From positions 1-53,813 of the IMG/VR virus record IMGVR_UViG_3300032309_000894: a DNA stretch of 53,813 nucleotides, one strand, 5' to 3'. Source of the stretch: a virus. Each line of letters starts with the position of its first letter. Position 1 is the first letter of the stretch. The position numbers and the translations under genes were made by a program. Shown here one piece after another: positions 1 through 53,813 of this stretch. The notes beneath the pieces are model-generated. The model made no database searches. It was not told the origin of the DNA and worked only from the letters and a program-made list of their open reading frames with translations.

Positions 1-103
1 AGGGACAGCTCAACCTTATCTTAATCAGTCTGCAATTCAAAATATTGCAGGCGCAGCTCAACCGTATTTTCAGCGTTCTGCGTCTCAAGATATTTTAGGG
101 ACA
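1..103. repeat. Terminal direct repeat, left copy
   Basis: Bases 1-103 are identical to 53711-53813. The repeat lies inside a protein-coding tandem array and holds two 48-nt units plus 7 nt. Both copies have the same reading frame, so joining them leaves the gene open. It most likely marks a circular or circularly permuted assembly. A repeat-induced false join is the alternative. Confidence 0.95.
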
Positions 104-817
104 GCTCAACCTTATCTTAATCAAGCCGCGTCTCAAAATATTTTTGGAGCGGCTCAGCCATATCTTCAAGGATCAGCATCTCAAGACATTGTAGGTGCCG
201 GTCAACCCTATCTTAATCGAGCCGCATCTCAAGATATTGCAGGGGCAGCTCAACCGTATTTTCAACGTTCGGCGTCTCAAGATATTACAGGAGCCGCGCA
301 GCCTTATCTTAACCAAGCCGCGTCTCAAAATATTTTTGGAGCGGCTCAGCCATATCTTCAAAGTTCTGCGTCTCAAGATATTGTAGGGGCAGGTCAACCT
401 TATCTTAATCGAGCCGCATCTCAAGATATTGCAGGCGCTGCTAAATCTTATTTTGACCAAGCTGCGTCAAAAAGCGGCGTCGGTGCAGCTCAAAAATATT
501 TTGATAAGGCATTTAATCTTGACAGTGTAAAAGCCGCTGATCCTTACCTTCAACGCGCATCGAATTTGGATGTCATAGGATCAGCGCAACCCTATCTTAA
601 TCGCGCGGGGTCTTTGGACGTCATAGGGTCAGCACAGCCCTATCTTAATCGTGCCGGGTCTTTGGACGCTATAGGGTCAGCCCAACCATATCTTAATCGT
701 GCGGGGGCTTTGGATGTTATAGGGTCGGCTCAACCCTACCTCAATCGCGCAGGGTCTTTGGATGTTATGGGTGCGGCTCAGCCTTTGCTGGGTAAGGCCG
801 AAACCACCACAGCGCAA
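2..817 (+). repeat. 48-nt coding tandem repeat, left portion
   Basis: Seventeen in-frame 48-nt units encode 16-residue repeats of consensus G(A/S)AQPYLN(Q/R)A(A/G)S(Q/L)(N/D)I. The last units (about 566-769) are the most alike, with GSAQPYLNRAGSLDVI, and the final unit (770-817) is degenerate. Nine more units lie at 53280-53711 across the contig join, giving 26 in total as assembled. The Pro-Tyr in each unit suggests short helices separated by turns. Confidence 0.95.
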
Positions 818-3067
818 TCTCTTGCTGAACGCGCTTTGACAGCGGCAAATCCGTATTTGTCTGCTGCCGGTCAAACATCGGCATCCCAGGTCGGTCAATA
901 CATGTCGCCCTATCAGCAGGGCGTGCTGGACGTCATTGCAAAGCAAGGTGCTCGCAATTTATCCGAGAATCTGCTGCCGCAAGTCTCTGACGCCTTTATC
1001 AAAGCCGGACAATTTGGCAGTAACCGGATGGGCGAGTTTGGTTCTCGCGCTTTGCGAGATACGCAGGAAGCTGTCCTCAAAGAGCAATCCCAAGCGGCCC
1101 AGCAGGGTTACGGCCAGTCTCTCAACGCCGCCCAGGCCGATCTGGCGCGGCAGGCTCAACTGGCTGGCACCGTGGGCAGCATCAGCGGCGCAGACTTGTC
1201 GCGCGTTCTTCAGGGCGGTGCCCAGTACGGTAACCTTGGCCAGACTTCCGGTCAGCTTACCGCTCAACAGTTGCAAGCTCTTAGCAATCTGGGTCAGACG
1301 ACGGGTCAGCTTACTGCTCAGCAATTACAGGGCCTCACTAATGTCGGTCAGACAAGCGGTCAGATTACAGCTCAACAATTGCAGGCTCTTACTAATTTGG
1401 GTCAGACAACTGGTCAGCTTACAAGCCAGCAAATGCAAAATCTTAATAACATTGGTCAGACAACTGGTCAGCTTACCAGTCAGCAGATGCAAAATCTAAC
1501 TAATATTGGTCAGACTTACGGTCAACTTACCAACCAACAAATGCAAAATCTGATAAATCTCGGTACTTCAACAGGTCAGCTAACAAATCAAGAAGCACAA
1601 AATCTTATCAATATGGGTCAGTCTTCTGGTCAGTTAACTGCCCAGCAAGCTCAAACCCTTGCAAATATTGGTCAGACATCTAGCCAAATTACCGCACAGC
1701 AAGCGCAAAATCTTGCTAACTTGGGACAAACATCAGGTCAACTTACGGCTCAACAAGCGCAAAGTCTTGCTAACATTGGTCAAACATCAGGACAACTTAC
1801 CGGCCAGCAAGCCGGTGTTTTGGCAAATCTTGGGCAATCCTCCGGCCAGCTTACCGCGCAACAGGCCCAGAGCCTCGCCAATATTGGCCAAACATCTAGT
1901 CAAATCACCGCCCAACAAGCGCAAAATCTTGCCAATTTGGGGCAAACGTCCGGTCAACTTACGGCTCAGCAAGCTCAGAGTCTTGCTAACATTGGCCAGA
2001 CATCAGGCCAACTTACTGGTCAGCAGGCCGGTGTTTTAGCAAATTTGGGTCAATCGACCGGCCAGCTTACGGCTCAACAAGCACAAAATCTTGCTAATTT
2101 AGGACAAACGTCTGGACAGCTTGCTGGTCAGCAGGCCGGTGTTTTGGCGAATTTGGGTCAGTCTTCCGGTCAGCTAACTGCTCAGCAGGCTCAAAGCCTT
2201 GCTAATATTGGTCAGACATCCGGTCAGCTTACTGGTCAGCAAGCGCAAAATCTCATTAACATGGGTCAATCCACTGGCCAGCTTACCGCTCAACAAGCGC
2301 AGAGCCTTGCCAACATTGGTCAGACATCCGGGCAACTTACGGCGCAGCAGGCACAAAACCTTGCCAATGTTGGTCAGACATCTGGTCAGCTCACCGCTCA
2401 ACAAGCGCATAGCCTTACCAATATCGGCCAGACATCCGGGCAACTCACCGCTCAACAAGCGCAAAACCTCGCCAATGTTGGCCAAACCGCAGGACAGCTT
2501 ACGGGTCAGCAGGCCAATATTTTTGCAAATCTCGGTCAAACCACCGGCCAGCTAACCGGTCAGCAGATGCAATATCTGACTAATCTAGGTCAAACATCGG
2601 GCCAGCTTACTGCCCAGCAGATGCAAACTCTCGCCAACATCGGCCAGATGCAAACAAGTGCGGGTCAGGCTCAGCAACAGTATGGTTTGTCTGCGGTGCA
2701 GCAGGCCCAGGCGGCGCAAGCGCAGGACTATGTGCGTCAGATGTCGGCGTTGCAGAGTGTTGGCGATATAGCGCGCCAGGGTCAGGCGTTGCGCACGGCT
2801 GATGCGGCGGCCCTTGAGTCTGCTGGTTTGGCGCAACAAAACCTTTCCCAAAAGGTTTTTGATGCAAATCTTGCCAAATTTAACGCTGAGCAAAATTATC
2901 CTAAATCTCAGTTGGATTGGCTTAGCACCCAGGTGCGTGGTATTGCTCCCTATGTGTCGGCGGCGCAGACGCAGGCCGGAACCACCACGGGTGCCAGCTA
3001 TTCACCATCGCCGCTGTCGCAATTGGCCACGGGCATCTATACTGCCAAGGGCTTGGCTAGTATCTGA
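2..3067 (+). CDS. Giant dual-repeat virion/ejection protein (3' part)
   Basis: The frame is open from base 2 and continues the gene that starts at 52890. Joined, the protein is 1295 residues, of which this part is residues 275-1295. It contains the rest of a 16-residue repeat array (units like GAAQPYLNQAASQNIT), then a non-repetitive stretch (residues about 547-684, with SPYQQGVLDVI and QVSDAFIKAGQFGSNRMGEF). Next come 26 perfect-length 18-residue units (residues 685-1152, like NIGQTSGQLTAQQAQSLA) and a Gln/Ala-rich tail. No signal peptide or membrane helix is visible. It is followed 11 bases later by another likely internal virion protein, and preceded by a Gly-rich one, so a role in the tail tube or DNA ejection is inferred. 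I recognise no catalytic motif. The repeats are lower in GC than the neighbouring genes. Real unit numbers may differ because assemblies collapse such arrays. Confidence 0.85.
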   Translation, partial: GTAQPYLNQSAIQNIAGAAQPYFQRSASQDILGTAQPYLNQAASQNIFGAAQPYLQGSASQDIVGAGQPYLNRAASQDIAGAAQPYFQRSASQDITGAAQPYLNQAASQNIFGAAQPYLQSSASQDIVGAGQPYLNRAASQDIAGAAKSYFDQAASKSGVGAAQKYFDKAFNLDSVKAADPYLQRASNLDVIGSAQPYLNRAGSLDVIGSAQPYLNRAGSLDAIGSAQPYLNRAGALDVIGSAQPYLNRAGSLDVMGAAQPLLGKAETTTAQSLAERALTAANPYLSAAGQTSASQVGQYMSPYQQGVLDVIAKQGARNLSENLLPQVSDAFIKAGQFGSNRMGEFGSRALRDTQEAVLKEQSQAAQQGYGQSLNAAQADLARQAQLAGTVGSISGADLSRVLQGGAQYGNLGQTSGQLTAQQLQALSNLGQTTGQLTAQQLQGLTNVGQTSGQITAQQLQALTNLGQTTGQLTSQQMQNLNNIGQTTGQLTSQQMQNLTNIGQTYGQLTNQQMQNLINLGTSTGQLTNQEAQNLINMGQSSGQLTAQQAQTLANIGQTSSQITAQQAQNLANLGQTSGQLTAQQAQSLANIGQTSGQLTGQQAGVLANLGQSSGQLTAQQAQSLANIGQTSSQITAQQAQNLANLGQTSGQLTAQQAQSLANIGQTSGQLTGQQAGVLANLGQSTGQLTAQQAQNLANLGQTSGQLAGQQAGVLANLGQSSGQLTAQQAQSLANIGQTSGQLTGQQAQNLINMGQSTGQLTAQQAQSLANIGQTSGQLTAQQAQNLANVGQTSGQLTAQQAHSLTNIGQTSGQLTAQQAQNLANVGQTAGQLTGQQANIFANLGQTTGQLTGQQMQYLTNLGQTSGQLTAQQMQTLANIGQMQTSAGQAQQQYGLSAVQQAQAAQAQDYVRQMSALQSVGDIARQGQALRTADAAALESAGLAQQNLSQKVFDANLAKFNAEQNYPKSQLDWLSTQVRGIAPYVSAAQTQAGTTTGASYSPSPLSQLATGIYTAKGLASI
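1232..2635 (+). repeat. 54-nt coding tandem repeat, 26 units
   Basis: Twenty-six uninterrupted units of exactly 54 nt encode 18-residue repeats, N(L/I)GQ(T/S)(S/T)GQLTAQQAQ(N/S)LA. Units 9-12 (1664-1879) and 13-16 (1880-2095) are almost the same at protein level, a recent four-unit duplication of 216 nt. Early units (1-7) carry QQLQ or QQMQ and later ones QQAQ, so the array has grown in steps. Eighteen residues equal five turns of alpha helix. Confidence 0.97.
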
Positions 3068-3078
3068 GGAAGCTGGAT

Positions 3079-4494
3079 ATGAAATCTGATCTGTATCGGC
3101 TGAACCAGAAATATCGCGGGGCACCGACCAAAAAGTCAGCCTACGCCAAGGGTGGTTCAGTGCGCCGTCACTTTGACGGGGGCGGCCTCAATGACATGGC
3201 GATGGCGTACAACGATGGCTCCGGTCAGGCTGATCCTACTGATGGCGCTGGCGGTGATGTCGCCCCACCGGCTGCGCCTGTTGTTGTCACCCCGCAGGCA
3301 GCGCCTCCTCCGGCAGCGGCGGTCGTCACACCACAAGCAACCGTTGTCGCGCCGCAGGCATCAGCAGCACTTGATCGCACGGCGGAACTTGAGGCACTGC
3401 TCAACCGGTATGCGCCGCCATCGAACCAATACACCCAGGAACTGGCAGAATCTCGGCGCAGGGCTCAGACCGAGACCGAGGCTTTCACCCGGATGATCCA
3501 GCAAATGTCTCAGCGCAGCGAGAGCCCGACATCGCGCGCCGAGATGTACTTCCGATTGGCGGCGGCTTTCGGATCGCCCACCAAGACAGGTAAGTTTGCT
3601 GAGAACTTGTCGCTCGTCGGCAAAGAGATGAGCGAATACGCCAAGGGTCGCCGGGCGGAAGAAAGCGATATGCGTAACCTTGCCTTGAAGGCTCAGGAAA
3701 TCCGCATGACCGGTGCCCGACAGGATTTGACCACGGCGCAGGCTTTGGCCGCACAGGAAACCGGGGAACGCCGCACTCTCGCGCGCGAAGTCATCAAGGA
3801 ATATCTCGCATCGGGTCGCCCGCAATCTGATGCCGGTAAAGTGGCAGAGGATATGGGTCTCCGACAGGGCACGCCTGAGCATCGTGAATTTGTCAACAGG
3901 TACATTGAAAGCAAGCGTGAAAGCGGCGACCTGTATAAACAGGCGATGATTGAGATGCAGCGAACCGGTCTTGAGCTTCGTCAGGCGGAAGCTGCTCGCA
4001 AAGCTGAACGCGACAAAGAACTTACACCTGCCGAACAGCGCATGCGGCTCGACGCAGAAGCCACTTTGAGCGCAACCGAAAGAGCACAAAGAACTATCAA
4101 CGAAGCTCTTAGAATTAACGATAATACTTTTGGCACATCGGCATTTGACACAGCGCAATATGCAATGCGGTCAATGGCAGGGTCAAATGACCCAAAAACC
4201 GCAAATACCGCTCGTCTTCGTGTTCTGTTGGGCGAAGCGGCAATTGCCCAATTGCGCGAGTCTTTTGGTAGTCAAATTACTGACAGTGAACGTGCCGCTT
4301 TGGATAGACTTCAGGGCGCTCTTGCTTCAACTCCAGAAATTCGTCGCGGTATATTGCAAAGGACGCTGGATGAACTTGAAAGGTCGCAGGCTCGCCAACG
4401 TAGCCTTGTCCAAGACATCACCAGCGGCAGGTATCGTCAGCAGCAACCTGCCCAGGCACCCGCCCAGCCGCCTGCCCAAGGAGAAACACCATGA
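3079..4494 (+). CDS. Probable internal virion (ejection) protein, 471 aa
   Basis: The start has an AGGAAG ribosome site 7 bases upstream. Residues 1-45 are basic with the motif AYAKGGSVRRHFDGGG, a Y-A-x-G-G motif shared with several other virion proteins here. Residues about 50-100 are a low-complexity Pro/Ala/Val linker with several TPQA repeats. The rest, to about residue 450, is a charged Ala/Glu/Arg-rich helical region, probably coiled coil, and the end is Gln/Pro/Ala-rich. There is no enzyme motif. The gene sits between the giant repeat protein and a Gly-zipper protein, and its stop overlaps the next start (ATGA). By position it is likely one of the proteins ejected with the DNA in short-tailed phages. 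That is inference; the exact family was not recognised. Confidence 0.65.
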   Translation: MKSDLYRLNQKYRGAPTKKSAYAKGGSVRRHFDGGGLNDMAMAYNDGSGQADPTDGAGGDVAPPAAPVVVTPQAAPPPAAAVVTPQATVVAPQASAALDRTAELEALLNRYAPPSNQYTQELAESRRRAQTETEAFTRMIQQMSQRSESPTSRAEMYFRLAAAFGSPTKTGKFAENLSLVGKEMSEYAKGRRAEESDMRNLALKAQEIRMTGARQDLTTAQALAAQETGERRTLAREVIKEYLASGRPQSDAGKVAEDMGLRQGTPEHREFVNRYIESKRESGDLYKQAMIEMQRTGLELRQAEAARKAERDKELTPAEQRMRLDAEATLSATERAQRTINEALRINDNTFGTSAFDTAQYAMRSMAGSNDPKTANTARLRVLLGEAAIAQLRESFGSQITDSERAALDRLQGALASTPEIRRGILQRTLDELERSQARQRSLVQDITSGRYRQQQPAQAPAQPPAQGETP

Positions 4495-6620
4495 GCGATA
4501 GTCTCAATTTTGCCCGCGCCCTGATTGGGCAAGGCGTTGGCATGGGATGGGGTGACGAGGCCGAGGCATGGCTGCGCTCTCGCATTACCGGTCGCCCGTA
4601 TGAGGGCGAACGTGCGCGTATCAATCAGGAATATAACCAGTTCCAACAGCGCAACCCGTATCTGGCACCTGTCGCAGAGTTTGCGGGCGGCGTGCTTCCG
4701 GCAGTCGGTGCCTACATGGCTGTGCCATTCACAGGTGGCGCGGCAGCACCCGCCGCAGCCGCTACAACGGCTCGCACTGCCGGTGCCCTGGGCACCATTG
4801 CAAACCGCATCGCGGGCAACACAGCGGCTCGGGTGGGTGCCGGTGCGGCGACTGGGGCGGCAACTGGCGTGGGCATCAACGATCAGATTGACGAAGGTAC
4901 GGCCATTGATGCTGCCGCGCTCGGCACTCTTGGGGCTGTAACCGGAGGTCAGGCCCCTCGCGTCGCGCGTATGTTGGCAACTCCTTACGGTCGAGGGGCC
5001 GTTACCGGTGCCACACAAGGCGGCATCTCTGGCGCGGGCATGGCTGAACCTGACAGCCGCGTTGAAGGTGGAACGGTTGGGGCTTCTATCGGTGCCCCCG
5101 TCGGCGCGGCTGTCCCCGCTGTTGCGAGGAATGTTGGATCGGCCTGGAGATGGCTGAGCGAACGCCTGTCCCCCACGCCTGCAACTGTTGAACGCGGTGC
5201 CGCTGATCGGATCAACCGGGCTTTGAACCAAGCGGGTCTAGAGCCGTCTGATATTTCCACACGTCTTGACGCGGATAGGGCTATGGGCGTTCCGTCTGTC
5301 GTCGCCAACGTGGACCCTCGTCTGGCCACTCTTGCTGAAACCGTCACACAACGCAGTGGCCCCAGTTCCACCACGGTTGAGCGTGCTTTGGGTGAGCAAC
5401 GGGGTGGTGCCCGCCAGCGAGTTTATGGCCAAGTGGAACAAGGTCTTGATCCTGGCGACTTTTTTAACGATGAACAAAAACTTGTTAACACCATGCGCGC
5501 TCGCGCTGCACCAGCATATCAAGAAGCGTATCGTGTTGGCGAAGTGTTTGATCCGCAAATCACAAGTCTGTTGGAACTTCCACAATACCGGAGCGCTTGG
5601 AATACTGCCCGTGAGCTTGCGGCAGAAGATGCATCAAAAGCGCAAATTCAATCTATTCGTACAGGCTCGGCTTTTGATCCTGAAGAATTCAGGTTGCGCG
5701 AAATCTATCGTGTCACCGGCAAAGACCCCGATACAGGTGCGGACATTCTTGAGCTTGCTCAAACGGTACCTGACGTCCGCACGCTTGACTATATGAAACG
5801 GGCGCTTGATGCTCAACTTACCGCAGCCCTCACATCTGACAATCCTGTTGTTCGCGCTTCCATTTCTGCTTTGCGCGAACGTCGTAACGCCTTACGGGAT
5901 CGCACCAAAGAACTTGTGCCTGAATACCGCCGTGCGGTTGATGAATTTGCCAGTGATGCTAGTGTTTTAGATGCTATGCGTTCAGGCATGGACGATTTTG
6001 GTCGCCTTAAGCATGAAGAAATCGGTAGGCTTTTTGGCAACGGGCCAGGGGCTTTGAATGCTTCTGAACGTGAAGCGTTCCGCACGGGCGCGGCTCGCAA
6101 CATCTACAGCACGATCATGACCCCATCTGGAAACCCCAACATGGCGGATCGCCTTATTGGGTCGCCTGAAACCCGGCAGAAGCTCGAGGCCATGTTTGAC
6201 AGTCCGGCTCAATTTGATCTGTTTAGGGCGGCTCTTGAGCGCGAATCGCAGCTTTTCCAACAATCCAACCGCATTCTTGGAAATTCTGCCAGCGTTCGTC
6301 GCGCGTACAACGCCGCAGAATTTGAAGGCGGCGCTGATGTTGGAGAAGCAATGGCCGATGCTGCCCGTGGTAGCTGGGGGCGTTCTCTTACCAACATGGC
6401 GTTGCGGGCTTTTCGTGGAGGTGCCGACACCGATCAGATTGCTGAACGCACGGCCCGAATGCTCATGTCAAGCGATCCGGCAGAAGTGGCAGCGGCTGTC
6501 AGGGTGCTGGAAAACGCTTCTGAGAGGGCCGCACAAGGCGAGCGCCGCCTTGGCATGGGTGAGGCAGGGGTCATCGGCGGAACGGCTACAGGCGTCATCC
6601 CAGAGCCGTATACGGAGTAG
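4491..6620 (+). CDS. Large internal virion/ejection protein, 709 aa
   Basis: Translation starts in the ATGA overlap with the preceding stop. The N-terminal 40 residues (ARALIGQGVGMGWGDEAEAW) are followed by a long Gly/Ala-rich stretch (about residues 55-220) with glycine-zipper patterns such as GAATGAATGVGI and GASIGAPVGAAVPAV, which could insert into or cross a membrane. Residues 230-690 are mostly helical and charged, with no enzymatic signature. This plan, zipper then long helix, fits phage DNA-injection proteins. It is the last gene of the rightward block, ending two bases before the stop of the opposing resolvase gene. An AT-richer patch at about 5440-5960 suggests mosaic origin. The function is inferred from composition and position. 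Confidence 0.65.
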   Translation: MSDSLNFARALIGQGVGMGWGDEAEAWLRSRITGRPYEGERARINQEYNQFQQRNPYLAPVAEFAGGVLPAVGAYMAVPFTGGAAAPAAAATTARTAGALGTIANRIAGNTAARVGAGAATGAATGVGINDQIDEGTAIDAAALGTLGAVTGGQAPRVARMLATPYGRGAVTGATQGGISGAGMAEPDSRVEGGTVGASIGAPVGAAVPAVARNVGSAWRWLSERLSPTPATVERGAADRINRALNQAGLEPSDISTRLDADRAMGVPSVVANVDPRLATLAETVTQRSGPSSTTVERALGEQRGGARQRVYGQVEQGLDPGDFFNDEQKLVNTMRARAAPAYQEAYRVGEVFDPQITSLLELPQYRSAWNTARELAAEDASKAQIQSIRTGSAFDPEEFRLREIYRVTGKDPDTGADILELAQTVPDVRTLDYMKRALDAQLTAALTSDNPVVRASISALRERRNALRDRTKELVPEYRRAVDEFASDASVLDAMRSGMDDFGRLKHEEIGRLFGNGPGALNASEREAFRTGAARNIYSTIMTPSGNPNMADRLIGSPETRQKLEAMFDSPAQFDLFRAALERESQLFQQSNRILGNSASVRRAYNAAEFEGGADVGEAMADAARGSWGRSLTNMALRAFRGGADTDQIAERTARMLMSSDPAEVAAAVRVLENASERAAQGERRLGMGEAGVIGGTATGVIPEPYTE
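6606..6615. repeat. 10-bp palindrome at the operon collision point
   Basis: CCGTATACGG is a perfect palindrome overlapping the last codons of the rightward block, a few bases before the converging stops at 6620 and 6623. No U-tract hairpin is present on either strand. It could bind a protein or be chance. Confidence 0.3.
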
Positions 6621-6622
6621 GC

Positions 6623-7084
6623 TTACCGCTGCGTCTCGTAGAGCCACCGCGCCATCAACAGGGCTTCGGCGCGATCCGCGTGTTTCTTCAGATTGAGGGG
6701 TGCTGAAGGAAACATGCGGATCGCCAGGGCACGGCTCATCTCTTTGTCTGACGGCAGCTTAAAATGCTTCTTCCAGGCCGCTGGCGTGACGTAAGTCATG
6801 CCGATACCCATTGTGGCTACAACCGCCCGAGCGGCTCCAAAACTGTCGCCCAGGCTAAACGTCGATGAGGCACCCTGCTTGGGCATCGAGTTGACTCGCT
6901 CGATCACGCATAGCGCATGATAGTCACGAAGAATTGCAGAGAGACCTGCCGGGTCCACTTCATTCTTCACACTGCCCGAGCCTTTTGACACCGTGGGCAT
7001 ATCGAAGACAGCGTGAAACTCGCCGTTTTCGAGCACGCCCACGGCACCGGTCAGGCCCGGATCAATTCCAATTGTCAGCATCAT
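6623..7084 (-). CDS. RuvC-like Holliday junction resolvase
   Basis: A 153-residue protein with an RNase H-fold resolvase start, MLTIGIDPGLTGAVGVL, whose Asp-Pro-Gly-Leu-Thr-Gly is the RuvC signature carrying the first metal-binding acid. A second acid is in CVIERVNSMP (Glu about residue 61), and the C-terminal KKHADRAEALLMARWL holds the His-x-x-Asp-Ala/Arg-type motif that closes the active site. It would cut branched recombination or replication intermediates before packaging. Its start overlaps the stop of the upstream RecB-like nuclease by ATGA, so the two are coupled, which suits a joint role in recombination. It is the last gene of the leftward operon. Confidence 0.85.
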   Translation of the reverse strand: MMLTIGIDPGLTGAVGVLENGEFHAVFDMPTVSKGSGSVKNEVDPAGLSAILRDYHALCVIERVNSMPKQGASSTFSLGDSFGAARAVVATMGIGMTYVTPAAWKKHFKLPSDKEMSRALAIRMFPSAPLNLKKHADRAEALLMARWLYETQR

Positions 7085-7917
7085 AGGGCCTCGTGATGTT
7101 CACAGCCCTGGCGTTGCTCATCCAGGGTCAGGGTGAAGCTGTTCAGGTTGCAAACCCACTTGCCTTCGGCACCCGGCGAACACATGGCGCAGGTACGGCA
7201 ATGATGCAGAGGCAGGGCTTCCTTGGTGCAGACCGCCTTCATGCTGCAAAACTTGCAGCCGAACGACGACGCATCATCGCTGATGCCTGCCGGGCGCAAC
7301 TGAGCCTCGACCAGCTTGCCGATCTTGGTTTGCAGCTTCGCCTGGGAGGCTTTGTCTTCCTTGACGCGCTCGACATAAAACTGCTCGTCGTCCTTGCAGA
7401 GGGCCACATACAGCGCCCGGGTGAATCCCCCCAGAGCCATGCTGATCTGCACCTGAGCATAGTGCAGCGGCTTGGCGTCCCTGACACCCTTCTTCAGTAG
7501 GCCGTCGAAGCTCTTTTTATTGTGGGTCTTAATCTCCAGTAGGTGCGGCTTATCGCTCTCTGGGACGTTTTTCACCACACCGTCGACCTTTGTGATGAAA
7601 TGCCCGGTCTGGTCGACAAACTCGAATTGCCGACCGTCCTCGCGCTTGTCCCAGACGGCAAACCCTGCCCGGCGCAGATCGGCCACGATCCGCTCCTCTT
7701 GCAGGTGCCCCGTCTCAAATAGGCGAAGCATGCGCCCTTCAAACTGGCCACGGGCGAAACCTCGCCACTCGAGCCAGATTTGACGGAGGCACTCCTCGCC
7801 TATGAAAGAGGAACCAAGCCGCCCCAGGTACAGGTCAGGGTTGACCTTTTCCTTCTCAATTGCCGCATAGATGCGGTTTACGATCTGCTGCTCAGGAGGG
7901 GGCGGGATGGCTACCAT
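7081..7917 (-). CDS. RecB/Cas4-like PD-(D/E)XK nuclease
   Basis: A 278-residue protein with the nuclease core visible in order: an E-x-x-x-x-E/W start (FIGEECLRQIWLEWRGF, about residues 38-54), KVDGVV (the metal Asp), HLLEIKTHNK (the E-x-K catalytic pair) and HYAQVQISM (the Q-x-x-x helix). The C-terminal third has many cysteines (CKFCSMKAVC, then HCRTCAMC and a last Cys), which resembles the Fe-S or zinc cluster of Cas4/AddB-type nucleases. It probably resects DNA ends for recombination with the adjacent DUF669-like ssDNA-binding protein and the Sak4-like ATPase. It is coupled by overlap to the resolvase. The metal in the Cys cluster is inference. Confidence 0.82.
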   Translation of the reverse strand: MVAIPPPPEQQIVNRIYAAIEKEKVNPDLYLGRLGSSFIGEECLRQIWLEWRGFARGQFEGRMLRLFETGHLQEERIVADLRRAGFAVWDKREDGRQFEFVDQTGHFITKVDGVVKNVPESDKPHLLEIKTHNKKSFDGLLKKGVRDAKPLHYAQVQISMALGGFTRALYVALCKDDEQFYVERVKEDKASQAKLQTKIGKLVEAQLRPAGISDDASSFGCKFCSMKAVCTKEALPLHHCRTCAMCSPGAEGKWVCNLNSFTLTLDEQRQGCEHHEAL

Positions 7918-7920
7918 GGA

Positions 7921-8415
7921 TCAATCCCAGGGGTTCGCGCCCTTGGCTGCGGGCGCAGCCTTGGGTGCCGTCTTGGGGGCCGCTGGGGCCTTTTTCGCGG
8001 GGGCAGCATCATCGTCCTGAGAGGTCAGGAATGCCTTGATCTTGTTGCTTGCCTTGTAACCGTTCTTCGCCGGGTCGATGTCCACCGACGCGGCAAACGG
8101 CTTGCCGAGCAGTTTGTCGGTGTCATCGGCATTCGGCTTACCGCAGGCCGTGGCCCAGGCCACAATCTGCTGGCGACTGATGCGCTGAGCCGTCTCGCTC
8201 GCGTTCACAATGTTGAAGTTCTGCCACAGCAGGCGACCGGTATGCTCACCCTTGGCCACTTCAAACTTCGCCTTGATCATCGTGCCGCCGCTTGCCGTAG
8301 TCTTCTCCTCGGCCTCAACCGCCCGCAGGATATATTCACCTGCCGGGATCGGCTCATAGTCTGTCCGGGGCGCAGACGGTTCGACCTCAGTCACGTCAAA
8401 TCCAAATTTTGCCAT
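7921..8415 (-). CDS. DUF669-like ssDNA-binding protein
   Basis: A 164-residue protein. Residues 1-115 match the DUF669 pattern: YEPIPAGEYILRAVEAEEK, then MIKAKFEVAKGEHTGRLLWQNFNI and a later conserved helix with WATACGKP. Such proteins lie beside RecA-fold annealing ATPases and polymerases in many phages and are thought to bind single-stranded DNA. The tail from about residue 128 is a Lys/Ala/Pro-rich flexible linker ending in the acidic/aromatic tip NPWD, like the protein-interaction tips of SSB proteins. The start follows AGAAAGGA. It is co-directional with the ATPase, 15 bases downstream of it. Confidence 0.75.
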   Translation of the reverse strand: MAKFGFDVTEVEPSAPRTDYEPIPAGEYILRAVEAEEKTTASGGTMIKAKFEVAKGEHTGRLLWQNFNIVNASETAQRISRQQIVAWATACGKPNADDTDKLLGKPFAASVDIDPAKNGYKASNKIKAFLTSQDDDAAPAKKAPAAPKTAPKAAPAAKGANPWD

Positions 8416-8430
8416 TGTCGTATTCCTTTC

Positions 8431-9171
8431 TCAGTTTGCGATGGGGATAACTTTGCCGAGATTCTCAATCGTCATCTCGATTTCGTCGGGGCAGGCATAG
8501 CGGTTCTTGGCCGCATAGGCCGGGTTCTCGACAAAATGCAGGAGGCGTTCGCCGGTCGTAACGCCGCGCGTCTTTTCCTTGTTGAAGCCGCTGTCGCTCT
8601 TGCGGATGATCACCTTGAATGCGGCAAACGCAATCACGTCAGCCCACTCTTGCAACAGCGCATTGCAGCGGTTCGGCAACTTCGGCTGATACCGGTCATA
8701 CGGCTCAGTCCGAGGGTCTTCAAACCGCACTACAGTGGCGTGGGCGATCAGCACCACGTTCATGCCACGCTTCAGGCGCAGCACATCCAGGCCCTGGAGG
8801 ATTTCGCGGAACTCCTCGGCCACCATCATCTGGCCCTTGCCGTATGCCAAATCCTTGGCCTCGTGCGTGGCCTCGACATTGCTGACGATGAGGGGCTCTA
8901 CCAGCCAATCGACGGAGTCGATCACCACGGTCTGAAAATCGTGATCCTCTTTGATCAGCGTCTTGATGCTTTCAACCACGTCCTTGATGTGCGCGGCTTT
9001 GGGAAAGCTGGTCACATCGAGGCTGTCGAGACCGTCTTCCGTGCTGATAAAAATCGGCCTGGGAAACTGGCTGGCGAGCGTGCTCTTGCCGATGCCGTGG
9101 CCGCCATAGATGACAATACGCGGCGGCACAGCTTGCTTGCCCTTCCGTAGGTTGCTTGTCCAATCACTCAT
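8431..9171 (-). CDS. Sak4-like RecA-fold ATPase
   Basis: A 246-residue P-loop protein. The Walker A motif is GGHGIGKST (about residues 23-31) and Walker B is TVVIDSVDW (about residues 80-88); a later segment, NVVLIAHATVVRF, has the sensor-like hydrophobic strand. The size and gene neighbourhood fit the AAA_24/Sak4 group of phage single-strand annealing recombinases, single-domain relatives of RecA. It would pair complementary strands coated by the DUF669-like protein made from the next gene. The upstream region contains the AAGGATAAC leader motif seen before many genes of this block. Confidence 0.8.
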   Translation of the reverse strand: MSDWTSNLRKGKQAVPPRIVIYGGHGIGKSTLASQFPRPIFISTEDGLDSLDVTSFPKAAHIKDVVESIKTLIKEDHDFQTVVIDSVDWLVEPLIVSNVEATHEAKDLAYGKGQMMVAEEFREILQGLDVLRLKRGMNVVLIAHATVVRFEDPRTEPYDRYQPKLPNRCNALLQEWADVIAFAAFKVIIRKSDSGFNKEKTRGVTTGERLLHFVENPAYAAKNRYACPDEIEMTIENLGKVIPIAN

Positions 9172-9189
9172 TGTGTTATCCTTTCGTTG

Positions 9190-9540
9190 TCAGTTTTCGG
9201 TTTCGCCAAAGTCAAAGCTCAACTGGCGGAAATCCCATTCCTGTTTCAGATATTGGAATGTCTCGCGGTCCCAGCTAAGCACGTTCACCTGATCATACTC
9301 TTCGGTGACCAGGGTCATACAGACAGCGCATAGCGTCGGGTCTCCGATCATCAGCAGGTAGTCGCCCGGCTTCCAATCTCGGAGCACTCGCTTTGCGCGG
9401 TCTATCATCGCACTCGTATCGTAGGGCTTGCGCGGGTTGTTAAACACCGCTCGCAAATTCCCGAAACGACGAGCATCTGAGAAATCTTTGTTTTTGTCGG
9501 CCTGGATCACAAAGACCGTCTTACTGTTTGGGTTTTCCAT
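9190..9540 (-). CDS. Hypothetical protein between polymerase and ATPase
   Basis: A 116-residue protein, acidic at the C-terminus (LSFDFGETEN). It starts inside the 3' end of the polymerase gene, overlapping by 20 bases, so expression is coupled to it. I see FVIQADKNKDFSDARRFG, then GDYLLMIGDPTLCAVCMTLV, which looks like an alpha/beta fold with a Cys-x-x-Cys, but no known catalytic motif. Small proteins in this place are common in phages with this replication set. Its function is unknown; it may be a replication accessory factor. Confidence 0.65.
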   Translation of the reverse strand: MENPNSKTVFVIQADKNKDFSDARRFGNLRAVFNNPRKPYDTSAMIDRAKRVLRDWKPGDYLLMIGDPTLCAVCMTLVTEEYDQVNVLSWDRETFQYLKQEWDFRQLSFDFGETEN

Positions 9541-11365
9541 TTTTGATCTTCCTGATCTTAGGGGGTGGCGTTATCAGAGTTATGTCGTCGGGTGTTAGGT
9601 AGTTCGTGCATCCCAGGGCCACCGCGATCTTGATGGCTTCCTTGTGATACCACTCGTAATCCAAGTCCGGCGGGTGCTCAACCTTTTCGGGCAATTCCAT
9701 GCAGGCTCGGGCACCATCGGTTTTGGGCACCTTATTGCCATTCGTTTTGTACCGGATCGGCTCGAGGGCTGGGTCATTCGACTGATACCAGCGCACCACC
9801 TTGCCCAGGTATTTGTCCATCTGCTCGCCGCCACCCGTCACGTTGCGAGCAGAGATGAAATCGCAGAACGGGGCCGCCTTGATTGTCTCGAGGAACGGCA
9901 CACCCTTGGCCAGCCACTGCCCAGCCGCATCGGCGCACACCTGGGCGGTGGGATTTTTCTTCAGCGATAACGGGGCGTAAATGCCTTTGGTTTTCAACGA
10001 TCTATCCGGTTTTACAGCTATGTAGTTATTGACGTCTTTCATGGCGAGCACGCGGTAAGGCGTAAACTCAAAGCTGAATTTAGAAGTCTCGCCAAATTTT
10101 GCAACCGCCTGCTGAATGGCAGGGTCAATATTTTTCGGGTAGCGGATGGCGATGCCGTCAGTGTTGGCGCTGAGCGTGGTAGCACCGACAGCCTCGAGCC
10201 ACTCGATCAGCATCAGCAGCGTAAGCTGCCCGGTCAGCGTCACTGCCAGCATCAGATCGGGCGAGTAGAGCACCGAGTAGCGGCTGGCCAGTTTGCCAAA
10301 TGTGCCGTTAAGAGAAATCTTCAGCGTGCCATCGGTCACCTTGTCGCCTGCGCGCTTGGCCTCCAGCCGCCGGTCGTAGATCGTCCGATACTCCTCGATG
10401 AACCGCTGCCCCAGGTTTTCTGGCACGAACCCACACTCGAGGATGATGCTCGGGTAGAAGCTGGCGGCGTCGATGTCGCAGATCACGTCGTCGCCAGCGA
10501 CGTGGCACACCTTGCGATCATGCACGCTGTGGATACCGCCCACCCCGAGTTGGTACTCGCCTGTGCCAAACTTCACCGACGCATCGCCCAGGAAGTCAGG
10601 CAGCTTAACGTGACCGGTGGTTGCGTTGACCTCGAACTGACAGCCATCGACGCTGTTCAGAATGTGCTGAAGCCCGGCATCTCTGAACCGTAGGAACTTG
10701 GGGGCTGTATAGACAACGTGTGCCGGGATGTCGTTCTGCGCGCGTTGCAGGCCCATCGTCGTGATGTAGACCTGCTCAGCCATCTGGGCATCCGACTTGC
10801 TTCGCATGTCGACACCGTAGCGGCGGCTCATCTCCACTCGGAGAATAACCTCCTTCTCAAGCTGGTTGAGAAGCTCGGCGGTGGTCTCCACGTCGTTGTG
10901 GCAATACTCCAGCAGTAGGGCCTCCTGCCCAGGCTCAAGGAAGGCATCGTGTGCCAGGGGCATCTCTTGCAGGCGCGGCATGTGCATGCGAGCCCCGTAG
11001 GCTTTGAGGCCCACGAACGACGGCGCGACCTCGATCAAGTCGATGTGATCGGCAAACACGTCGATCAGCGCGAACTTCCGTGCCGAAATCCAGGGCGGCA
11101 CGTTGTTGGTTATGATGTCATCCGCGATGCGCTTGATCTCGAGTTCGGTGCGACCGGCGCAGAATGCCGAGACGATCAGGCTGTCGAACGACTTGGAATT
11201 GAACCCGACGAATGTCGCGCCCGTTTGGGCGAGGAACTGCTTCAGCCTACCAGGCGCGTTTGCCTCGTGACGCCACAGATCAAACCACGCACCCGTATCC
11301 ACGTTTTTGGCGCAGATCAGGGTGCGGTTCGGCATCGTCTCAGTGTCAAAAACCCAAGTCGCCAT
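9521..11365 (-). CDS. Family B DNA polymerase with 3'-5' exonuclease
   Basis: A 614-residue replicative polymerase. The exonuclease domain is at the N-terminus: WVFDTETMPN (Exo I, Asp and Glu), FVGFNSKSFDSLIV (Exo II) and CHNDVETTAEL (Exo III). The palm follows: motif A DIDAASFYPSII, motif B KISLNGTFGKLAS (the Kx3NSxYG class with Gly for Ser and Phe for Tyr), and motif C SANTDGIAI (DTD-type, first Asp replaced by Asn). It is shorter than cellular B polymerases (about 780 aa or more). It would copy the phage genome with the Prim-Pol/helicase and possibly the beta-clamp-like protein of this operon. The ATAACTGAG leader motif lies just upstream of the start. Confidence 0.88.
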   Translation of the reverse strand: MATWVFDTETMPNRTLICAKNVDTGAWFDLWRHEANAPGRLKQFLAQTGATFVGFNSKSFDSLIVSAFCAGRTELEIKRIADDIITNNVPPWISARKFALIDVFADHIDLIEVAPSFVGLKAYGARMHMPRLQEMPLAHDAFLEPGQEALLLEYCHNDVETTAELLNQLEKEVILRVEMSRRYGVDMRSKSDAQMAEQVYITTMGLQRAQNDIPAHVVYTAPKFLRFRDAGLQHILNSVDGCQFEVNATTGHVKLPDFLGDASVKFGTGEYQLGVGGIHSVHDRKVCHVAGDDVICDIDAASFYPSIILECGFVPENLGQRFIEEYRTIYDRRLEAKRAGDKVTDGTLKISLNGTFGKLASRYSVLYSPDLMLAVTLTGQLTLLMLIEWLEAVGATTLSANTDGIAIRYPKNIDPAIQQAVAKFGETSKFSFEFTPYRVLAMKDVNNYIAVKPDRSLKTKGIYAPLSLKKNPTAQVCADAAGQWLAKGVPFLETIKAAPFCDFISARNVTGGGEQMDKYLGKVVRWYQSNDPALEPIRYKTNGNKVPKTDGARACMELPEKVEHPPDLDYEWYHKEAIKIAVALGCTNYLTPDDITLITPPPKIRKIKNGKPKQ

Positions 11366-11392
11366 TCTCAGTTATCCATTGCGGTCTACAGG

Positions 11393-11884
11393 CTAGAGCT
11401 TGGCCCGCAGGAAGTCCATCGAGCCCATGCGCTGATACCCGCCATCAATTTCGATCAGCAGGTTGGGGATCGACCCCTCTAGATGCTTCTCGATGAACCA
11501 CCAAAGCGCCTTAGCGGATGTCGGGCCCTGATACTCGATCAGTTGCATGTAGGGGATCATGCGCTCAACGTCGTGCTCTGTGTCGCCATCCTTCACCTTC
11601 TCCATATACCGATGCACACGGGCGGTAGCGATGAACCCGCACTGATCGGGCCGCATCCACTCAGGAAAGAATGCCTCTGTCAGATAGCCGCACTTGTAAG
11701 TGACGCAGGGGTTCTCGGGCCGGTCCTCATAGATCGAGCAGCCGCTGTTTTTGAGGAAAAAACACGGGCGACCCTTAAAGAAAAAATGGCCGTGGGCCTG
11801 CCCGCTCAGCGCGCCAGAGCAGCATGCCGAGCAATCCCCGCAGCTTTTTTTGAGGTCTTTGATCATGGTGATTTGAGTTGTCAT
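11393..11884 (-). CDS. YkgJ-family cysteine-cluster protein
   Basis: A 163-residue protein with the YkgJ-type metal-binding pattern near the N-terminus: CGDCSACC (residues about 16-23), followed by PCFFLKNSGCSIYEDRP and PCVTYKC. Members chelate zinc or iron and are widespread, but their role is not known. In phages they tend to lie among nucleotide or replication genes, as here between dCTP deaminase and DNA polymerase. AGAAAGG precedes the start by about 8 bases. No membrane segment is seen. It may protect or mature a metalloenzyme, which is speculation. Confidence 0.7.
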   Translation of the reverse strand: MTTQITMIKDLKKSCGDCSACCSGALSGQAHGHFFFKGRPCFFLKNSGCSIYEDRPENPCVTYKCGYLTEAFFPEWMRPDQCGFIATARVHRYMEKVKDGDTEHDVERMIPYMQLIEYQGPTSAKALWWFIEKHLEGSIPNLLIEIDGGYQRMGSMDFLRAKL

Positions 11885-11896
11885 GAGTATGCCTTT

Positions 11897-12346
11897 CTAA
11901 ACGAATTTCGCACCAACCGGCTCATCCGGCTGATTTTGGTATTTACCGTCAGCGTAGCTGGCCTCTTGCAGGAGGCTGTGAAACAGCACCTGGGCGATGC
12001 CCGCGCCTGCCGGGATCAGAAGCTCACCATTGCCATGATAGACCAGTTCCAGGGTCAGGTAGCCCTCCCATTTGGGCTCGAGCAGGGTGTTGAACACGCT
12101 GAGACCCTGCCGAGCCCAAGTCGATTTGTCATGCACGACACCGACCAGATGGTTCGGCATCTCAAACCGCTCTATCGTCGACGCCAGAACGAATTTGTTC
12201 TGAGGGTTCAGCCGCACCTCCTGCTTGATGCGGACATCATACCCTGCCTCAGTCAGGCCATAACTGACGCCATGCTCGCGCCGCTTGCCGTCAACCATCG
12301 GTGTCAGTGGGCAGCACCGCAGCAATGATTTTCCGTTAATTATCAT
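11897..12346 (-). CDS. dcd: dCTP deaminase (dUTPase-like fold)
   Basis: A 149-residue protein of the dCTP deaminase/dUTPase trimeric fold. Recognisable segments are SYGLTEAGYDVRI (N-terminal), HDKSTWARQGLSVFNTLLEP (the K-S-(S/T)-x-A-R substrate and trimer motif), GYLTLELVYHG with the expected catalytic Glu, IPAGAGIAQVLF, and the C-terminal GKYQNQ that closes over the nucleotide. It converts dCTP to dUTP (possibly on to dUMP), feeding dTTP synthesis; no thymidylate synthase is visible, so the host enzyme would finish the path. The start lies inside the end of the upstream HNH gene, whose final Leu-Glu-Lys codons provide the GGAG ribosome site. Confidence 0.85.
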   Translation of the reverse strand: MIINGKSLLRCCPLTPMVDGKRREHGVSYGLTEAGYDVRIKQEVRLNPQNKFVLASTIERFEMPNHLVGVVHDKSTWARQGLSVFNTLLEPKWEGYLTLELVYHGNGELLIPAGAGIAQVLFHSLLQEASYADGKYQNQPDEPVGAKFV

Positions 12347-12899
12347 AAAATTTCTCCAGCATATCAGCAGCTTTTCTTAACCAAACAGGGCTGTCTCGAA
12401 ACGCGCCTAATCCGCGATTGCAGTGACAACATAAAATAAAACGCACTTGCTTTGTTTTATGACAGTGATCGATATTCCAATCGCCATTTTTGTTTCCAGA
12501 ATCTTCAGAAAAACAAATAGCGCATTTACGACCTTGTTTATTAAAAAGCTCTTCAAAATCTTGCGGTGTCATTCTAGCGCCACCACCTCTTTTTTTCATG
12601 TTTATCATTTCACGACGATCTAAATTTTTTCGCAAATTAGCGTGAAATTCTCGTTGTTTTTTACGACAATTTTCAATATTGCGATTATAATAATTTTTAG
12701 ACCTTTCGGTTGCTAACGCGCGAACTTTTTCAGGATTTTTTGCCAGTCTTTTTTGATGACTTTCCTTGTTGTCTTCATTAACGCAAGTTTTGCATCTGGG
12801 CGTAATGCCAAATTTTCCACCAGCGTTACGATAAAAAAATTCAAGTGTTGCCGGAAAATTAATTTTGCATTTACGGCATGTTTTGGTTAAATCAACCAT
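12336..12899 (-). CDS. Endonuclease VII-like HNH nuclease (mobile)
   Basis: A 187-residue protein. Residues 7-42 hold a zinc-ribbon-like pair, CRKCKINF and CKTC. Residues about 125-165 match the recombination endonuclease VII HNH fold: CAIC, then WNIDHCHKTKQVRFILCCHCNRGLG, where Asp-His-Cys-His and Cys-x-x-Cys-Asn are the metal and catalytic residues. Lys-rich, with A/T-ending codons, it is far more AT-rich than both neighbours, a sign of a recently acquired free-standing homing-type gene. It sits between the primase and dcd and overlaps the dcd start by 11 bases. It could be a true junction nuclease, but base composition favours a mobile endonuclease. Confidence 0.83.
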   Translation of the reverse strand: MVDLTKTCRKCKINFPATLEFFYRNAGGKFGITPRCKTCVNEDNKESHQKRLAKNPEKVRALATERSKNYYNRNIENCRKKQREFHANLRKNLDRREMINMKKRGGGARMTPQDFEELFNKQGRKCAICFSEDSGNKNGDWNIDHCHKTKQVRFILCCHCNRGLGAFRDSPVWLRKAADMLEKFYDN

Positions 12900-12905
12900 A
12901 TTACC

Positions 12906-15029
12906 TCACAGGTTATATTTGTTTTCGTCGTCGGTCGGTTTTGGTTCGGCAACGCGGATGTAATGGGTTTGCCGCCCCTTGGGGGTGTCAAGTTCGACGA
13001 TCTCGATGATGCCCTTATCCAGCAGTGTGTCTATCGCCTGCAATTTGCGCTCCTTAGAGCCTTTCACGCCGCCTTGGGCAACGGTCAGACGCTCGTAATA
13101 GGTGCGGGATTGCTTCTCGTTGTTGCGGATCAGGTTCAGCATCTCAGCACAGAGGGCGGACACCTGCTCGTCCTCGCGCTTCTGTTTCAAGTCTTCCTTC
13201 AACTGGGTGCGCTCGCCGGATTTCAGAGGCCGGGCGACCGAATGCGAGAACCAGATTTCCTTGTCATAGCCCAGGATGTCTTTGTGCGTTTCGGAATTGC
13301 TGATCAGATCAAAAGACAGTTCGTCGAATGCGGTCGGAAACCGCACCTTGGTGGCTTTGAGTACGCGCGGGGCGTCATTCGTCTCACCATCGCGGAAAAC
13401 CAAATAGACACCCTGGGCATCGCCGGTCCATGCGGATGCACCGCGCGGGCTCAGGAAATCTGACTCGAGCGAGCCCAGGGCCTTCGCCGTGTGCGTGATA
13501 ATAATCAACGGGAAATCGACAAACGATTCTTTAACGTGCGCCATGGCCTTGCCAACCTCGGCGTTATCGTTCTCGTTCTCCAGATCAAAAACTGCATTCG
13601 CTGTATCAAACACCACCAGCGGCAGCGCAGAATAAAACGATCCATCCGCTTTTTCATTCTCGACGGTCCATCCCCGATACTCCTCAGCCACCTGCGCCAC
13701 GATCTTAGGATCAAGCCGCTTGGCATGAATGATCTTGATGCGGTCTTCAAACACCTGGGCGTCACTGCCGACATATCCCCAGTTAAAAACCGAGTAGATG
13801 ACCCGCTGCACCTGCACGACGGACTCAGTGACGATGATCACATTGCGCCGGATCGAAGGCTTGAGTGCGTAGTCTGGCGGGCAGATGTGCGCGGCGGTCA
13901 GGGCCAGCGGCACGATCAACGTGGTCTTGCCGACACCTGGGGCACCGGCAATGACGTTCACGCCCACGCTCATGTAGTCGTCAAAGATGTATTCAAAAAC
14001 GAACACCTTGCTCGCGCCCGACTGAGGCTCGGCACGGGACAAACTGAGTGGGTGCTCGCCTTTCGCAATCTTGGCTTCTGGCACCGCAGGCTTGTCGTTG
14101 TTGCCCTGCCAGCCATTGTCGATGGCCATGCGAAATATCGAGCGATAGGTGATCGAATGGGGCCGGTCGATGTCTCGATCCCATTTCCGGCGTTGGGCCG
14201 CCGCGTCAAATTTTTCGGACTTCGACGCCCATTCGGTCCAAATCTTGTAACCGTTCTCGCCGTAGGGTTTGAGCACTAACCCGACATTTACCCAAGTCGT
14301 ATAGTCATCCGCATCGACGTGCCGCAGGGCGGATCGCAGGTCGTCAAATGTCTGAGCGGTGGCGACCGGCGCGCCGTTGCGCTCGACGAGGCTGTAGTTG
14401 ACCGCTGACCGGCCCCGGCTTGCGATATAGTCGGGCAGGGGTGCGGGCTTCGCCGGGTGTGACTTGCTGATGGGCGACCGGCCCTGAGCCCACCGGTAAT
14501 CGCCGCTGGTGCCGAGCGTGGGTGCCACGCAGATGTAGCCGTGGTGTTTTAGGTCGAGACCCTCGCCCAGCGTGCCCGGGTACGACATCTCGGGATCGGC
14601 GACGAACACCCGATGCTCTCCACCGCCCTGCGTGATGGCCACGCAATCGGAGTGCAGCACACCATGCTCGGCCTCGATCTGTGCCAGCGTGTCGCGCCCG
14701 TCATTGCGCGGATCAATGTCGAGTGCCAGCAAGCCCGACGCAGCAAGGCTGATGCCGATGCCCGCATCCGGGTCAACAGCCCACCAGTCCCTGATCACCT
14801 GCTCATCGGCGCTCGCATCCTGATGCCCGTGCGGAACCAGATTGCTTTGCGGGTGTTTGCCGGGCGTGTGCCCCTTCTCGCCGTGCGGGCGACCGCACCG
14901 GCACTGGCCGTGGGCGTCGACAGACCACACAGGCAGGACGTGCCAGCCCAAACGCGCATAGGCCAAGGCGTAATCGACCGGCTTCGGCTGATCCTCGACA
15001 ACCCAAATATGCGAGGGAGGTTTCGCCAT
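12906..15029 (-). CDS. Prim-Pol primase fused to RepA-like helicase
   Basis: A 707-residue replication protein. The N-terminal third is a bifunctional primase-polymerase domain: GWHVLPVW, CRCGRPHGEKGHTPGKHP (zinc motif), LALDIDPRNDG (the catalytic D-x-D) and GGGEHRVFV (His). A PriCT-2-like domain follows at about residues 225-275 (RSALRHVDADDYTTWVNVG). The C-terminal half is a RecA-fold ATPase with Walker A IAGAPGVGKTTL (about residue 365) and Walker B PLVVFDTANAVFD. A wing-like tail (about 635-690) may bind DNA. It should open the origin, lay primers and unwind. Its start overlaps the helicase stop by TAATG, so the two are coupled. Confidence 0.88.
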   Translation of the reverse strand: MAKPPSHIWVVEDQPKPVDYALAYARLGWHVLPVWSVDAHGQCRCGRPHGEKGHTPGKHPQSNLVPHGHQDASADEQVIRDWWAVDPDAGIGISLAASGLLALDIDPRNDGRDTLAQIEAEHGVLHSDCVAITQGGGEHRVFVADPEMSYPGTLGEGLDLKHHGYICVAPTLGTSGDYRWAQGRSPISKSHPAKPAPLPDYIASRGRSAVNYSLVERNGAPVATAQTFDDLRSALRHVDADDYTTWVNVGLVLKPYGENGYKIWTEWASKSEKFDAAAQRRKWDRDIDRPHSITYRSIFRMAIDNGWQGNNDKPAVPEAKIAKGEHPLSLSRAEPQSGASKVFVFEYIFDDYMSVGVNVIAGAPGVGKTTLIVPLALTAAHICPPDYALKPSIRRNVIIVTESVVQVQRVIYSVFNWGYVGSDAQVFEDRIKIIHAKRLDPKIVAQVAEEYRGWTVENEKADGSFYSALPLVVFDTANAVFDLENENDNAEVGKAMAHVKESFVDFPLIIITHTAKALGSLESDFLSPRGASAWTGDAQGVYLVFRDGETNDAPRVLKATKVRFPTAFDELSFDLISNSETHKDILGYDKEIWFSHSVARPLKSGERTQLKEDLKQKREDEQVSALCAEMLNLIRNNEKQSRTYYERLTVAQGGVKGSKERKLQAIDTLLDKGIIEIVELDTPKGRQTHYIRVAEPKPTDDENKYNL

Positions 15030-16558
15030 TAGAAATGTTCCTCGACCACGTTCCAGTATCGTCCCTTTTTGGCGACGGTCAGCGTCGCGGGTTTCCGCGC
15101 GCCCTTGATCTGCCAGGAGAGCGACTTTGCCGGAGATGGTAGGTGAACAACAAGGCCCCGATTGCTAAAAAACTCATGTGTTTTCTGGTGTGGCGTTTCA
15201 GTTGTGACGAATGCCGTCGCGTCGATCCGGGCACCCTCATCGGTGGTGCAGGCGTATTTCACCAGCAACACGGTTTCATATCGAGCCTTCAGGGTGAATG
15301 ACACCGCGCTGACGCCATGAACCGTGACATGCAGCAGTGAGCCGTCTTTAGCCGCTTGGCCGCTCATCGGGTCAATCGGTGTGAGCTTACGCAGGCCCGG
15401 ATAAATCTTGCGCTCTTTCTTCACATACGGCGCGCGTGGTTCGGCGGCGTCGACCGGCTCGAGGCTCTCCTCGCGGTAAAATGTCTCATACATATCCACG
15501 CCGCCCAGGCGGATCAGATTGCCCGCATAATCCAACACAAGGCAGTTGCGCTTGTCAGGATGCAGCCGCGTGCCGCGACCCTGTATCTGCACCCAGAGAG
15601 ATGATGAGAGGGTGGGCCGCAGGCAGACGATGCAATCCATCGCGGGAAAATCAAACCCCGTCGTGATCATGTCCACAGAGCAGAGCACGCGCACGGCACC
15701 CGACATAAAATCACCCAGGGCCACCTGCCGCTCATCCGGCGACATGCCAGAATGCAGCACGGTCACGGGCCAGCCGGTGATCTGCCGGATCAACGCAGCG
15801 GTCTTTGTCGCCGCTTTGACAGTCGGGCAATAGACCCCAATGTGCTGGCGCTTGTCGGCTAGCTTGAGCATCGACCTCGCCACAGACCTAAGCCATGCCT
15901 CGGTCTGGGCGGCTTCGACCTCAGACTGCACAAAATCACCACTCACGGCGATCTTCTGCACATCAAGCTGGATCGAGGTCTCGACACCGACCAGCGGGCA
16001 CAGCCATCCGTCATCCACCGCGCGCGGCACTGTGTAGCTGTAAGCCAGAGTGTTGAACCAAAATTGCGGCCCGCTGCCATGAATGATGCCGTTGTCCATG
16101 CGCCAGGGCGTGGCAGTCATGGCCACCCGGCGGGCGTCTGGATAGCGGCTGAGCACCGTTTCATATTGGCTCGGCTCACCCTCGTTGTGCGGCACCCGGT
16201 GAGCCTCGTCGATGACGATCAGGTCCGGGGCGATCAGCTTGTCGAGCATGCCGGTGACGCTCTGGATCGTGCCATACGTCACGCCGCCCTGTGTGTCTCG
16301 GCGACCAAGGCTGGCGCACACGATGGCCGGTGCAATGCCAACATATCGCTCGTAGGTCGCAGCGTTTTGCTTAACCAATTGCTGCACATGCGTGAGCACC
16401 CACACCTGCCTGTTGGTGGCGCGGTAGTGCTCTGCCAGGGCGGCAATTATGAGGGACTTACCGGTGCCGGTAGCAAGCTGAAGCACCGGGTTAGAGCCCA
16501 GCGCCAACGCTACAATAGCGGCGTCGACGGCGTCTTTCTGATAGGGTCGCAGTTGCAT
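15029..16558 (-). CDS. DEAD/DEAH-box superfamily 2 helicase
   Basis: A 509-residue SF2 helicase, typical of phage SSL2/type III-restriction-like helicases. Motifs in order: Q-like LRPYQKDAVDA, I LATGTGKS, Ia WVLTHVQQLV, II LIVIDEAHR, III AMTATPWR, IV/V VLCSVDMITTGFDFPA, and VI QIQGRGTRLHPDKRN. The last 130 residues are an extra domain without a clear match. It would unwind or remodel DNA or RNA during replication or recombination. The start is preceded by ATAACTGAGG, one of the recurring leader motifs, and by a 39-base gap, so it may begin a sub-operon that includes the primase. Confidence 0.86.
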   Translation of the reverse strand: MQLRPYQKDAVDAAIVALALGSNPVLQLATGTGKSLIIAALAEHYRATNRQVWVLTHVQQLVKQNAATYERYVGIAPAIVCASLGRRDTQGGVTYGTIQSVTGMLDKLIAPDLIVIDEAHRVPHNEGEPSQYETVLSRYPDARRVAMTATPWRMDNGIIHGSGPQFWFNTLAYSYTVPRAVDDGWLCPLVGVETSIQLDVQKIAVSGDFVQSEVEAAQTEAWLRSVARSMLKLADKRQHIGVYCPTVKAATKTAALIRQITGWPVTVLHSGMSPDERQVALGDFMSGAVRVLCSVDMITTGFDFPAMDCIVCLRPTLSSSLWVQIQGRGTRLHPDKRNCLVLDYAGNLIRLGGVDMYETFYREESLEPVDAAEPRAPYVKKERKIYPGLRKLTPIDPMSGQAAKDGSLLHVTVHGVSAVSFTLKARYETVLLVKYACTTDEGARIDATAFVTTETPHQKTHEFFSNRGLVVHLPSPAKSLSWQIKGARKPATLTVAKKGRYWNVVEEHF

Positions 16559-16597
16559 GGCAGTGCCTCAGTTATCGGTTATGATTGGGCTATATCT

Positions 16598-16843
16598 CTA
16601 TCTAGCCCATTTGCCCAGTAGCACGGTTTCGCCTTCGTCACGACGCTGCACCGTGGCGATGATACCGTCACTGTAAAATGAGTAATATGGCGTCATGTCG
16701 ACTGGCGAAAAGCACCAGCCCCACACGCGTGTGGCGTGTGGGCATCGTGCTATGATTTTCCAATTCTGAGCCAAATCATTGACGCTATGCGCCTCCTCCT
16801 GCGTGGATATGACCGGCCCAGCACTCAATCCGATGTTGTCCAT
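16598..16843 (-). CDS. Small hypothetical protein, 81 aa
   Basis: It starts in a TAATG overlap with the previous gene's stop. The sequence is rich in Trp, with HATRVWGWCFSPVDMTPYYS in the middle and VLLGKWAR at the end. No family was recognised. The tight overlap and conserved direction suggest a real early gene. Confidence 0.55.
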   Translation of the reverse strand: MDNIGLSAGPVISTQEEAHSVNDLAQNWKIIARCPHATRVWGWCFSPVDMTPYYSFYSDGIIATVQRRDEGETVLLGKWAR

Positions 16844-17049
16844 TATCTCTTTTCCGTGGGTTTAACGCGGCCAATGGTGATGTTGTTGTCGGCGCGAATG
16901 TCTTTGTTGCTCCAGCACCAGCACTCGCCATCCGCCTGAAACACGACCCACATCAAATCGTGCTCGAGGCCATAGTCAATCACTAGTTGTGCCATGCCTT
17001 TGCCGATGGGCGTCGTCATCGGGATTGGCGGATTGAGTTGAGTGATCAT
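16843..17049 (-). CDS. Small hypothetical protein, 68 aa
   Basis: The start was chosen at 17049 because its ATG forms an ATGA overlap with the upstream stop, as in most junctions of this operon. An upstream in-frame start at 17133 would only add a shadow of the neighbouring gene. The protein has DLMWVVFQADGECWCWSNKD, a Trp/Cys-rich strand, and no known motif. Confidence 0.55.
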   Translation of the reverse strand: MITQLNPPIPMTTPIGKGMAQLVIDYGLEHDLMWVVFQADGECWCWSNKDIRADNNITIGRVKPTEKR

Positions 17050-17387
17050 GGCTTCACCTCCAGGGCTGCGCGGGCCTTTGCACCACCATCCCACCGCTGA
17101 GCCGCCGCTGATGGGCCGCCCTGGCCGTACCAAGTCAGCGCTTCCCGCAGCCGCGCGTTCTCGGCGCGAAGGGCGTCATACTCCATATCTTTTGTCAGCC
17201 GCGCAGGCACCACCGCCCACCCTGCCGCGCGGATTGCGGCGAGAGCTGCGTCTGCCTCCATCTCACGATACGACTGCTCGATTTTACTGACATCCATCCA
17301 AGCGGATTCCCCGCCATAGACTGAATCGTGCATCGCCTTAGCCATGCACTGGACAAGGTCGGTTTCGTCTTTTGCTGGTTCGCTCAT
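17046..17387 (-). CDS. Hypothetical protein, 113 aa
   Basis: It begins at MSEPAKDETDLV in an ATGA overlap with the gene upstream. Residues 55-95 (AALAAIRAAGWAVVPARLT, then YDALRAENARLREAL) resemble a small Ala-rich helical/coiled-coil protein, of a kind often found among phage early genes. No enzymatic motif is visible. Confidence 0.55.
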   Translation of the reverse strand: MSEPAKDETDLVQCMAKAMHDSVYGGESAWMDVSKIEQSYREMEADAALAAIRAAGWAVVPARLTKDMEYDALRAENARLREALTWYGQGGPSAAAQRWDGGAKARAALEVKP

Positions 17388-17749
17388 TCCACAATCCCCC
17401 AATGGCTAATGCTTGCAGGTTCTGCTGTCCCCGGCTCCCACCAGCGCAGCATGGACTTGATTGCTCGCGGTAGTTCCATGTCGCGTTCATATTGATGTTG
17501 GTTCGACCGATACATGTCGTAAAATTCTTCCAGTTCCTTAACGGCTACCACCATCAACGGGCGCACCTGCTCCAGCCTCACCCGCATATCCAGCAATTGC
17601 CTTATGTGCTGACGTGATATTTCGGCGGTCGCCTCGATGTAATTGGCGGCGGCATCCAGCAGGGCGACATGGCTGATGAGGGCTTCCGGGCTGTTTGCCA
17701 GGGCGCGCAGGTCGGTGATCATGTCGGGGATTGGGCGCATCTTGTTCAT
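17384..17749 (-). CDS. Hypothetical helical protein, 121 aa
   Basis: It starts by ATGA overlap after the HTH gene. Nearly all of it looks alpha-helical: an N-terminal segment MRPIPDMITDLRALANSPEA, two amphipathic helices, then MLRWWEPGTAEPASISHW at the end. No known domain was recognised. It is in an early-gene run of four overlapping small genes. Confidence 0.55.
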   Translation of the reverse strand: MNKMRPIPDMITDLRALANSPEALISHVALLDAAANYIEATAEISRQHIRQLLDMRVRLEQVRPLMVVAVKELEEFYDMYRSNQHQYERDMELPRAIKSMLRWWEPGTAEPASISHWGIVE

Positions 17750-18258
17750 TGTCTCATTTCCTTTCGATTTTTTGCATTTGTGTAAATTCTGAGAGCCTCG
17801 GCCCGGGCCTGCTCAGCAGGTATGCCGCGCGATCTGAATGATTCGGTCATGCGGATCACGGTGTCGGGCACTTCGTCAGTCATTTTCGGCACGATGCGGG
17901 TTTTCATTGGTATAGCAATCGTATTGAGGTTAATCACAGGCGGCTTTCGGTACCGCGAAAATTTCGGATTATCTGACGTGTACCGTGACACCGACTGCCT
18001 GCTGACACCGGTGATGCGAGAAACATCTCGCAAAGAAAAACCAGCCTGTCGCAATTCGACGACCTGTTGAATTTTCTCTGCACTCAAAGACACGCCCTGT
18101 TTAAAATTCTGCGGCAATAGGTTAGCGCAAATTTTTTGGGCGGTTATCCGCGAGCACAAAAATTCAACGGCAAGATCGTCGAGAGACACACCGGCAAGCC
18201 TGCGCTGGCGCATTGTCTCGCGCTCCGCTGGCGTGAAGGGTTTGCGAGGGAACTTCAT
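17746..18258 (-). CDS. Double helix-turn-helix DNA-binding protein
   Basis: A 170-residue protein with two HTH-like units. The first is ERETMRQRRLAGVSLDDLAVEFLCSR (residues about 12-37). The second, stronger one is VVELRQAGFSLRDVSRITGVSRQSVSRYTSD (about 65-95), the Hin/resolvase or Trp-repressor-like pattern with a clear recognition helix. The C-terminal half (PVINLNTIAIPMKT and onward) is likely for dimer formation. It lacks a resolvase catalytic domain, so a transcription regulator is more likely than a recombinase. It could bind the inverted repeats of the divergent region 25310-25932, which is only a suggestion. Confidence 0.65.
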   Translation of the reverse strand: MKFPRKPFTPAERETMRQRRLAGVSLDDLAVEFLCSRITAQKICANLLPQNFKQGVSLSAEKIQQVVELRQAGFSLRDVSRITGVSRQSVSRYTSDNPKFSRYRKPPVINLNTIAIPMKTRIVPKMTDEVPDTVIRMTESFRSRGIPAEQARAEALRIYTNAKNRKEMRQ

Positions 18259-18443
18259 TCTGCGTTTTCCTCTCGCAGGGCGTCGCTCAGGGCCTGTGCT
18301 GCGCTGAGCATCGCGTTTCTAGCGCGGTCATACGACCCGTTACTATATGCCATATCGTCGGAATATTGGACATCGATCATTGCATTGAGTGCTCGATCTA
18401 GCGCAGCACGCAGAGTGTCGATGTCAGGCTTTTCTACGGTCAC
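18255..18443 (-). CDS. Small hypothetical protein (GTG start), 62 aa
   Basis: A short gene using GTG at 18443, which overlaps the stop of the yhhQ-like gene by GTGA; its own stop overlaps the next ATG by ATGA. Both overlaps support translation. The protein starts VTVEKPDIDTLRAALDRAL and is Ala/Asp/Ser-rich and helical. Its role is unknown. Confidence 0.6.
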   Translation of the reverse strand: MTVEKPDIDTLRAALDRALNAMIDVQYSDDMAYSNGSYDRARNAMLSAAQALSDALREENAE

Positions 18444-18931
18444 TGGGCGGTCTCCTCGCGTTTGCGGTACATGGTCAACGCATATGCCCAGGCGGCACCG
18501 CCAAAAACCTTGGCAACAAACTGTAGAGCGATGATGTGCGGCATCAAAACCCCAAAAGCCAACGTCGGAAAAACAATTGAATCCACCAATGCGCCTGCGG
18601 CGTTTGATCCGTTTACTCGGGTCAACCATGCCCCTCGCATCCGAGCAAAAACGCCCCAGTCGACAATAGCAGCAACCGTAAATGCAACCGCAGACGCGAG
18701 AGCTATCGCTCCGGCGGTTGGGTTTAGGGCGTAAGTAAGAAAACCCGTGGCAGAAATGAGAGCGCCCATTTGCCATATTTTCAAACGGCTATGTAGCCAA
18801 TCTCGCAAAGCCAAATCTAATCCAATAAACAGAAAAGCATTTATGGGTGACACCCATGGCCCAAAAGCAGCAATCGAAAGATTAGCCGCAGTTATGGCAG
18901 TGGCATACACCGTCATGGCGATGTAAAGCAT
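18440..18931 (-). CDS. yhhQ: YhhQ/VUT-family preQ0 transporter
   Basis: A 163-residue membrane protein, about the size of the VUT (vitamin uptake transporter, YhhQ) family. Six hydrophobic segments can be seen, beginning AITAANLSIAAFGPWVSPINAFLFIGLDLALRDWLH, which has the family's short loop followed by Asp-x-x-x-Arg-Asp. A later segment is SNAAGALVDSIVFPTLAFG, where Asn-x-x-(A/S)-x-x-x-Asp-(S/T) is characteristic. YhhQ imports preQ0/preQ1. It lies two bases from the dpdA-like gene, so the pair would supply and insert a 7-deazaguanine base. The last residues, MYRKREETAQ, nearly repeat the end of the HTH protein at 19647. Confidence 0.8.
   Translation of the reverse strand: MLYIAMTVYATAITAANLSIAAFGPWVSPINAFLFIGLDLALRDWLHSRLKIWQMGALISATGFLTYALNPTAGAIALASAVAFTVAAIVDWGVFARMRGAWLTRVNGSNAAGALVDSIVFPTLAFGVLMPHIIALQFVAKVFGGAAWAYALTMYRKREETAQ
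18456..18473. repeat. 18-nt direct repeat, copy 1
   Basis: The 18 bases TCGCGTTTGCGGTACATG occur here, in the 3' end of the yhhQ-like gene, and again at 19672-19689 in the 3' end of an HTH gene. Both are in the same frame and encode Met-Tyr-Arg-Lys-Arg-Glu. The copies bracket dpdA and most of yhhQ. Confidence 0.9.
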
Positions 18932-18933
18932 GT

Positions 18934-19650
18934 TTATTCCTTAAAGTTATATGTTGATGGAGAGTTATGGGCTTCTATTCGACTCCGCATAACAAGCGCG
19001 CGAGCTTCTTTTGTGGGGGGCTGATAAGTACCCTTTGCCCATTTTTTATCTATACCCACATTTCTGCCAATGTTTGTGGAATCAGCACTGGCAAATGGAA
19101 TGCGAGTGAACACTTTGGGGTTCAACATTCGCAGTCCATGCAATTTGCATACAGGTCGGCCATCTGTATCACACAACACGGGCATAGCCTGTTCTATCCG
19201 ATCCCACCAAGCCGGTGTGCCTACAGTGGCATATTCACCAGAACTGCCAATGCAGATGCGCGGATACGATCTTGCTAACCGATTTAACCGATCAAGGCTT
19301 TCGTGCATGTGCCAGACAGGTGCCCCGAACCATCGAGGCAACGGCCACTCGTCCAGCAGTTCATCGTTTGCAGTTTCGTCGCCGTCTATGACATCGGGGA
19401 TCACCGCAAAATCGCAAGCCGGGAAGCGGCGGCAATGATCGGCCCAGGCATAAAACGGACGCCAATCAACTACTGGGCGACCGGCTTTCCATGCGGAAAA
19501 GGCCCCGTTGTCAATGGCAAATGATTGGCACACCTCCACCGCGACGTTTAATTGATCCGCGTGAGCAAAGCTCACAAAAGCGTGGCCAGCATTTATGGCG
19601 CTGACAGCCGCCGTTGCCGGTGTGATGGGTAACCCGTGGTAATGGATCAC
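18934..19650 (-). CDS. dpdA: DpdA-like 7-deazaguanine DNA transglycosylase
   Basis: A 238-residue protein with the short phage DpdA/TGT-like pattern. It has FAIDNGAFSAWKAG (the (I/L)D(S/N)GAF(S/T)AW box), CDFAVIPDVIDGDETAND (the D-V-I-x-x catalytic-loop region), GAPVWHMHE, CIGSSGEY, and the C-terminal KLHGLRMLN, then FASADSTN, matching the TGT-family H-G and D-S-T strands. It would swap guanine in DNA for a preQ0-type base, protecting the phage genome from restriction. The zinc domain of bacterial Tgt is absent, as expected for DpdA. Its neighbours fit: a preQ0 transporter directly downstream. No preQ0 synthesis genes were seen, so precursor must come from the host. Confidence 0.75.
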   Translation of the reverse strand: MIHYHGLPITPATAAVSAINAGHAFVSFAHADQLNVAVEVCQSFAIDNGAFSAWKAGRPVVDWRPFYAWADHCRRFPACDFAVIPDVIDGDETANDELLDEWPLPRWFGAPVWHMHESLDRLNRLARSYPRICIGSSGEYATVGTPAWWDRIEQAMPVLCDTDGRPVCKLHGLRMLNPKVFTRIPFASADSTNIGRNVGIDKKWAKGTYQPPTKEARALVMRSRIEAHNSPSTYNFKE

Positions 19651-19877
19651 GACTTGCTCACAGCGGCGTCTTCGCGTTTGCGGTACATGACTACTCTGAC
19701 GACGCCGAGAGCCTCCAGCATGGCTCTGCCGGGCTCACAGCGTGAATTTAAGACGTTGCTCACATAGGGGGACGATATGCCGTGGGCGTCGGCCCACTTT
19801 TTCTGGCCACCGGCTGCCGTGCATGCGTCTGTCAGCAGTCGACAGACGTCCACATGGTCGATGTAATATGTGGTCAT
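19647..19877 (-). CDS. Small Cro-like HTH protein
   Basis: A 76-residue protein with one HTH of the Cro/C1 type: CRLLTDACTAAGGQKKWADA, then HGISSPYVSNVLNSRCEPGRAMLEALGV, where the second helix begins at Pro-Tyr-Val-Ser. It is about the length of Cro repressors and probably binds operators as a dimer. It is translationally coupled (ATGA) to dpdA. Its last 15 residues include MYRKRE, shared in DNA as well as protein with the end of the yhhQ-like gene. It may control the early operon, though the sequence shows no binding data. Confidence 0.7.
   Translation of the reverse strand: MTTYYIDHVDVCRLLTDACTAAGGQKKWADAHGISSPYVSNVLNSRCEPGRAMLEALGVVRVVMYRKREDAAVSKS
19672..19689. repeat. 18-nt direct repeat, copy 2
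   Basis: Identical to 18456-18473. It lies in the 3' end of the Cro-like HTH gene, directly upstream of dpdA on the minus strand, and is in the same codon phase. Confidence 0.9.
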
Positions 19878-19894
19878 GTGTTCCCTCTATCGAG

Positions 19895-20662
19895 TTATGT
19901 GTTTGATTTTGAGGAAGTTTCGCATAACACACCGCAATCTGGCATTGATTTCAAACGCCGACCCTTTGTAGTCTCGGGTAGTTCGTCAAGAAAAATTCGC
20001 TTTCCTGCATGTCGAACAAGTTTGGCACCGAGTTCACGGGACAACTTGGCACGCGCTTCAAATGTTTCAGGGTCGGTCGATCTGACCAAATTCCAATAGG
20101 TTGGGCTTGTGGCTTTCACGCAACCCGAGCAGTTGGCGTTGGGAAAACCAACCTTGTATGACCACGGCAGATCAATGCCCGCTTCACGAATTGTGCGAAA
20201 ACAATCTTCTCGGGATATTGCCAGATCAATCAGCACGGGCAGTGTGTTGGGTGCGTCTGTAAACACAATTCTATCGTGGCGATGTTTTTCCTCTGACGTG
20301 AACCCAAACACATGCCATTCAGGTTGATATGTTGCCTCCCATTCAAAGCGGGCACCCTTCTTCAGCAGTCCCGTGCAAGGCGCGCCTTTTGGCCCGCTCA
20401 TGAATGAACGCTGCCGCCAAACTTTATCGGCAGAAGTGTGACCCAAGTCAGAATTTGTCACGTTCTCAATAGGGTGTCTCAGCCAGTCGGAAACATCTTT
20501 TAGAAATCTCCGGTTATCGGCGGGCTCCTCATCAACCATGTTGTTCAAAATTCTCACGTCACACGTCGAGCCGTAAAGCTCCAAAGTCTTTTTTGCGGCC
20601 ACCGCAGACGGTGCCCCGCATGAGAACCATACGGCGATCATATCGTTTTGCTTGGGTGTCAT
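19895..20662 (-). CDS. PP-loop ATPase, PAPS-reductase-like
   Basis: A 255-residue protein of the PAPS reductase/PP-loop superfamily. The PP-loop is IAVWFSCGAPSAVAAKK (residues about 8-24). Later come APCTGLLKKGARFEW, HVFGFTSEEKHRHD, then NANCSGCVKATSPTYWNLVR, RIFLDELP and MPDCGVLCE. The two Cys-x-x-Cys-type clusters suggest a Fe-S or zinc site. This family adenylates substrates; phage members are common but their substrate is unknown. Lying beside dpdA, it could act in nucleobase modification, for example like QueC or DndC-type PP-loop enzymes. This is inference from position only. Confidence 0.75.
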   Translation of the reverse strand: MTPKQNDMIAVWFSCGAPSAVAAKKTLELYGSTCDVRILNNMVDEEPADNRRFLKDVSDWLRHPIENVTNSDLGHTSADKVWRQRSFMSGPKGAPCTGLLKKGARFEWEATYQPEWHVFGFTSEEKHRHDRIVFTDAPNTLPVLIDLAISREDCFRTIREAGIDLPWSYKVGFPNANCSGCVKATSPTYWNLVRSTDPETFEARAKLSRELGAKLVRHAGKRIFLDELPETTKGRRLKSMPDCGVLCETSSKSNT

Positions 20663-20665
20663 TTT

Positions 20666-20941
20666 TTATGCTCCCATTTTGGCTTTTACGCGCAGGGTCG
20701 TGACGACCGTCTGGCGCGTGCATTCAACGACCTGATCAGGCGTCAGGTATTTCTGGGCAATCTTGGCATCGAAATTGCTGCGCTCGCTGAGAGCGATCAG
20801 CACGTCAGCATAATCGCCCGTGACGCGCTCGAGGCCGGTCGAGATGATCTGCTCGCGCAGCGCCTTGACCTGGGCCTCGATCTCTTTGAGGCGCTCGCTC
20901 AGCGTGCAGTAGCGGTCAGCGAGGGAAAGATTATCAAGCAT
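20666..20941 (-). CDS. Hypothetical phage protein with coiled coil, 91 aa
   Basis: Residues 12-38 (YCTLSERLKEIEAQVKALREQI) form a coiled coil. They are followed by GLERVTGDYADVLIALSERSNFDAKIAQKYLT, a pattern found in many small phage early proteins of unknown function. The stop comes 3 bases before the PP-loop gene start. Upstream are two copies of the ATAACTC leader motif and a GGAGA ribosome site. Confidence 0.6.
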   Translation of the reverse strand: MLDNLSLADRYCTLSERLKEIEAQVKALREQIISTGLERVTGDYADVLIALSERSNFDAKIAQKYLTPDQVVECTRQTVVTTLRVKAKMGA

Positions 20942-21033
20942 TTTAGGTCTCCGAGTTATGAGTTATCCGGGCGTGTGCCCTGAGACGTCTTTTATAATCC
21001 CAGCACACGGCGCGCAATAGAATTTTTCAAAAA
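20942..21033 (-). promoter_or_regulatory. 92-nt leader with two ATAACTC motifs
   Basis: A noncoding gap upstream of the 91-aa gene. On the minus strand it holds an AT-rich TATAAA hexamer (weak -10 candidate, no convincing -35), then GGATAACTCATAACTCGGAG just before the start. The doubled motif and ribosome site match leaders elsewhere in this operon. Promoter activity is a guess. Confidence 0.35.
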
Positions 21034-21258
21034 TTATTCAGTCTCTGGCATCAATAGGCCACCCACGGCGAGATGCAGGCCCAGCGCCACGGCAGAGGAT
21101 GCAGGCACGCTGGCATAACCCACCTGGGCCTCGGTCTCGTATACGAGCAGCAGCACGGACGGATCGCGTGACAGCACCTCTTCCAATGCCTTGCGGGCAA
21201 ATGCGCCAATGGCGCAATCGTCGGGGTCAATGCGTTCGATTTTTGCCGATTTCTTCAT
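21034..21258 (-). CDS. Small hypothetical protein, 74 aa
   Basis: It starts by ATGA overlap with the phosphoesterase stop. It has DPDDCAIGAFARKALEEVLS, then PSVLLLVYETEAQVGYASVPASSAVALGLHLA, which looks like a small alpha/beta domain. No family was recognised. Confidence 0.55.
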   Translation of the reverse strand: MKKSAKIERIDPDDCAIGAFARKALEEVLSRDPSVLLLVYETEAQVGYASVPASSAVALGLHLAVGGLLMPETE

Positions 21259-22265
21259 GCTGATCTTCCTGCTTGCACGCGCACTCGGTGCTTACCAGCT
21301 ATTTCCTGGCCCCGAAACCAAGCTATTCCATTTTTGATTTCACACAATTCCGGCAGCATGAGTTCCCCATTTCGGAACGTGAGAACGGCAAAACCGGGCG
21401 TCCAGAGGCGCATGTTACCCTGCATGTAGCCAAAACATGGCCATGCCGGATCGGCCAACATACCGCATTGCACGCCATATCTGCGGCCTCGCATGTCAAC
21501 CATCGGTTTATACTCAAGGCAATGTGTATCACCCGACACAAACGACACACCCGATTTGAGTGCGTTGTTCCATGCCGCATGAATGCCACCATGAAACCGG
21601 TGCATGACCACTGAATCATTCAAATCTAGCCGGTGACACATCTGCCAGTCAGGAAATTGCCCAGCAAAATCAAACCCTTCGACACCCTCAAACATGGCAG
21701 CATTCAGCGCCAGAAATTTGTCGAATCTATCGTCGTGATTGCCTCGCACCCACCAGCGCAGGGCTCGAGGCGCGCATCCCATGATATCATCGAGGTGCTG
21801 TTTAGCGGCTTCCAATTCGTCTTTGACCCGGATGCGTTTGTTCCATCCGATTGGGTCATGCCTGCTGGGCTCGCCCATATCCACTAGGTCACCCACGCTC
21901 AGAAGGATGTCGGGCTTGATGGCTGGGATTGCTCGCAGCAGTGCTTCGTGGGCGAGGCTGCGGGGCTGGTGCAGGCTGGTCCAATGGGCATCGCTAAATG
22001 CCACGACGGTTGCATTGGGGTGCCTCACCCGCTCGGTCAGTTCGCATTCCGGCGGATTGTCAGGATCGTATGCCACGGCTTGCCGGTGCATTTTTCGCAC
22101 GTCCGGCTTGTGGAAACGGCTAAGCGCAGCCTCGTACTGATTCGCTGCCGTTTTGTTGGACATCGGCGGGTTAAAAGATCGCGCCGCTGCGGTGACATTT
22201 CCGTGGATGGCGACGGCGGTATAGACCGCCTCGATGTCGGTCCATTTATACGCGGGCTGCGCCAT
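21255..22265 (-). CDS. Calcineurin-like metallophosphoesterase
   Basis: A 336-residue protein with the dinuclear metallophosphoesterase motifs in order: FSDAHW (D-x-H), LLSVGDLVDMGE (G-D-x-x-D), WWVRGNHDDRF (G-N-H-D/E) and SGDTHCLEY (G-D/H-x-H). An N-terminal 60-residue HTH-like segment (AYKWTDIEAVYTAVAIHGNVTAAARSF) may bind DNA or serve as an adaptor. Phage members are often phosphodiesterases or DNA nucleases/phosphatases of unknown substrate. AGGTTCC/CCGGAGG precedes the start, and a consensus DnaA box lies about 50 bases further upstream. Confidence 0.8.
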   Translation of the reverse strand: MAQPAYKWTDIEAVYTAVAIHGNVTAAARSFNPPMSNKTAANQYEAALSRFHKPDVRKMHRQAVAYDPDNPPECELTERVRHPNATVVAFSDAHWTSLHQPRSLAHEALLRAIPAIKPDILLSVGDLVDMGEPSRHDPIGWNKRIRVKDELEAAKQHLDDIMGCAPRALRWWVRGNHDDRFDKFLALNAAMFEGVEGFDFAGQFPDWQMCHRLDLNDSVVMHRFHGGIHAAWNNALKSGVSFVSGDTHCLEYKPMVDMRGRRYGVQCGMLADPAWPCFGYMQGNMRLWTPGFAVLTFRNGELMLPELCEIKNGIAWFRGQEIAGKHRVRVQAGRSA

Positions 22266-22288
22266 AGGGCTGGAACCTCCGGTCAGAA

Positions 22289-22319
22289 ACGCGTCGTCAA
22301 GACGCGTCTCTGTGGATAA
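22289..22319. promoter_or_regulatory. DnaA-box and inverted repeat upstream of phosphoesterase gene
   Basis: TTATCCACA, the exact DnaA-box consensus, is on the minus strand at 22311-22319. A 7-bp inverted repeat, ACGCGTC and GACGCGT, is at 22289-22307, and the next 40 bases are AT-rich. Together they could mark a replication start or regulatory site. A 9-mer match is not rare by chance in a sequence of this length. Confidence 0.4.
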
Positions 22320-22360
22320 CCATCAATTCTCAAAAAATCTAGTCCAACATCATATTATCG

Positions 22361-22672
22361 TTATGCGTCATCCTCGGTGTTGAGTTCGGCAATCGCGGCA
22401 AGCTCTTGCACGAGGGCGCTCGCTTCAATCCGTAGCGCGCTGGCAAGGTAGTGCTTGGCAAGCGTCTCGCGCCCATACGCCATGTGCTCGGCGGCGATGG
22501 CCTGCAACATCAGAGAAACATGGGCATCCAGGGCATCGGGGATGCCCGGGTGGCAGTGGCTCGCGCGGGCGATGTCCATCGCCAGTGCGCTGGCTTGATC
22601 GCGCACTGCCTCAGCGAATTTGAGGTATTGGGCATTGACCGGCGGGGCAATCATTTTTTTAAAGATGCTCAT
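22361..22672 (-). CDS. Hypothetical helical protein, 103 aa
   Basis: It starts MSIFKKMIAPPVNAQYLKF and has a long helical core rich in Ala, His and Met (ALDAHVSLMLQAIAAEHMAYG) and an acidic end. The start overlaps the upstream stop by ATGA. No known domain was found. Confidence 0.55.
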   Translation of the reverse strand: MSIFKKMIAPPVNAQYLKFAEAVRDQASALAMDIARASHCHPGIPDALDAHVSLMLQAIAAEHMAYGRETLAKHYLASALRIEASALVQELAAIAELNTEDDA

Positions 22673-22881
22673 GACATGAACTCCTTCGCGACCATTGCGA
22701 CATATTGCACGTCATGCCGGGCACTGTCGTCGTCGCCCTGAGAGCGGTGCGTCAGGTACTCGGCCACTGTCAACATGACCTCGCGGGCCACTTCCGGGTT
22801 GGCGTGCGTTTTGCGGGCAATAGCTTTGACTTGGGCGGCCATCTCGAGGTCAACGAGGTGCATAGGTGTGGGCTTATCCAT
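22669..22881 (-). CDS. Small hypothetical protein, 70 aa
   Basis: The start at 22881 (MDKPTPMHLVDLEMAAQV) has AGGAAG 6 bases upstream, unlike the longer in-frame start at 22968, which lies inside the previous gene. The protein is helical and contains AQVKAIARKTHANPEVAREVMLTVAEYL in the middle. Its role is unknown. Confidence 0.55.
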   Translation of the reverse strand: MDKPTPMHLVDLEMAAQVKAIARKTHANPEVAREVMLTVAEYLTHRSQGDDDSARHDVQYVAMVAKEFMS

Positions 22882-23182
22882 TGTTTTCTTCCTTTGTGGT
22901 TGCGAGGTATGTGGCTTTGCCGCCCGCGCCCAGGCGGCTTTTGCGGCAAAATTGGATGGGTCCGACAAACGCGCATTTGATTTGCAGATTGCGCATTAGC
23001 GTCATTGTCGTGACGCGCCACGTCCGGGGGCGCTCGGTTTTGCTCAAGTAAATGGCATTGGCGATAGCCTCGACCGGCACCTCCTCGCCGCAGTGTTTGG
23101 CGAGGTAGCGCACCGCACGATCCTCGTGCGGCGTGAAGAGTAGGTGCAGCTTGAGCGGTTCGCTCTGCATCATGTCGGTCAT
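22874..23182 (-). CDS. Putative winged-helix protein, 102 aa
   Basis: The start at 23182 (MTDMMQSEPLK) gives an ATGA overlap with the clamp-like gene; longer starts at 23200 or 23209 are possible. The sequence LLFTPHEDRAVRYLAKH, then VPVEAIANAIY, WRVTTMTLMRNLQIK and GGKATYLA resembles a response-regulator-type winged helix (helix, then V-x-x-x-x-x-L-R-x-K, then a hairpin with Gly and Tyr). It lacks a receiver domain. It is a possible regulator. Confidence 0.5.
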   Translation of the reverse strand: MTDMMQSEPLKLHLLFTPHEDRAVRYLAKHCGEEVPVEAIANAIYLSKTERPRTWRVTTMTLMRNLQIKCAFVGPIQFCRKSRLGAGGKATYLATTKEENNG

Positions 23183-23784
23183 TCTGCGCGAGGCTTCCAT
23201 GCTGTCCACACAGGTGTGTGTGCGGTGTCGATCCCGTCACGCCTAGGCATCAGCACACCAATACCAGGCACGGCATCGCCAAACGCCACCCATGCCGGGT
23301 TAGGACCATCGGGTATGATAGAGCACTGCGAACCATAGACTGACGCGATTTTACCAAAGTCAGACACATGATCCGGGTTGAAATGCGCCCATGCACCGAC
23401 CTGGCTGTGCTTTGGCAGCACGCGCCGCCACAATGGAAAGCTCCCATCGATCGGCTTAAACACATAGGCATCACCGAAATAGTCGATGCGCCATTCGTCA
23501 CCGGATTGCGTTATCGTGCCGTGTGTGATGCGCTTGTTTAGCTTGATGCGCTTCAGGGTATCGGCAGGAACAATGATCTCCTTCGCGCCTGGCACGGTAT
23601 ACCCGTCCATTTTGCTCGACCATTCGTCGGTCGCAGCTATGGCGACCATGCGATGCCCATCTGTGGCAATTGCCAGCACGCCGCCGTCACTGATTTCGAG
23701 GCACACCCCTTTCAGGTAATAGCGGGTTTCATCGGTGCTCATGGCAAATGAGCAGGCTTTCAAAGCGCGAATATCAATTTCCAT
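23179..23784 (-). CDS. Two-domain beta sliding clamp-like protein
   Basis: A 201-residue relative of the DNA polymerase III beta clamp. The start at 23784 follows an AAAGGAC site. Residues 8-47 (ACSFAMSTDETRYYLKGVCL, then GVLAIATDGHRMVAI) match domain 2 of DnaN, as do IIVPADTLKRIK and PIDGSFPLWRRVLP. About 80 further residues could be a second, degenerate clamp domain. DnaN has three domains in 366 aa and works as a dimer. A two-domain chain would have to form a trimer, as PCNA does, or act with host DnaN. It presumably holds the phage family B polymerase on DNA. Confidence 0.75.
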   Translation of the reverse strand: MEIDIRALKACSFAMSTDETRYYLKGVCLEISDGGVLAIATDGHRMVAIAATDEWSSKMDGYTVPGAKEIIVPADTLKRIKLNKRITHGTITQSGDEWRIDYFGDAYVFKPIDGSFPLWRRVLPKHSQVGAWAHFNPDHVSDFGKIASVYGSQCSIIPDGPNPAWVAFGDAVPGIGVLMPRRDGIDTAHTPVWTAWKPRAE

Positions 23785-23795
23785 TGTCGTGTCCT

Positions 23796-24143
23796 TTATC
23801 GGTTGCTGAGTTGCATGGTGGCATCTGCCGCGATGTGCGGCGACGGTGCGGGGTAGAGGGGTTTGCGCTCGTAGGGTTTGCGGGCAGGCTGCCACGGCGG
23901 AGCCTCGGCAATCTCGTGCATGTGCCAGCGCCAAACCATGCTGGCAGCAATGCGGTCTAGGCTCTCCGTAGACGCATCAGGGTGCTGCTTGCGCAGCTTC
24001 TTGATGCGCTTGGCTACCTCGATGTCGCACCACTGCTGGGGCCCCTCCTGCAACGCCTGACGGGTCAGGGGCGGCAGGGCGTCATAAGCATCCCACCGGG
24101 CATTCGGCTTGTGGCGGGTGAAGCGGGTGCGTCCGTTGCTCAT
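23796..24143 (-). CDS. Hypothetical basic protein, 115 aa
   Basis: Basic N-terminus (SNGRTRFTRHKPNARWDAYD), a Leu/Pro-rich helix (ALPPLTRQALQEGPQQWC) and IKKLRKQHPDASTESLDRI. The tail is Pro/Lys/Arg-rich. The pattern suggests nucleic-acid or host-factor binding, but no family is recognised. The start overlaps the upstream stop by ATGA. Confidence 0.5.
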   Translation of the reverse strand: MSNGRTRFTRHKPNARWDAYDALPPLTRQALQEGPQQWCDIEVAKRIKKLRKQHPDASTESLDRIAASMVWRWHMHEIAEAPPWQPARKPYERKPLYPAPSPHIAADATMQLSNR

Positions 24144-24499
24144 TGTGCGCGTCCTTGCTGGATGAGGGCGTTCAACGCTGCAATACCGCGCTGGAATACG
24201 GCATCGCTACGGGCATCGTCGATCCGCGTATTGATTTCGCAGTTTGTGACGAACGTGTCGATCCGGCCACGCAGCGGTGCCAGCGCGGCTTCGAGGGTGG
24301 CAGCAACCTCGGCCACCAGCTCGTCACCACCGCAGCCACCGGCGATGTCGGCGTGCTGGTCCCAGACGTCAGTGAGCAGGCTGCACAGGCTCTCCAGGCG
24401 CTGCGCGGCGGCGACAAAACGCTCGGCGGGCGTCTCGTCGTGCTCGGCAGCGTAGGGGCTGGCAGGGTGGTTCATGCGGAAATTGTCGGGATAGGGCAT
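24140..24499 (-). CDS. Hypothetical helical protein, 119 aa
   Basis: The start is at 24499 with a GGAGAA ribosome site. The protein is mostly alpha-helical, with LCSLLTDVWDQHADIAGGCGG, then VAATLEAALAPLRGRIDTFVTNC and a final ALNALIQQG. It follows a leader region with a 19-bp palindrome-like site, so it may be the first gene of a transcript. Its function is unknown. Confidence 0.5.
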   Translation of the reverse strand: MPYPDNFRMNHPASPYAAEHDETPAERFVAAAQRLESLCSLLTDVWDQHADIAGGCGGDELVAEVAATLEAALAPLRGRIDTFVTNCEINTRIDDARSDAVFQRGIAALNALIQQGRAQ

Positions 24500-24598
24500 C
24501 GAAATTCTCCAGTTATTGAGTTATCGGCGTCATTGCCTGGAACCGGTGTAGACCCCGGCTCCGAAAAAGAAAAGAGCCTTTTACGAATTTCGTAAAAA
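24500..24598 (-). promoter_or_regulatory. Duplicated operator-leader element, copy 1
   Basis: On the minus strand it contains TTTTACGAAATTCGTAAAA (a near-perfect palindrome, 9-bp arms around one base, plus-strand 24579-24597). Then come GGCTCTTTTC, GGTTCCAGGCAATGACGCC, two ATAACT motifs and a GGAGAA site. The order and most words recur in 25310-25400, before the first leftward gene. It is probably an operator-plus-leader for the 119-aa gene. Confidence 0.5.
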
Positions 24599-24823
24599 TT
24601 ATTTTTGGCTCCGGCTCGGGCAGTGCGGTGCCCGACGCGGGGGGCCTTCGGGCAGGCCCAGCACATCCCACTCCCTGGTGGGGCGGACGTAAGCGACGCG
24701 GCCCCCGCGCTCGATCCCATCGGCCATGGTGTTAGCCTCCTCGAGGGTGGCGACAGGCGAGCAGCGGTGCCACTCCCCCATCTCGGTGCCGCCCGTGTAG
24801 TAGACGACGGTGTAGCTGGTCAT
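24599..24823 (-). CDS. Small hypothetical protein, 74 aa
   Basis: AAGGAGG precedes the start. It begins MTSYTVVYYTGGTEMGEWHR, a two-strand beta start with Gly-Gly, then helix ANTMADGIERGG and VAYVRPTREWDVLG. The C-terminus is Arg/Pro-rich. It is the third gene of the leftward operon. No family was recognised. Confidence 0.5.
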   Translation of the reverse strand: MTSYTVVYYTGGTEMGEWHRCSPVATLEEANTMADGIERGGRVAYVRPTREWDVLGLPEGPPRRAPHCPSRSQK

Positions 24824-24826
24824 CGC

Positions 24827-25033
24827 TCAGGCCTCCTTCCTGATGGCGGTGGCCATGGCTCGTTCGAGGCGTGCGATCACAGCGTGTGAGGTGACCCGCC
24901 GCTTGTTGTGACCCGTAAGCCAGAGACCCTCGGGGCTGAACCAGTAAGTCGAGCCCTTGCTGTTCCGCAGCCATAGCAATCCATCTTCCATCCTGCGGTT
25001 GCTGCTGACAAACCAGCGGGTTTTCTTGATCAT
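24827..25033 (-). CDS. Small hypothetical basic protein, 68 aa
   Basis: Preceded by GGAGGCCTGAGC, the same ribosome-site block as the next gene (24823), which suggests duplicated junctions. It starts MIKKTRWFVSSNRRMEDGLL and is basic and Trp-rich. Its role is unknown. Small early phage proteins like this often target host functions. Confidence 0.5.
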   Translation of the reverse strand: MIKKTRWFVSSNRRMEDGLLWLRNSKGSTYWFSPEGLWLTGHNKRRVTSHAVIARLERAMATAIRKEA

Positions 25034-25036
25034 GGC

Positions 25037-25309
25037 TCAGGCCTCCGCTTGCAGGGTGGCGACGAGTGCCTCGGCTTCGCGCTGGGCACGAGCATAGGCG
25101 CACTTGTCCGACTTGCCGACGCTGACCGCGCCGCTGCGCCAGACGATCCGGCGCACGCCACGGGCGCGCTCCGAGATCATGGCAGGGCGGGTGCCGGGCT
25201 CAATCTCGAGCACCGCGACATTGCGGTAGCGGCCAAACTGGCGGGCCTTGCCAGCAACCTTGGCGGTGCTGGTCATGACGATAAATTCGCTGGGGGTGGT
25301 GTTGGTCAT
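25037..25309 (-). CDS. First leftward gene, basic protein, 90 aa
   Basis: The first gene after the divergent region. Its start follows AAAGGATAACTCAG, so the leader motif doubles as the ribosome site. An alternative in-frame start 11 codons on (MTSTAKV) lacks such a site. It contains RQFGRYRNVAVLEIEPGTRP and ARGVRRIVWRSGAVSVGKS, beta-rich and basic. It may be an early host-takeover or regulatory protein. No homologous family was recognised. Confidence 0.5.
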   Translation of the reverse strand: MTNTTPSEFIVMTSTAKVAGKARQFGRYRNVAVLEIEPGTRPAMISERARGVRRIVWRSGAVSVGKSDKCAYARAQREAEALVATLQAEA

Positions 25310-25402
25310 CTGAGTTATCCTTTCTGAGTGGCGTCGTTGCCTGAAACCTCTTTACCGGCAGGCGATAAAAAAGAAAATAGCCTTTCGACGAATTTCGAAA
25401 AA
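25310..25402 (-). promoter_or_regulatory. Duplicated operator-leader element, copy 2
   Basis: A minus-strand leader of the first early gene. It carries CGAAATTCG twice in modified form, GGCTATTTTC, GGTTTCAGGCAACGACGCC and AAGGATAACTCAG. These words match copy 1 (24500-24598) in the same order, with a shorter middle. Confidence 0.5.
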
Positions 25403-25775
25403 AAAATTATATGAATTTCGAAAGCCCGGGTGAACGCCCGGTTCCGGGCTTTCGATCCGGGCGTTCGACCGCAGCACTTACGACGCGGGTTGCTGGAGGC
25501 GGTCCTGGCACTCGCCAGACCGCCGCAGGCAACGAAGTGTCTAGGACGTCAGTCACAAAATTATATGAAATTCGAAAGCCCGGCTTTTTGGTTTTCCTTT
25601 AGGCCGGGCGTTCAAATCCGGGCTTTCGATTTGGGTATATAGTCATAAATTTTTGAGGGGGCGTTTGGAGCGCAAAATCGCTTGAAAATGAGCCCTGCGG
25701 TGCCCGGTTTGGGGGCCGGTTTAGGGTTCCGGCGGGGCGAAAGCCCGGATTACAAACTAGCAATCCGGGCTTTCG
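25403..25775. repeat. Cluster of three inverted-repeat units
   Basis: Arm A (CGAAAGCCCGG) occurs at 25419-25429, 25573-25583 and 25738-25748. Its complement lies at 25444-25454, 25618-25628 and 25765-25775. Arm B (GAACGCCCGG, 25432-25441) with its complement (25457-25466 and again 25604-25613) interleaves with A. The third unit is a 14-bp stem with a 10-base loop. A 27-nt direct repeat with one mismatch (25403-25429, 25557-25583) precedes two units. A replication origin or multi-operator switch is likely. Confidence 0.75.
25406..25434 (-). promoter_or_regulatory. Candidate leftward early promoter
   Basis: On the minus strand, TATAAT (25406-25411) is a perfect -10. Seventeen bases upstream lies TTCACC (25429-25434), four of six matches to TTGACA. 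The hexamer pair faces the leftward operon. Inverted-repeat arm A (25419-25429) lies in the spacer, where a bound protein would block RNA polymerase. Confidence 0.5.
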
Positions 25776-25811
25776 ATTGCATGAATTTGATGGGTGTTCT
25801 GTAAACCGAAA

Positions 25812-25837
25812 CGCCGCCCACCGGGGGGTGGACGGCG
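25812..25837. repeat. GC-rich hairpin, 11-bp arms
   Basis: CGCCGCCCACC pairs with GGTGGACGGCG with one mismatch around a four-G loop. No U-tract follows on either strand, so it is not a normal terminator. It sits 96 bases before the first late gene and may regulate or mark the late promoter. Confidence 0.6.
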
Positions 25838-25897
25838 CTGCCGGGGAGCTGTCATTGCCGGACACCATGTCCGACGCGATGAGGCTATCATCTGCGC

Positions 25898-25927
25898 TTG
25901 AAGGATTGCAAGGGCTCGCGATATGAT
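25898..25927 (+). promoter_or_regulatory. Candidate late promoter before terS
   Basis: TTGAAG (25898-25903), 18 bases, then TATGAT (25922-25927). The expected transcription start is within one or two bases of the terS ATG at 25933, so the message would have almost no leader. Confidence 0.4.
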
Positions 25928-25932
25928 GGGGC

Positions 25933-26445
25933 ATGCCAGATATTAAAACGATAACGCGACGAACTGCGGGGGCTCAGCCTGTTGCTCAAAGCAGCGCGGG
26001 GCGGCCCACGAACTATTCTGAGTCTTTGGCTGATCAAATTGTAAACCGCATGATCGACGGTGAGAGTATGGTCGCCATTTGCCGTGATCCGAGCATGCCT
26101 TCGCGTTCAACGGTTTATGATTGGTTTGACGCTCACGCTGATTTCCGGGCACGGTGCGCGCGTGCGCGCGAGGGGCTGGCTGATTATTTGGTCGATGAAA
26201 TCGAGCAGATGGCGAACGACACCAATGAGGACAATCACCAGTCCATGAAGGTGAAGATTGCAACAGCGCAGTGGCGGGCGATGAAGATAGCTCCCAGGCT
26301 GTACGGTGATCGCAGCCGCACCGAGATCACCGGGGCGGATGGTGGCCCTGTTTCGGTTGCTGCTGTCGATCTGCGGAACCTGAGCGATGCTGATCTGGCA
26401 AGCATGCAGATGCTGATGGCTAAGGCCTTGGGGTCAAAAACGTGA
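25933..26445 (+). CDS. terS: Terminase small subunit (Sf6-like)
   Basis: A 170-residue protein. After a basic 20-residue start comes GRPTNYSESLADQIVNRMIDGESMVAICRD, then MPSRSTVYDWFDAHADFRARCARAREGLADYLVDEI: an N-terminal HTH with Ser-Thr-Val-Tyr-Asp-Trp as in Sf6 gp1-like subunits, followed by long helices. It recognises phage DNA and loads TerL. It is the first gene of the late operon. No ribosome site precedes the ATG and an in-frame stop is just upstream, so the start is fixed and may be leaderless. The stop overlaps the next gene's GTG start. Confidence 0.85.
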   Translation: MPDIKTITRRTAGAQPVAQSSAGRPTNYSESLADQIVNRMIDGESMVAICRDPSMPSRSTVYDWFDAHADFRARCARAREGLADYLVDEIEQMANDTNEDNHQSMKVKIATAQWRAMKIAPRLYGDRSRTEITGADGGPVSVAAVDLRNLSDADLASMQMLMAKALGSKT

Positions 26446-27152
26446 CGCAACCATATGTTTATCGTTTGGAAGATAAAGAAACCGGTAAATTTTACATAGG
26501 TTGCCGGTTTGCAAAAAAATGCTCGCCAAAAGATTTGGGAGTTACTTATTTTACAAGTAGTAAAATTGTAGCGCCATTATTTAAAGAAAACCCGCAGAGA
26601 TTTAATTGTTTTATTGTTGTAACTGGCGATCAAAATTATGTTATAAATGTTGAAAAAACTATGTTAGATTTTCATAACGCTGTTATTTCTGATAAATATT
26701 ATAATCGCACAAGTGGGCGCGCAATTCACCCTGATGACAGGCTTGCCGGTGCTTATAAAGAACACGCCAAGCGATCTCCAGAATTGTACGCCAGAATTGT
26801 ACATAAGATGCGTTCAAAAACAACTCGTGAGGATTGCGTTAAAGGCGCAAAAAATGCTTATGAGAAAATGACGCCAGACGAACGCATTGCCAAAATGGCG
26901 ATGATGCGCGGCAATAAAACTGAAGATTCAATTGCGCGGGTGAGACTTGCCTCTATTCAACGAGCCAAAGAAAATCCGCAAAGAATGTCGGAAATGGGCC
27001 GGATTGGTGGTAAAGTCGGCGGGCCGATTGGTTGCAAAAAGACAAATGTTCAATTGTGGCGTTGCCTTGAATGTGGAATGTTGAGTAAGCCTGGCCCTAT
27101 TGGGAAACACCAATCTCGCAGTGGCCATGTTGGAAAAGAACGAGTCGAATGA
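26442..27152 (+). CDS. GIY-YIG homing-type endonuclease
   Basis: A 236-residue protein starting at GTG 26442 inside the terS stop (GTGA). Residues 5-20 (YVYRLEDKETGKFYIG) are the GIY-YIG box in degenerate form, and GVTYFTSSK follows at about residue 38. The later region is basic with KMTPDERIAKMAMMRG and RIGGKVGGPIG, like NUMOD-type DNA-binding stretches, and ends with a Cys-x-x-Cys and a His-rich tail. Its AT-rich composition differs from terS and late terL. It appears to be an inserted free-standing homing endonuclease, coupled at both ends (GTGA and ATGA). Confidence 0.83.
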   Translation: MTQPYVYRLEDKETGKFYIGCRFAKKCSPKDLGVTYFTSSKIVAPLFKENPQRFNCFIVVTGDQNYVINVEKTMLDFHNAVISDKYYNRTSGRAIHPDDRLAGAYKEHAKRSPELYARIVHKMRSKTTREDCVKGAKNAYEKMTPDERIAKMAMMRGNKTEDSIARVRLASIQRAKENPQRMSEMGRIGGKVGGPIGCKKTNVQLWRCLECGMLSKPGPIGKHQSRSGHVGKERVE

Positions 27153-28714
27153 ATAAAGTTTATAGCCCTGCTATTATGCTCGACATGATTAAAAAAGAAA
27201 AAGACCGGCGGGCGGCTGAGCGCAATTTGATGGATTTTACTCGGCAAGTGTTTCACATTGTGGAACCCGGGCAGGAATTTAGCGAAAATTGGCACTTAAA
27301 TACAATTTCCGAGCACCTGATGGCTGTTTCAACAGGCGATATTCGGAACCTACTCATTAACATTCCGCCTGGATGCATGAAATCGCTGCTTACGTCGGTG
27401 GCTTGGCCCGCTTGGGAATGGGCTTGTGATCCAACGCTTCGCATTATGGGTGCCAGCTATGGCGTGGATTTAGCTATTCGTGACGCGTCTAAGTGTCGAG
27501 ATATTATAATCTCTGACTGGTACCGCGAACGGTGGCCCGAAGTTAAAATACGCATGGGTTCCGATCAAAAAACAAAATACGAACTGACATCTGGCGGATG
27601 GCGCATGGCCACATCTGTCGGGGGTCGTGCGACAGGTGAACACCCTGATCGTAAAATTGTGGATGATCCTCACAACGCCAAACAGGCTGAAAGTGACGCT
27701 GAGCGCAAAGCCGCAATCACATGGTTTGATCGAACACTCTCGACACGCGGGCAGTCGCGCAACGCCAGCACAGTGGTTGTCATGCAGCGCCTGCACGAGA
27801 AGGACGTCACCGGCCACATATTGTCCGACCTAACCGGATACACCCACCTTTGCATCCCAATGGAATTTGACGGTGTCAAGCGTAAATCGGTGTTGGGTTA
27901 TTACGATCCACGCAAAGAAAAAAACGAACTGCTTTGGCCCAAGATGTTTAGTGATATTTCTGTTACCGAGCTCAAGCAGCTTTTGGGTACATACGGCACT
28001 GCCGGTCAGCTACAGCAAGACCCGACGCCGACGACGGGCGGTATCCTCAAGACATCTGAGATACAGCTATGGCCCGCCGACAAGCCGCTGCCTCAATTTG
28101 AGTACATCCTGCAATCGTACGATTGTGCATTCACCGAAAAGACATCGGGCGATCCGACAGCCTGCACGGTGTGGGCCGTCTTCACACATGCCGGTCAGCG
28201 CAACGTGTTGCTGATCGACGCATGGGATGAGCACCTCAGTTATCCTGACCTGCGCGCCCGGGCGATCAAGGATTGGAGCACCGAGTACGGGGCGACGAGC
28301 GTCAAGGACGGCATCCGCCGCCCGCGCAAGCCGGACAGGATACTGGTCGAGGCTAAGGCGTCCGGTCAGTCGCTGTTGCAGGACCTGCGTCAGGCCCGCG
28401 TGCCTGCGGTGGGCTACAACCCGGGCATGGCCGACAAAGTCAGCCGGGCGCACCAGGCCGCGCCGACGCTTGAGCTCGGGTTCGTGTGGGTGCCAGAGAG
28501 CGGCAAGAATAGGGGTCAGCCGGTAAGCTGGGCTCAGCCTTGCATCAAGCAACTGGCCAAGTTTCCGGTTGCAGAACATGACGATTACGTCGATACGTTT
28601 ACCCAAGCCATTCTGTTTTTGAAGAATGAGCGATGGTTTGAACTGCCACAGGCTCGAGAGCGTGATGAGCCGCCACAATTTAAGCGGGAACGGATAAACC
28701 CATATGCAGCCTAA
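27149..28714 (+). CDS. terL: Terminase large subunit
   Basis: A 521-residue packaging motor. Its N-terminal ATPase has a Walker A-like loop in LLINIPPGCMKSLLTSVAW (about residue 65) and Walker B with catalytic acids in KIVDDPHN. The C-terminal nuclease has YDCAFTEKTSGDPTA (first metal Asp), VLLIDAWDEHLSYPDL and EHDDYVDTFTQAI (last acids). It packages DNA into the prohead and cuts it. The first half is AT-richer, like the endonuclease upstream, and the second half GC-rich. The next small gene starts inside its last codons. Confidence 0.92.
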   Translation: MNKVYSPAIMLDMIKKEKDRRAAERNLMDFTRQVFHIVEPGQEFSENWHLNTISEHLMAVSTGDIRNLLINIPPGCMKSLLTSVAWPAWEWACDPTLRIMGASYGVDLAIRDASKCRDIIISDWYRERWPEVKIRMGSDQKTKYELTSGGWRMATSVGGRATGEHPDRKIVDDPHNAKQAESDAERKAAITWFDRTLSTRGQSRNASTVVVMQRLHEKDVTGHILSDLTGYTHLCIPMEFDGVKRKSVLGYYDPRKEKNELLWPKMFSDISVTELKQLLGTYGTAGQLQQDPTPTTGGILKTSEIQLWPADKPLPQFEYILQSYDCAFTEKTSGDPTACTVWAVFTHAGQRNVLLIDAWDEHLSYPDLRARAIKDWSTEYGATSVKDGIRRPRKPDRILVEAKASGQSLLQDLRQARVPAVGYNPGMADKVSRAHQAAPTLELGFVWVPESGKNRGQPVSWAQPCIKQLAKFPVAEHDDYVDTFTQAILFLKNERWFELPQARERDEPPQFKRERINPYAA

Positions 28715-28868
28715 AAAGCCCATCTGGGACAAGAAGCGCCCCGCCGATCTGGGCGAGAGCAAGGAACTGTCATCGAAGCGCAAGGCGTCGGCCAAGGCCA
28801 TGGCTAAGTCTGCCGGTCGACCCTATCCGAATCTGGTCGACAACATGCGGGCGGCGAAGAAGAAGTGA
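28704..28868 (+). CDS. Small Lys-rich protein, 54 aa
   Basis: It begins at the ATG within the last codons of terL (overlap of 11 bases) and ends by GTGA overlap with the next gene. The protein is very basic (MQPKKPIWDKKRPADLGESK, then KRKASAKAMAKSAGRP and a Lys tail). Such small basic proteins near terminase genes could bind DNA, but the function is not known. Confidence 0.65.
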   Translation: MQPKKPIWDKKRPADLGESKELSSKRKASAKAMAKSAGRPYPNLVDNMRAAKKK

Positions 28869-29140
28869 CCAAACCTGTCGACAAGGCCGCAATGGCTTGC
28901 AACAAGCCGCGCCGCACGCCGGACCACGCGACAAAGTCGCACGTCGTCAAGGCGTGCTATGACGGCAAGGAGAAAGTCATCCGGTTCGGTGAGCAGGGCG
29001 CGAGCACCGCTGGCAAGCCAAAAGAGGGTGAGTCGGATCGCATGAAAGCCAAGCGGGCCAGCTTCAAATCGCGGCATGGTGAGAACATCGCTAAGGGTAA
29101 ATCGTCCGCCGCGTACTGGGCGGACAAGGTCAAGTGGTAA
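28865..29140 (+). CDS. Conserved small phage protein, 91 aa
   Basis: GTG start at 28865 overlapping the previous stop. The sequence from SHVVKACYDGKEKVIRFGEQ to MKAKRASFKSRHGENIAKGK and SAAYWADKVKW at the C-terminus is a pattern I have seen in small proteins of many short-tailed phages, always near terminase or portal. It is basic, without membrane segments. Its role is unknown; possibly DNA packaging. Confidence 0.7.
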   Translation: MTKPVDKAAMACNKPRRTPDHATKSHVVKACYDGKEKVIRFGEQGASTAGKPKEGESDRMKAKRASFKSRHGENIAKGKSSAAYWADKVKW

Positions 29141-29151
29141 GGAACCGGTAG

Positions 29152-30918
29152 ATGGCTGAGCGCAACGAAATCCCGAACCGCATGACGGCTCTCGGCTTGC
29201 TCGAGCAGATGCGCCGCCGGGCCAGTGCGAACCGCGAGCCCGAGTTCAACCCGATCAACGCAACCCTGCGCGGTCAACGCCAGCCACCCTTGCCGATCCC
29301 GCCGCGCCCACCTGCCGTAATACCCCCGCCACCGCCCCAGCAGGCCGCGCCACAGGCCCGTGGGCAGGCTCAGGCGCTACCGGTGCCACCTGTTCCCCCG
29401 GCGGTTATTCCGCAGCAAGAAGGTGCGCCTGCGAGGCCAATCGCTGAGAGGTTCAATCCGCAAAACCCACATGTGGCGACCGCCATCGAAATGGCCGAAC
29501 GGTATGGTTTGCCGCGCAATGTGTTCCTGTCACTGGTGCAGCAAGAAAGCCGCTTCGATCCGAACGCGGTAAGCCGTGCCGGTGCATTGGGGCTCGGGCA
29601 GTTGATGCCCGGTACGGCGCGCGACCTGGGCGTTGATCCCACGAATCCCACACAGAACCTTGAGGGCAGCGCACGCTACCTGCGCCAGCAGCTGGACCGG
29701 TTTGGCGGTGACATGCCGCTGGCCCTGGCGGCGTATAACGCAGGGCCGCGCCGGGTAATTGAAGCGGGCAATGCTATTCCCGACAACGCCGAGACGCAGG
29801 CGTATGTGCCGAGCGTGATGCGCCGCGCTGGCGTTCCCGGTTACGCTGAAGGCGGCCCGGTGGACGCAATACCGGTACACGAGATAAACGTGGTGGCAAC
29901 CCGCCTTCCGCGTCGTCGCGCACCGCGCCCGGCCCCGCGCGAGGAACTGACGGCAGACCAACTGAATGCCATGGTGCTGGACAGGCTTGCCGCGCGTTAT
30001 GACGTGGCTCCTGAATCCATCATGGCCGCTGAAGCCCGTGACCGCATTGGTCGGGCCATGGGTTACGCTGAGGGTGGCCGCGTCATGAGTGACGAAGAGT
30101 ATGACCGCCGCCTGCTCGAGCGCATGAAGCGCGACACGGGCCGCACCACCGAGTCAACCAATGCCGAGCAGGCTCGGGCTCTACGCAGCGCGGGCTATGA
30201 CGCGGCCCAGTTGGCGTCGGACATCTTTCTGCCGCAGAGCCCTCTGGATGCGGCCCTGATGGTGGCCCTGGGGCCGGGGGGTCGTATGGCCCGGCTGGCA
30301 GGTTCGACGGCTTTGATGGCGATGGAGCCGAGCGAAGCGGAAGCTGGTGGGCTGCGTCGGTTGGGAACGCGATTTGTTCGGAGAAGCAAATCTTTTGATT
30401 CGCCCTTCAACAGAGACGCTGAACATATCGCAATGTTTGCGGAAACCAAAAATCCAAGAGAAACTTTGGGTCAGTTGAGGAGTTATGGACCTGCTGCTTG
30501 GATTTCGCGTGGAGACGACGCGGTAGATGTTAGGGATATTCAACCCGACATTGTTCGCGCATTGCGAAATTCTAGACGTCATGAAGATTATAACACAACC
30601 GCTGCGACATTAGCTCGATTAGCTAACCCAGAAAACATTGTAGACAGCGCGGGCATGTGGGATGACCCCCAACTGGTTCGTGAAGTGTACGAAAACGTTA
30701 TACAACCCCGAGAGATTACGTCAGTGCGTACCAATGACGGTCTTTTGGTGTTTGATCCTGTTAACGTCAGGCCAATTCGTACTGAGTACTCCCACGGCGG
30801 CCTCGCCCAGCTTCATCACAAATACGCCGAGGGTGGCGCGGTCAGTGCTCAACCTGCTATCTATGATCCCGACGCGGTAAACACGCTCGCCAATCAAATC
30901 GAGGCTGGATATGTCTGA
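29152..30918 (+). CDS. Virion lytic transglycosylase, 588 aa
   Basis: The start follows AGGAACC. Residues 40-90 are Pro/Ala/Gln-rich. Residues about 105-235 are an SLT (lysozyme-like) domain: VFLSLVQQESRFDPNAVSRA with the catalytic Glu in QES, GALGLGQLMPGTA, and LALAAYNAGPRRV. Next come Y-A-E-G-G boxes (GYAEGGPVDAI, GYAEGGRVMSDEEYDRRL, KYAEGGAVSAQ) typical of virion proteins here. It would open peptidoglycan during DNA entry. The segment from about 30360 to 30790 is much AT-richer and encodes a separate domain (residues 403-545, with AFA-type helices and a YSHGGL motif), unlike its surroundings. The portal ATG lies 8 bases before the stop. Confidence 0.82.
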   Translation: MAERNEIPNRMTALGLLEQMRRRASANREPEFNPINATLRGQRQPPLPIPPRPPAVIPPPPPQQAAPQARGQAQALPVPPVPPAVIPQQEGAPARPIAERFNPQNPHVATAIEMAERYGLPRNVFLSLVQQESRFDPNAVSRAGALGLGQLMPGTARDLGVDPTNPTQNLEGSARYLRQQLDRFGGDMPLALAAYNAGPRRVIEAGNAIPDNAETQAYVPSVMRRAGVPGYAEGGPVDAIPVHEINVVATRLPRRRAPRPAPREELTADQLNAMVLDRLAARYDVAPESIMAAEARDRIGRAMGYAEGGRVMSDEEYDRRLLERMKRDTGRTTESTNAEQARALRSAGYDAAQLASDIFLPQSPLDAALMVALGPGGRMARLAGSTALMAMEPSEAEAGGLRRLGTRFVRRSKSFDSPFNRDAEHIAMFAETKNPRETLGQLRSYGPAAWISRGDDAVDVRDIQPDIVRALRNSRRHEDYNTTAATLARLANPENIVDSAGMWDDPQLVREVYENVIQPREITSVRTNDGLLVFDPVNVRPIRTEYSHGGLAQLHHKYAEGGAVSAQPAIYDPDAVNTLANQIEAGYV

Positions 30919-33487
30919 CACTCTCAAAGACGATGACGACGACAAGCCCGGCGAGATGATTGAACTCGATGACGAGGACAATCTCGAGGTCGAGGATACC
31001 GAAGACGGTGGCGCGATCATCCGGCTTGAGAACAACAAAGATGAGAAGCGCCACCTCGAGCACTTCGCAAACATTGTTGAAGAGGTCGATCAGGCGGCGC
31101 TAGAGGACATCGTCACCGACCTGCTCGAGAAGATCGAGCGCGACAAGGAGGCTCGCGAGAAGCGGGACAAACTGTACGAGGAAGGGCTGCGGCGAACCGG
31201 CCTAGGCGACGACGCCCCCGGAGGTGCCCAGTTCAGCGGCGCGAACAAAGTCGTCCACCCGATGCTTGTCGAAGCCTGCGTCGATTTTTCCGCACGTTTC
31301 ATGAAAGAAATTTTTCCGTCGAACGGGCCGGTAAAGAGCAAAATTTACGGCGAATCTGACAAGGAAAAAGTGGCCAAGGCTGAGCGCAAGGCGGCGTTCA
31401 TGAACTGGCAGACCACGCAGCAGATGCCTGAGTTCCGCAGCGAACTGGAGCAACTGAGCACGCAGCTTCCGCTCGGTGGTGGTCAGTATCTCAAGTTTAT
31501 GTGGAACCCGCAGCACCGTCGTCCGCAGGCCGAGTTTGTGCCGATTGACGACGTGTATCTGCCGTTTGCCGCGACAAACTTCTACACCGCCGAGCGCAAG
31601 ACGCACGTCCAGTACATCACGAAGATGGAGTACTTGAAGCGCGTCAAAGCGGGCATGTATGTCGACGTTGACCTTGGGTATCCCGATGATCCCGAGTTCA
31701 GCAAGGCAACGATTGCCAACAACAAGATCGAAGGCCGGAAGTCCACCAGCTACAACGAGGATGGCCTGCGGACCATCTTTGAAATCTACACTTACCTCGA
31801 CATCGAAGACGAAGACCTCTGCCCGTACATTCTGAGCGTCGACAAGTCGACCGGCGAGGCCCTGGCGCTTTATCGCAACTGGGAGCCGGATGATGCCCGA
31901 CATCAGGAACTCGATTGGATCGTCGAGTTCCCGTTCGTGCCTTGGCGCGGTGCATACCCCATCGGCCTGACGCATATGATTGGCGGCCTCTCAGGAGCCG
32001 CTACAGGTGCCTTGCGTGCTTTGCTGGATAGCGCCCACATCCAGAACATCCCCACCCTCCTGAAACTCAAAGGTGGCCCTGGCGGGCAGACAATTAACCT
32101 CCAGCCGACCGAAGTGGTCGAGATGGATGGCGGGGCGCTTGTTGACGACGTCCGCAAAATCGCCATGCCGATGCCGTTCAACCCGCCGAGCCCGACGCTG
32201 TTCCAGCTTTTGGGGTTTTTGGTGGAAGCCGGTAAAGGCGTCATCCAGACTTCCTTCGAGAAGCTGAGCGATCAGAACGCCAATCAGCCTGTCGGCACCA
32301 CGATGGCCCTGATCGAGCAGGGTATGGTGGTGTTTTCGAGCATTCATGCTCGTTTGCACAACTCGATGGCCCGGTGTTTCAAGATTTTGCACCGGATCAA
32401 CTCGGCATATCTGACCGAAGAAGACATTGAGGCCCAAGTTGACGGGCTGGAGATTGATCCGTCTGACTTTGACGGCCCTCTTGACGTCGTGCCGGTCAGC
32501 GATCCGGCAATTTTCTCCGAAACGCAGCGTTTTGCCCAAATTCAGGCAATTATGGCGCGCGCAACGGCAATGCCGCAGCTATATGACCCTCGCAAAGTCG
32601 AGGAGATGTTCCTCCGCACCCTAAAAGTCCCGGCGGATGAGGTTCTTCAGCCTAAGCCTGCCCAAGACGACATGGACCCGGTCAGCGAAAACGTGGCTGC
32701 GGCTATGGGTCAGCCGGTTTATGTGCTGCCAAAGCAGGACCACATCGCCCACATTATGACGCACATGGCGTTTTTGAAATCGCCGCTGTTCGGCAGCAAC
32801 CCGGCAATCGTCAAAACCTTCCTGTATCCGATGGCCAGACATCTTCGCGATCACCTGCTGAACTATTATCTTGTTGAGGCTCATAAAACCGTCAGCATGG
32901 CTCAAAAGCAGAATCTGATCCCCGACGAGGCGAGCGATCAGGTCAAAGTCATCGTGCAAGTGCAGCAATACATCGAGCAGCAGTTGGGTGGGATGGCACA
33001 GGAACTTGCTGCAATCGACCAAGCCGCCCAGCAGTTTGCGCCCCAGCCACAGATGCCGCCTGACAGCAGCATGCAAGTCGCCCAACTTGGTGCCCAGGTG
33101 CAGCAGATGGCCATTCAGCAGCGTGCTCAGACCGACCAGCAGCGCGCCCAGGTTGATCAGCAGCGCCTTGCAATGCAGGCCCAGTCTGATCAACAGAAGG
33201 CCCAGCTTGAGCAGCAGAAGGCTCAGATCGACCAACAGCGTCTTGCGATGCAGGCCCAACTTGAGCAGGCGAAGCTACAAAGCAAGCAGATCGAACTCGT
33301 TGAGAAGCTGCGGGCGGATCAGCTTAGGGAAGCCGCAGAGAATGAGCGCAAGGCGGCAGAACTAGCTTCTCGCGAGCGCATGAATCAGGCGGATAACGAT
33401 ACCGCCAAACTGCTTGCCGCTGCCGAAATGGCGACTGGCGAGAAGGTGGCCGTCAGCACGGGCACCGGCATCAACCCCACGCCATAG
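30911..33487 (+). CDS. Portal protein, 858 aa
   Basis: A long portal of the podovirus type. The acidic N-terminus (SDTLKDDDDDKPGEMIELDD) is followed by the portal core: GGAQFSGANKVVHPMLVEAC, ATNFYTAERKTHVQYITKMEY, the wing region and GVIQTSFEKLSDQNANQPVGTTMALIEQG (about residue 450). Residues 690-830 form a very Gln-rich coiled-coil barrel with QQKAQLEQQKAQIDQQRLAM-type units (11-residue style repeats). It makes the dodecameric ring at the capsid vertex. It is coupled to the upstream gene by an 8-base overlap. Confidence 0.85.
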   Translation: MSDTLKDDDDDKPGEMIELDDEDNLEVEDTEDGGAIIRLENNKDEKRHLEHFANIVEEVDQAALEDIVTDLLEKIERDKEAREKRDKLYEEGLRRTGLGDDAPGGAQFSGANKVVHPMLVEACVDFSARFMKEIFPSNGPVKSKIYGESDKEKVAKAERKAAFMNWQTTQQMPEFRSELEQLSTQLPLGGGQYLKFMWNPQHRRPQAEFVPIDDVYLPFAATNFYTAERKTHVQYITKMEYLKRVKAGMYVDVDLGYPDDPEFSKATIANNKIEGRKSTSYNEDGLRTIFEIYTYLDIEDEDLCPYILSVDKSTGEALALYRNWEPDDARHQELDWIVEFPFVPWRGAYPIGLTHMIGGLSGAATGALRALLDSAHIQNIPTLLKLKGGPGGQTINLQPTEVVEMDGGALVDDVRKIAMPMPFNPPSPTLFQLLGFLVEAGKGVIQTSFEKLSDQNANQPVGTTMALIEQGMVVFSSIHARLHNSMARCFKILHRINSAYLTEEDIEAQVDGLEIDPSDFDGPLDVVPVSDPAIFSETQRFAQIQAIMARATAMPQLYDPRKVEEMFLRTLKVPADEVLQPKPAQDDMDPVSENVAAAMGQPVYVLPKQDHIAHIMTHMAFLKSPLFGSNPAIVKTFLYPMARHLRDHLLNYYLVEAHKTVSMAQKQNLIPDEASDQVKVIVQVQQYIEQQLGGMAQELAAIDQAAQQFAPQPQMPPDSSMQVAQLGAQVQQMAIQQRAQTDQQRAQVDQQRLAMQAQSDQQKAQLEQQKAQIDQQRLAMQAQLEQAKLQSKQIELVEKLRADQLREAAENERKAAELASRERMNQADNDTAKLLAAAEMATGEKVAVSTGTGINPTP

Positions 33488-33495
33488 GAGTTTAC

Positions 33496-33636
33496 ATGGA
33501 CGACAAGCCTAAGAATAACGGCACGGTGCCGATGACCGGTGCCTATGTGAAGCAGAAGCACCGCCTTGCGGCGGGTGAGAAGCTCGACGGCCAGTCTCTG
33601 CCGCCTGAACCAAAGACTGAAAAGAATCAGGCGTGA
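33496..33636 (+). CDS. Small hypothetical protein, 46 aa
   Basis: It has AGGAG 7 bases before the ATG. The start is MDDKPKNNGTVPMTGAYVKQ, and the end is basic. Its stop overlaps the next GTG (GTGA). Small tail-proximal proteins like this are frequent. No known family. Confidence 0.6.
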   Translation: MDDKPKNNGTVPMTGAYVKQKHRLAAGEKLDGQSLPPEPKTEKNQA

Positions 33637-33827
33637 ACGAAGGCAAACTTCTCAATCTTCTGAAGCAAGCTCAATTTCAGTTTTCTGTGGACGCCCTGAA
33701 GCGCCCACAGGAACGCGATGCCTTTGAATACGGGTATCGTGTTGGTGTCGTTGCCGGATACGAGGCAGCGATTAGCGTGCTGTTGAAACTCATCGAAGAG
33801 GAGAAATCTGGTGGTAACGACTTCTGA
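33633..33827 (+). CDS. Small hypothetical protein, 64 aa
   Basis: GTG start in the overlap with the previous stop. The protein is helical: LLNLLKQAQFQFSVDALKRP, then FEYGYRVGVVAGYEAAISVLL. It overlaps the GroES-like gene start by 17 bases. A possible assembly factor. No motif. Confidence 0.6.
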   Translation: MNEGKLLNLLKQAQFQFSVDALKRPQERDAFEYGYRVGVVAGYEAAISVLLKLIEEEKSGGNDF

Positions 33828-34218
33828 GGACGCACTGGCAGAGGCTTTCCCGGATGTAAATCCGGGCGTTCAGCCTTTTGGGAGCCGCGTTCTGGTTCAA
33901 ATCCGTACCCCTCGCAAAGTCACAAAGGGCGGTATCATCCTGTCCTCTGACACGCAGGACACTGAAAAGTGGAACACCCAGGTGGCCAAGGTGGTCAGCG
34001 TCGGGTCGCTGGCGTTCCGAAACCGGAACACCCAAGAGCATTGGCCGGAAGGCGCATGGTGCGTGCAAGGTGATTTCGTTCGCGTGCCAAAATACGGCGG
34101 CGACCGCTGGGAAGTGGCGATCAATCGCGATGACAGCGCGATGTTCGTGATCTTTAACGATTTGGATATTATTGGCCGTGTCACGGGTGATCCGCTGACG
34201 GTCAAGGCTTTCATCTGA
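33811..34218 (+). CDS. GroES-like co-chaperonin
   Basis: A 135-residue protein starting at GTG with GAGGAG upstream. The core is VQPFGSRVLVQIRTPRKVTKGGIILSSDTQDTEKWNTQVAKVV (residues 16-58), the GroES pattern of V-L-V-x-x, (T/S)-x-x-G-I-(I/L)-L and the mobile-loop gap. The C-terminus extends the usual 95 aa by 40 residues. Phages such as T4 use their own GroES-like lid (gp31) with host GroEL to fold the capsid protein. Its place between portal and scaffold suits this. Confidence 0.82.
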   Translation: MVTTSEDALAEAFPDVNPGVQPFGSRVLVQIRTPRKVTKGGIILSSDTQDTEKWNTQVAKVVSVGSLAFRNRNTQEHWPEGAWCVQGDFVRVPKYGGDRWEVAINRDDSAMFVIFNDLDIIGRVTGDPLTVKAFI

Positions 34219-34228
34219 AAGGAGGTGA
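34218..34228 (+). promoter_or_regulatory. Very strong Shine-Dalgarno before scaffold gene
   Basis: AAAGGAGGTGA matches most of the complement of the 16S rRNA 3' end, 3 bases before the ATG at 34232. It is the strongest in the window and overlaps the GroES-like stop codon. High scaffold output is expected. Confidence 0.8.
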
Positions 34229-34231
34229 ATT

Positions 34232-35149
34232 ATGTCTGGCACTCTGAGAGAAGATGACGACAAGGACGAGGAAATCGTCATTGTCGAAGACCCCAGTCAG
34301 CTATCTGACAACGATCAGGATGACGATGACGCTGATGACCGCGTAGCCTCATCCGGCGACGATGATGAGCGCGATGCCATTCGTGAGCGTCGGCGTGCCG
34401 AAAAGCAGGACCGGAAGCAGCGCCGCGACGAGGCAATCAAGCGCGACAAGCTCGAGCTAGATTTCCTCCGCAATCGCAACGATAATCTTGAGCGTCGGCT
34501 TAGCGTTCAAGAACAGCGCACCCACAGCATGGATTTGAGCGCGTTTGATAACGCTCTCAACCAAGCGGCCCATGAAGCCGACATGGCTGAGCGGGTCATT
34601 GCCAAGGCTGTTGCTGCCGGTAACGGCGACGACGTCACGCAGGCGATGCGATACCGGGATCAGGCACTGGCGCGTATCCAGCAACTGAATTTCCAGAAAA
34701 ATCAGGTGGCTCAGCAGCCCCCTCAACGTCCGCAGCCCCAGCAAATCGACGATGTCACGCTGCGCTATGCCCAGGAGTTCATCGAAAAGAACCCTTGGTA
34801 CGATTCGATGGGTCGAAATGAAGATTCTGCTATCGTCATCGCTATCGACCAAGCCCTGGCCAAAGACGGTTTTGACCCTCGCACTTCGGAATATTGGGAC
34901 GAACTGAACAAGCGAGCGGCACGCCGCCTGCCCGAAAGGTTCGAGAAAACCTCCTCCCGGCGCGAGCCGCGCGGTGGTCCGGTGGTGGGCTCTGGCCGTG
35001 AGCACGCCCCGACAAGCACTCGTCGTGAGGTGTATATCTCGCCCGAGCGCAAGCAAGCCCTAGTGGAAGCGGGCGTCTGGGATGACCCGGTTCTGCGTTC
35101 CAAGTACGTCAAACGGTATGCCGAATATGACCGAAACAACAAGGCGTGA
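34232..35149 (+). CDS. Capsid scaffold protein, 305 aa
   Basis: N-terminus is strongly acidic (DDDKDEEIVIVEDPSQLSDN), then a long charged coiled coil (residues about 50-160, with RRRAEKQDRKQRRDEAIKRD) and a Gln-rich linker near 150. The C-terminal 60 residues are basic (RREPRGGPVVGSGREHAPTS, then ISPERKQALVEAGVWDDPVL). Acidic start, helical middle and basic end are typical scaffolding proteins, placed between portal and capsid. No protease is visible. Confidence 0.75.
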   Translation: MSGTLREDDDKDEEIVIVEDPSQLSDNDQDDDDADDRVASSGDDDERDAIRERRRAEKQDRKQRRDEAIKRDKLELDFLRNRNDNLERRLSVQEQRTHSMDLSAFDNALNQAAHEADMAERVIAKAVAAGNGDDVTQAMRYRDQALARIQQLNFQKNQVAQQPPQRPQPQQIDDVTLRYAQEFIEKNPWYDSMGRNEDSAIVIAIDQALAKDGFDPRTSEYWDELNKRAARRLPERFEKTSSRREPRGGPVVGSGREHAPTSTRREVYISPERKQALVEAGVWDDPVLRSKYVKRYAEYDRNNKA

Positions 35150-35213
35150 AAAAACCTTGCGCGCTGGTTTCAAAAACCCTAATGCTTACTCAATCGCTGA
35201 AAGGAGCGATTTA

Positions 35214-35744
35214 ATGACCGACGAACGCTTGAAAAAATCTGCTGGTGAAGGCCGCGAAAGCCGTGCGATGCAAGATCGCGCTGTTACCCAAAATCGCGAA
35301 GTCTCTGATGATGAGCGGGTTGCTATGTTTCGTCAGCAATTCTTTCAGTCCTCTCTTCCAGACCTGCCAAAAATCCCCGGCTGGCATACCTGCTGGCTGA
35401 CAACCACCAATCCCCGTGACTCGATTCACATGCGTATTCGACTGGGCTACGAGCCCGTGAAGCCGGAAGATGTTCCCGGCTGGGAATATGCGACATTGAA
35501 GACCGGCGACTGGACTGGGCTCATTGGCGTCAACGAGATGCTTGCCTTCAAGCTACCGATTTCTCTTTACGAGAAGTACATGCAGGAGGCGCACCATGAC
35601 GCCCCATTGCGTGAGGAAGAGAAGCTCACCGACACTGCCGATTTCCTCGAGCAGCAGGCGCGGGCTTCTAAATCCAAACTGCAAATTGGGGAAGGCAATC
35701 TGGAGATTGGGCAGCAGCGGGAGGCCATGTTTGACCTCTCGTAA
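35214..35744 (+). CDS. Head-associated protein, 176 aa
   Basis: The start at 35214 was chosen because GAAAGGAG lies 6 bases upstream; an earlier in-frame ATG at 35127 lies inside the scaffold gene with no such site. The middle has IPGWHTCWLTTTNPRDSIHM, then RLGYEPVKPEDVPGW and LKTGDWTGLIGVNEMLAFKLP, followed by a helical C-terminus. It is a pattern found near capsid genes of short-tailed phages. The exact role is not known. Confidence 0.65.
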   Translation: MTDERLKKSAGEGRESRAMQDRAVTQNREVSDDERVAMFRQQFFQSSLPDLPKIPGWHTCWLTTTNPRDSIHMRIRLGYEPVKPEDVPGWEYATLKTGDWTGLIGVNEMLAFKLPISLYEKYMQEAHHDAPLREEEKLTDTADFLEQQARASKSKLQIGEGNLEIGQQREAMFDLS

Positions 35745-35768
35745 CCCCTCAATCCATTAGGAGCCACA

Positions 35769-36362
35769 ATGTCTGCCATTAGCGCACCTTTTGGCTTTCG
35801 CGCGTCGTACCACAACAGTGGCCAGATGCGTCCGAAGGCTTACACTATCGCAAGCACCTATGCCGCCAACATCTTCTCCGGTGACCCGGTCAAGCTGACG
35901 GACAACGGTGTAATCCAGCTTGGCACGTCTGACGGCACCCGCTCGGGTACGACTGACGGCATTGCCCTGCTGGGTATTTTCGCTGGCTGCCAGTATCTCG
36001 ATGCTTCCGGCAAGCCGACGATCAGCCCCTTCTGGCCCTCGGGCGCTACAGGCACGGAAATCGTGGCTTGGGTGTACGATGACCCGGAAACGCTGTTTGA
36101 CGTCCAGTACACCAACCCCTCGGCGGGCACGACTGTGCAGACCGCAGTGGGTGAGGAGTTCGACTGGACCGTTGCTTCCCCGGGTGGTTCCACCCAGACG
36201 GGTCTCAGCAACTGCCAGATCGGTGTCATCCAGGCAACGTCTGGCCAGTTCCAGATGACTGGGTTTGCCGACAACATCAACGACGCACTGACCGACGCCT
36301 ATGTGCAAGTGACTGTTCGTATCAACGAGCATCACTACAAGGCAGCGGTTAACTCGGTCTAA
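35769..36362 (+). CDS. Probable head decoration protein, 197 aa
   Basis: AGGAGCC precedes the ATG. A beta-rich protein: residues 1-40 (ISAPFGFRASYHNSGQMRPK), then VKLTDNGVIQLGTSDGTRSG, TEIVAWVYDDPETLFDVQY, and a final EHHYKAAVNS. No membrane or enzyme motif. It lies just before the major capsid gene with the same strong translation signals, so a cement protein on the shell is the best guess. Confidence 0.6.
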   Translation: MSAISAPFGFRASYHNSGQMRPKAYTIASTYAANIFSGDPVKLTDNGVIQLGTSDGTRSGTTDGIALLGIFAGCQYLDASGKPTISPFWPSGATGTEIVAWVYDDPETLFDVQYTNPSAGTTVQTAVGEEFDWTVASPGGSTQTGLSNCQIGVIQATSGQFQMTGFADNINDALTDAYVQVTVRINEHHYKAAVNSV

Positions 36363-36376
36363 GGGGGGTCTGACAC

Positions 36377-37291
36377 ATGGCTACACCAATGCGTAGTACC
36401 GACTTCCGGTCGGTAGTTGAGCCCATCCTGAACGAAGTCTTCGACGGCGTTTATGATCAGCGCGCTGATGAGTGGAAGATGGTCTTCCGCGAGCAGAAGG
36501 GTATTCCCCGCAACTACCATGAAGAGCCCGTGCTCTATGGTTTTGGCGCGGCCCCTGAACTGCCCGACGGCATGGCCGTTAGCTACCAGAGCGGTGGCGT
36601 TCTGTTCCTCCAGCGTTACCTCTACAAAGTCTACGGTCTGGCCTTCAGCCTGACCAAGGTGCTTGTCGAGGACGGCGATCACATCCGCATCGGCCAGACC
36701 TACGCGAAGCATCTCGCGCAGTCTCTGATCGAGACGAAGGAGACGCTGGGTGCGAACATCCTGAACCGCGCGTTCAATGCTGCCTATCCGGGCGGTGACG
36801 GCGTGGCTCTGGTTGCCAACAATCACCCCATCGTCAACGGCACGTTCTCCAACGTGCTGACCACGCCTGCGGCGCTGTCGCAGACCTCGCTGGAGCAGTT
36901 GCTCATCCAGATTCGCAATGCCGTCGACAACAACGGCAAGCGCATCCGGTTGACGCCGAAGAAGATCGTGACGGGTCCGTCCAACGTCTTCCAGGCGGAA
37001 GTGCTGCTCAAGTCCGTGCTGCGTACCGGCACCGCTGACAACGACATCAACCCGGTGAAGTCGATGGGCCTCCTGTCCGATGGTCAGGCGAACCTGTCGC
37101 GTATCACCTCCACCACTGCTTGGTGGATTCAGACCGATGCCCCCGAAGGCATGAAGCTGATGATGCGTCGTGGTCTCGAGAAGAGCATGGAAGGCGATTT
37201 CGAAACCGACAGCATGCGCTACAAGGCCACCGAGCGTTACACGTTCGGCTGGACCGACCCGCGCGGCGTGTTCGGCACCGCTGGCGTCTAA
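36377..37291 (+). CDS. Major capsid protein (Mu gpT-like, HK97 fold)
   Basis: A 304-residue protein. Residues 7-90 are the N-arm and E-loop region (DFRSVVEPILNEVFDGVYDQ, then KQKGIPRNYHEEP-like turn). Then LANNHPIVNGTFSNVLTTPA-type segment with the N-H-P motif of the Mu-like head subunit, LIQIRNAVDNNGKRIRLTPKKIVTGPS, and the C-terminal P-domain end YTFGWTDPRGVFGTA. It builds the icosahedral shell. A hairpin with U-tract follows at 37298. Confidence 0.85.
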   Translation: MATPMRSTDFRSVVEPILNEVFDGVYDQRADEWKMVFREQKGIPRNYHEEPVLYGFGAAPELPDGMAVSYQSGGVLFLQRYLYKVYGLAFSLTKVLVEDGDHIRIGQTYAKHLAQSLIETKETLGANILNRAFNAAYPGGDGVALVANNHPIVNGTFSNVLTTPAALSQTSLEQLLIQIRNAVDNNGKRIRLTPKKIVTGPSNVFQAEVLLKSVLRTGTADNDINPVKSMGLLSDGQANLSRITSTTAWWIQTDAPEGMKLMMRRGLEKSMEGDFETDSMRYKATERYTFGWTDPRGVFGTAGV

Positions 37292-37297
37292 TTGGGT

Positions 37298-37325
37298 GGG
37301 GGGCCTCGGCCCCCCATTCGCTTTT
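37298..37325 (+). terminator. Terminator after capsid gene
   Basis: GGGGGGC pairs with GCCCCCC in a short hairpin (37298-37315) and is followed by ATTCGCTTTT. It starts 7 bases after the capsid stop. Reading through is likely, since the late genes continue, but it would give capsid mRNA a strong end. Confidence 0.65.
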
Positions 37326-37406
37326 ACCGGGTAAACCGGCGTTGCAGACAGTCCCGGCTGACGTCATGCAGACTGTAACGCCTATCTCGCATGAGAGGAT
37401 ATTATC

Positions 37407-37826
37407 ATGGCTTCAACTACATTTTCCGGTCCCGTCACTTCTACCAATGGTTTCATCGGTGCCATCACCGGCAACGTAACCGGCAACGTAACCGGCAACG
37501 TAACCGGCAACGTGACCGGCAACATCACGGGCGTCGTGACCGGCACCGTTCAGCTTCTGTCTGGCGCGGGCGCAGTCAACCTGACCACCGCTGTCACCTG
37601 CATCACCACCACTGGCGCATCCCAGGCTCTGACCTTGGCCAATGGCGCGGTCGGTCAGTTCAAGACCATTGTCCACACTGTGGATGGCGGTTCTGCGGTT
37701 CTCACCCCGACCACGGCAATCGGCTTTACAACCATCACGTTCACCGCTGTCGGTGATTCGGCGCAGTTGTATTACTCGACCACGGGTTGGGCTGTCGTCG
37801 GTTCCAAGGGCGTCACAATCGCCTAA
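37407..37826 (+). CDS. Small fibre-like protein with GNVT repeat, 139 aa
   Basis: After the N-terminal 20 residues comes a run of Gly-Asn-Val-Thr tetrads (residues about 20-48), then GTVQLLSGAGAVNLTTAVTC, a beta strand pattern, and a hydrophobic beta-rich C-terminus. Such short repeats with a trimer-like beta domain occur in phage fibre or head-spike proteins. No enzyme motif. It probably decorates the virion surface. Confidence 0.6.
   Translation: MASTTFSGPVTSTNGFIGAITGNVTGNVTGNVTGNVTGNITGVVTGTVQLLSGAGAVNLTTAVTCITTTGASQALTLANGAVGQFKTIVHTVDGGSAVLTPTTAIGFTTITFTAVGDSAQLYYSTTGWAVVGSKGVTIA
37467..37550 (+). repeat. 12-bp coding tandem repeat
   Basis: Seven 12-bp units ACCGGCAACGTA, four nearly identical and three drifted, encode Thr-Gly-Asn-Val tetrads. 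Copy-number changes keep the frame. Confidence 0.9.
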
Positions 37827-37848
37827 TCCGGCATAGAGGAGGCACACG

Positions 37849-38259
37849 ATGGCTGACAATGTGACATCACAAACCATCCTTGACGGTGAGCGTCTGTTCA
37901 TCGCCAAATACACCAACATTTCAGACGGCACAGGTGAGACGGCGGTTGTAAAGGTCGACGTCTCCACTCTGAACCCGAATATTTTTGGTTACGCCTGCAA
38001 TGGTGTGAAGATCAACAAGATATGGATGGCCGCGCATGGCATGGAGGTTCGCATTCTATGGGATGCGGATGTCAACTTGTTGGCATGGCAGGTAACATCT
38101 AACGGCCCGTATCTGATGGATTTTTCTTCTTTCGGCGGGCTCAGTAACAACGCGGGCACGGGCCGCAATGGTGATATTGCCTTCAGCACGCATGACGCCA
38201 CTGCGGGCGACACCTACACTATTGTTCTGGAGTGCATCAAAACTTACGCGACGTCGTGA
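37849..38259 (+). CDS. Hypothetical virion protein, 136 aa
   Basis: GAGGAGGC precedes the ATG. Beta-rich: ERLFIAKYTNISDGTGETAV, then KINKIWMAAHGMEVRILWDA and a final TIVLECIKTY. This type occurs beside fibre-like genes. No signal peptide. It may be a head or tail accessory protein; the function is unknown. Confidence 0.55.
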   Translation: MADNVTSQTILDGERLFIAKYTNISDGTGETAVVKVDVSTLNPNIFGYACNGVKINKIWMAAHGMEVRILWDADVNLLAWQVTSNGPYLMDFSSFGGLSNNAGTGRNGDIAFSTHDATAGDTYTIVLECIKTYATS

Positions 38260-38271
38260 CGAGGTGGCGCG

Positions 38272-38529
38272 ATGGACCTGACGCTGTGGAACACTGGGCT
38301 TTCTTTGGTGGTGGGCATCGTAAGTTGGGTTCTGAAGGATAAGGCGGCTGAACTGAGCCGCATATCCATCCTTCTGAACAAGACGCGCGAGGAAATCGCC
38401 AAGGATTATGTGACGAAGACGGAAGTTCACGCTGACATAAATCGCGTGATGAACCGCCTTGAAGTGCTAGACGCAAAGCTCGACAGATTGATCGAGAACA
38501 ATCGTGTGAAGGGTGCCCCCAATGGGTAA
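38272..38529 (+). CDS. Single-TM coiled-coil protein, 85 aa
   Basis: Residues 5-22 (LWNTGLSLVVGIVSWVL) are a likely membrane helix. The rest is coiled coil with VTKTEVHADINRVMNRLEVL and LDRLIENN. The plan resembles DUF2730/XhlA-type or tail-associated membrane proteins. It could be a holin or a spanin partner, but it is far from the lysozyme cassette and this is not certain. Confidence 0.5.
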   Translation: MDLTLWNTGLSLVVGIVSWVLKDKAAELSRISILLNKTREEIAKDYVTKTEVHADINRVMNRLEVLDAKLDRLIENNRVKGAPNG

Positions 38530-39250
38530 AACGCTGAAATACGTTTCCGAGTTCACATTCCCATCCGCCGGTAAGACGGCGGCACCGGGTTATGCCAAGG
38601 GCGGCATGGCTATGGGTAACATGAAGTCAACCAAGCCCGCCGCTTCGCCCGCCCCGAAGAGCGACATGCTGTACAGCAAGAAGGAGAACACCGCTAAGAC
38701 CCTCCTTCATGATGGCAAGGGTGCACCCATGCCGCATGCCAAGGGCTCGGTGAACATGGCCAAAGGTGGCCCTGCGATGTCTGCCGGTCGTGCCGCAATG
38801 GCCCAGGCGGCGGCAAATCGTCAGCCTGCCCAGGCTCAGGCCATGATGCGCCCCCCTACCATGGGTGGTGGCGTACCAGCAGCCCACCAGCAGCGGCTTG
38901 CTCAACTTGCTGCCATGCAAACCCGTGCCCAAGCTCAGCCCATGCCGCAAGTTAAACCGCCCATGCCGCAAATGGGTAATCGACCTCAAGTGTCTCAGCC
39001 TTTGATGCCTGGGGGTGCTGGTGCTGCTGACGAAATGAGACCGGCAGTTATGAAGCGCGGTGGTATGGCCAAGGGTGGCATGAGTGACTGCGGTATGGCC
39101 AAGGGTGGCATGTCCAAGGTCGGCAAGGTCATGGGCGAGTTCAAAGCCGGTGAACTGCATTCCGGCAGCAAGAACGGCCCCATGGTGACGAACCGCAAGC
39201 AGGCGGTTGCCATTGGCATGTCGGAAGCCCGCAAGGCGACCAAGAAGTAG
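38522..39250 (+). CDS. YAKGG-motif virion protein, 242 aa
   Basis: Starts at 38522, overlapping the previous gene by 8 bases. Residues 20-35 have APGYAKGGMAMGN. The middle is Gln/Pro/Met/Ala low complexity (QPAQAQAMMRPPTMGGG, PMPQVKPPMPQ), and repeats of MAKGGMS lie near 180-200. The end, FKAGELHSGSKNGPMVTNRK and AIGMSEARKATKK, is a known short phage-protein ending. It is likely a virion-linked adaptor; the function is unknown. Confidence 0.65.
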   Translation: MGKTLKYVSEFTFPSAGKTAAPGYAKGGMAMGNMKSTKPAASPAPKSDMLYSKKENTAKTLLHDGKGAPMPHAKGSVNMAKGGPAMSAGRAAMAQAAANRQPAQAQAMMRPPTMGGGVPAAHQQRLAQLAAMQTRAQAQPMPQVKPPMPQMGNRPQVSQPLMPGGAGAADEMRPAVMKRGGMAKGGMSDCGMAKGGMSKVGKVMGEFKAGELHSGSKNGPMVTNRKQAVAIGMSEARKATKK

Positions 39251-39261
39251 CTTGTTATTTC

Positions 39262-39301
39262 AGGCCCCGTGACGTATTTTTCGCCAAATACCACGGGGCC
39301 T
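39262..39301 (+). terminator. Strong hairpin after 39250, no U-tract
   Basis: AGGCCCCGTG (39262-39271) and CACGGGGCCT (39292-39301) form a 10-bp stem, with GTATTT/AAATAC inside the loop. No U-tract follows, so it may be an RNA-processing or partial termination site. Confidence 0.45.
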
Positions 39302-39338
39302 GCTGAACCAGCGACCGTCGCCTTTGAGCGGAGAAAGC

Positions 39339-40319
39339 ATGGCCTATTCAGGTAATATCGGCGGCACCACGTTTAATGCTCTGAAGGTGGTTGACCACGC
39401 CTTCCGGCGGTGCCGTTTGCCTGCCCAGGCCATCACGTCTGAGATGCAGTCATATGCTCTCGATTCGCTTTATCTCATGCTCTCCGAACTGGCGAACATC
39501 AAAACGCCAAGTTGGTGCATCGAGAAGCTCATTCTGCCGATGTACGAGAACCAGCCCTTGGTGACGCTACCTGTCGGCACGGTTGAGGTGCTGAACCTCA
39601 ATTACCGCACGCTTCAGCTTCTGAGCGGTGCCACGGTGAGCACCTCGACCAGTTACACGGTGAACTTCACCAGCGCGACCGTGGTCAACACGGTGGGTGT
39701 CGAGTGGAGCGGTGCGGGTGTCAACCTCACCTTTCAAGTCAGCAATAACGGCACAACCTGGGTGACGGTTGGCACGCAGACGACAGCGGCAGTTGCCGGT
39801 GACATCACATGGACCGACATCAGCGTTGGCCTGCCCTATCAATATTTCCGCATCACCTCGGCCAGCACGATCAACTACACCGCGATCACTCTGGGCAATC
39901 TGCCGCAAGAAATCCCGCTCGGGCAGTTGAACCGCGACAGCTACGTCAACCAGTCCAACAAGGTGTTTCCGGGCCGACCCAGCAGCTACTATTTCCTGCG
40001 CGATCTGCCCGAGCCGGTGGTGTACCTGTGGCCTGCGCCATTCTCTGCGGCTGAGCAGGCCCAGCTTGTGCTGTGGCGGCATCGCCAGATCATGGACACC
40101 GAGAACCTTCAGCAGGAGGTCGAGGTGCCTGACAGGTGGCTTGAGGCGATCACGAATGGCCTCGCTGCCCGCATGGCGGCTGAGACGCCCGTTGTCGATC
40201 TGAACCTGATTCCGGTGCTCGAAGCGCGCGCCAGCATGTCCATGCAGCGTGCATGGGATGGGGACAACGACGGCTCGCCCACCCAGATCAACCCGGGCAT
40301 TCGGGCATACACCGCATGA
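39339..40319 (+). CDS. Adaptor-like head-tail protein with insert, 326 aa
   Basis: The start at 39339 has GGAG 5 bases upstream; the in-frame ATG at 39324 has none. Residues 1-70 (TFNALKVVDHAFRRCRLPAQ, ITSEMQSYALDSLYLMLSEL) and the end (PDRWLEAITNGLAARMAAET) are helical like P22 gp4-type tail accessory/adaptor subunits. Residues about 95-190 are a beta-sandwich-like insert with GVNLTFQVSNNGTTWVTVGT, like a carbohydrate-binding F5/8-type domain. It may connect the portal and the tail; the insert could bind sugar. Confidence 0.65.
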   Translation: MAYSGNIGGTTFNALKVVDHAFRRCRLPAQAITSEMQSYALDSLYLMLSELANIKTPSWCIEKLILPMYENQPLVTLPVGTVEVLNLNYRTLQLLSGATVSTSTSYTVNFTSATVVNTVGVEWSGAGVNLTFQVSNNGTTWVTVGTQTTAAVAGDITWTDISVGLPYQYFRITSASTINYTAITLGNLPQEIPLGQLNRDSYVNQSNKVFPGRPSSYYFLRDLPEPVVYLWPAPFSAAEQAQLVLWRHRQIMDTENLQQEVEVPDRWLEAITNGLAARMAAETPVVDLNLIPVLEARASMSMQRAWDGDNDGSPTQINPGIRAYTA

Positions 40320-40624
40320 GTGGTGGCAAATTTCTCGATCCGACAGGTCAATCCACCTACGGCATCGGTATCTGCGGGCGCTGCTCGCGCAAGATGTTTC
40401 TTGCCGAGCTCATGCCCGATCCGAATTTTCCGGGCTTGATGGTGTGCGATCTCGACCGCGACCAATACGACCCCTACCGCCTCGCCCCCCGGGCACCGGA
40501 TCAAATCGTGCTGCCGTTCAATCGACCTGATACGCCTATCAATACGCGCCCGGCTGGTGTTATTCAGGAGCAAGGCGACGAGTTCTTCATCACGGAAGAC
40601 GGCAATGGGTATCTGGAGTTCTAA
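40316..40624 (+). CDS. Small Cys-containing virion protein, 102 aa
   Basis: It starts in an ATGA overlap with the previous stop. Residues 20-50 have GICGRCSRKMFLAELMPDPN, then GLMVCDLDRDQYDPYRLAPR: a Cys-x-x-Cys and a third Cys that could bind zinc. The pattern is one I know from many short-tailed phages beside the gp4-like gene. Its role is not known. Confidence 0.65.
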   Translation: MSGGKFLDPTGQSTYGIGICGRCSRKMFLAELMPDPNFPGLMVCDLDRDQYDPYRLAPRAPDQIVLPFNRPDTPINTRPAGVIQEQGDEFFITEDGNGYLEF

Positions 40625-42907
40625 ATGACCGACGTACCTAGCAATCTCATTCCGACGCGGATCACGCAGTTACCTGTCGCCCCCGTGGCTGACGAAAACT
40701 CGCTGATGATGATTGTCTACCAGGGCAACAACTATCAGATTCGCGTCGGTGATCTGCTCTCGGTTGCCGGTGTGCCCACCTCGCGTCAGGTGATTGCAGG
40801 CACCGGCATGACCGGCGGTGGCCAACTTACCTCAAACGTCACGCTGAGCATTGCACCGGGCGGCGTGGGTACCAGTCAGCTTGCTAGTTCAGGCGTAACG
40901 CCGGGTTCCTACGGCACCGCGACAGACATCCCAGTTTTCACGGTTGACGCCACAGGCCGCGTCATGTCGGCCACCACAGTGCCCGCAACGATCAGTGGAT
41001 ATGTACCCACAAGCCGTCAAGTTATTGCTGGAACGGGTCTTAGCGGCGGTGGCCCGCTCAGCAGCAACGTCACGATTACAGCCAATCTGAGCAATTCGAC
41101 CCCGCTGGCTGGGTTTCAGTCGGGTTCCGCAGGCTCGTCTACAAATATGGCCCGCGCTGACCATAAGCACCCGGCGGTTAACGTCGGTGTAGATGACGAA
41201 GTTGACGGTATCCTTGGCCTGGGCAATGGCGGCACCGCCCGAAGCATCGTGGCGGCCGCTGGTGCTATCATTTGGTCCGGTGCCGACGGCTTGTATGTGG
41301 GTCCGGTTGGCACTGCTGGTCAGGTGCTCGTTTCCGGCGGAACCGGTGCCCCGACTTGGGGCACGGCTTTGGTTGTATCTGACCAGCCAGCTAATGTTGT
41401 TTTTGCTGGCCCGGCGGCTGGCGCTGCGGCCCCCGCAGGCTTCCGAGCCTTGGTCACGGCAGACCTGCCCAACTCCGGCGCATCCGCTGGAACCTACGGC
41501 TCTCAAGCTGTCGTGCCGGTCATTGCCGTAAACGCCAAGGGTCAAGTCACCTCTGCAACGAACACGACGATCAATGCCGTCACGCTGACGACCGGCAGCA
41601 TCACGACTGCGCCGACCAATGGCACTGACATCGTCAACAAGACCTATGCTGATTCCATTGCGGCAGGCATCAACTTCCATCAAGCCTGCCGGTTGGCTTC
41701 AACGGCGGCCCTGCCGACCTGCACCTATAATAACGGGTCTTCGGGTGTTGGTGCTACGCTGACCGCCACGGCGAACGCTGCCTTGTCGGTCGATGGCACG
41801 CTGGTTGCGTCCACCAATCGCATCTTGGTCAAGAACCAAGCCAATCAGGCCCACAACGGCGTTTACGTTGTCACGCAGACCGGCAGCGGTGCCGCACCGT
41901 TTATCCTCACCCGAGCGACCGACTTCGACACCCCGGGTTCGGGCGTCAATCAGATCGACGCGGGCGACTTCTTCCTGATCACGGCGGGCACTGCGAACGC
42001 TAACACCTCCTGGGTGCAGCAAACGCCATTGCCCATTACGGTTGGCACCACGGCAATTGTATTCTCGCAGTTTGGTGCTGGGGGTACGACATACTCGGCA
42101 GGCACCGGCCTGACGCTTGCCGGAACCGTCTTCAGCATCACTAACACGGCGGTGACGGCAGCCTCTTATGGTTCAGCCTCGGCGGTTCCTACATACACGG
42201 TGAACGCCCAGGGCCAGTTGACTGCGGCGTCTGACACCTCAATCGCAATTGCCGCCACCCAGGTTACATCCGGCACGTTAAACTCGGCTCGAATCAGCGG
42301 CTCCTACACTGGCATCACAGGCGTCGGCACCTTGACCGCCGGGACGTGGAACGCAACAGCCATAGGAGTTGCTTACGGGGGCACAGGGCTCACCTCTTAC
42401 ACGATTGGTGATCTTGTTTACGCCAGTGGCGCAACGACCCTCGCTTCTTTGGCAGATGTCGCCACTGGCAATGCGCTGATTTCGGGCGGTGTTGGTGCTG
42501 CCCCCAGTTATGGCAAGATCGGCCTCACCACCCATGTGAGTGGCACGCTGCCTGTTGCAAATGGCGGCACTAATGCCACGGCTACGCCAACTGCTGGCGC
42601 TGTTTCTTACGGCACCGGAACGGCATACGCATTCAGCGCGGCGGGCACTGCCAGCCAAGTTCTGCTTTCTGGTGGTTCTGGTGTTCCGACCTGGGCCAAT
42701 CAATCGTCGTTGTCTGTGGGTTCGGCCACCAGCGCAACTAGCGCCACGACGGCCACTAACCTTGCCGGTGGCGCGGCCAGCCGCATTCCGTATCAGACTG
42801 GTGCTGGAACTACGGCATTCATTGCCAATGGCACTGCCGGGCAGGTATTGGTGTCTGCGGGAGCCAGCGCGCCTGCCTGGGGCGGCATCGACGGGGGCAC
42901 ATTCTGA
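40625..42907 (+). CDS. Large tail fibre protein, 760 aa
   Basis: The N-terminal 60 residues (RITQLPVAPVADENSLMMIV, IRVGDLLSVAG) are a virion-anchoring domain. The rest is a Gly/Thr/Ser-rich beta-repeat fibre with units such as GTGMTGGGQLTSNVTLSIA, YGTATDIPVFTVDATGRV, NNGSSGVGATLTATANAAL and AYGGTGLTSYTIGDLVY. The C-terminus is DGGTF. Such fibres are trimers that recognise the host. Its end resembles the end of the fibre-like protein at 47481. The stop overlaps the next ATG. Confidence 0.78.
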   Translation: MTDVPSNLIPTRITQLPVAPVADENSLMMIVYQGNNYQIRVGDLLSVAGVPTSRQVIAGTGMTGGGQLTSNVTLSIAPGGVGTSQLASSGVTPGSYGTATDIPVFTVDATGRVMSATTVPATISGYVPTSRQVIAGTGLSGGGPLSSNVTITANLSNSTPLAGFQSGSAGSSTNMARADHKHPAVNVGVDDEVDGILGLGNGGTARSIVAAAGAIIWSGADGLYVGPVGTAGQVLVSGGTGAPTWGTALVVSDQPANVVFAGPAAGAAAPAGFRALVTADLPNSGASAGTYGSQAVVPVIAVNAKGQVTSATNTTINAVTLTTGSITTAPTNGTDIVNKTYADSIAAGINFHQACRLASTAALPTCTYNNGSSGVGATLTATANAALSVDGTLVASTNRILVKNQANQAHNGVYVVTQTGSGAAPFILTRATDFDTPGSGVNQIDAGDFFLITAGTANANTSWVQQTPLPITVGTTAIVFSQFGAGGTTYSAGTGLTLAGTVFSITNTAVTAASYGSASAVPTYTVNAQGQLTAASDTSIAIAATQVTSGTLNSARISGSYTGITGVGTLTAGTWNATAIGVAYGGTGLTSYTIGDLVYASGATTLASLADVATGNALISGGVGAAPSYGKIGLTTHVSGTLPVANGGTNATATPTAGAVSYGTGTAYAFSAAGTASQVLLSGGSGVPTWANQSSLSVGSATSATSATTATNLAGGAASRIPYQTGAGTTAFIANGTAGQVLVSAGASAPAWGGIDGGTF

Positions 42908-43251
42908 TGATCAAAGACCTGATTACGAAGTCTTTTGAGGCGCGGAATACCGCGCATGCCAATCATTGGACGACAAACAGCTTTTCCCAGCACGAAGCTC
43001 TCGGTGAGTTTTACGAAGACATCATCGGCGTCCTTGACCGCTATGTTGAGGCATATCAAGGCACGTTTGGGCAGCTTGAACAGGCACCGGAGCAGGTCAA
43101 GGATATTGCTAAGTTTCTTCGCAAAGACCTGCTATGGCTAAATTCCAACCGCAAGGAAATTGCCCGGGGCGTTCCAGCCCTTGAAAATATCCTTGATGAA
43201 ATGACAGCAGTGTATATGAAAACGCTGTATAAGATTGAAAATCTGAGGTGA
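42907..43251 (+). CDS. Hypothetical helical protein, 114 aa
   Basis: Starts in TGATG overlap after the fibre gene. Helical, with TTNSFSQHEALGEFYEDIIG and LVEAYQGTFGQLEQAPE-like patterns and a final KTLYKIENLR. This resembles small ferritin-like helical phage proteins (DUF5856-type), but I cannot confirm it. It may help fibre assembly. Confidence 0.5.
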   Translation: MIKDLITKSFEARNTAHANHWTTNSFSQHEALGEFYEDIIGVLDRYVEAYQGTFGQLEQAPEQVKDIAKFLRKDLLWLNSNRKEIARGVPALENILDEMTAVYMKTLYKIENLR

Positions 43252-43255
43252 TCTG

Positions 43256-43981
43256 ATGGCACAAACCGGCTACACCCCGATCCAGTTGTACCGCACGACG
43301 ACCGCTGCGGCGGTGCCGTTGACTGCGAACCTCGCCCCCGGCGAACTTGCGATCAACATCGCCAACACCGACATGGCGCTGTTCGCTGAGAACGCCTCCG
43401 GCACCGTTGTTCGCCTTATGAACAACCCGGCGGGGCTAAAATACCCTACGGCAGACGGCACCAATGGTCAGGTGGTCACGACCAATGGCTCGGGGGTTCT
43501 CAGCTTTTCAACGTCATCTCAAGTTTATCCCGGCGCGGGTGTTGCGGTTTCAACCGGAAGCGCTTGGGGAACTTCCCTTACCGCGCCAAGCGGTGCGCTT
43601 GTCGGCACAACTGACACGCAGACCCTTTCGGCTAAAACCATTGAGGCTGGAACTTTTACCAACGGCTATACCGAAGAGACGGTCACAGCCAACACAACCA
43701 CGGCTTACACAATTTCTCTCGCCAACGGCACCTTGCAAATCCTGACGCTGACTGGCAATTGCACGTTTACGTTCCCAACAGCCACCGCAGGTCAGTCATT
43801 CATGATGTTCCTTAAGCAAGACGCGACTGGTTCTAGAACTGTGACGTGGCCTGCTGCGGTGAAGTGGCCGTTCTCAGCAGCGCCGACGATCACGGCGACA
43901 GCCAGCAAGGGGGATAAGTTTGTGTTTACTGCTGATGGGACGAACTGGCTGGGTTCAGTTGCTGGGCAGAATTACCTCTAA
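43256..43981 (+). CDS. Tail fibre-like protein, 241 aa
   Basis: The start QTGYTPIQLYRTTTAAAVPL, then NLAPGELAINIANTDMALFAEN is the phage-fibre N-terminal pattern that anchors distal fibres. The middle has GVLSFSTSSQVYPG-like beta repeats, and the end, ATAGQSFMMFLKQDATGSRT and GDKFVFTADGTNWLGS, is a common fibre knob. It is followed by TAATG overlap with the propeller gene, so the two are probably co-translated and could form one complex. Confidence 0.7.
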   Translation: MAQTGYTPIQLYRTTTAAAVPLTANLAPGELAINIANTDMALFAENASGTVVRLMNNPAGLKYPTADGTNGQVVTTNGSGVLSFSTSSQVYPGAGVAVSTGSAWGTSLTAPSGALVGTTDTQTLSAKTIEAGTFTNGYTEETVTANTTTAYTISLANGTLQILTLTGNCTFTFPTATAGQSFMMFLKQDATGSRTVTWPAAVKWPFSAAPTITATASKGDKFVFTADGTNWLGSVAGQNYL

Positions 43982-45006
43982 TGTTTAGCGCGAACACAAC
44001 TCAAGTCACGGGGTTTCAGCAGATTGCTATTTCCCATGACACAACGCCATTTGTTTCGGCATATCCTTGGTCAGGTTCTGGTTTTGGAGCCAAGTATTCT
44101 GATCCAGCAACATTGCCAACAGGCAATGGGCGTGGCGTAGCATTTAGCCCTAACGGCTCCGCAATTGCGATTTCTCATACTACAACGCCATTTGTTTCGG
44201 CATATCCTTTGTCAAGTTCTGGTTTTGGAGCCAAGTATTCTAATCCAGCAACATTGCCAACAGGCAATGGGTTTGGTGTTGCGTTTAGCCCTAACGGCTC
44301 CGCGATTGCTATTTCCCATGACACAACGCCATATGTTTCGGCATATCCTTGGTCAAGTTCTGGTTTTGGAACTAAATACACTAATCCAGCCACTTTGCCG
44401 ACAGCCGTTGGGTTTGGCGTAGCATTCAGTTCTAGCAATTCCGCGATTGCTATTTCCCATGACACAACGCCATATGTTTCGGCGTATCCTTGGTCTGGTT
44501 CTGGGTTTGGAACCAAGTATTCTAATCCAGCGACGTTACCGACAAGCACTGGGTATAGCGTAGCATTCAGTCCTAGCGATTCCGCGATTGCTGTGGCGCA
44601 TGCCGCAACGCCATATGTTTCGGCATATCCTTGGTCAGGTTCTGGGTTTGGAACCAAGTATTCTAATCCAGCGACGTTACCGGCAAACCTTGCGTTAGGT
44701 GTTACCTTCAGCCCTAACGGCTCCGCAATTGCTGTGGCGCATGGTAGCAACCCCAACATCTCGGTTTATGCGTGGTCCGCAAGCGGGTTTGGAGCCAAAT
44801 ACACCGATCCTGCAACATTGCCGACAGGCACGGGAAGAAGTGTCGCATTCAATCTTAGCAATTCTGCGATTGCTGTTGCTCACAACACAACGCCATTTGT
44901 CTCAGCTTATCCATGGTCAGGTTCTGGGTTTGGAACTAAATACACCGATCCTGCAACATTGCCGACAAACACGGGAAATGGCGTCGCCTTCAACACAATT
45001 ACATAG
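43981..45006 (+). CDS. Seven-bladed beta-propeller protein, 341 aa
   Basis: After 14 residues come seven units of 47 residues (last 45) of pattern I-A-(I/V)-(S/A)-H, P(F/Y)VSAYPWSGSGFG, KY(S/T)(N/D)PATLP, then GVAFSPNGSA. The velcro-like shape, one H and SAYPW per unit and a F-S-P-x-x-S end, matches a WD40/YVTN-type propeller with seven blades. It is AT-richer than its neighbours, hinting at transfer. As a virion gene next to a fibre, it could be a receptor-binding or adhesive tip. No signal peptide, so it is not secreted by the usual route. Confidence 0.8.
   Translation: MFSANTTQVTGFQQIAISHDTTPFVSAYPWSGSGFGAKYSDPATLPTGNGRGVAFSPNGSAIAISHTTTPFVSAYPLSSSGFGAKYSNPATLPTGNGFGVAFSPNGSAIAISHDTTPYVSAYPWSSSGFGTKYTNPATLPTAVGFGVAFSSSNSAIAISHDTTPYVSAYPWSGSGFGTKYSNPATLPTSTGYSVAFSPSDSAIAVAHAATPYVSAYPWSGSGFGTKYSNPATLPANLALGVTFSPNGSAIAVAHGSNPNISVYAWSASGFGAKYTDPATLPTGTGRSVAFNLSNSAIAVAHNTTPFVSAYPWSGSGFGTKYTDPATLPTNTGNGVAFNTIT
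44023..45003 (+). repeat. 141-bp coding tandem repeat, seven units
   Basis: Seven in-frame units of 141 bp (last 135) encode 47-residue blades. Units 1-5 are closest at DNA level and units 6-7 have drifted, so the array could change by recombination. Confidence 0.93.
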
Positions 45007-45017
45007 GAGAAAAATAA

Positions 45018-45287
45018 ATGACCGAAACCACCAAAGAAGATCCAAAGACCCGCGAGGAAATCCTCGCCATCAACCTCGAAGCGCGCGAGCAAGAGGTGAT
45101 GCACTACCAGATCAACATCGACAACTACACGCTGGCGCTTGATAACATCGACGCCATGAGCGCGGCTGACCGCCATGAACTGTCTGGCTTTGTCGATCAG
45201 TTGACTGGCCTTCTTGCCTCCGAGCGGCTAGAGCAGAAAAAGGCCAAGGTGATGCTGGCGGTGCTGAAGCAGCAGCTAGGAGACTGA
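45018..45287 (+). CDS. Coiled-coil protein, 89 aa
   Basis: AGGAGAAAAATAA precedes the ATG. The protein is a charged coiled coil (ILAINLEAREQEVMHYQINI, LTGLLASERLEQKKAKVMLA). The position before a tail-assembly-like gene suggests a fibre-assembly helper. No known family. Confidence 0.55.
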   Translation: MTETTKEDPKTREEILAINLEAREQEVMHYQINIDNYTLALDNIDAMSAADRHELSGFVDQLTGLLASERLEQKKAKVMLAVLKQQLGD

Positions 45288-45288
45288 G

Positions 45289-45756
45289 ATGCTCTACGTC
45301 AAAGCCATCGACAATCAGATCGTCGCGTATCCGTATTCGCCCACGGACCTGATCCGAGCTAATCCAAACACCAGCTTTCCGTCAGGACCGCTGTCGTCTG
45401 AAACGCTCGCTGAATACAACGTGTTCCCGGTCCATTTTGCAAATCAGCCGGTGGTCGATCCTTTGGCGCAGCGCGTAGTTGAGCTTGCCCCGTTGTTTGA
45501 TGGGCAATCTTGGATTCAGCGGTGGGATGTGCAGGCGCTGTCTCAAGATGAGATTGACGCCATGACCGATCAGCAGGCCGCTTCGGTTCGCGCAGAACGC
45601 AATAGACGAATTGCTGACACGGATTGGCGCGTGATCAAGGCTCTGGAGGAAGGCAACGGCCTCGATTTTGACGTTGCCACTTACCGACAGGCACTGCGAG
45701 ACGTGCCGTCTCAGCCCGGCTTCCCGTGGAATGTCGTCTGGCCGGTGCTGACATAA
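45289..45756 (+). CDS. Tail assembly chaperone-like protein, 155 aa
   Basis: GGAGACTG precedes the ATG. Residues 95-155 have AERNRRIADTDWRVIKALEE, then YRQALRDVPSQPGFPWNVVWP, the C-terminal pattern of phage tail fibre assembly (Caudo_TAP-like) proteins: a R-N-x-x-(L/I)-x-x-(T/S)-D-W helix and a R-Q-x-L-R-D-(V/I)-x-x-Q-x-G-F-P-x-x-V-x-W-P ending. It likely helps fold or attach a fibre. The next gene starts in its stop (TAATG). Confidence 0.72.
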   Translation: MLYVKAIDNQIVAYPYSPTDLIRANPNTSFPSGPLSSETLAEYNVFPVHFANQPVVDPLAQRVVELAPLFDGQSWIQRWDVQALSQDEIDAMTDQQAASVRAERNRRIADTDWRVIKALEEGNGLDFDVATYRQALRDVPSQPGFPWNVVWPVLT

Positions 45757-46403
45757 TGTTTCGCCGCGTCAGCCCCGAAGGGCTTGCTTTCATCAAGCAG
45801 TGGGAGGGTCTCCGTTTGGAGGCGTACCGCTGCACTGCCGGTGCCTGGACCATCGGATACGGCCATACGCTGGGCGTCACCGAAGGCATGCGGATCAGCC
45901 AGGAAGACGCTGATAAACTTCTCCTCATCGACCTTTCAATTGCAGAAGAAGCGGTGTCTCGCGCGGTCACCGCCAAACTCACCGACAATCAGTTCGCTGC
46001 CCTGGTCAGTTGGACGTACAACGTCGGCACCAGTGCCATGCGGAATAGCACCCTTATCCGCAAACTCAACGCAGGCGACTCAGGCGCAGTGCCCGGCGAG
46101 TTGGCTCGCTGGAACAAAGTCAAGAAAAAGGTGAATGCCGGTCTGAGCAACAGGCGGGCCGCTGAGGCCGGTCTGTGGGCCAAGGGTGCCTTCGTATCCT
46201 CTCGCAGCGTCGAGCCCGCCACACCGGCCCAGGGATCAACGGCGATGGATGCCAGCAAGCTAGGTGGTGTTGCCGCTGCGGCGGCCACTGCGGCACCGGC
46301 CCTGACTAGCCTCAGCGGTATTCACTGGGCCGTGGGCGTGGCCTTGGTTGCCGGGGCTGTCGTGCTCGCGGCGGTATACCTGCTGAAGAAGAGGGACGCA
46401 TGA
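45756..46403 (+). CDS. Lysozyme (GH24) endolysin with C-terminal TM
   Basis: A 215-residue endolysin starting in the TAATG overlap. Residues 7-40 show FIKQWEGLRLEAYRCTAGAW, then TIGYGHT: the E-8aa-C-5aa-T active site of T4-type lysozymes (Cys in place of Asp, known in phage relatives). About 20 residues after the lysozyme domain lie a Ser/Pro/Ala linker and a C-terminal hydrophobic helix (WAVGVALVAGAVVLAAVYLL) ending in Lys-Lys-Arg-Asp-Ala. It lacks an N-terminal signal-arrest segment. The C-terminal anchor could hold it at the membrane. Confidence 0.82.
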   Translation: MFRRVSPEGLAFIKQWEGLRLEAYRCTAGAWTIGYGHTLGVTEGMRISQEDADKLLLIDLSIAEEAVSRAVTAKLTDNQFAALVSWTYNVGTSAMRNSTLIRKLNAGDSGAVPGELARWNKVKKKVNAGLSNRRAAEAGLWAKGAFVSSRSVEPATPAQGSTAMDASKLGGVAAAAATAAPALTSLSGIHWAVGVALVAGAVVLAAVYLLKKRDA

Positions 46404-46621
46404 CCGCTCTTTGGGGTAAGCTGCAAGGCACGCTGGCGGCAATTCTTGTTGTCATCGGTGCGATTGCTTCGGCCTGGGCAATCGGGCGCAGGACCGGCGG
46501 TGAGCATGCTCGCGCCAATGCCGCTGAACTCGAACAGGAAATAAGGAAATCCGCCGATGAGGCTGCTCGTACTGCTCAGCAGTCTACTGCTGCTGACCGC
46601 CTGCGGACAGGCAATTTCTAA
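46400..46621 (+). CDS. Rz-like inner-membrane spanin, 73 aa
   Basis: It starts in ATGA overlap with the endolysin. Residues 8-27 (LQGTLAAILVVIGAIASAWA) form one membrane helix, then a coiled coil (NAAELEQEIRKSADEAARTA). It is shorter than lambda Rz (153 aa). An Rz1-like frame starts inside its 3' end, so the pair is a typical overlapping spanin set. It would fuse the inner and outer membranes. Confidence 0.7.
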   Translation: MTALWGKLQGTLAAILVVIGAIASAWAIGRRTGGEHARANAAELEQEIRKSADEAARTAQQSTAADRLRTGNF

Positions 46622-46763
46622 TAGACCCTGCCCGAGGGTCACTGAGTTTCCGGCAGAATTGCAACGGCAGGCCGCTGGTGAATTGACCACGGCACCGGCA
46701 TTAACCCGCATGCTTGATGCCATGTCTGTTGACCGAGCATTCAACCGGGCCATTTGCTCGTGA
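46557..46763 (+). CDS. Rz1-like outer-membrane lipoprotein spanin
   Basis: A 68-residue lipoprotein: MRLLVLLSSLLLLTACGQA is a signal peptide with the lipobox Leu-Thr-Ala-Cys (Cys about residue 16). The mature part is Pro- and Gln-containing (RPCPRVTEFPAELQRQAAGE), as in Rz1 proteins. It overlaps the Rz-like gene by 65 bases in another frame, a known arrangement. It points to an outer-membrane host. Confidence 0.77.
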   Translation: MRLLVLLSSLLLLTACGQAISNRPCPRVTEFPAELQRQAAGELTTAPALTRMLDAMSVDRAFNRAICS

Positions 46764-46851
46764 AACATCTTGCCCGGTGACTTGTTTGACGCCTATAAAC
46801 CTTTTTGCGGGCACAGGCTGCATCAGCCTCTGACATAGCTCTGGAGCGCGC
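46764..46851 (+). other. 88-nt gap after the lysis cassette
   Basis: It holds TTGACG and TATAAA-like words, but not at promoter spacing, and a short GGCTGCATCAGCC hairpin (about 46818-46830) before GGAGCG and the next ATG. It may be a weak terminator or attenuator. Confidence 0.35.
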
Positions 46852-47484
46852 ATGTCTTATGTAATGACTTACGACAGTTTGTTGGTGGACGTTCGTCGCT
46901 ACCTTGAGCGCGGTTTTACCGCCGAGAGCGACCAGATCGTCTATGAGCAGCTACCGCGTCTTGTTACGCTGGCACAGCGTCGGATTGCGCGCGAACTCAA
47001 AATTCAAGGCTTCATTCGCCCGGTTCAGACCAGTTTGCAGGTTGGCGTGGCAGTCTATGCCAAGCCAGATCGCTGGCGCGACACGATCAGCATGACCGTC
47101 AACGGCACGCCGATTTTTGCCCGATCCTACGAATATCTGCGTAGCTATTGGCCCAACGAGGCGTCGACCGGCACGCCGCAGTTTTACGCCGATTATGACT
47201 TTCAACATTGGCTGCTCGCGCCCACGCCCAGCACGGCAGGGGTTCTCGAGGTCATGTACTACGAGCAACCTGCCCTGCTCGGAGATGACCTGCAAACCAA
47301 CTGGCTGACGGAGTATGCACCTGACATCCTTCTCTACGCCACGTTGTTGGAGGCTACTCCATTCCTCAAGAGCGATGAGAGGATACAGGTCTGGCAAGCG
47401 ATGTACGACAGGACCGCGCAGGCGCTCACGGGCGAAGATATGAAACGCATCATGGACCGTAGCGCGGCGAGGACCGAGGCATGA
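46852..47484 (+). CDS. Phage adaptor protein, SU10-like, 210 aa
   Basis: GGAGCGCG precedes the ATG. Residues 5-80 have MTYDSLLVDVRRYLERG, then LPRLVTLAQRRIARELKIQG, and RDTISMTVNGTPIFARSYEY; the C-terminus, LLEATPFLKSDERIQVWQAM, is also typical. This is the adaptor family that sits below the portal ring and joins it to the nozzle (T7 gp11/SU10-like). It is the second adaptor-like gene after 39339. Confidence 0.78.
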   Translation: MSYVMTYDSLLVDVRRYLERGFTAESDQIVYEQLPRLVTLAQRRIARELKIQGFIRPVQTSLQVGVAVYAKPDRWRDTISMTVNGTPIFARSYEYLRSYWPNEASTGTPQFYADYDFQHWLLAPTPSTAGVLEVMYYEQPALLGDDLQTNWLTEYAPDILLYATLLEATPFLKSDERIQVWQAMYDRTAQALTGEDMKRIMDRSAARTEA

Positions 47485-48815
47485 CCATTTATCAAGACGT
47501 CTTCGGCGGCGCGAATATCTACCCGAGCGAAATCAGCTACAGCGCAATCGCGCTCAGCGTTGATGTGGTTCTTAGCTGGCCGGAAGAGACTTCCGCGAGC
47601 GAGAACCTCGCCACGAAAATCATCGACGTTACGCCGTCTGCTGCCGGGTTCAGCATCTTCCTGCCCGCCGCCAACAAGACCGGCGTCGGTAACACGATCC
47701 TGTTCAACAACCGTGGTTCCGACACTTTCACGGTTAAAAATTCCGTTGGGACGCAGGTCGTCACGGTGGCCGCAGGCACGCTGTGGCAAGTCTATCTTTC
47801 CGATAACTCGACCGCTGCGGGCGTTTGGCGCTCTTTGCAGTATGGTGCGGCGACTTCCATCGCAAATGCCAGCGCCCTGGCCGGGACCGGCATCGTGGCT
47901 GTCGGCACGCTGCTCAGCCAATCGGTTCCCGTCACCACCTTCAACACCAATTACACGGCGGGCGTTACCGACCGCGCCAAGATGTTCAACTGGACATCTG
48001 CGGGTGGCACTTTCACGCTGCCCGACCCCACGGTGGTCGGCAATAACTGGTTCGTCTATCTGCGGAACAGCGGCACGGGTGCGATTGTCGCAGACCCGCC
48101 CGGCCTTATCACGATCAATGGTGCCCTGTTCCTTTCGTTCCAGCCCGGCGAATCCGCAATCATCGCCTCTGACGGTTCAAATTTCTTCACCATTGGCTTC
48201 GGCCAGTCGGCCACCTTCGCGTTCGATTACACGGTTATCAACATCCCGGGCACGGGCACCTACACTCTCACGGGTTCGGAACTGAACCGTGTGGCGTATC
48301 GTTTTACCGGAACTCTTACCGGAAATCGCACTGTCGTGGTGCCCGCTACCGTGCAGCAGTATTGGGTCGATAACCAAACTACAGGGGCATACACGCTTAC
48401 TATTTCGCCGTCTGGTGGCGGAACCGGTTTTAGCATTACGCAAGGTTCTCGAGCAATTTTGTATTGCGATGGGACCGATATTCTTAACGCCTCGACACAA
48501 GGCGTTTCATTTCCATTATCCGTTGCACAAGGTGGTACTGGCGCAACCACCGCCAGCGCCGCTCGTATCAACTTAGGAGGCACTGCCACAGGCATTGCCT
48601 TGTTCACCGCAGCAGATCAGTCAACGGCCCAGTCAGCACTTGGTGGCACAGCAACGGGTATATCCGTATTTACTGCGGCAAATCAGTCAGCGGCCCAATC
48701 AGCACTAGGCGGCACAACCACTGGCATTGCGTTGTTCACGGCTGCAAATCAAGCTGCCGCATGGACCGCCCTTGGCGTGGCGCAATCCGGTAACATCAAT
48801 GGCGGCACATTCTAA
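47481..48815 (+). CDS. Tail fibre-like protein, 444 aa
   Basis: Starts in ATGA overlap with the adaptor. Residues 1-60 (QDVFGGANIYPSEISYSAIA, LSWPEET) look like an anchor domain. Then beta-strand repeats follow: GVGNTILFNNRGSDTFTVKN, FNWTSAGGTFTLPDPTVVG, and FTGTLTGNRTVVVPATVQQ. The C-terminus has three near-repeats of 22 residues (TGIALFTAADQSTAQSALG types) and ends INGGTF. Likely a fibre on the short tail, related in its tip to the 760-aa fibre. Confidence 0.7.
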   Translation: MTIYQDVFGGANIYPSEISYSAIALSVDVVLSWPEETSASENLATKIIDVTPSAAGFSIFLPAANKTGVGNTILFNNRGSDTFTVKNSVGTQVVTVAAGTLWQVYLSDNSTAAGVWRSLQYGAATSIANASALAGTGIVAVGTLLSQSVPVTTFNTNYTAGVTDRAKMFNWTSAGGTFTLPDPTVVGNNWFVYLRNSGTGAIVADPPGLITINGALFLSFQPGESAIIASDGSNFFTIGFGQSATFAFDYTVINIPGTGTYTLTGSELNRVAYRFTGTLTGNRTVVVPATVQQYWVDNQTTGAYTLTISPSGGGTGFSITQGSRAILYCDGTDILNASTQGVSFPLSVAQGGTGATTASAARINLGGTATGIALFTAADQSTAQSALGGTATGISVFTAANQSAAQSALGGTTTGIALFTAANQAAAWTALGVAQSGNINGGTF

Positions 48816-50653
48816 TGCCAGTAACCACGGTCGTTCTAAAATCCAACGCGGGCATCAAGCGCGACGGAACAAAATTTGAGGGCGACTTCTACGTTGACGG
48901 TCAGTGGGTGCGCTGGCAGCGCGCGTTGCCTCGTAAGATGGGCGGCTATCGCTCGACGCAAAAATACCTGCAAGAGATCAGCCGGGGCTTTTCGACCTTC
49001 ACGCAACAGAATTTTGTCTATTGCCACTCGGGTGGCGCAACCACGCTAGATCGTTTCACGATTGATGCGACTGGCAATAGTTCGATTGTGACCGACCGGA
49101 CGCCCATCGCTGTGGCTGCTACAGGCACAGTGACGCTGACGGGCGGCGCGGCTGGGTCGGTTAACATGATCACGGTTGACGGCGTGAATATCATGTCTGG
49201 GGTGGTGGCTTTTGGCGTTGATCTTGCGACCACGGCAACCGCTGTCGCCGCCAACATCAACGCTTACAGTTCCTCACCGGAGTACACCGCTGTCGCTGTT
49301 GGGCCGGTCATTACGATCAGCGCCGCCATCGGTGCTGGTTCTGACCCCAATGGTTTTGCTGTGACGGTCTCAGCAACCATAATCACATTCACAAAAACCG
49401 ATATGTTTGGCGGTTCGTTTGCGCTGACCAATTCAGCACGCAACATGTGGATGTTCGACTATCAATATGATTCATCCACCAACCAGAACTATCTGATTTC
49501 CCATGTCGCACCCAACGAGCGTTGCATTTGCAATGACGAGGGCGGTCAAATCTTCTTCGGTGAGGTGCTCGGAACCGGCGATCTGAAGTCGATCAGCTTG
49601 CCGCCGGATGCCAATGCTACGGGCGGCATCGTCTCCCTACACCCATACCTTTTCTACTACGGTACGGACGGCATCATCGGCTGGTCGGTGCCGGGCGAGC
49701 CCACCAACTTGACAGGCAGCGGATCGGGCTTGGCGCGCGTCTGGGGCCAGAAGATCATCAAAGGCTTCCCACTGCGTGCCGGTTCTGGCACCGCCCCTGC
49801 GGGCATCTTCTGGGCGTTTGACGCCGTACTGCGCGCCACGTTCACCGGGGGCGCGACGGTCTTCCAGTTCGACGTCATCGCCACCGACACCTCGATCATG
49901 TCGCCGCAGTGCGTCGTGGATTATGACGGCGTGTTTTTCTGGTGCGGCGTTGACCGGTTCATGATGTTCAACGGTGTGGTGCGCGAAGTGCCAAACCAGA
50001 TGAATCTGAATTGGTTCTTTGATGGTTTGAACCAGAACCAGCGCAGTCGGGTGTTTGCCTTCAAAATTCCGCGCTTCGGTGAGGTGTGGTGGTGCTATCC
50101 GCGCGGCGACGCCACCGAATGCACCCATGCTGTGATCTACAACGTGCGCGAAAATTGCTGGTACGACACCGAATTGCCCAATTATGGTCGTTCTGCCGGG
50201 CAATTCAATAACTCGTTTGCCGCCCCGATCCTGACGGGCGTCGAAGACACCGGGTCGGGATACCGGGTCTGGGTGCATGAGCAACTAACCGACGAATATG
50301 ATGGCCCGAACATCCGCCCCATCCTTTCGTATTTTGAGACGGCTGACATCTCACAACTGGTGCAGGGTAAAAACGAATATATCCGCATCACCGCGATTGA
50401 GCCTGACTTTGTTCAAAGCGGCCCGATGACGGTGCAGGTGACGGGTCGAGCGAATGCCCGCGCGCCCGAAGTCTACAGCACGCAGTTTGAGTTTCCTGAA
50501 ACTGCCGGGATGCCGTTCGAGCAGATCGTCATGTTGAAGGAACAACGCCGCGAGCTTCGCGTGCGGTTTGAGAGCAACGCGGTCTATGGTGACTATCAGA
50601 TGGGCCAGATCATCGGCCACATGAGCAGTGGCGATAAGACGGTGCTTGGATGA
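48815..50653 (+). CDS. Tail nozzle/gp10-like stabilisation protein
   Basis: A 612-residue protein in TAATG overlap with the fibre gene. Start VVLKSNAGIKRDGTKFEGDF, then YVDGQWVRWQRALPRKMGGY is the P22 gp10-type start. Residues about 100-200 are an inserted beta domain with MITVDGVNIMSGVVAFGVDL and AANINAY, found in many virion proteins. The later region (VDYDGVFFWCGVDRFMMFNG, WWCYPRGDATECTHAVIYNV) is a beta-propeller-like nozzle body. It probably closes the head and forms the tail tube. Confidence 0.73.
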   Translation: MPVTTVVLKSNAGIKRDGTKFEGDFYVDGQWVRWQRALPRKMGGYRSTQKYLQEISRGFSTFTQQNFVYCHSGGATTLDRFTIDATGNSSIVTDRTPIAVAATGTVTLTGGAAGSVNMITVDGVNIMSGVVAFGVDLATTATAVAANINAYSSSPEYTAVAVGPVITISAAIGAGSDPNGFAVTVSATIITFTKTDMFGGSFALTNSARNMWMFDYQYDSSTNQNYLISHVAPNERCICNDEGGQIFFGEVLGTGDLKSISLPPDANATGGIVSLHPYLFYYGTDGIIGWSVPGEPTNLTGSGSGLARVWGQKIIKGFPLRAGSGTAPAGIFWAFDAVLRATFTGGATVFQFDVIATDTSIMSPQCVVDYDGVFFWCGVDRFMMFNGVVREVPNQMNLNWFFDGLNQNQRSRVFAFKIPRFGEVWWCYPRGDATECTHAVIYNVRENCWYDTELPNYGRSAGQFNNSFAAPILTGVEDTGSGYRVWVHEQLTDEYDGPNIRPILSYFETADISQLVQGKNEYIRITAIEPDFVQSGPMTVQVTGRANARAPEVYSTQFEFPETAGMPFEQIVMLKEQRRELRVRFESNAVYGDYQMGQIIGHMSSGDKTVLG

Positions 50654-50883
50654 GACCGAGGGTCACGCTGCCAACTGGCATGGGGCTTAGGGATTGGGCA
50701 GATCAAATTGCGCTTGATCTGGATTCGTTCGGGGCGTTCGGTCGGCTGGACATTGAAGATCAGTGGCAAAACTGGGCCATGCAGTTTATAAACAACATGA
50801 CCCTTAAAGAAAACATGCCAATCCCATACGCTTTTGACAATTGGCACGAATGGGCAGAACGATTCTGCCAAACTTTGGAGTGA
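50650..50883 (+). CDS. Small hypothetical virion protein, 77 aa
   Basis: Starts in ATGA overlap with the nozzle gene. It has MGLRDWADQIALDLDSFGAF, then WQNWAMQFINNM and NWHEWAERFCQTLE: three W-containing short helices of the same type, possibly a small repeat. Likely tail- or fibre-associated. Unknown family. Confidence 0.55.
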   Translation: MRPRVTLPTGMGLRDWADQIALDLDSFGAFGRLDIEDQWQNWAMQFINNMTLKENMPIPYAFDNWHEWAERFCQTLE

Positions 50884-50889
50884 TATAGC

Positions 50890-52890
50890 ATGTCGATGCG
50901 CGAACAAATCATGCAGATCGCCCAAAGCGATCCGAAATTCGCCCAGGCGGTGGACGCCATGGAGCGCGCCGTCATCAATATGCCAATCATGCCAGACGAT
51001 CTGGATGAGGGTATTGAGACACTTGAAAAGATTATCAAAAATCCTAACAAGTACGCAGAAATCAGGTCAAAGGCCATTGCCGATGACATGGTCGATGAAG
51101 AGATGCTGCCCGAGCAGTACGACCAAGTTTATATCGTGTCACTGCTCATCGCCCTGTATGGCCTGCAAGATCGCATTTCCAAAAAGGGTTACGCCCGGGG
51201 TGGCTTGACCGTTGCTGCCCGGCAATTGGCCGCGCAGGGTCGAGGCGGCGATACTGAACTGGCACACGTCAACCCGCGCGAAGCGGCGATGCTTCGTCGT
51301 GCTGGTGGTTCGGGAACGATCAACCCAAACACCGGACTTCGTGAATACAAAAGCTGGATTAAGAAAATAAAGTGGGGCAAGGTTTTGGCGGCGGTTGCGC
51401 CCATCGCCCTTAGCTTTATCCCCGGCATTGGCACGGCTATCGGTGGATTTTTGAGCGCGGGGCTGCTTTCAGGCACGGCGGCTAGTGCTTTGGGCGGCGC
51501 GGCTATCGGTGCGGCAGCATCCGCAATCGGTGGCGGTAATCCGCTAGTCGGAGCAGTGACCGGTGGTATTGGTGGCGGTCTCGGTGATGTTTTGGGCGGT
51601 GGCATCAACAGTGCACTTGGCTTGGGTCTATCAGATAGCACTGCCAGTCTTCTTGGCGGTGCGGCGGCTGGTGCCGGTGCTTCCGCACTCCAAGGCCGCG
51701 ATCCGATTACCGGTGCCATTACAGGCGCTGTTGGTGCGGGCATTAGCGGGATGGGCGGTCTTGGGATTGAAAACCCTGACATAAGCCGGGTGGTGGCGGG
51801 AGCCACACGAGGTTTTGGTAATGCCCTTACTGCCGGGCAATCGCCTTCAGAGGCTTTAACGGCTGGCGGTCTTAGCGGTCTTGGTGGTCTTGCTAGTGGG
51901 TTCTTAGGCGCGAACCCGATGGGTTTGCCGACATTAACTTCAACCAGTTTCCTGCCTGGCACCAATGCAATTCCCACGCCTAATGCACTTGCAGCCGCTG
52001 ATGCGTCGGGCAGTGCTGATTCTACGGGTGGCGCGGGCGCGGATACCACCAGTAGTCCGTTAACTCAAATTGCTGATGCAGCAGCTACACAACCCGGCAC
52101 AACCCCGGCAACCGAGGTGGCCGCCGCGCCTGGAACAACACCAGCGTACAATATAGGGGATTATGGTGGAGGCCTCGGGCCAACTACACTTACGGGTGTC
52201 CCGGGCCTAAGCGGTTTGGCTGAAAATCCAAACAACATGGCGACCTATGGTGAAAGTGTTGGGCAAGCAACGCCTCCGGCTTATCGTGACGCCGACGGTT
52301 ACCCTCTTTCTGACACTCTTCCACCCAACCCTCCTGGTGAAGGTAGCACCCTGGGTCGTCTGGCTCCGCTTCTTGCGGGCGGCGCGGCTATTGCGGCATT
52401 GTCTGGCATGGGCTCGTCTAAAACCGCCCCTGCCAACGTGCAGCGAGCGGTTGGAAGTCTACCCGCCAATCAGCAGGCATATATTAACCGCCCGGGTATC
52501 ACATGGGATTGGGACAAACTCTCGGCAGATGCGGCGAGCAGCAACCTCACGCTCGATCAGTATATGGCGCGGAACTGGAACCGAGTTACCAGCGGTGAAT
52601 ATAACAGAGCCCCGGCAATGGCGCAGGGCGGCCTGAATGCTATGTCTCGCTTCGTGCGGGGCGGCGGCACCGGGCGCTCTGATGAAATTGATGCCAAACT
52701 CTCTGATGGCGAGTATGTTATCGACGCTGAAACCGTTGCCATGCTCGGTGATGGATCGAGCAAGGCTGGTGCTAAACGGTTGGATGAAATGCGAGCGTCA
52801 ATCCGCAAACACAAAGGCAAAACCCTAGCCCGAGGTAAATTCAGCCCGGATGCTAAATCGCCGCTCACCTATTTGAAGGGAATTGCCTGA
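50890..52890 (+). CDS. Gly-rich internal/ejection protein, 666 aa
   Basis: Residues 1-100 are helical, then GYARGGLTVAARQLAAQGRG. Next are residues about 115-135 (AHVNPREAAMLRRAGGSGTI), a motif common in short-tailed phage proteins. Residues 160-330 are strongly Gly/Ala-rich with zipper pattern (VAPIALSFIPGIGTAIGGFL, GAAIGAAASAIGGG). After a linker come GGGTGRSDEIDAKLSDGEYV and ETVAMLGDGSSKAGAKRL at the C-terminus, also widespread. It likely enters or crosses a membrane during DNA ejection. Its stop overlaps the next ATG. Confidence 0.72.
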   Translation: MSMREQIMQIAQSDPKFAQAVDAMERAVINMPIMPDDLDEGIETLEKIIKNPNKYAEIRSKAIADDMVDEEMLPEQYDQVYIVSLLIALYGLQDRISKKGYARGGLTVAARQLAAQGRGGDTELAHVNPREAAMLRRAGGSGTINPNTGLREYKSWIKKIKWGKVLAAVAPIALSFIPGIGTAIGGFLSAGLLSGTAASALGGAAIGAAASAIGGGNPLVGAVTGGIGGGLGDVLGGGINSALGLGLSDSTASLLGGAAAGAGASALQGRDPITGAITGAVGAGISGMGGLGIENPDISRVVAGATRGFGNALTAGQSPSEALTAGGLSGLGGLASGFLGANPMGLPTLTSTSFLPGTNAIPTPNALAAADASGSADSTGGAGADTTSSPLTQIADAAATQPGTTPATEVAAAPGTTPAYNIGDYGGGLGPTTLTGVPGLSGLAENPNNMATYGESVGQATPPAYRDADGYPLSDTLPPNPPGEGSTLGRLAPLLAGGAAIAALSGMGSSKTAPANVQRAVGSLPANQQAYINRPGITWDWDKLSADAASSNLTLDQYMARNWNRVTSGEYNRAPAMAQGGLNAMSRFVRGGGTGRSDEIDAKLSDGEYVIDAETVAMLGDGSSKAGAKRLDEMRASIRKHKGKTLARGKFSPDAKSPLTYLKGIA

Positions 52891-53813
52891 TGGCTAGTCT
52901 GTTTGAGGGCACGCCGCAAACCGCAACCTCTTACGTCACGACGACATCTGAACTGCCAAAATGGCAGCAGGATGCGCTGTATAATCAGGTTCAATGGGCT
53001 ACTAATACAGCTAACCGACCCTATACACCTTATACAGAACCAACGGTTGCATACTTTGCCCCGCAGCAGATGCAGGCGTACGACCTCGTAAACAAGAACG
53101 TCGGCGCGTGGCAGCCCGACATGAATTATGCCACTGCTGGCATGAAAGACTTTTCCGGTAGGGGAACGGCAGAACAACTGCAAGCCGGGCAGGCTCCTTA
53201 CCTTCGGCCAGATTTGGTCGGTTCAAACCTCGGTGCTGGGCAGTCATTATACAACCAAGCCGCCGGAATGGATATTTCAGGGTCTGCACAACCTTATTTA
53301 CAGCGGGCTGGGTCTCAAGATCTTTTGGGATCAGCCCAACCGTATATTGGTCAAGCCGCCTCTCAAAACCTCATGGGGGCCGCGCAACCTTATCTCAACC
53401 AAGCCGCATCGCAAAATATTACAGGGGCAGCGCAGCCTTATCTCAACCAAGCCGCATCGCAAAATATTACAGGAGCCGCGCAACCTTATCTTAATCAAGC
53501 TGCGTCTCAAAATATTACAGGGGCGGCGCAGCCTTATCTCAATCAAGCCGCGTCTCAAAATTTTGTAGGAGCGGCCCAGCCTTATTATCAACGTGCCGAA
53601 TCTCAAAATATTGCAGGTGCGGCTCAACCTTATCTTGATCGAGCCGCGTCGCAAGATATTACAGGTGCCGCTCAGCCTTATTTTCAACGATCTGCGTCTC
53701 AAGATATTTTAGGGACAGCTCAACCTTATCTTAATCAGTCTGCAATTCAAAATATTGCAGGCGCAGCTCAACCGTATTTTCAGCGTTCTGCGTCTCAAGA
53801 TATTTTAGGGACA
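52890..53813 (+). CDS. Giant dual-repeat virion protein (5' part)
   Basis: Start in the TGATG overlap. The conserved N-terminal head (residues 1-130) has SLFEGTPQTATSYVTTTSEL, LPKWQQDALYNQVQ, PYTPYTEPTVAYFAPQQMQA, a start I have seen in ejection-type proteins of short-tailed phages. From residue 131 come nine 16-residue repeats (GSAQPYLQRAGSQDLL, GAAQPYLNQAASQNIT) before the terminal repeat. The frame ends exactly at the contig end and continues at base 2 of the window. Confidence 0.88.
   Translation, partial: MASLFEGTPQTATSYVTTTSELPKWQQDALYNQVQWATNTANRPYTPYTEPTVAYFAPQQMQAYDLVNKNVGAWQPDMNYATAGMKDFSGRGTAEQLQAGQAPYLRPDLVGSNLGAGQSLYNQAAGMDISGSAQPYLQRAGSQDLLGSAQPYIGQAASQNLMGAAQPYLNQAASQNITGAAQPYLNQAASQNITGAAQPYLNQAASQNITGAAQPYLNQAASQNFVGAAQPYYQRAESQNIAGAAQPYLDRAASQDITGAAQPYFQRSASQDILGTAQPYLNQSAIQNIAGAAQPYFQRSASQDILGT
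53280..53711 (+). repeat. 48-nt coding tandem repeat, right portion
   Basis: Nine in-frame 48-nt units lead into the terminal repeat. Units 3-5 are identical at protein level (GAAQPYLNQAASQNIT), which points to recent duplication. Confidence 0.95.
53711..53813. repeat. Terminal direct repeat, right copy
   Basis: Identical to bases 1-103; see the left copy. It marks the place where the contig closes. Confidence 0.95.

Follow-up and report, generated by a model that had tools for sequence, protein, structure and literature searches.

We propose that two adjoining genes of a bacterial virus, dpdA and vut, probably act together as a DNA-modification cassette, in which the membrane protein VUT would import a 7-deazaguanine precursor for the transglycosylase DpdA, with protection against restriction as the likely gain. 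The stretch of DNA analysed, which we call the window, is the whole of IMG/VR record IMGVR_UViG_3300032309_000894 (53,813 nucleotides). Gene content, gene coupling, protein fold, active-site residues, the pairing of the two genes among relatives and the exchange of one partner for others carry this reading, and from them we infer the substrate, its transport, the DNA target and the protection. DpdA would replace chosen guanines in the DNA of the phage with a free 7-deazaguanine base, using the base-exchange reaction of the TGT enzymes, whilst VUT would raise the intracellular level of preQ0, preQ1 or a related precursor by importing it, because the phage makes no precursor itself; the modified sites would then resist host restriction enzymes. 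We further suggest that, in this DpdA clade, other partners can take the importer's place, and that their common theme would be a precursor supply or processing step matched to host and environment.

The idea of salvage is not in itself new. In 2019 it was suggested that phages with DpdA as their only such gene could draw on preQ0 from the host or on uptake, and YhhQ was noted in some of them (PMC6884629). The salvage interpretation offered in the preliminary description of the window is upheld in part: as to families, gene order, missing synthesis genes and a functional link of this DpdA clade to precursor supply. Its more specific wording, uptake of preQ0 into phage DNA to escape restriction, is best called putative, with preQ1, ADG or another 7-deazaguanine also possible as the substrate. 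The DpdA of phage 9g, expressed alone in E. coli, places dPreQ0 in plasmid DNA (PMC6884629). Set against the cassette reading, the DpdA-only phages that have been measured carry little or no modification: none in Orion, about 0.02% of G as dADG in 7-11 (PMC6884629, PMC8306585), and about 0.13% of G as dADG in MED16, with minimal effect on restriction enzymes (PMC8306585). These measurements are what chiefly speaks against a strong protective role, and they lend some weight to the idea, in our view unlikely but the one to be taken most seriously, that modification occurs at low density, or only with plentiful precursor, and serves something other than bulk escape from restriction (marking, packaging, evasion of a single enzyme, or no measurable benefit). 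The SEN1-type DpdA, which PMC8306585 places in the MED16 branch, shares 42% identity with that of the window. However, none of the measured phages is reported to have an importer, VUT is found at 0 of 31 SEN1-like loci, and VUT may be the very factor that lifts the level of modification. The window resembles MED16 (PMC8306585) and the ‘group 3’ phages of Hutinet et al. (PMC6884629) in having a DpdA without genes for preQ0 synthesis; it differs in that its importer is encoded right beside dpdA, a pairing kept across a large clade.

The record represents a single virus of bacteria, and since it has a direct terminal repeat of 103 bp, and a long tandem-repeat open reading frame that, by its coordinates, continues in frame across the join of the two ends, it is probably a complete genome; the exact position of the join is unsure, as the 103-bp repeat falls inside the tandem-repeat gene. 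That reading frame, with tandem repeats of about 16 amino acids (AQPYLNQAASQNI-like), spans positions 52890-53813 and 1-3067, and copies of the repeat may have been collapsed. The record holds packaging and head genes of a tailed phage, with the replication genes forming a leftward arm in which dpdA and vut are located. We found no tyrosine integrase gene in the record, and searching annotated phages at the nucleotide level with 15-25 kb of the window gave no relative. A preQ1 riboswitch upstream of the cassette was sought through Rfam, to which the window gave no match. Bacterial genomes that carry relatives belong mainly to Burkholderiales, Nitrosomonadales and Pseudomonas, which suggests a proteobacterial host.

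Table 1. Features of the dpdA-vut locus (positions in the window).
Feature	Position	Strand	Description
dpdA	18934..19650	-	238-aa DpdA-type transglycosylase, GTG start
vut	18440..18931	-	163-aa VUT/QPTR-family membrane protein, putative 7-deazaguanine precursor importer
AAGGA ribosome-binding site of vut	18938..18942	-	within dpdA 3' end; junction sequence
27-bp direct repeat, copy 1	18447..18473	-	3' end of vut
27-bp direct repeat, copy 2	19663..19689	-	3' end of HTH gene directly upstream of dpdA
YdaS-like HTH protein, 76 aa	19647..19877	-	PF15943 E=0.0015, below cut-off

As the preliminary description had it, and at the coordinates given there, a DpdA-like gene is followed by a YhhQ/VUT gene. 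Both lie on the minus strand (Table 1), with matches to phrog_887 and PF02592, respectively. Only 2 bp separate the stop codon of dpdA from the ATG of vut, the stop codon of the upstream HTH gene overlaps the start of dpdA (GTGA), and vut itself ends in GTGA, a possible start for the next gene; by these overlaps and this spacing, the pair is part of a tightly coupled run of genes. The HTH gene shares a transcription unit with dpdA, and we do not assign it to the conserved cassette. The two copies of the 27-bp repeat are identical at 24 of 27 positions (the best of 200 shuffles reached 19/27) and flank the cassette on both sides; both are present in a near-identical locus, L089, and absent from four more distant relatives. 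This bracketing suggests that dpdA and vut may have entered the window's lineage as one unit. Two genes upstream of dpdA lies a PP-loop, PAPS-reductase-like protein (phrog_424; 19895-20662, minus strand), which we rejected both as a hidden QueC, since neither QueC nor any other Pfam or NCBIfam family matched it, and as a member of the cassette, since it stands beside dpdA at only about 20 of 250 loci.

DpdA matches phrog_887 (‘queuine tRNA-ribosyltransferase’) over its full length with E=1.2e-70; it has no match in Pfam or NCBIfam, and a PDB search with the single sequence gave chance matches only. An AlphaFold2 model (pLDDT 92.9) has the TIM-barrel fold of the TGT type, aligning with TGT-family structures over 209-227 residues at Z 13.9-15.4 (VIA), and 49 of its 50 best structural matches are members of the TGT family, the outcome by which the identification had been proposed to be judged. 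Foldseek searches of the PDB with the models of DpdA and VUT gave no significant match (E>0.001). The active-site residues are D47, D86, H114, H171 and D190, of which D47, D86, H171 and D190 correspond to D72, D114, H196 and D215 of 9g DpdA. In an alignment of the window protein with 43 relatives, 9g-like DpdAs of about 20% identity included, S27, D47, G49-F51, D86, P111, H114, G135, H171, P185 and D190-S191 are invariant across all 44 sequences. His196 is conserved in DpdA and absent in DpdA2 (PMC6884629).

The window protein has neither the zinc site (CxCxxC..H) nor the C-terminal domain of tRNA-type TGTs, and at 238 aa is well short of their ~360-390; the CxCxxC motif is absent from 9g DpdA also. 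Taken together, the fold, the residues and the missing zinc motif and C-terminal part leave membership of the DpdA family well supported, and DNA would be the expected target. An action on tRNA, with the pair aiding translation through more queuosine-type modification of tRNAs, be they of the host or the phage, is suggested by the superfamily shared with tRNA-guanine transglycosylase and by the PHROGs name; against the short length, the two missing parts and the retained histidine of the DNA-acting 9g enzyme, we consider it quite improbable.

VUT scores 45.7 bits against PF02592 (Vut_1; gathering cut-off 27.2) and matches phrog_4899 with E=5e-37. E. coli YhhQ (QPTR, COG1738) has the same Pfam family and shares its motifs with the window protein, which differs in being a compact phage form of 163 aa that falls below the NCBI equivalog cut-offs: 28 bits (E=1.7e-6) for TIGR00697, ‘queuosine precursor transporter’, where 50.95 is required, and 22.6 bits for NF008406 (YhhQ), where 252 is required. 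These scores count against the importer role, and on their account we treat VUT as a sequence relative of QPTR rather than a proven functional equivalent. Its AlphaFold2 model (pLDDT 94.4) has six membrane helices, with weak likeness to ECF S components only in structural comparison (VIA), and the motifs IAxAS, D..VF, D[ST]..F and K are common to phage VUTs and the QPTR proteins of bacterial genomes. For QPTR-type transporters, sequence is a poor guide to substrate specificity (PMC11130926); VUT is probably an importer of preQ0, preQ1 or a related precursor.

Reciprocal counts show that the pairing is real and not due to chance. In 69 of the 80 closest DpdA relatives, all on viral contigs, vut follows dpdA immediately and on the same strand, and in the reverse direction dpdA adjoins VUT at 39 of 40 new loci found by searching with VUT; of 121 non-redundant close relatives, 65 have the two side by side. 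It is found at 1 of 80 SPN3UB-like loci, at none of the SEN1-like loci, at 3 of 5 PEAT2-like loci, where the order is reversed, and at 1 of 7 9g-like loci, where it lies 7.5 kb away and Que genes are present. Amongst isolates, Acinetobacter phage vB_AbaM_AB3P2 has the two genes adjacent on one strand in the order dpdA-vut, and Pectobacterium phage PEAT2 and Flyfo siphovirus Tbat1_6 likewise have them adjacent on one strand, but in the order vut-dpdA, opposite to that of the window, so that both orders occur among unrelated isolates; vut is unnamed in the annotation of AB3P2, as is dpdA in that of Tbat1_6. The 2019 survey reported ‘no correlation’ of phage YhhQ with any phage group (PMC6884629); in contrast, a correlation is present in the window's DpdA clade. 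That VUT carries an unrelated substrate and sits beside dpdA incidentally might be argued from its Pfam name (‘putative vitamin uptake transporter’) and from the sub-threshold equivalog scores, but the reciprocal linkage, the two gene orders in unrelated phages and the replacement of VUT by Que-type genes in relatives make this very unlikely.

This replacement bears on how the cassette might work more generally. The 121 non-redundant loci comprise 63 with VUT only, 23 with Que-type genes only, 2 with both, 20 with a small protein only and 13 with none of these. On the DpdA tree, the VUT state changes at least 17 times and the Que state at least 13 times. Mutual exclusion of VUT and Que-type genes has a Fisher p of 1e-7, a value that ignores kinship, whereas the distribution is clade-structured and too few pairs were available for a tree-aware pair test; we therefore regard the exclusivity as suggestive, and the repeated, independent association as the stronger point. 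Where VUT is missing, dpdA often has a QueD-like gene as its neighbour (PTPS, PF01242, E down to 4e-23), and in other cases QueE (as in L047; NCBIfam queE E=5e-34) or a member of the small protein family phrog_37496; Pfam, PHROGs and NCBIfam confirmed the Que-type identities. Within the window's own DpdA clade, L298 has dpdA-QueC-QueE-QueD and L323 has dpdA-QueC-vut; QueD and VUT are both present in L025.

Most of the standalone QueD-like partners keep the zinc histidines and the Asp-His pair and have lost the catalytic Cys of QueD, which is present in 9g, L298 and L263. Given this loss, the role of some of these partners may be to finish or carry the base, not simply to supply the precursor. 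We speculate, at what we would put at even chances, that the DpdA of this clade sits in a modular cassette in which a swappable partner (importer, Cys-less QueD-like protein, QueE, QueC or phrog_37496) tunes a different step in the supply or finishing of the 7-deazaguanine, such that the neighbour of dpdA predicts the source of the base. Both the small proteins and the QueD-like ones without the Cys may be new enzymes of the pathway, or carriers of the base.

That the phage would depend on precursor from outside its own genome is consistent with profile searches of the whole record, which found no QueC, QueD, FolE or QueE, in agreement with the preliminary description; all four profiles matched the positive control, the 9g-like phage record of L216. 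The same searches found none of the four in 16 other long VUT-bearing records. With dpdA and without these genes, the window falls under the definition of a DpdA-only (salvage) phage. QueC is nevertheless present in 13 of 13 searchable bacterial genomes bearing relatives, so that synthesis by the host may be as important as salvage. Moreover, vut stands beside dpdA in only 1 of 18 copies from bacterial genomes or isolates, while in the viral set from metagenomes the count is 64 of 103 (p=9e-6, kinship ignored). From hosts that have QueC, and copies in bacterial genomes that mostly do without vut, it follows that vut is not simply a remedy for hosts without synthesis; an equally good reading is that it would raise a limiting precursor pool during lytic growth. 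The bacterial-genome loci (L252-L278) have DpdA relatives mostly without vut, unlike the metagenome viral contigs; together with the queC of their hosts, this counts against the cassette reading.

The Enterobacteria phage 9g/CAjan type has a DpdA with the same catalytic residues, including His196, as the window; it differs in making its own precursor (folE, queD, queE, queC), genes that the window does not have, and the two DpdAs are about 20% identical. The top structural match of the window's DpdA model is a chain of the Cap10-CdnD complex, and the defences Type IV CBASS and qatABCD use QueC-family chemistry (PMC13279940); that the pair manipulates host deazaguanine pools to blunt defences using such bases, instead of modifying phage DNA, is nonetheless the least probable of the readings, as the match is tied with ordinary TGTs (Z 15.4 versus 15.0) and extra import of precursor would not obviously starve a defence.

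Returning to a modification cassette with its own importer, what is new here, as far as the literature searched shows and allowing for a later mention, is that dpdA-vut is conserved as a cassette, and that Que-type genes and an unknown family stand in for the importer in relatives. The source and the occurrence of the modification in DpdA phages without a precursor pathway have been in question since 2019, and an importer conserved next to dpdA, whose place is taken in other phages by genes of the synthesis type, offers a concrete answer that can be tested with isolated phages bearing the pair. phrog_37496 and the Cys-less QueD-like proteins are unstudied groups and candidates for missing steps of the pathway. 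We rejected phrog_37496 as a relative of QueD, its order of strands and helices looking T-fold-like by eye but its hhalign probability being 2.8%, and it has no match in Pfam or NCBIfam. The Cys-less QueD-like (PTPS) proteins stand beside dpdA in L060 (8720-9097), L073, L383, L048, L258, L313 and L282, and phrog_37496, a protein of 85 aa, is found beside dpdA, or between dpdA and vut, in L050 (4307-4546), L255, L056 and about 77 other loci.
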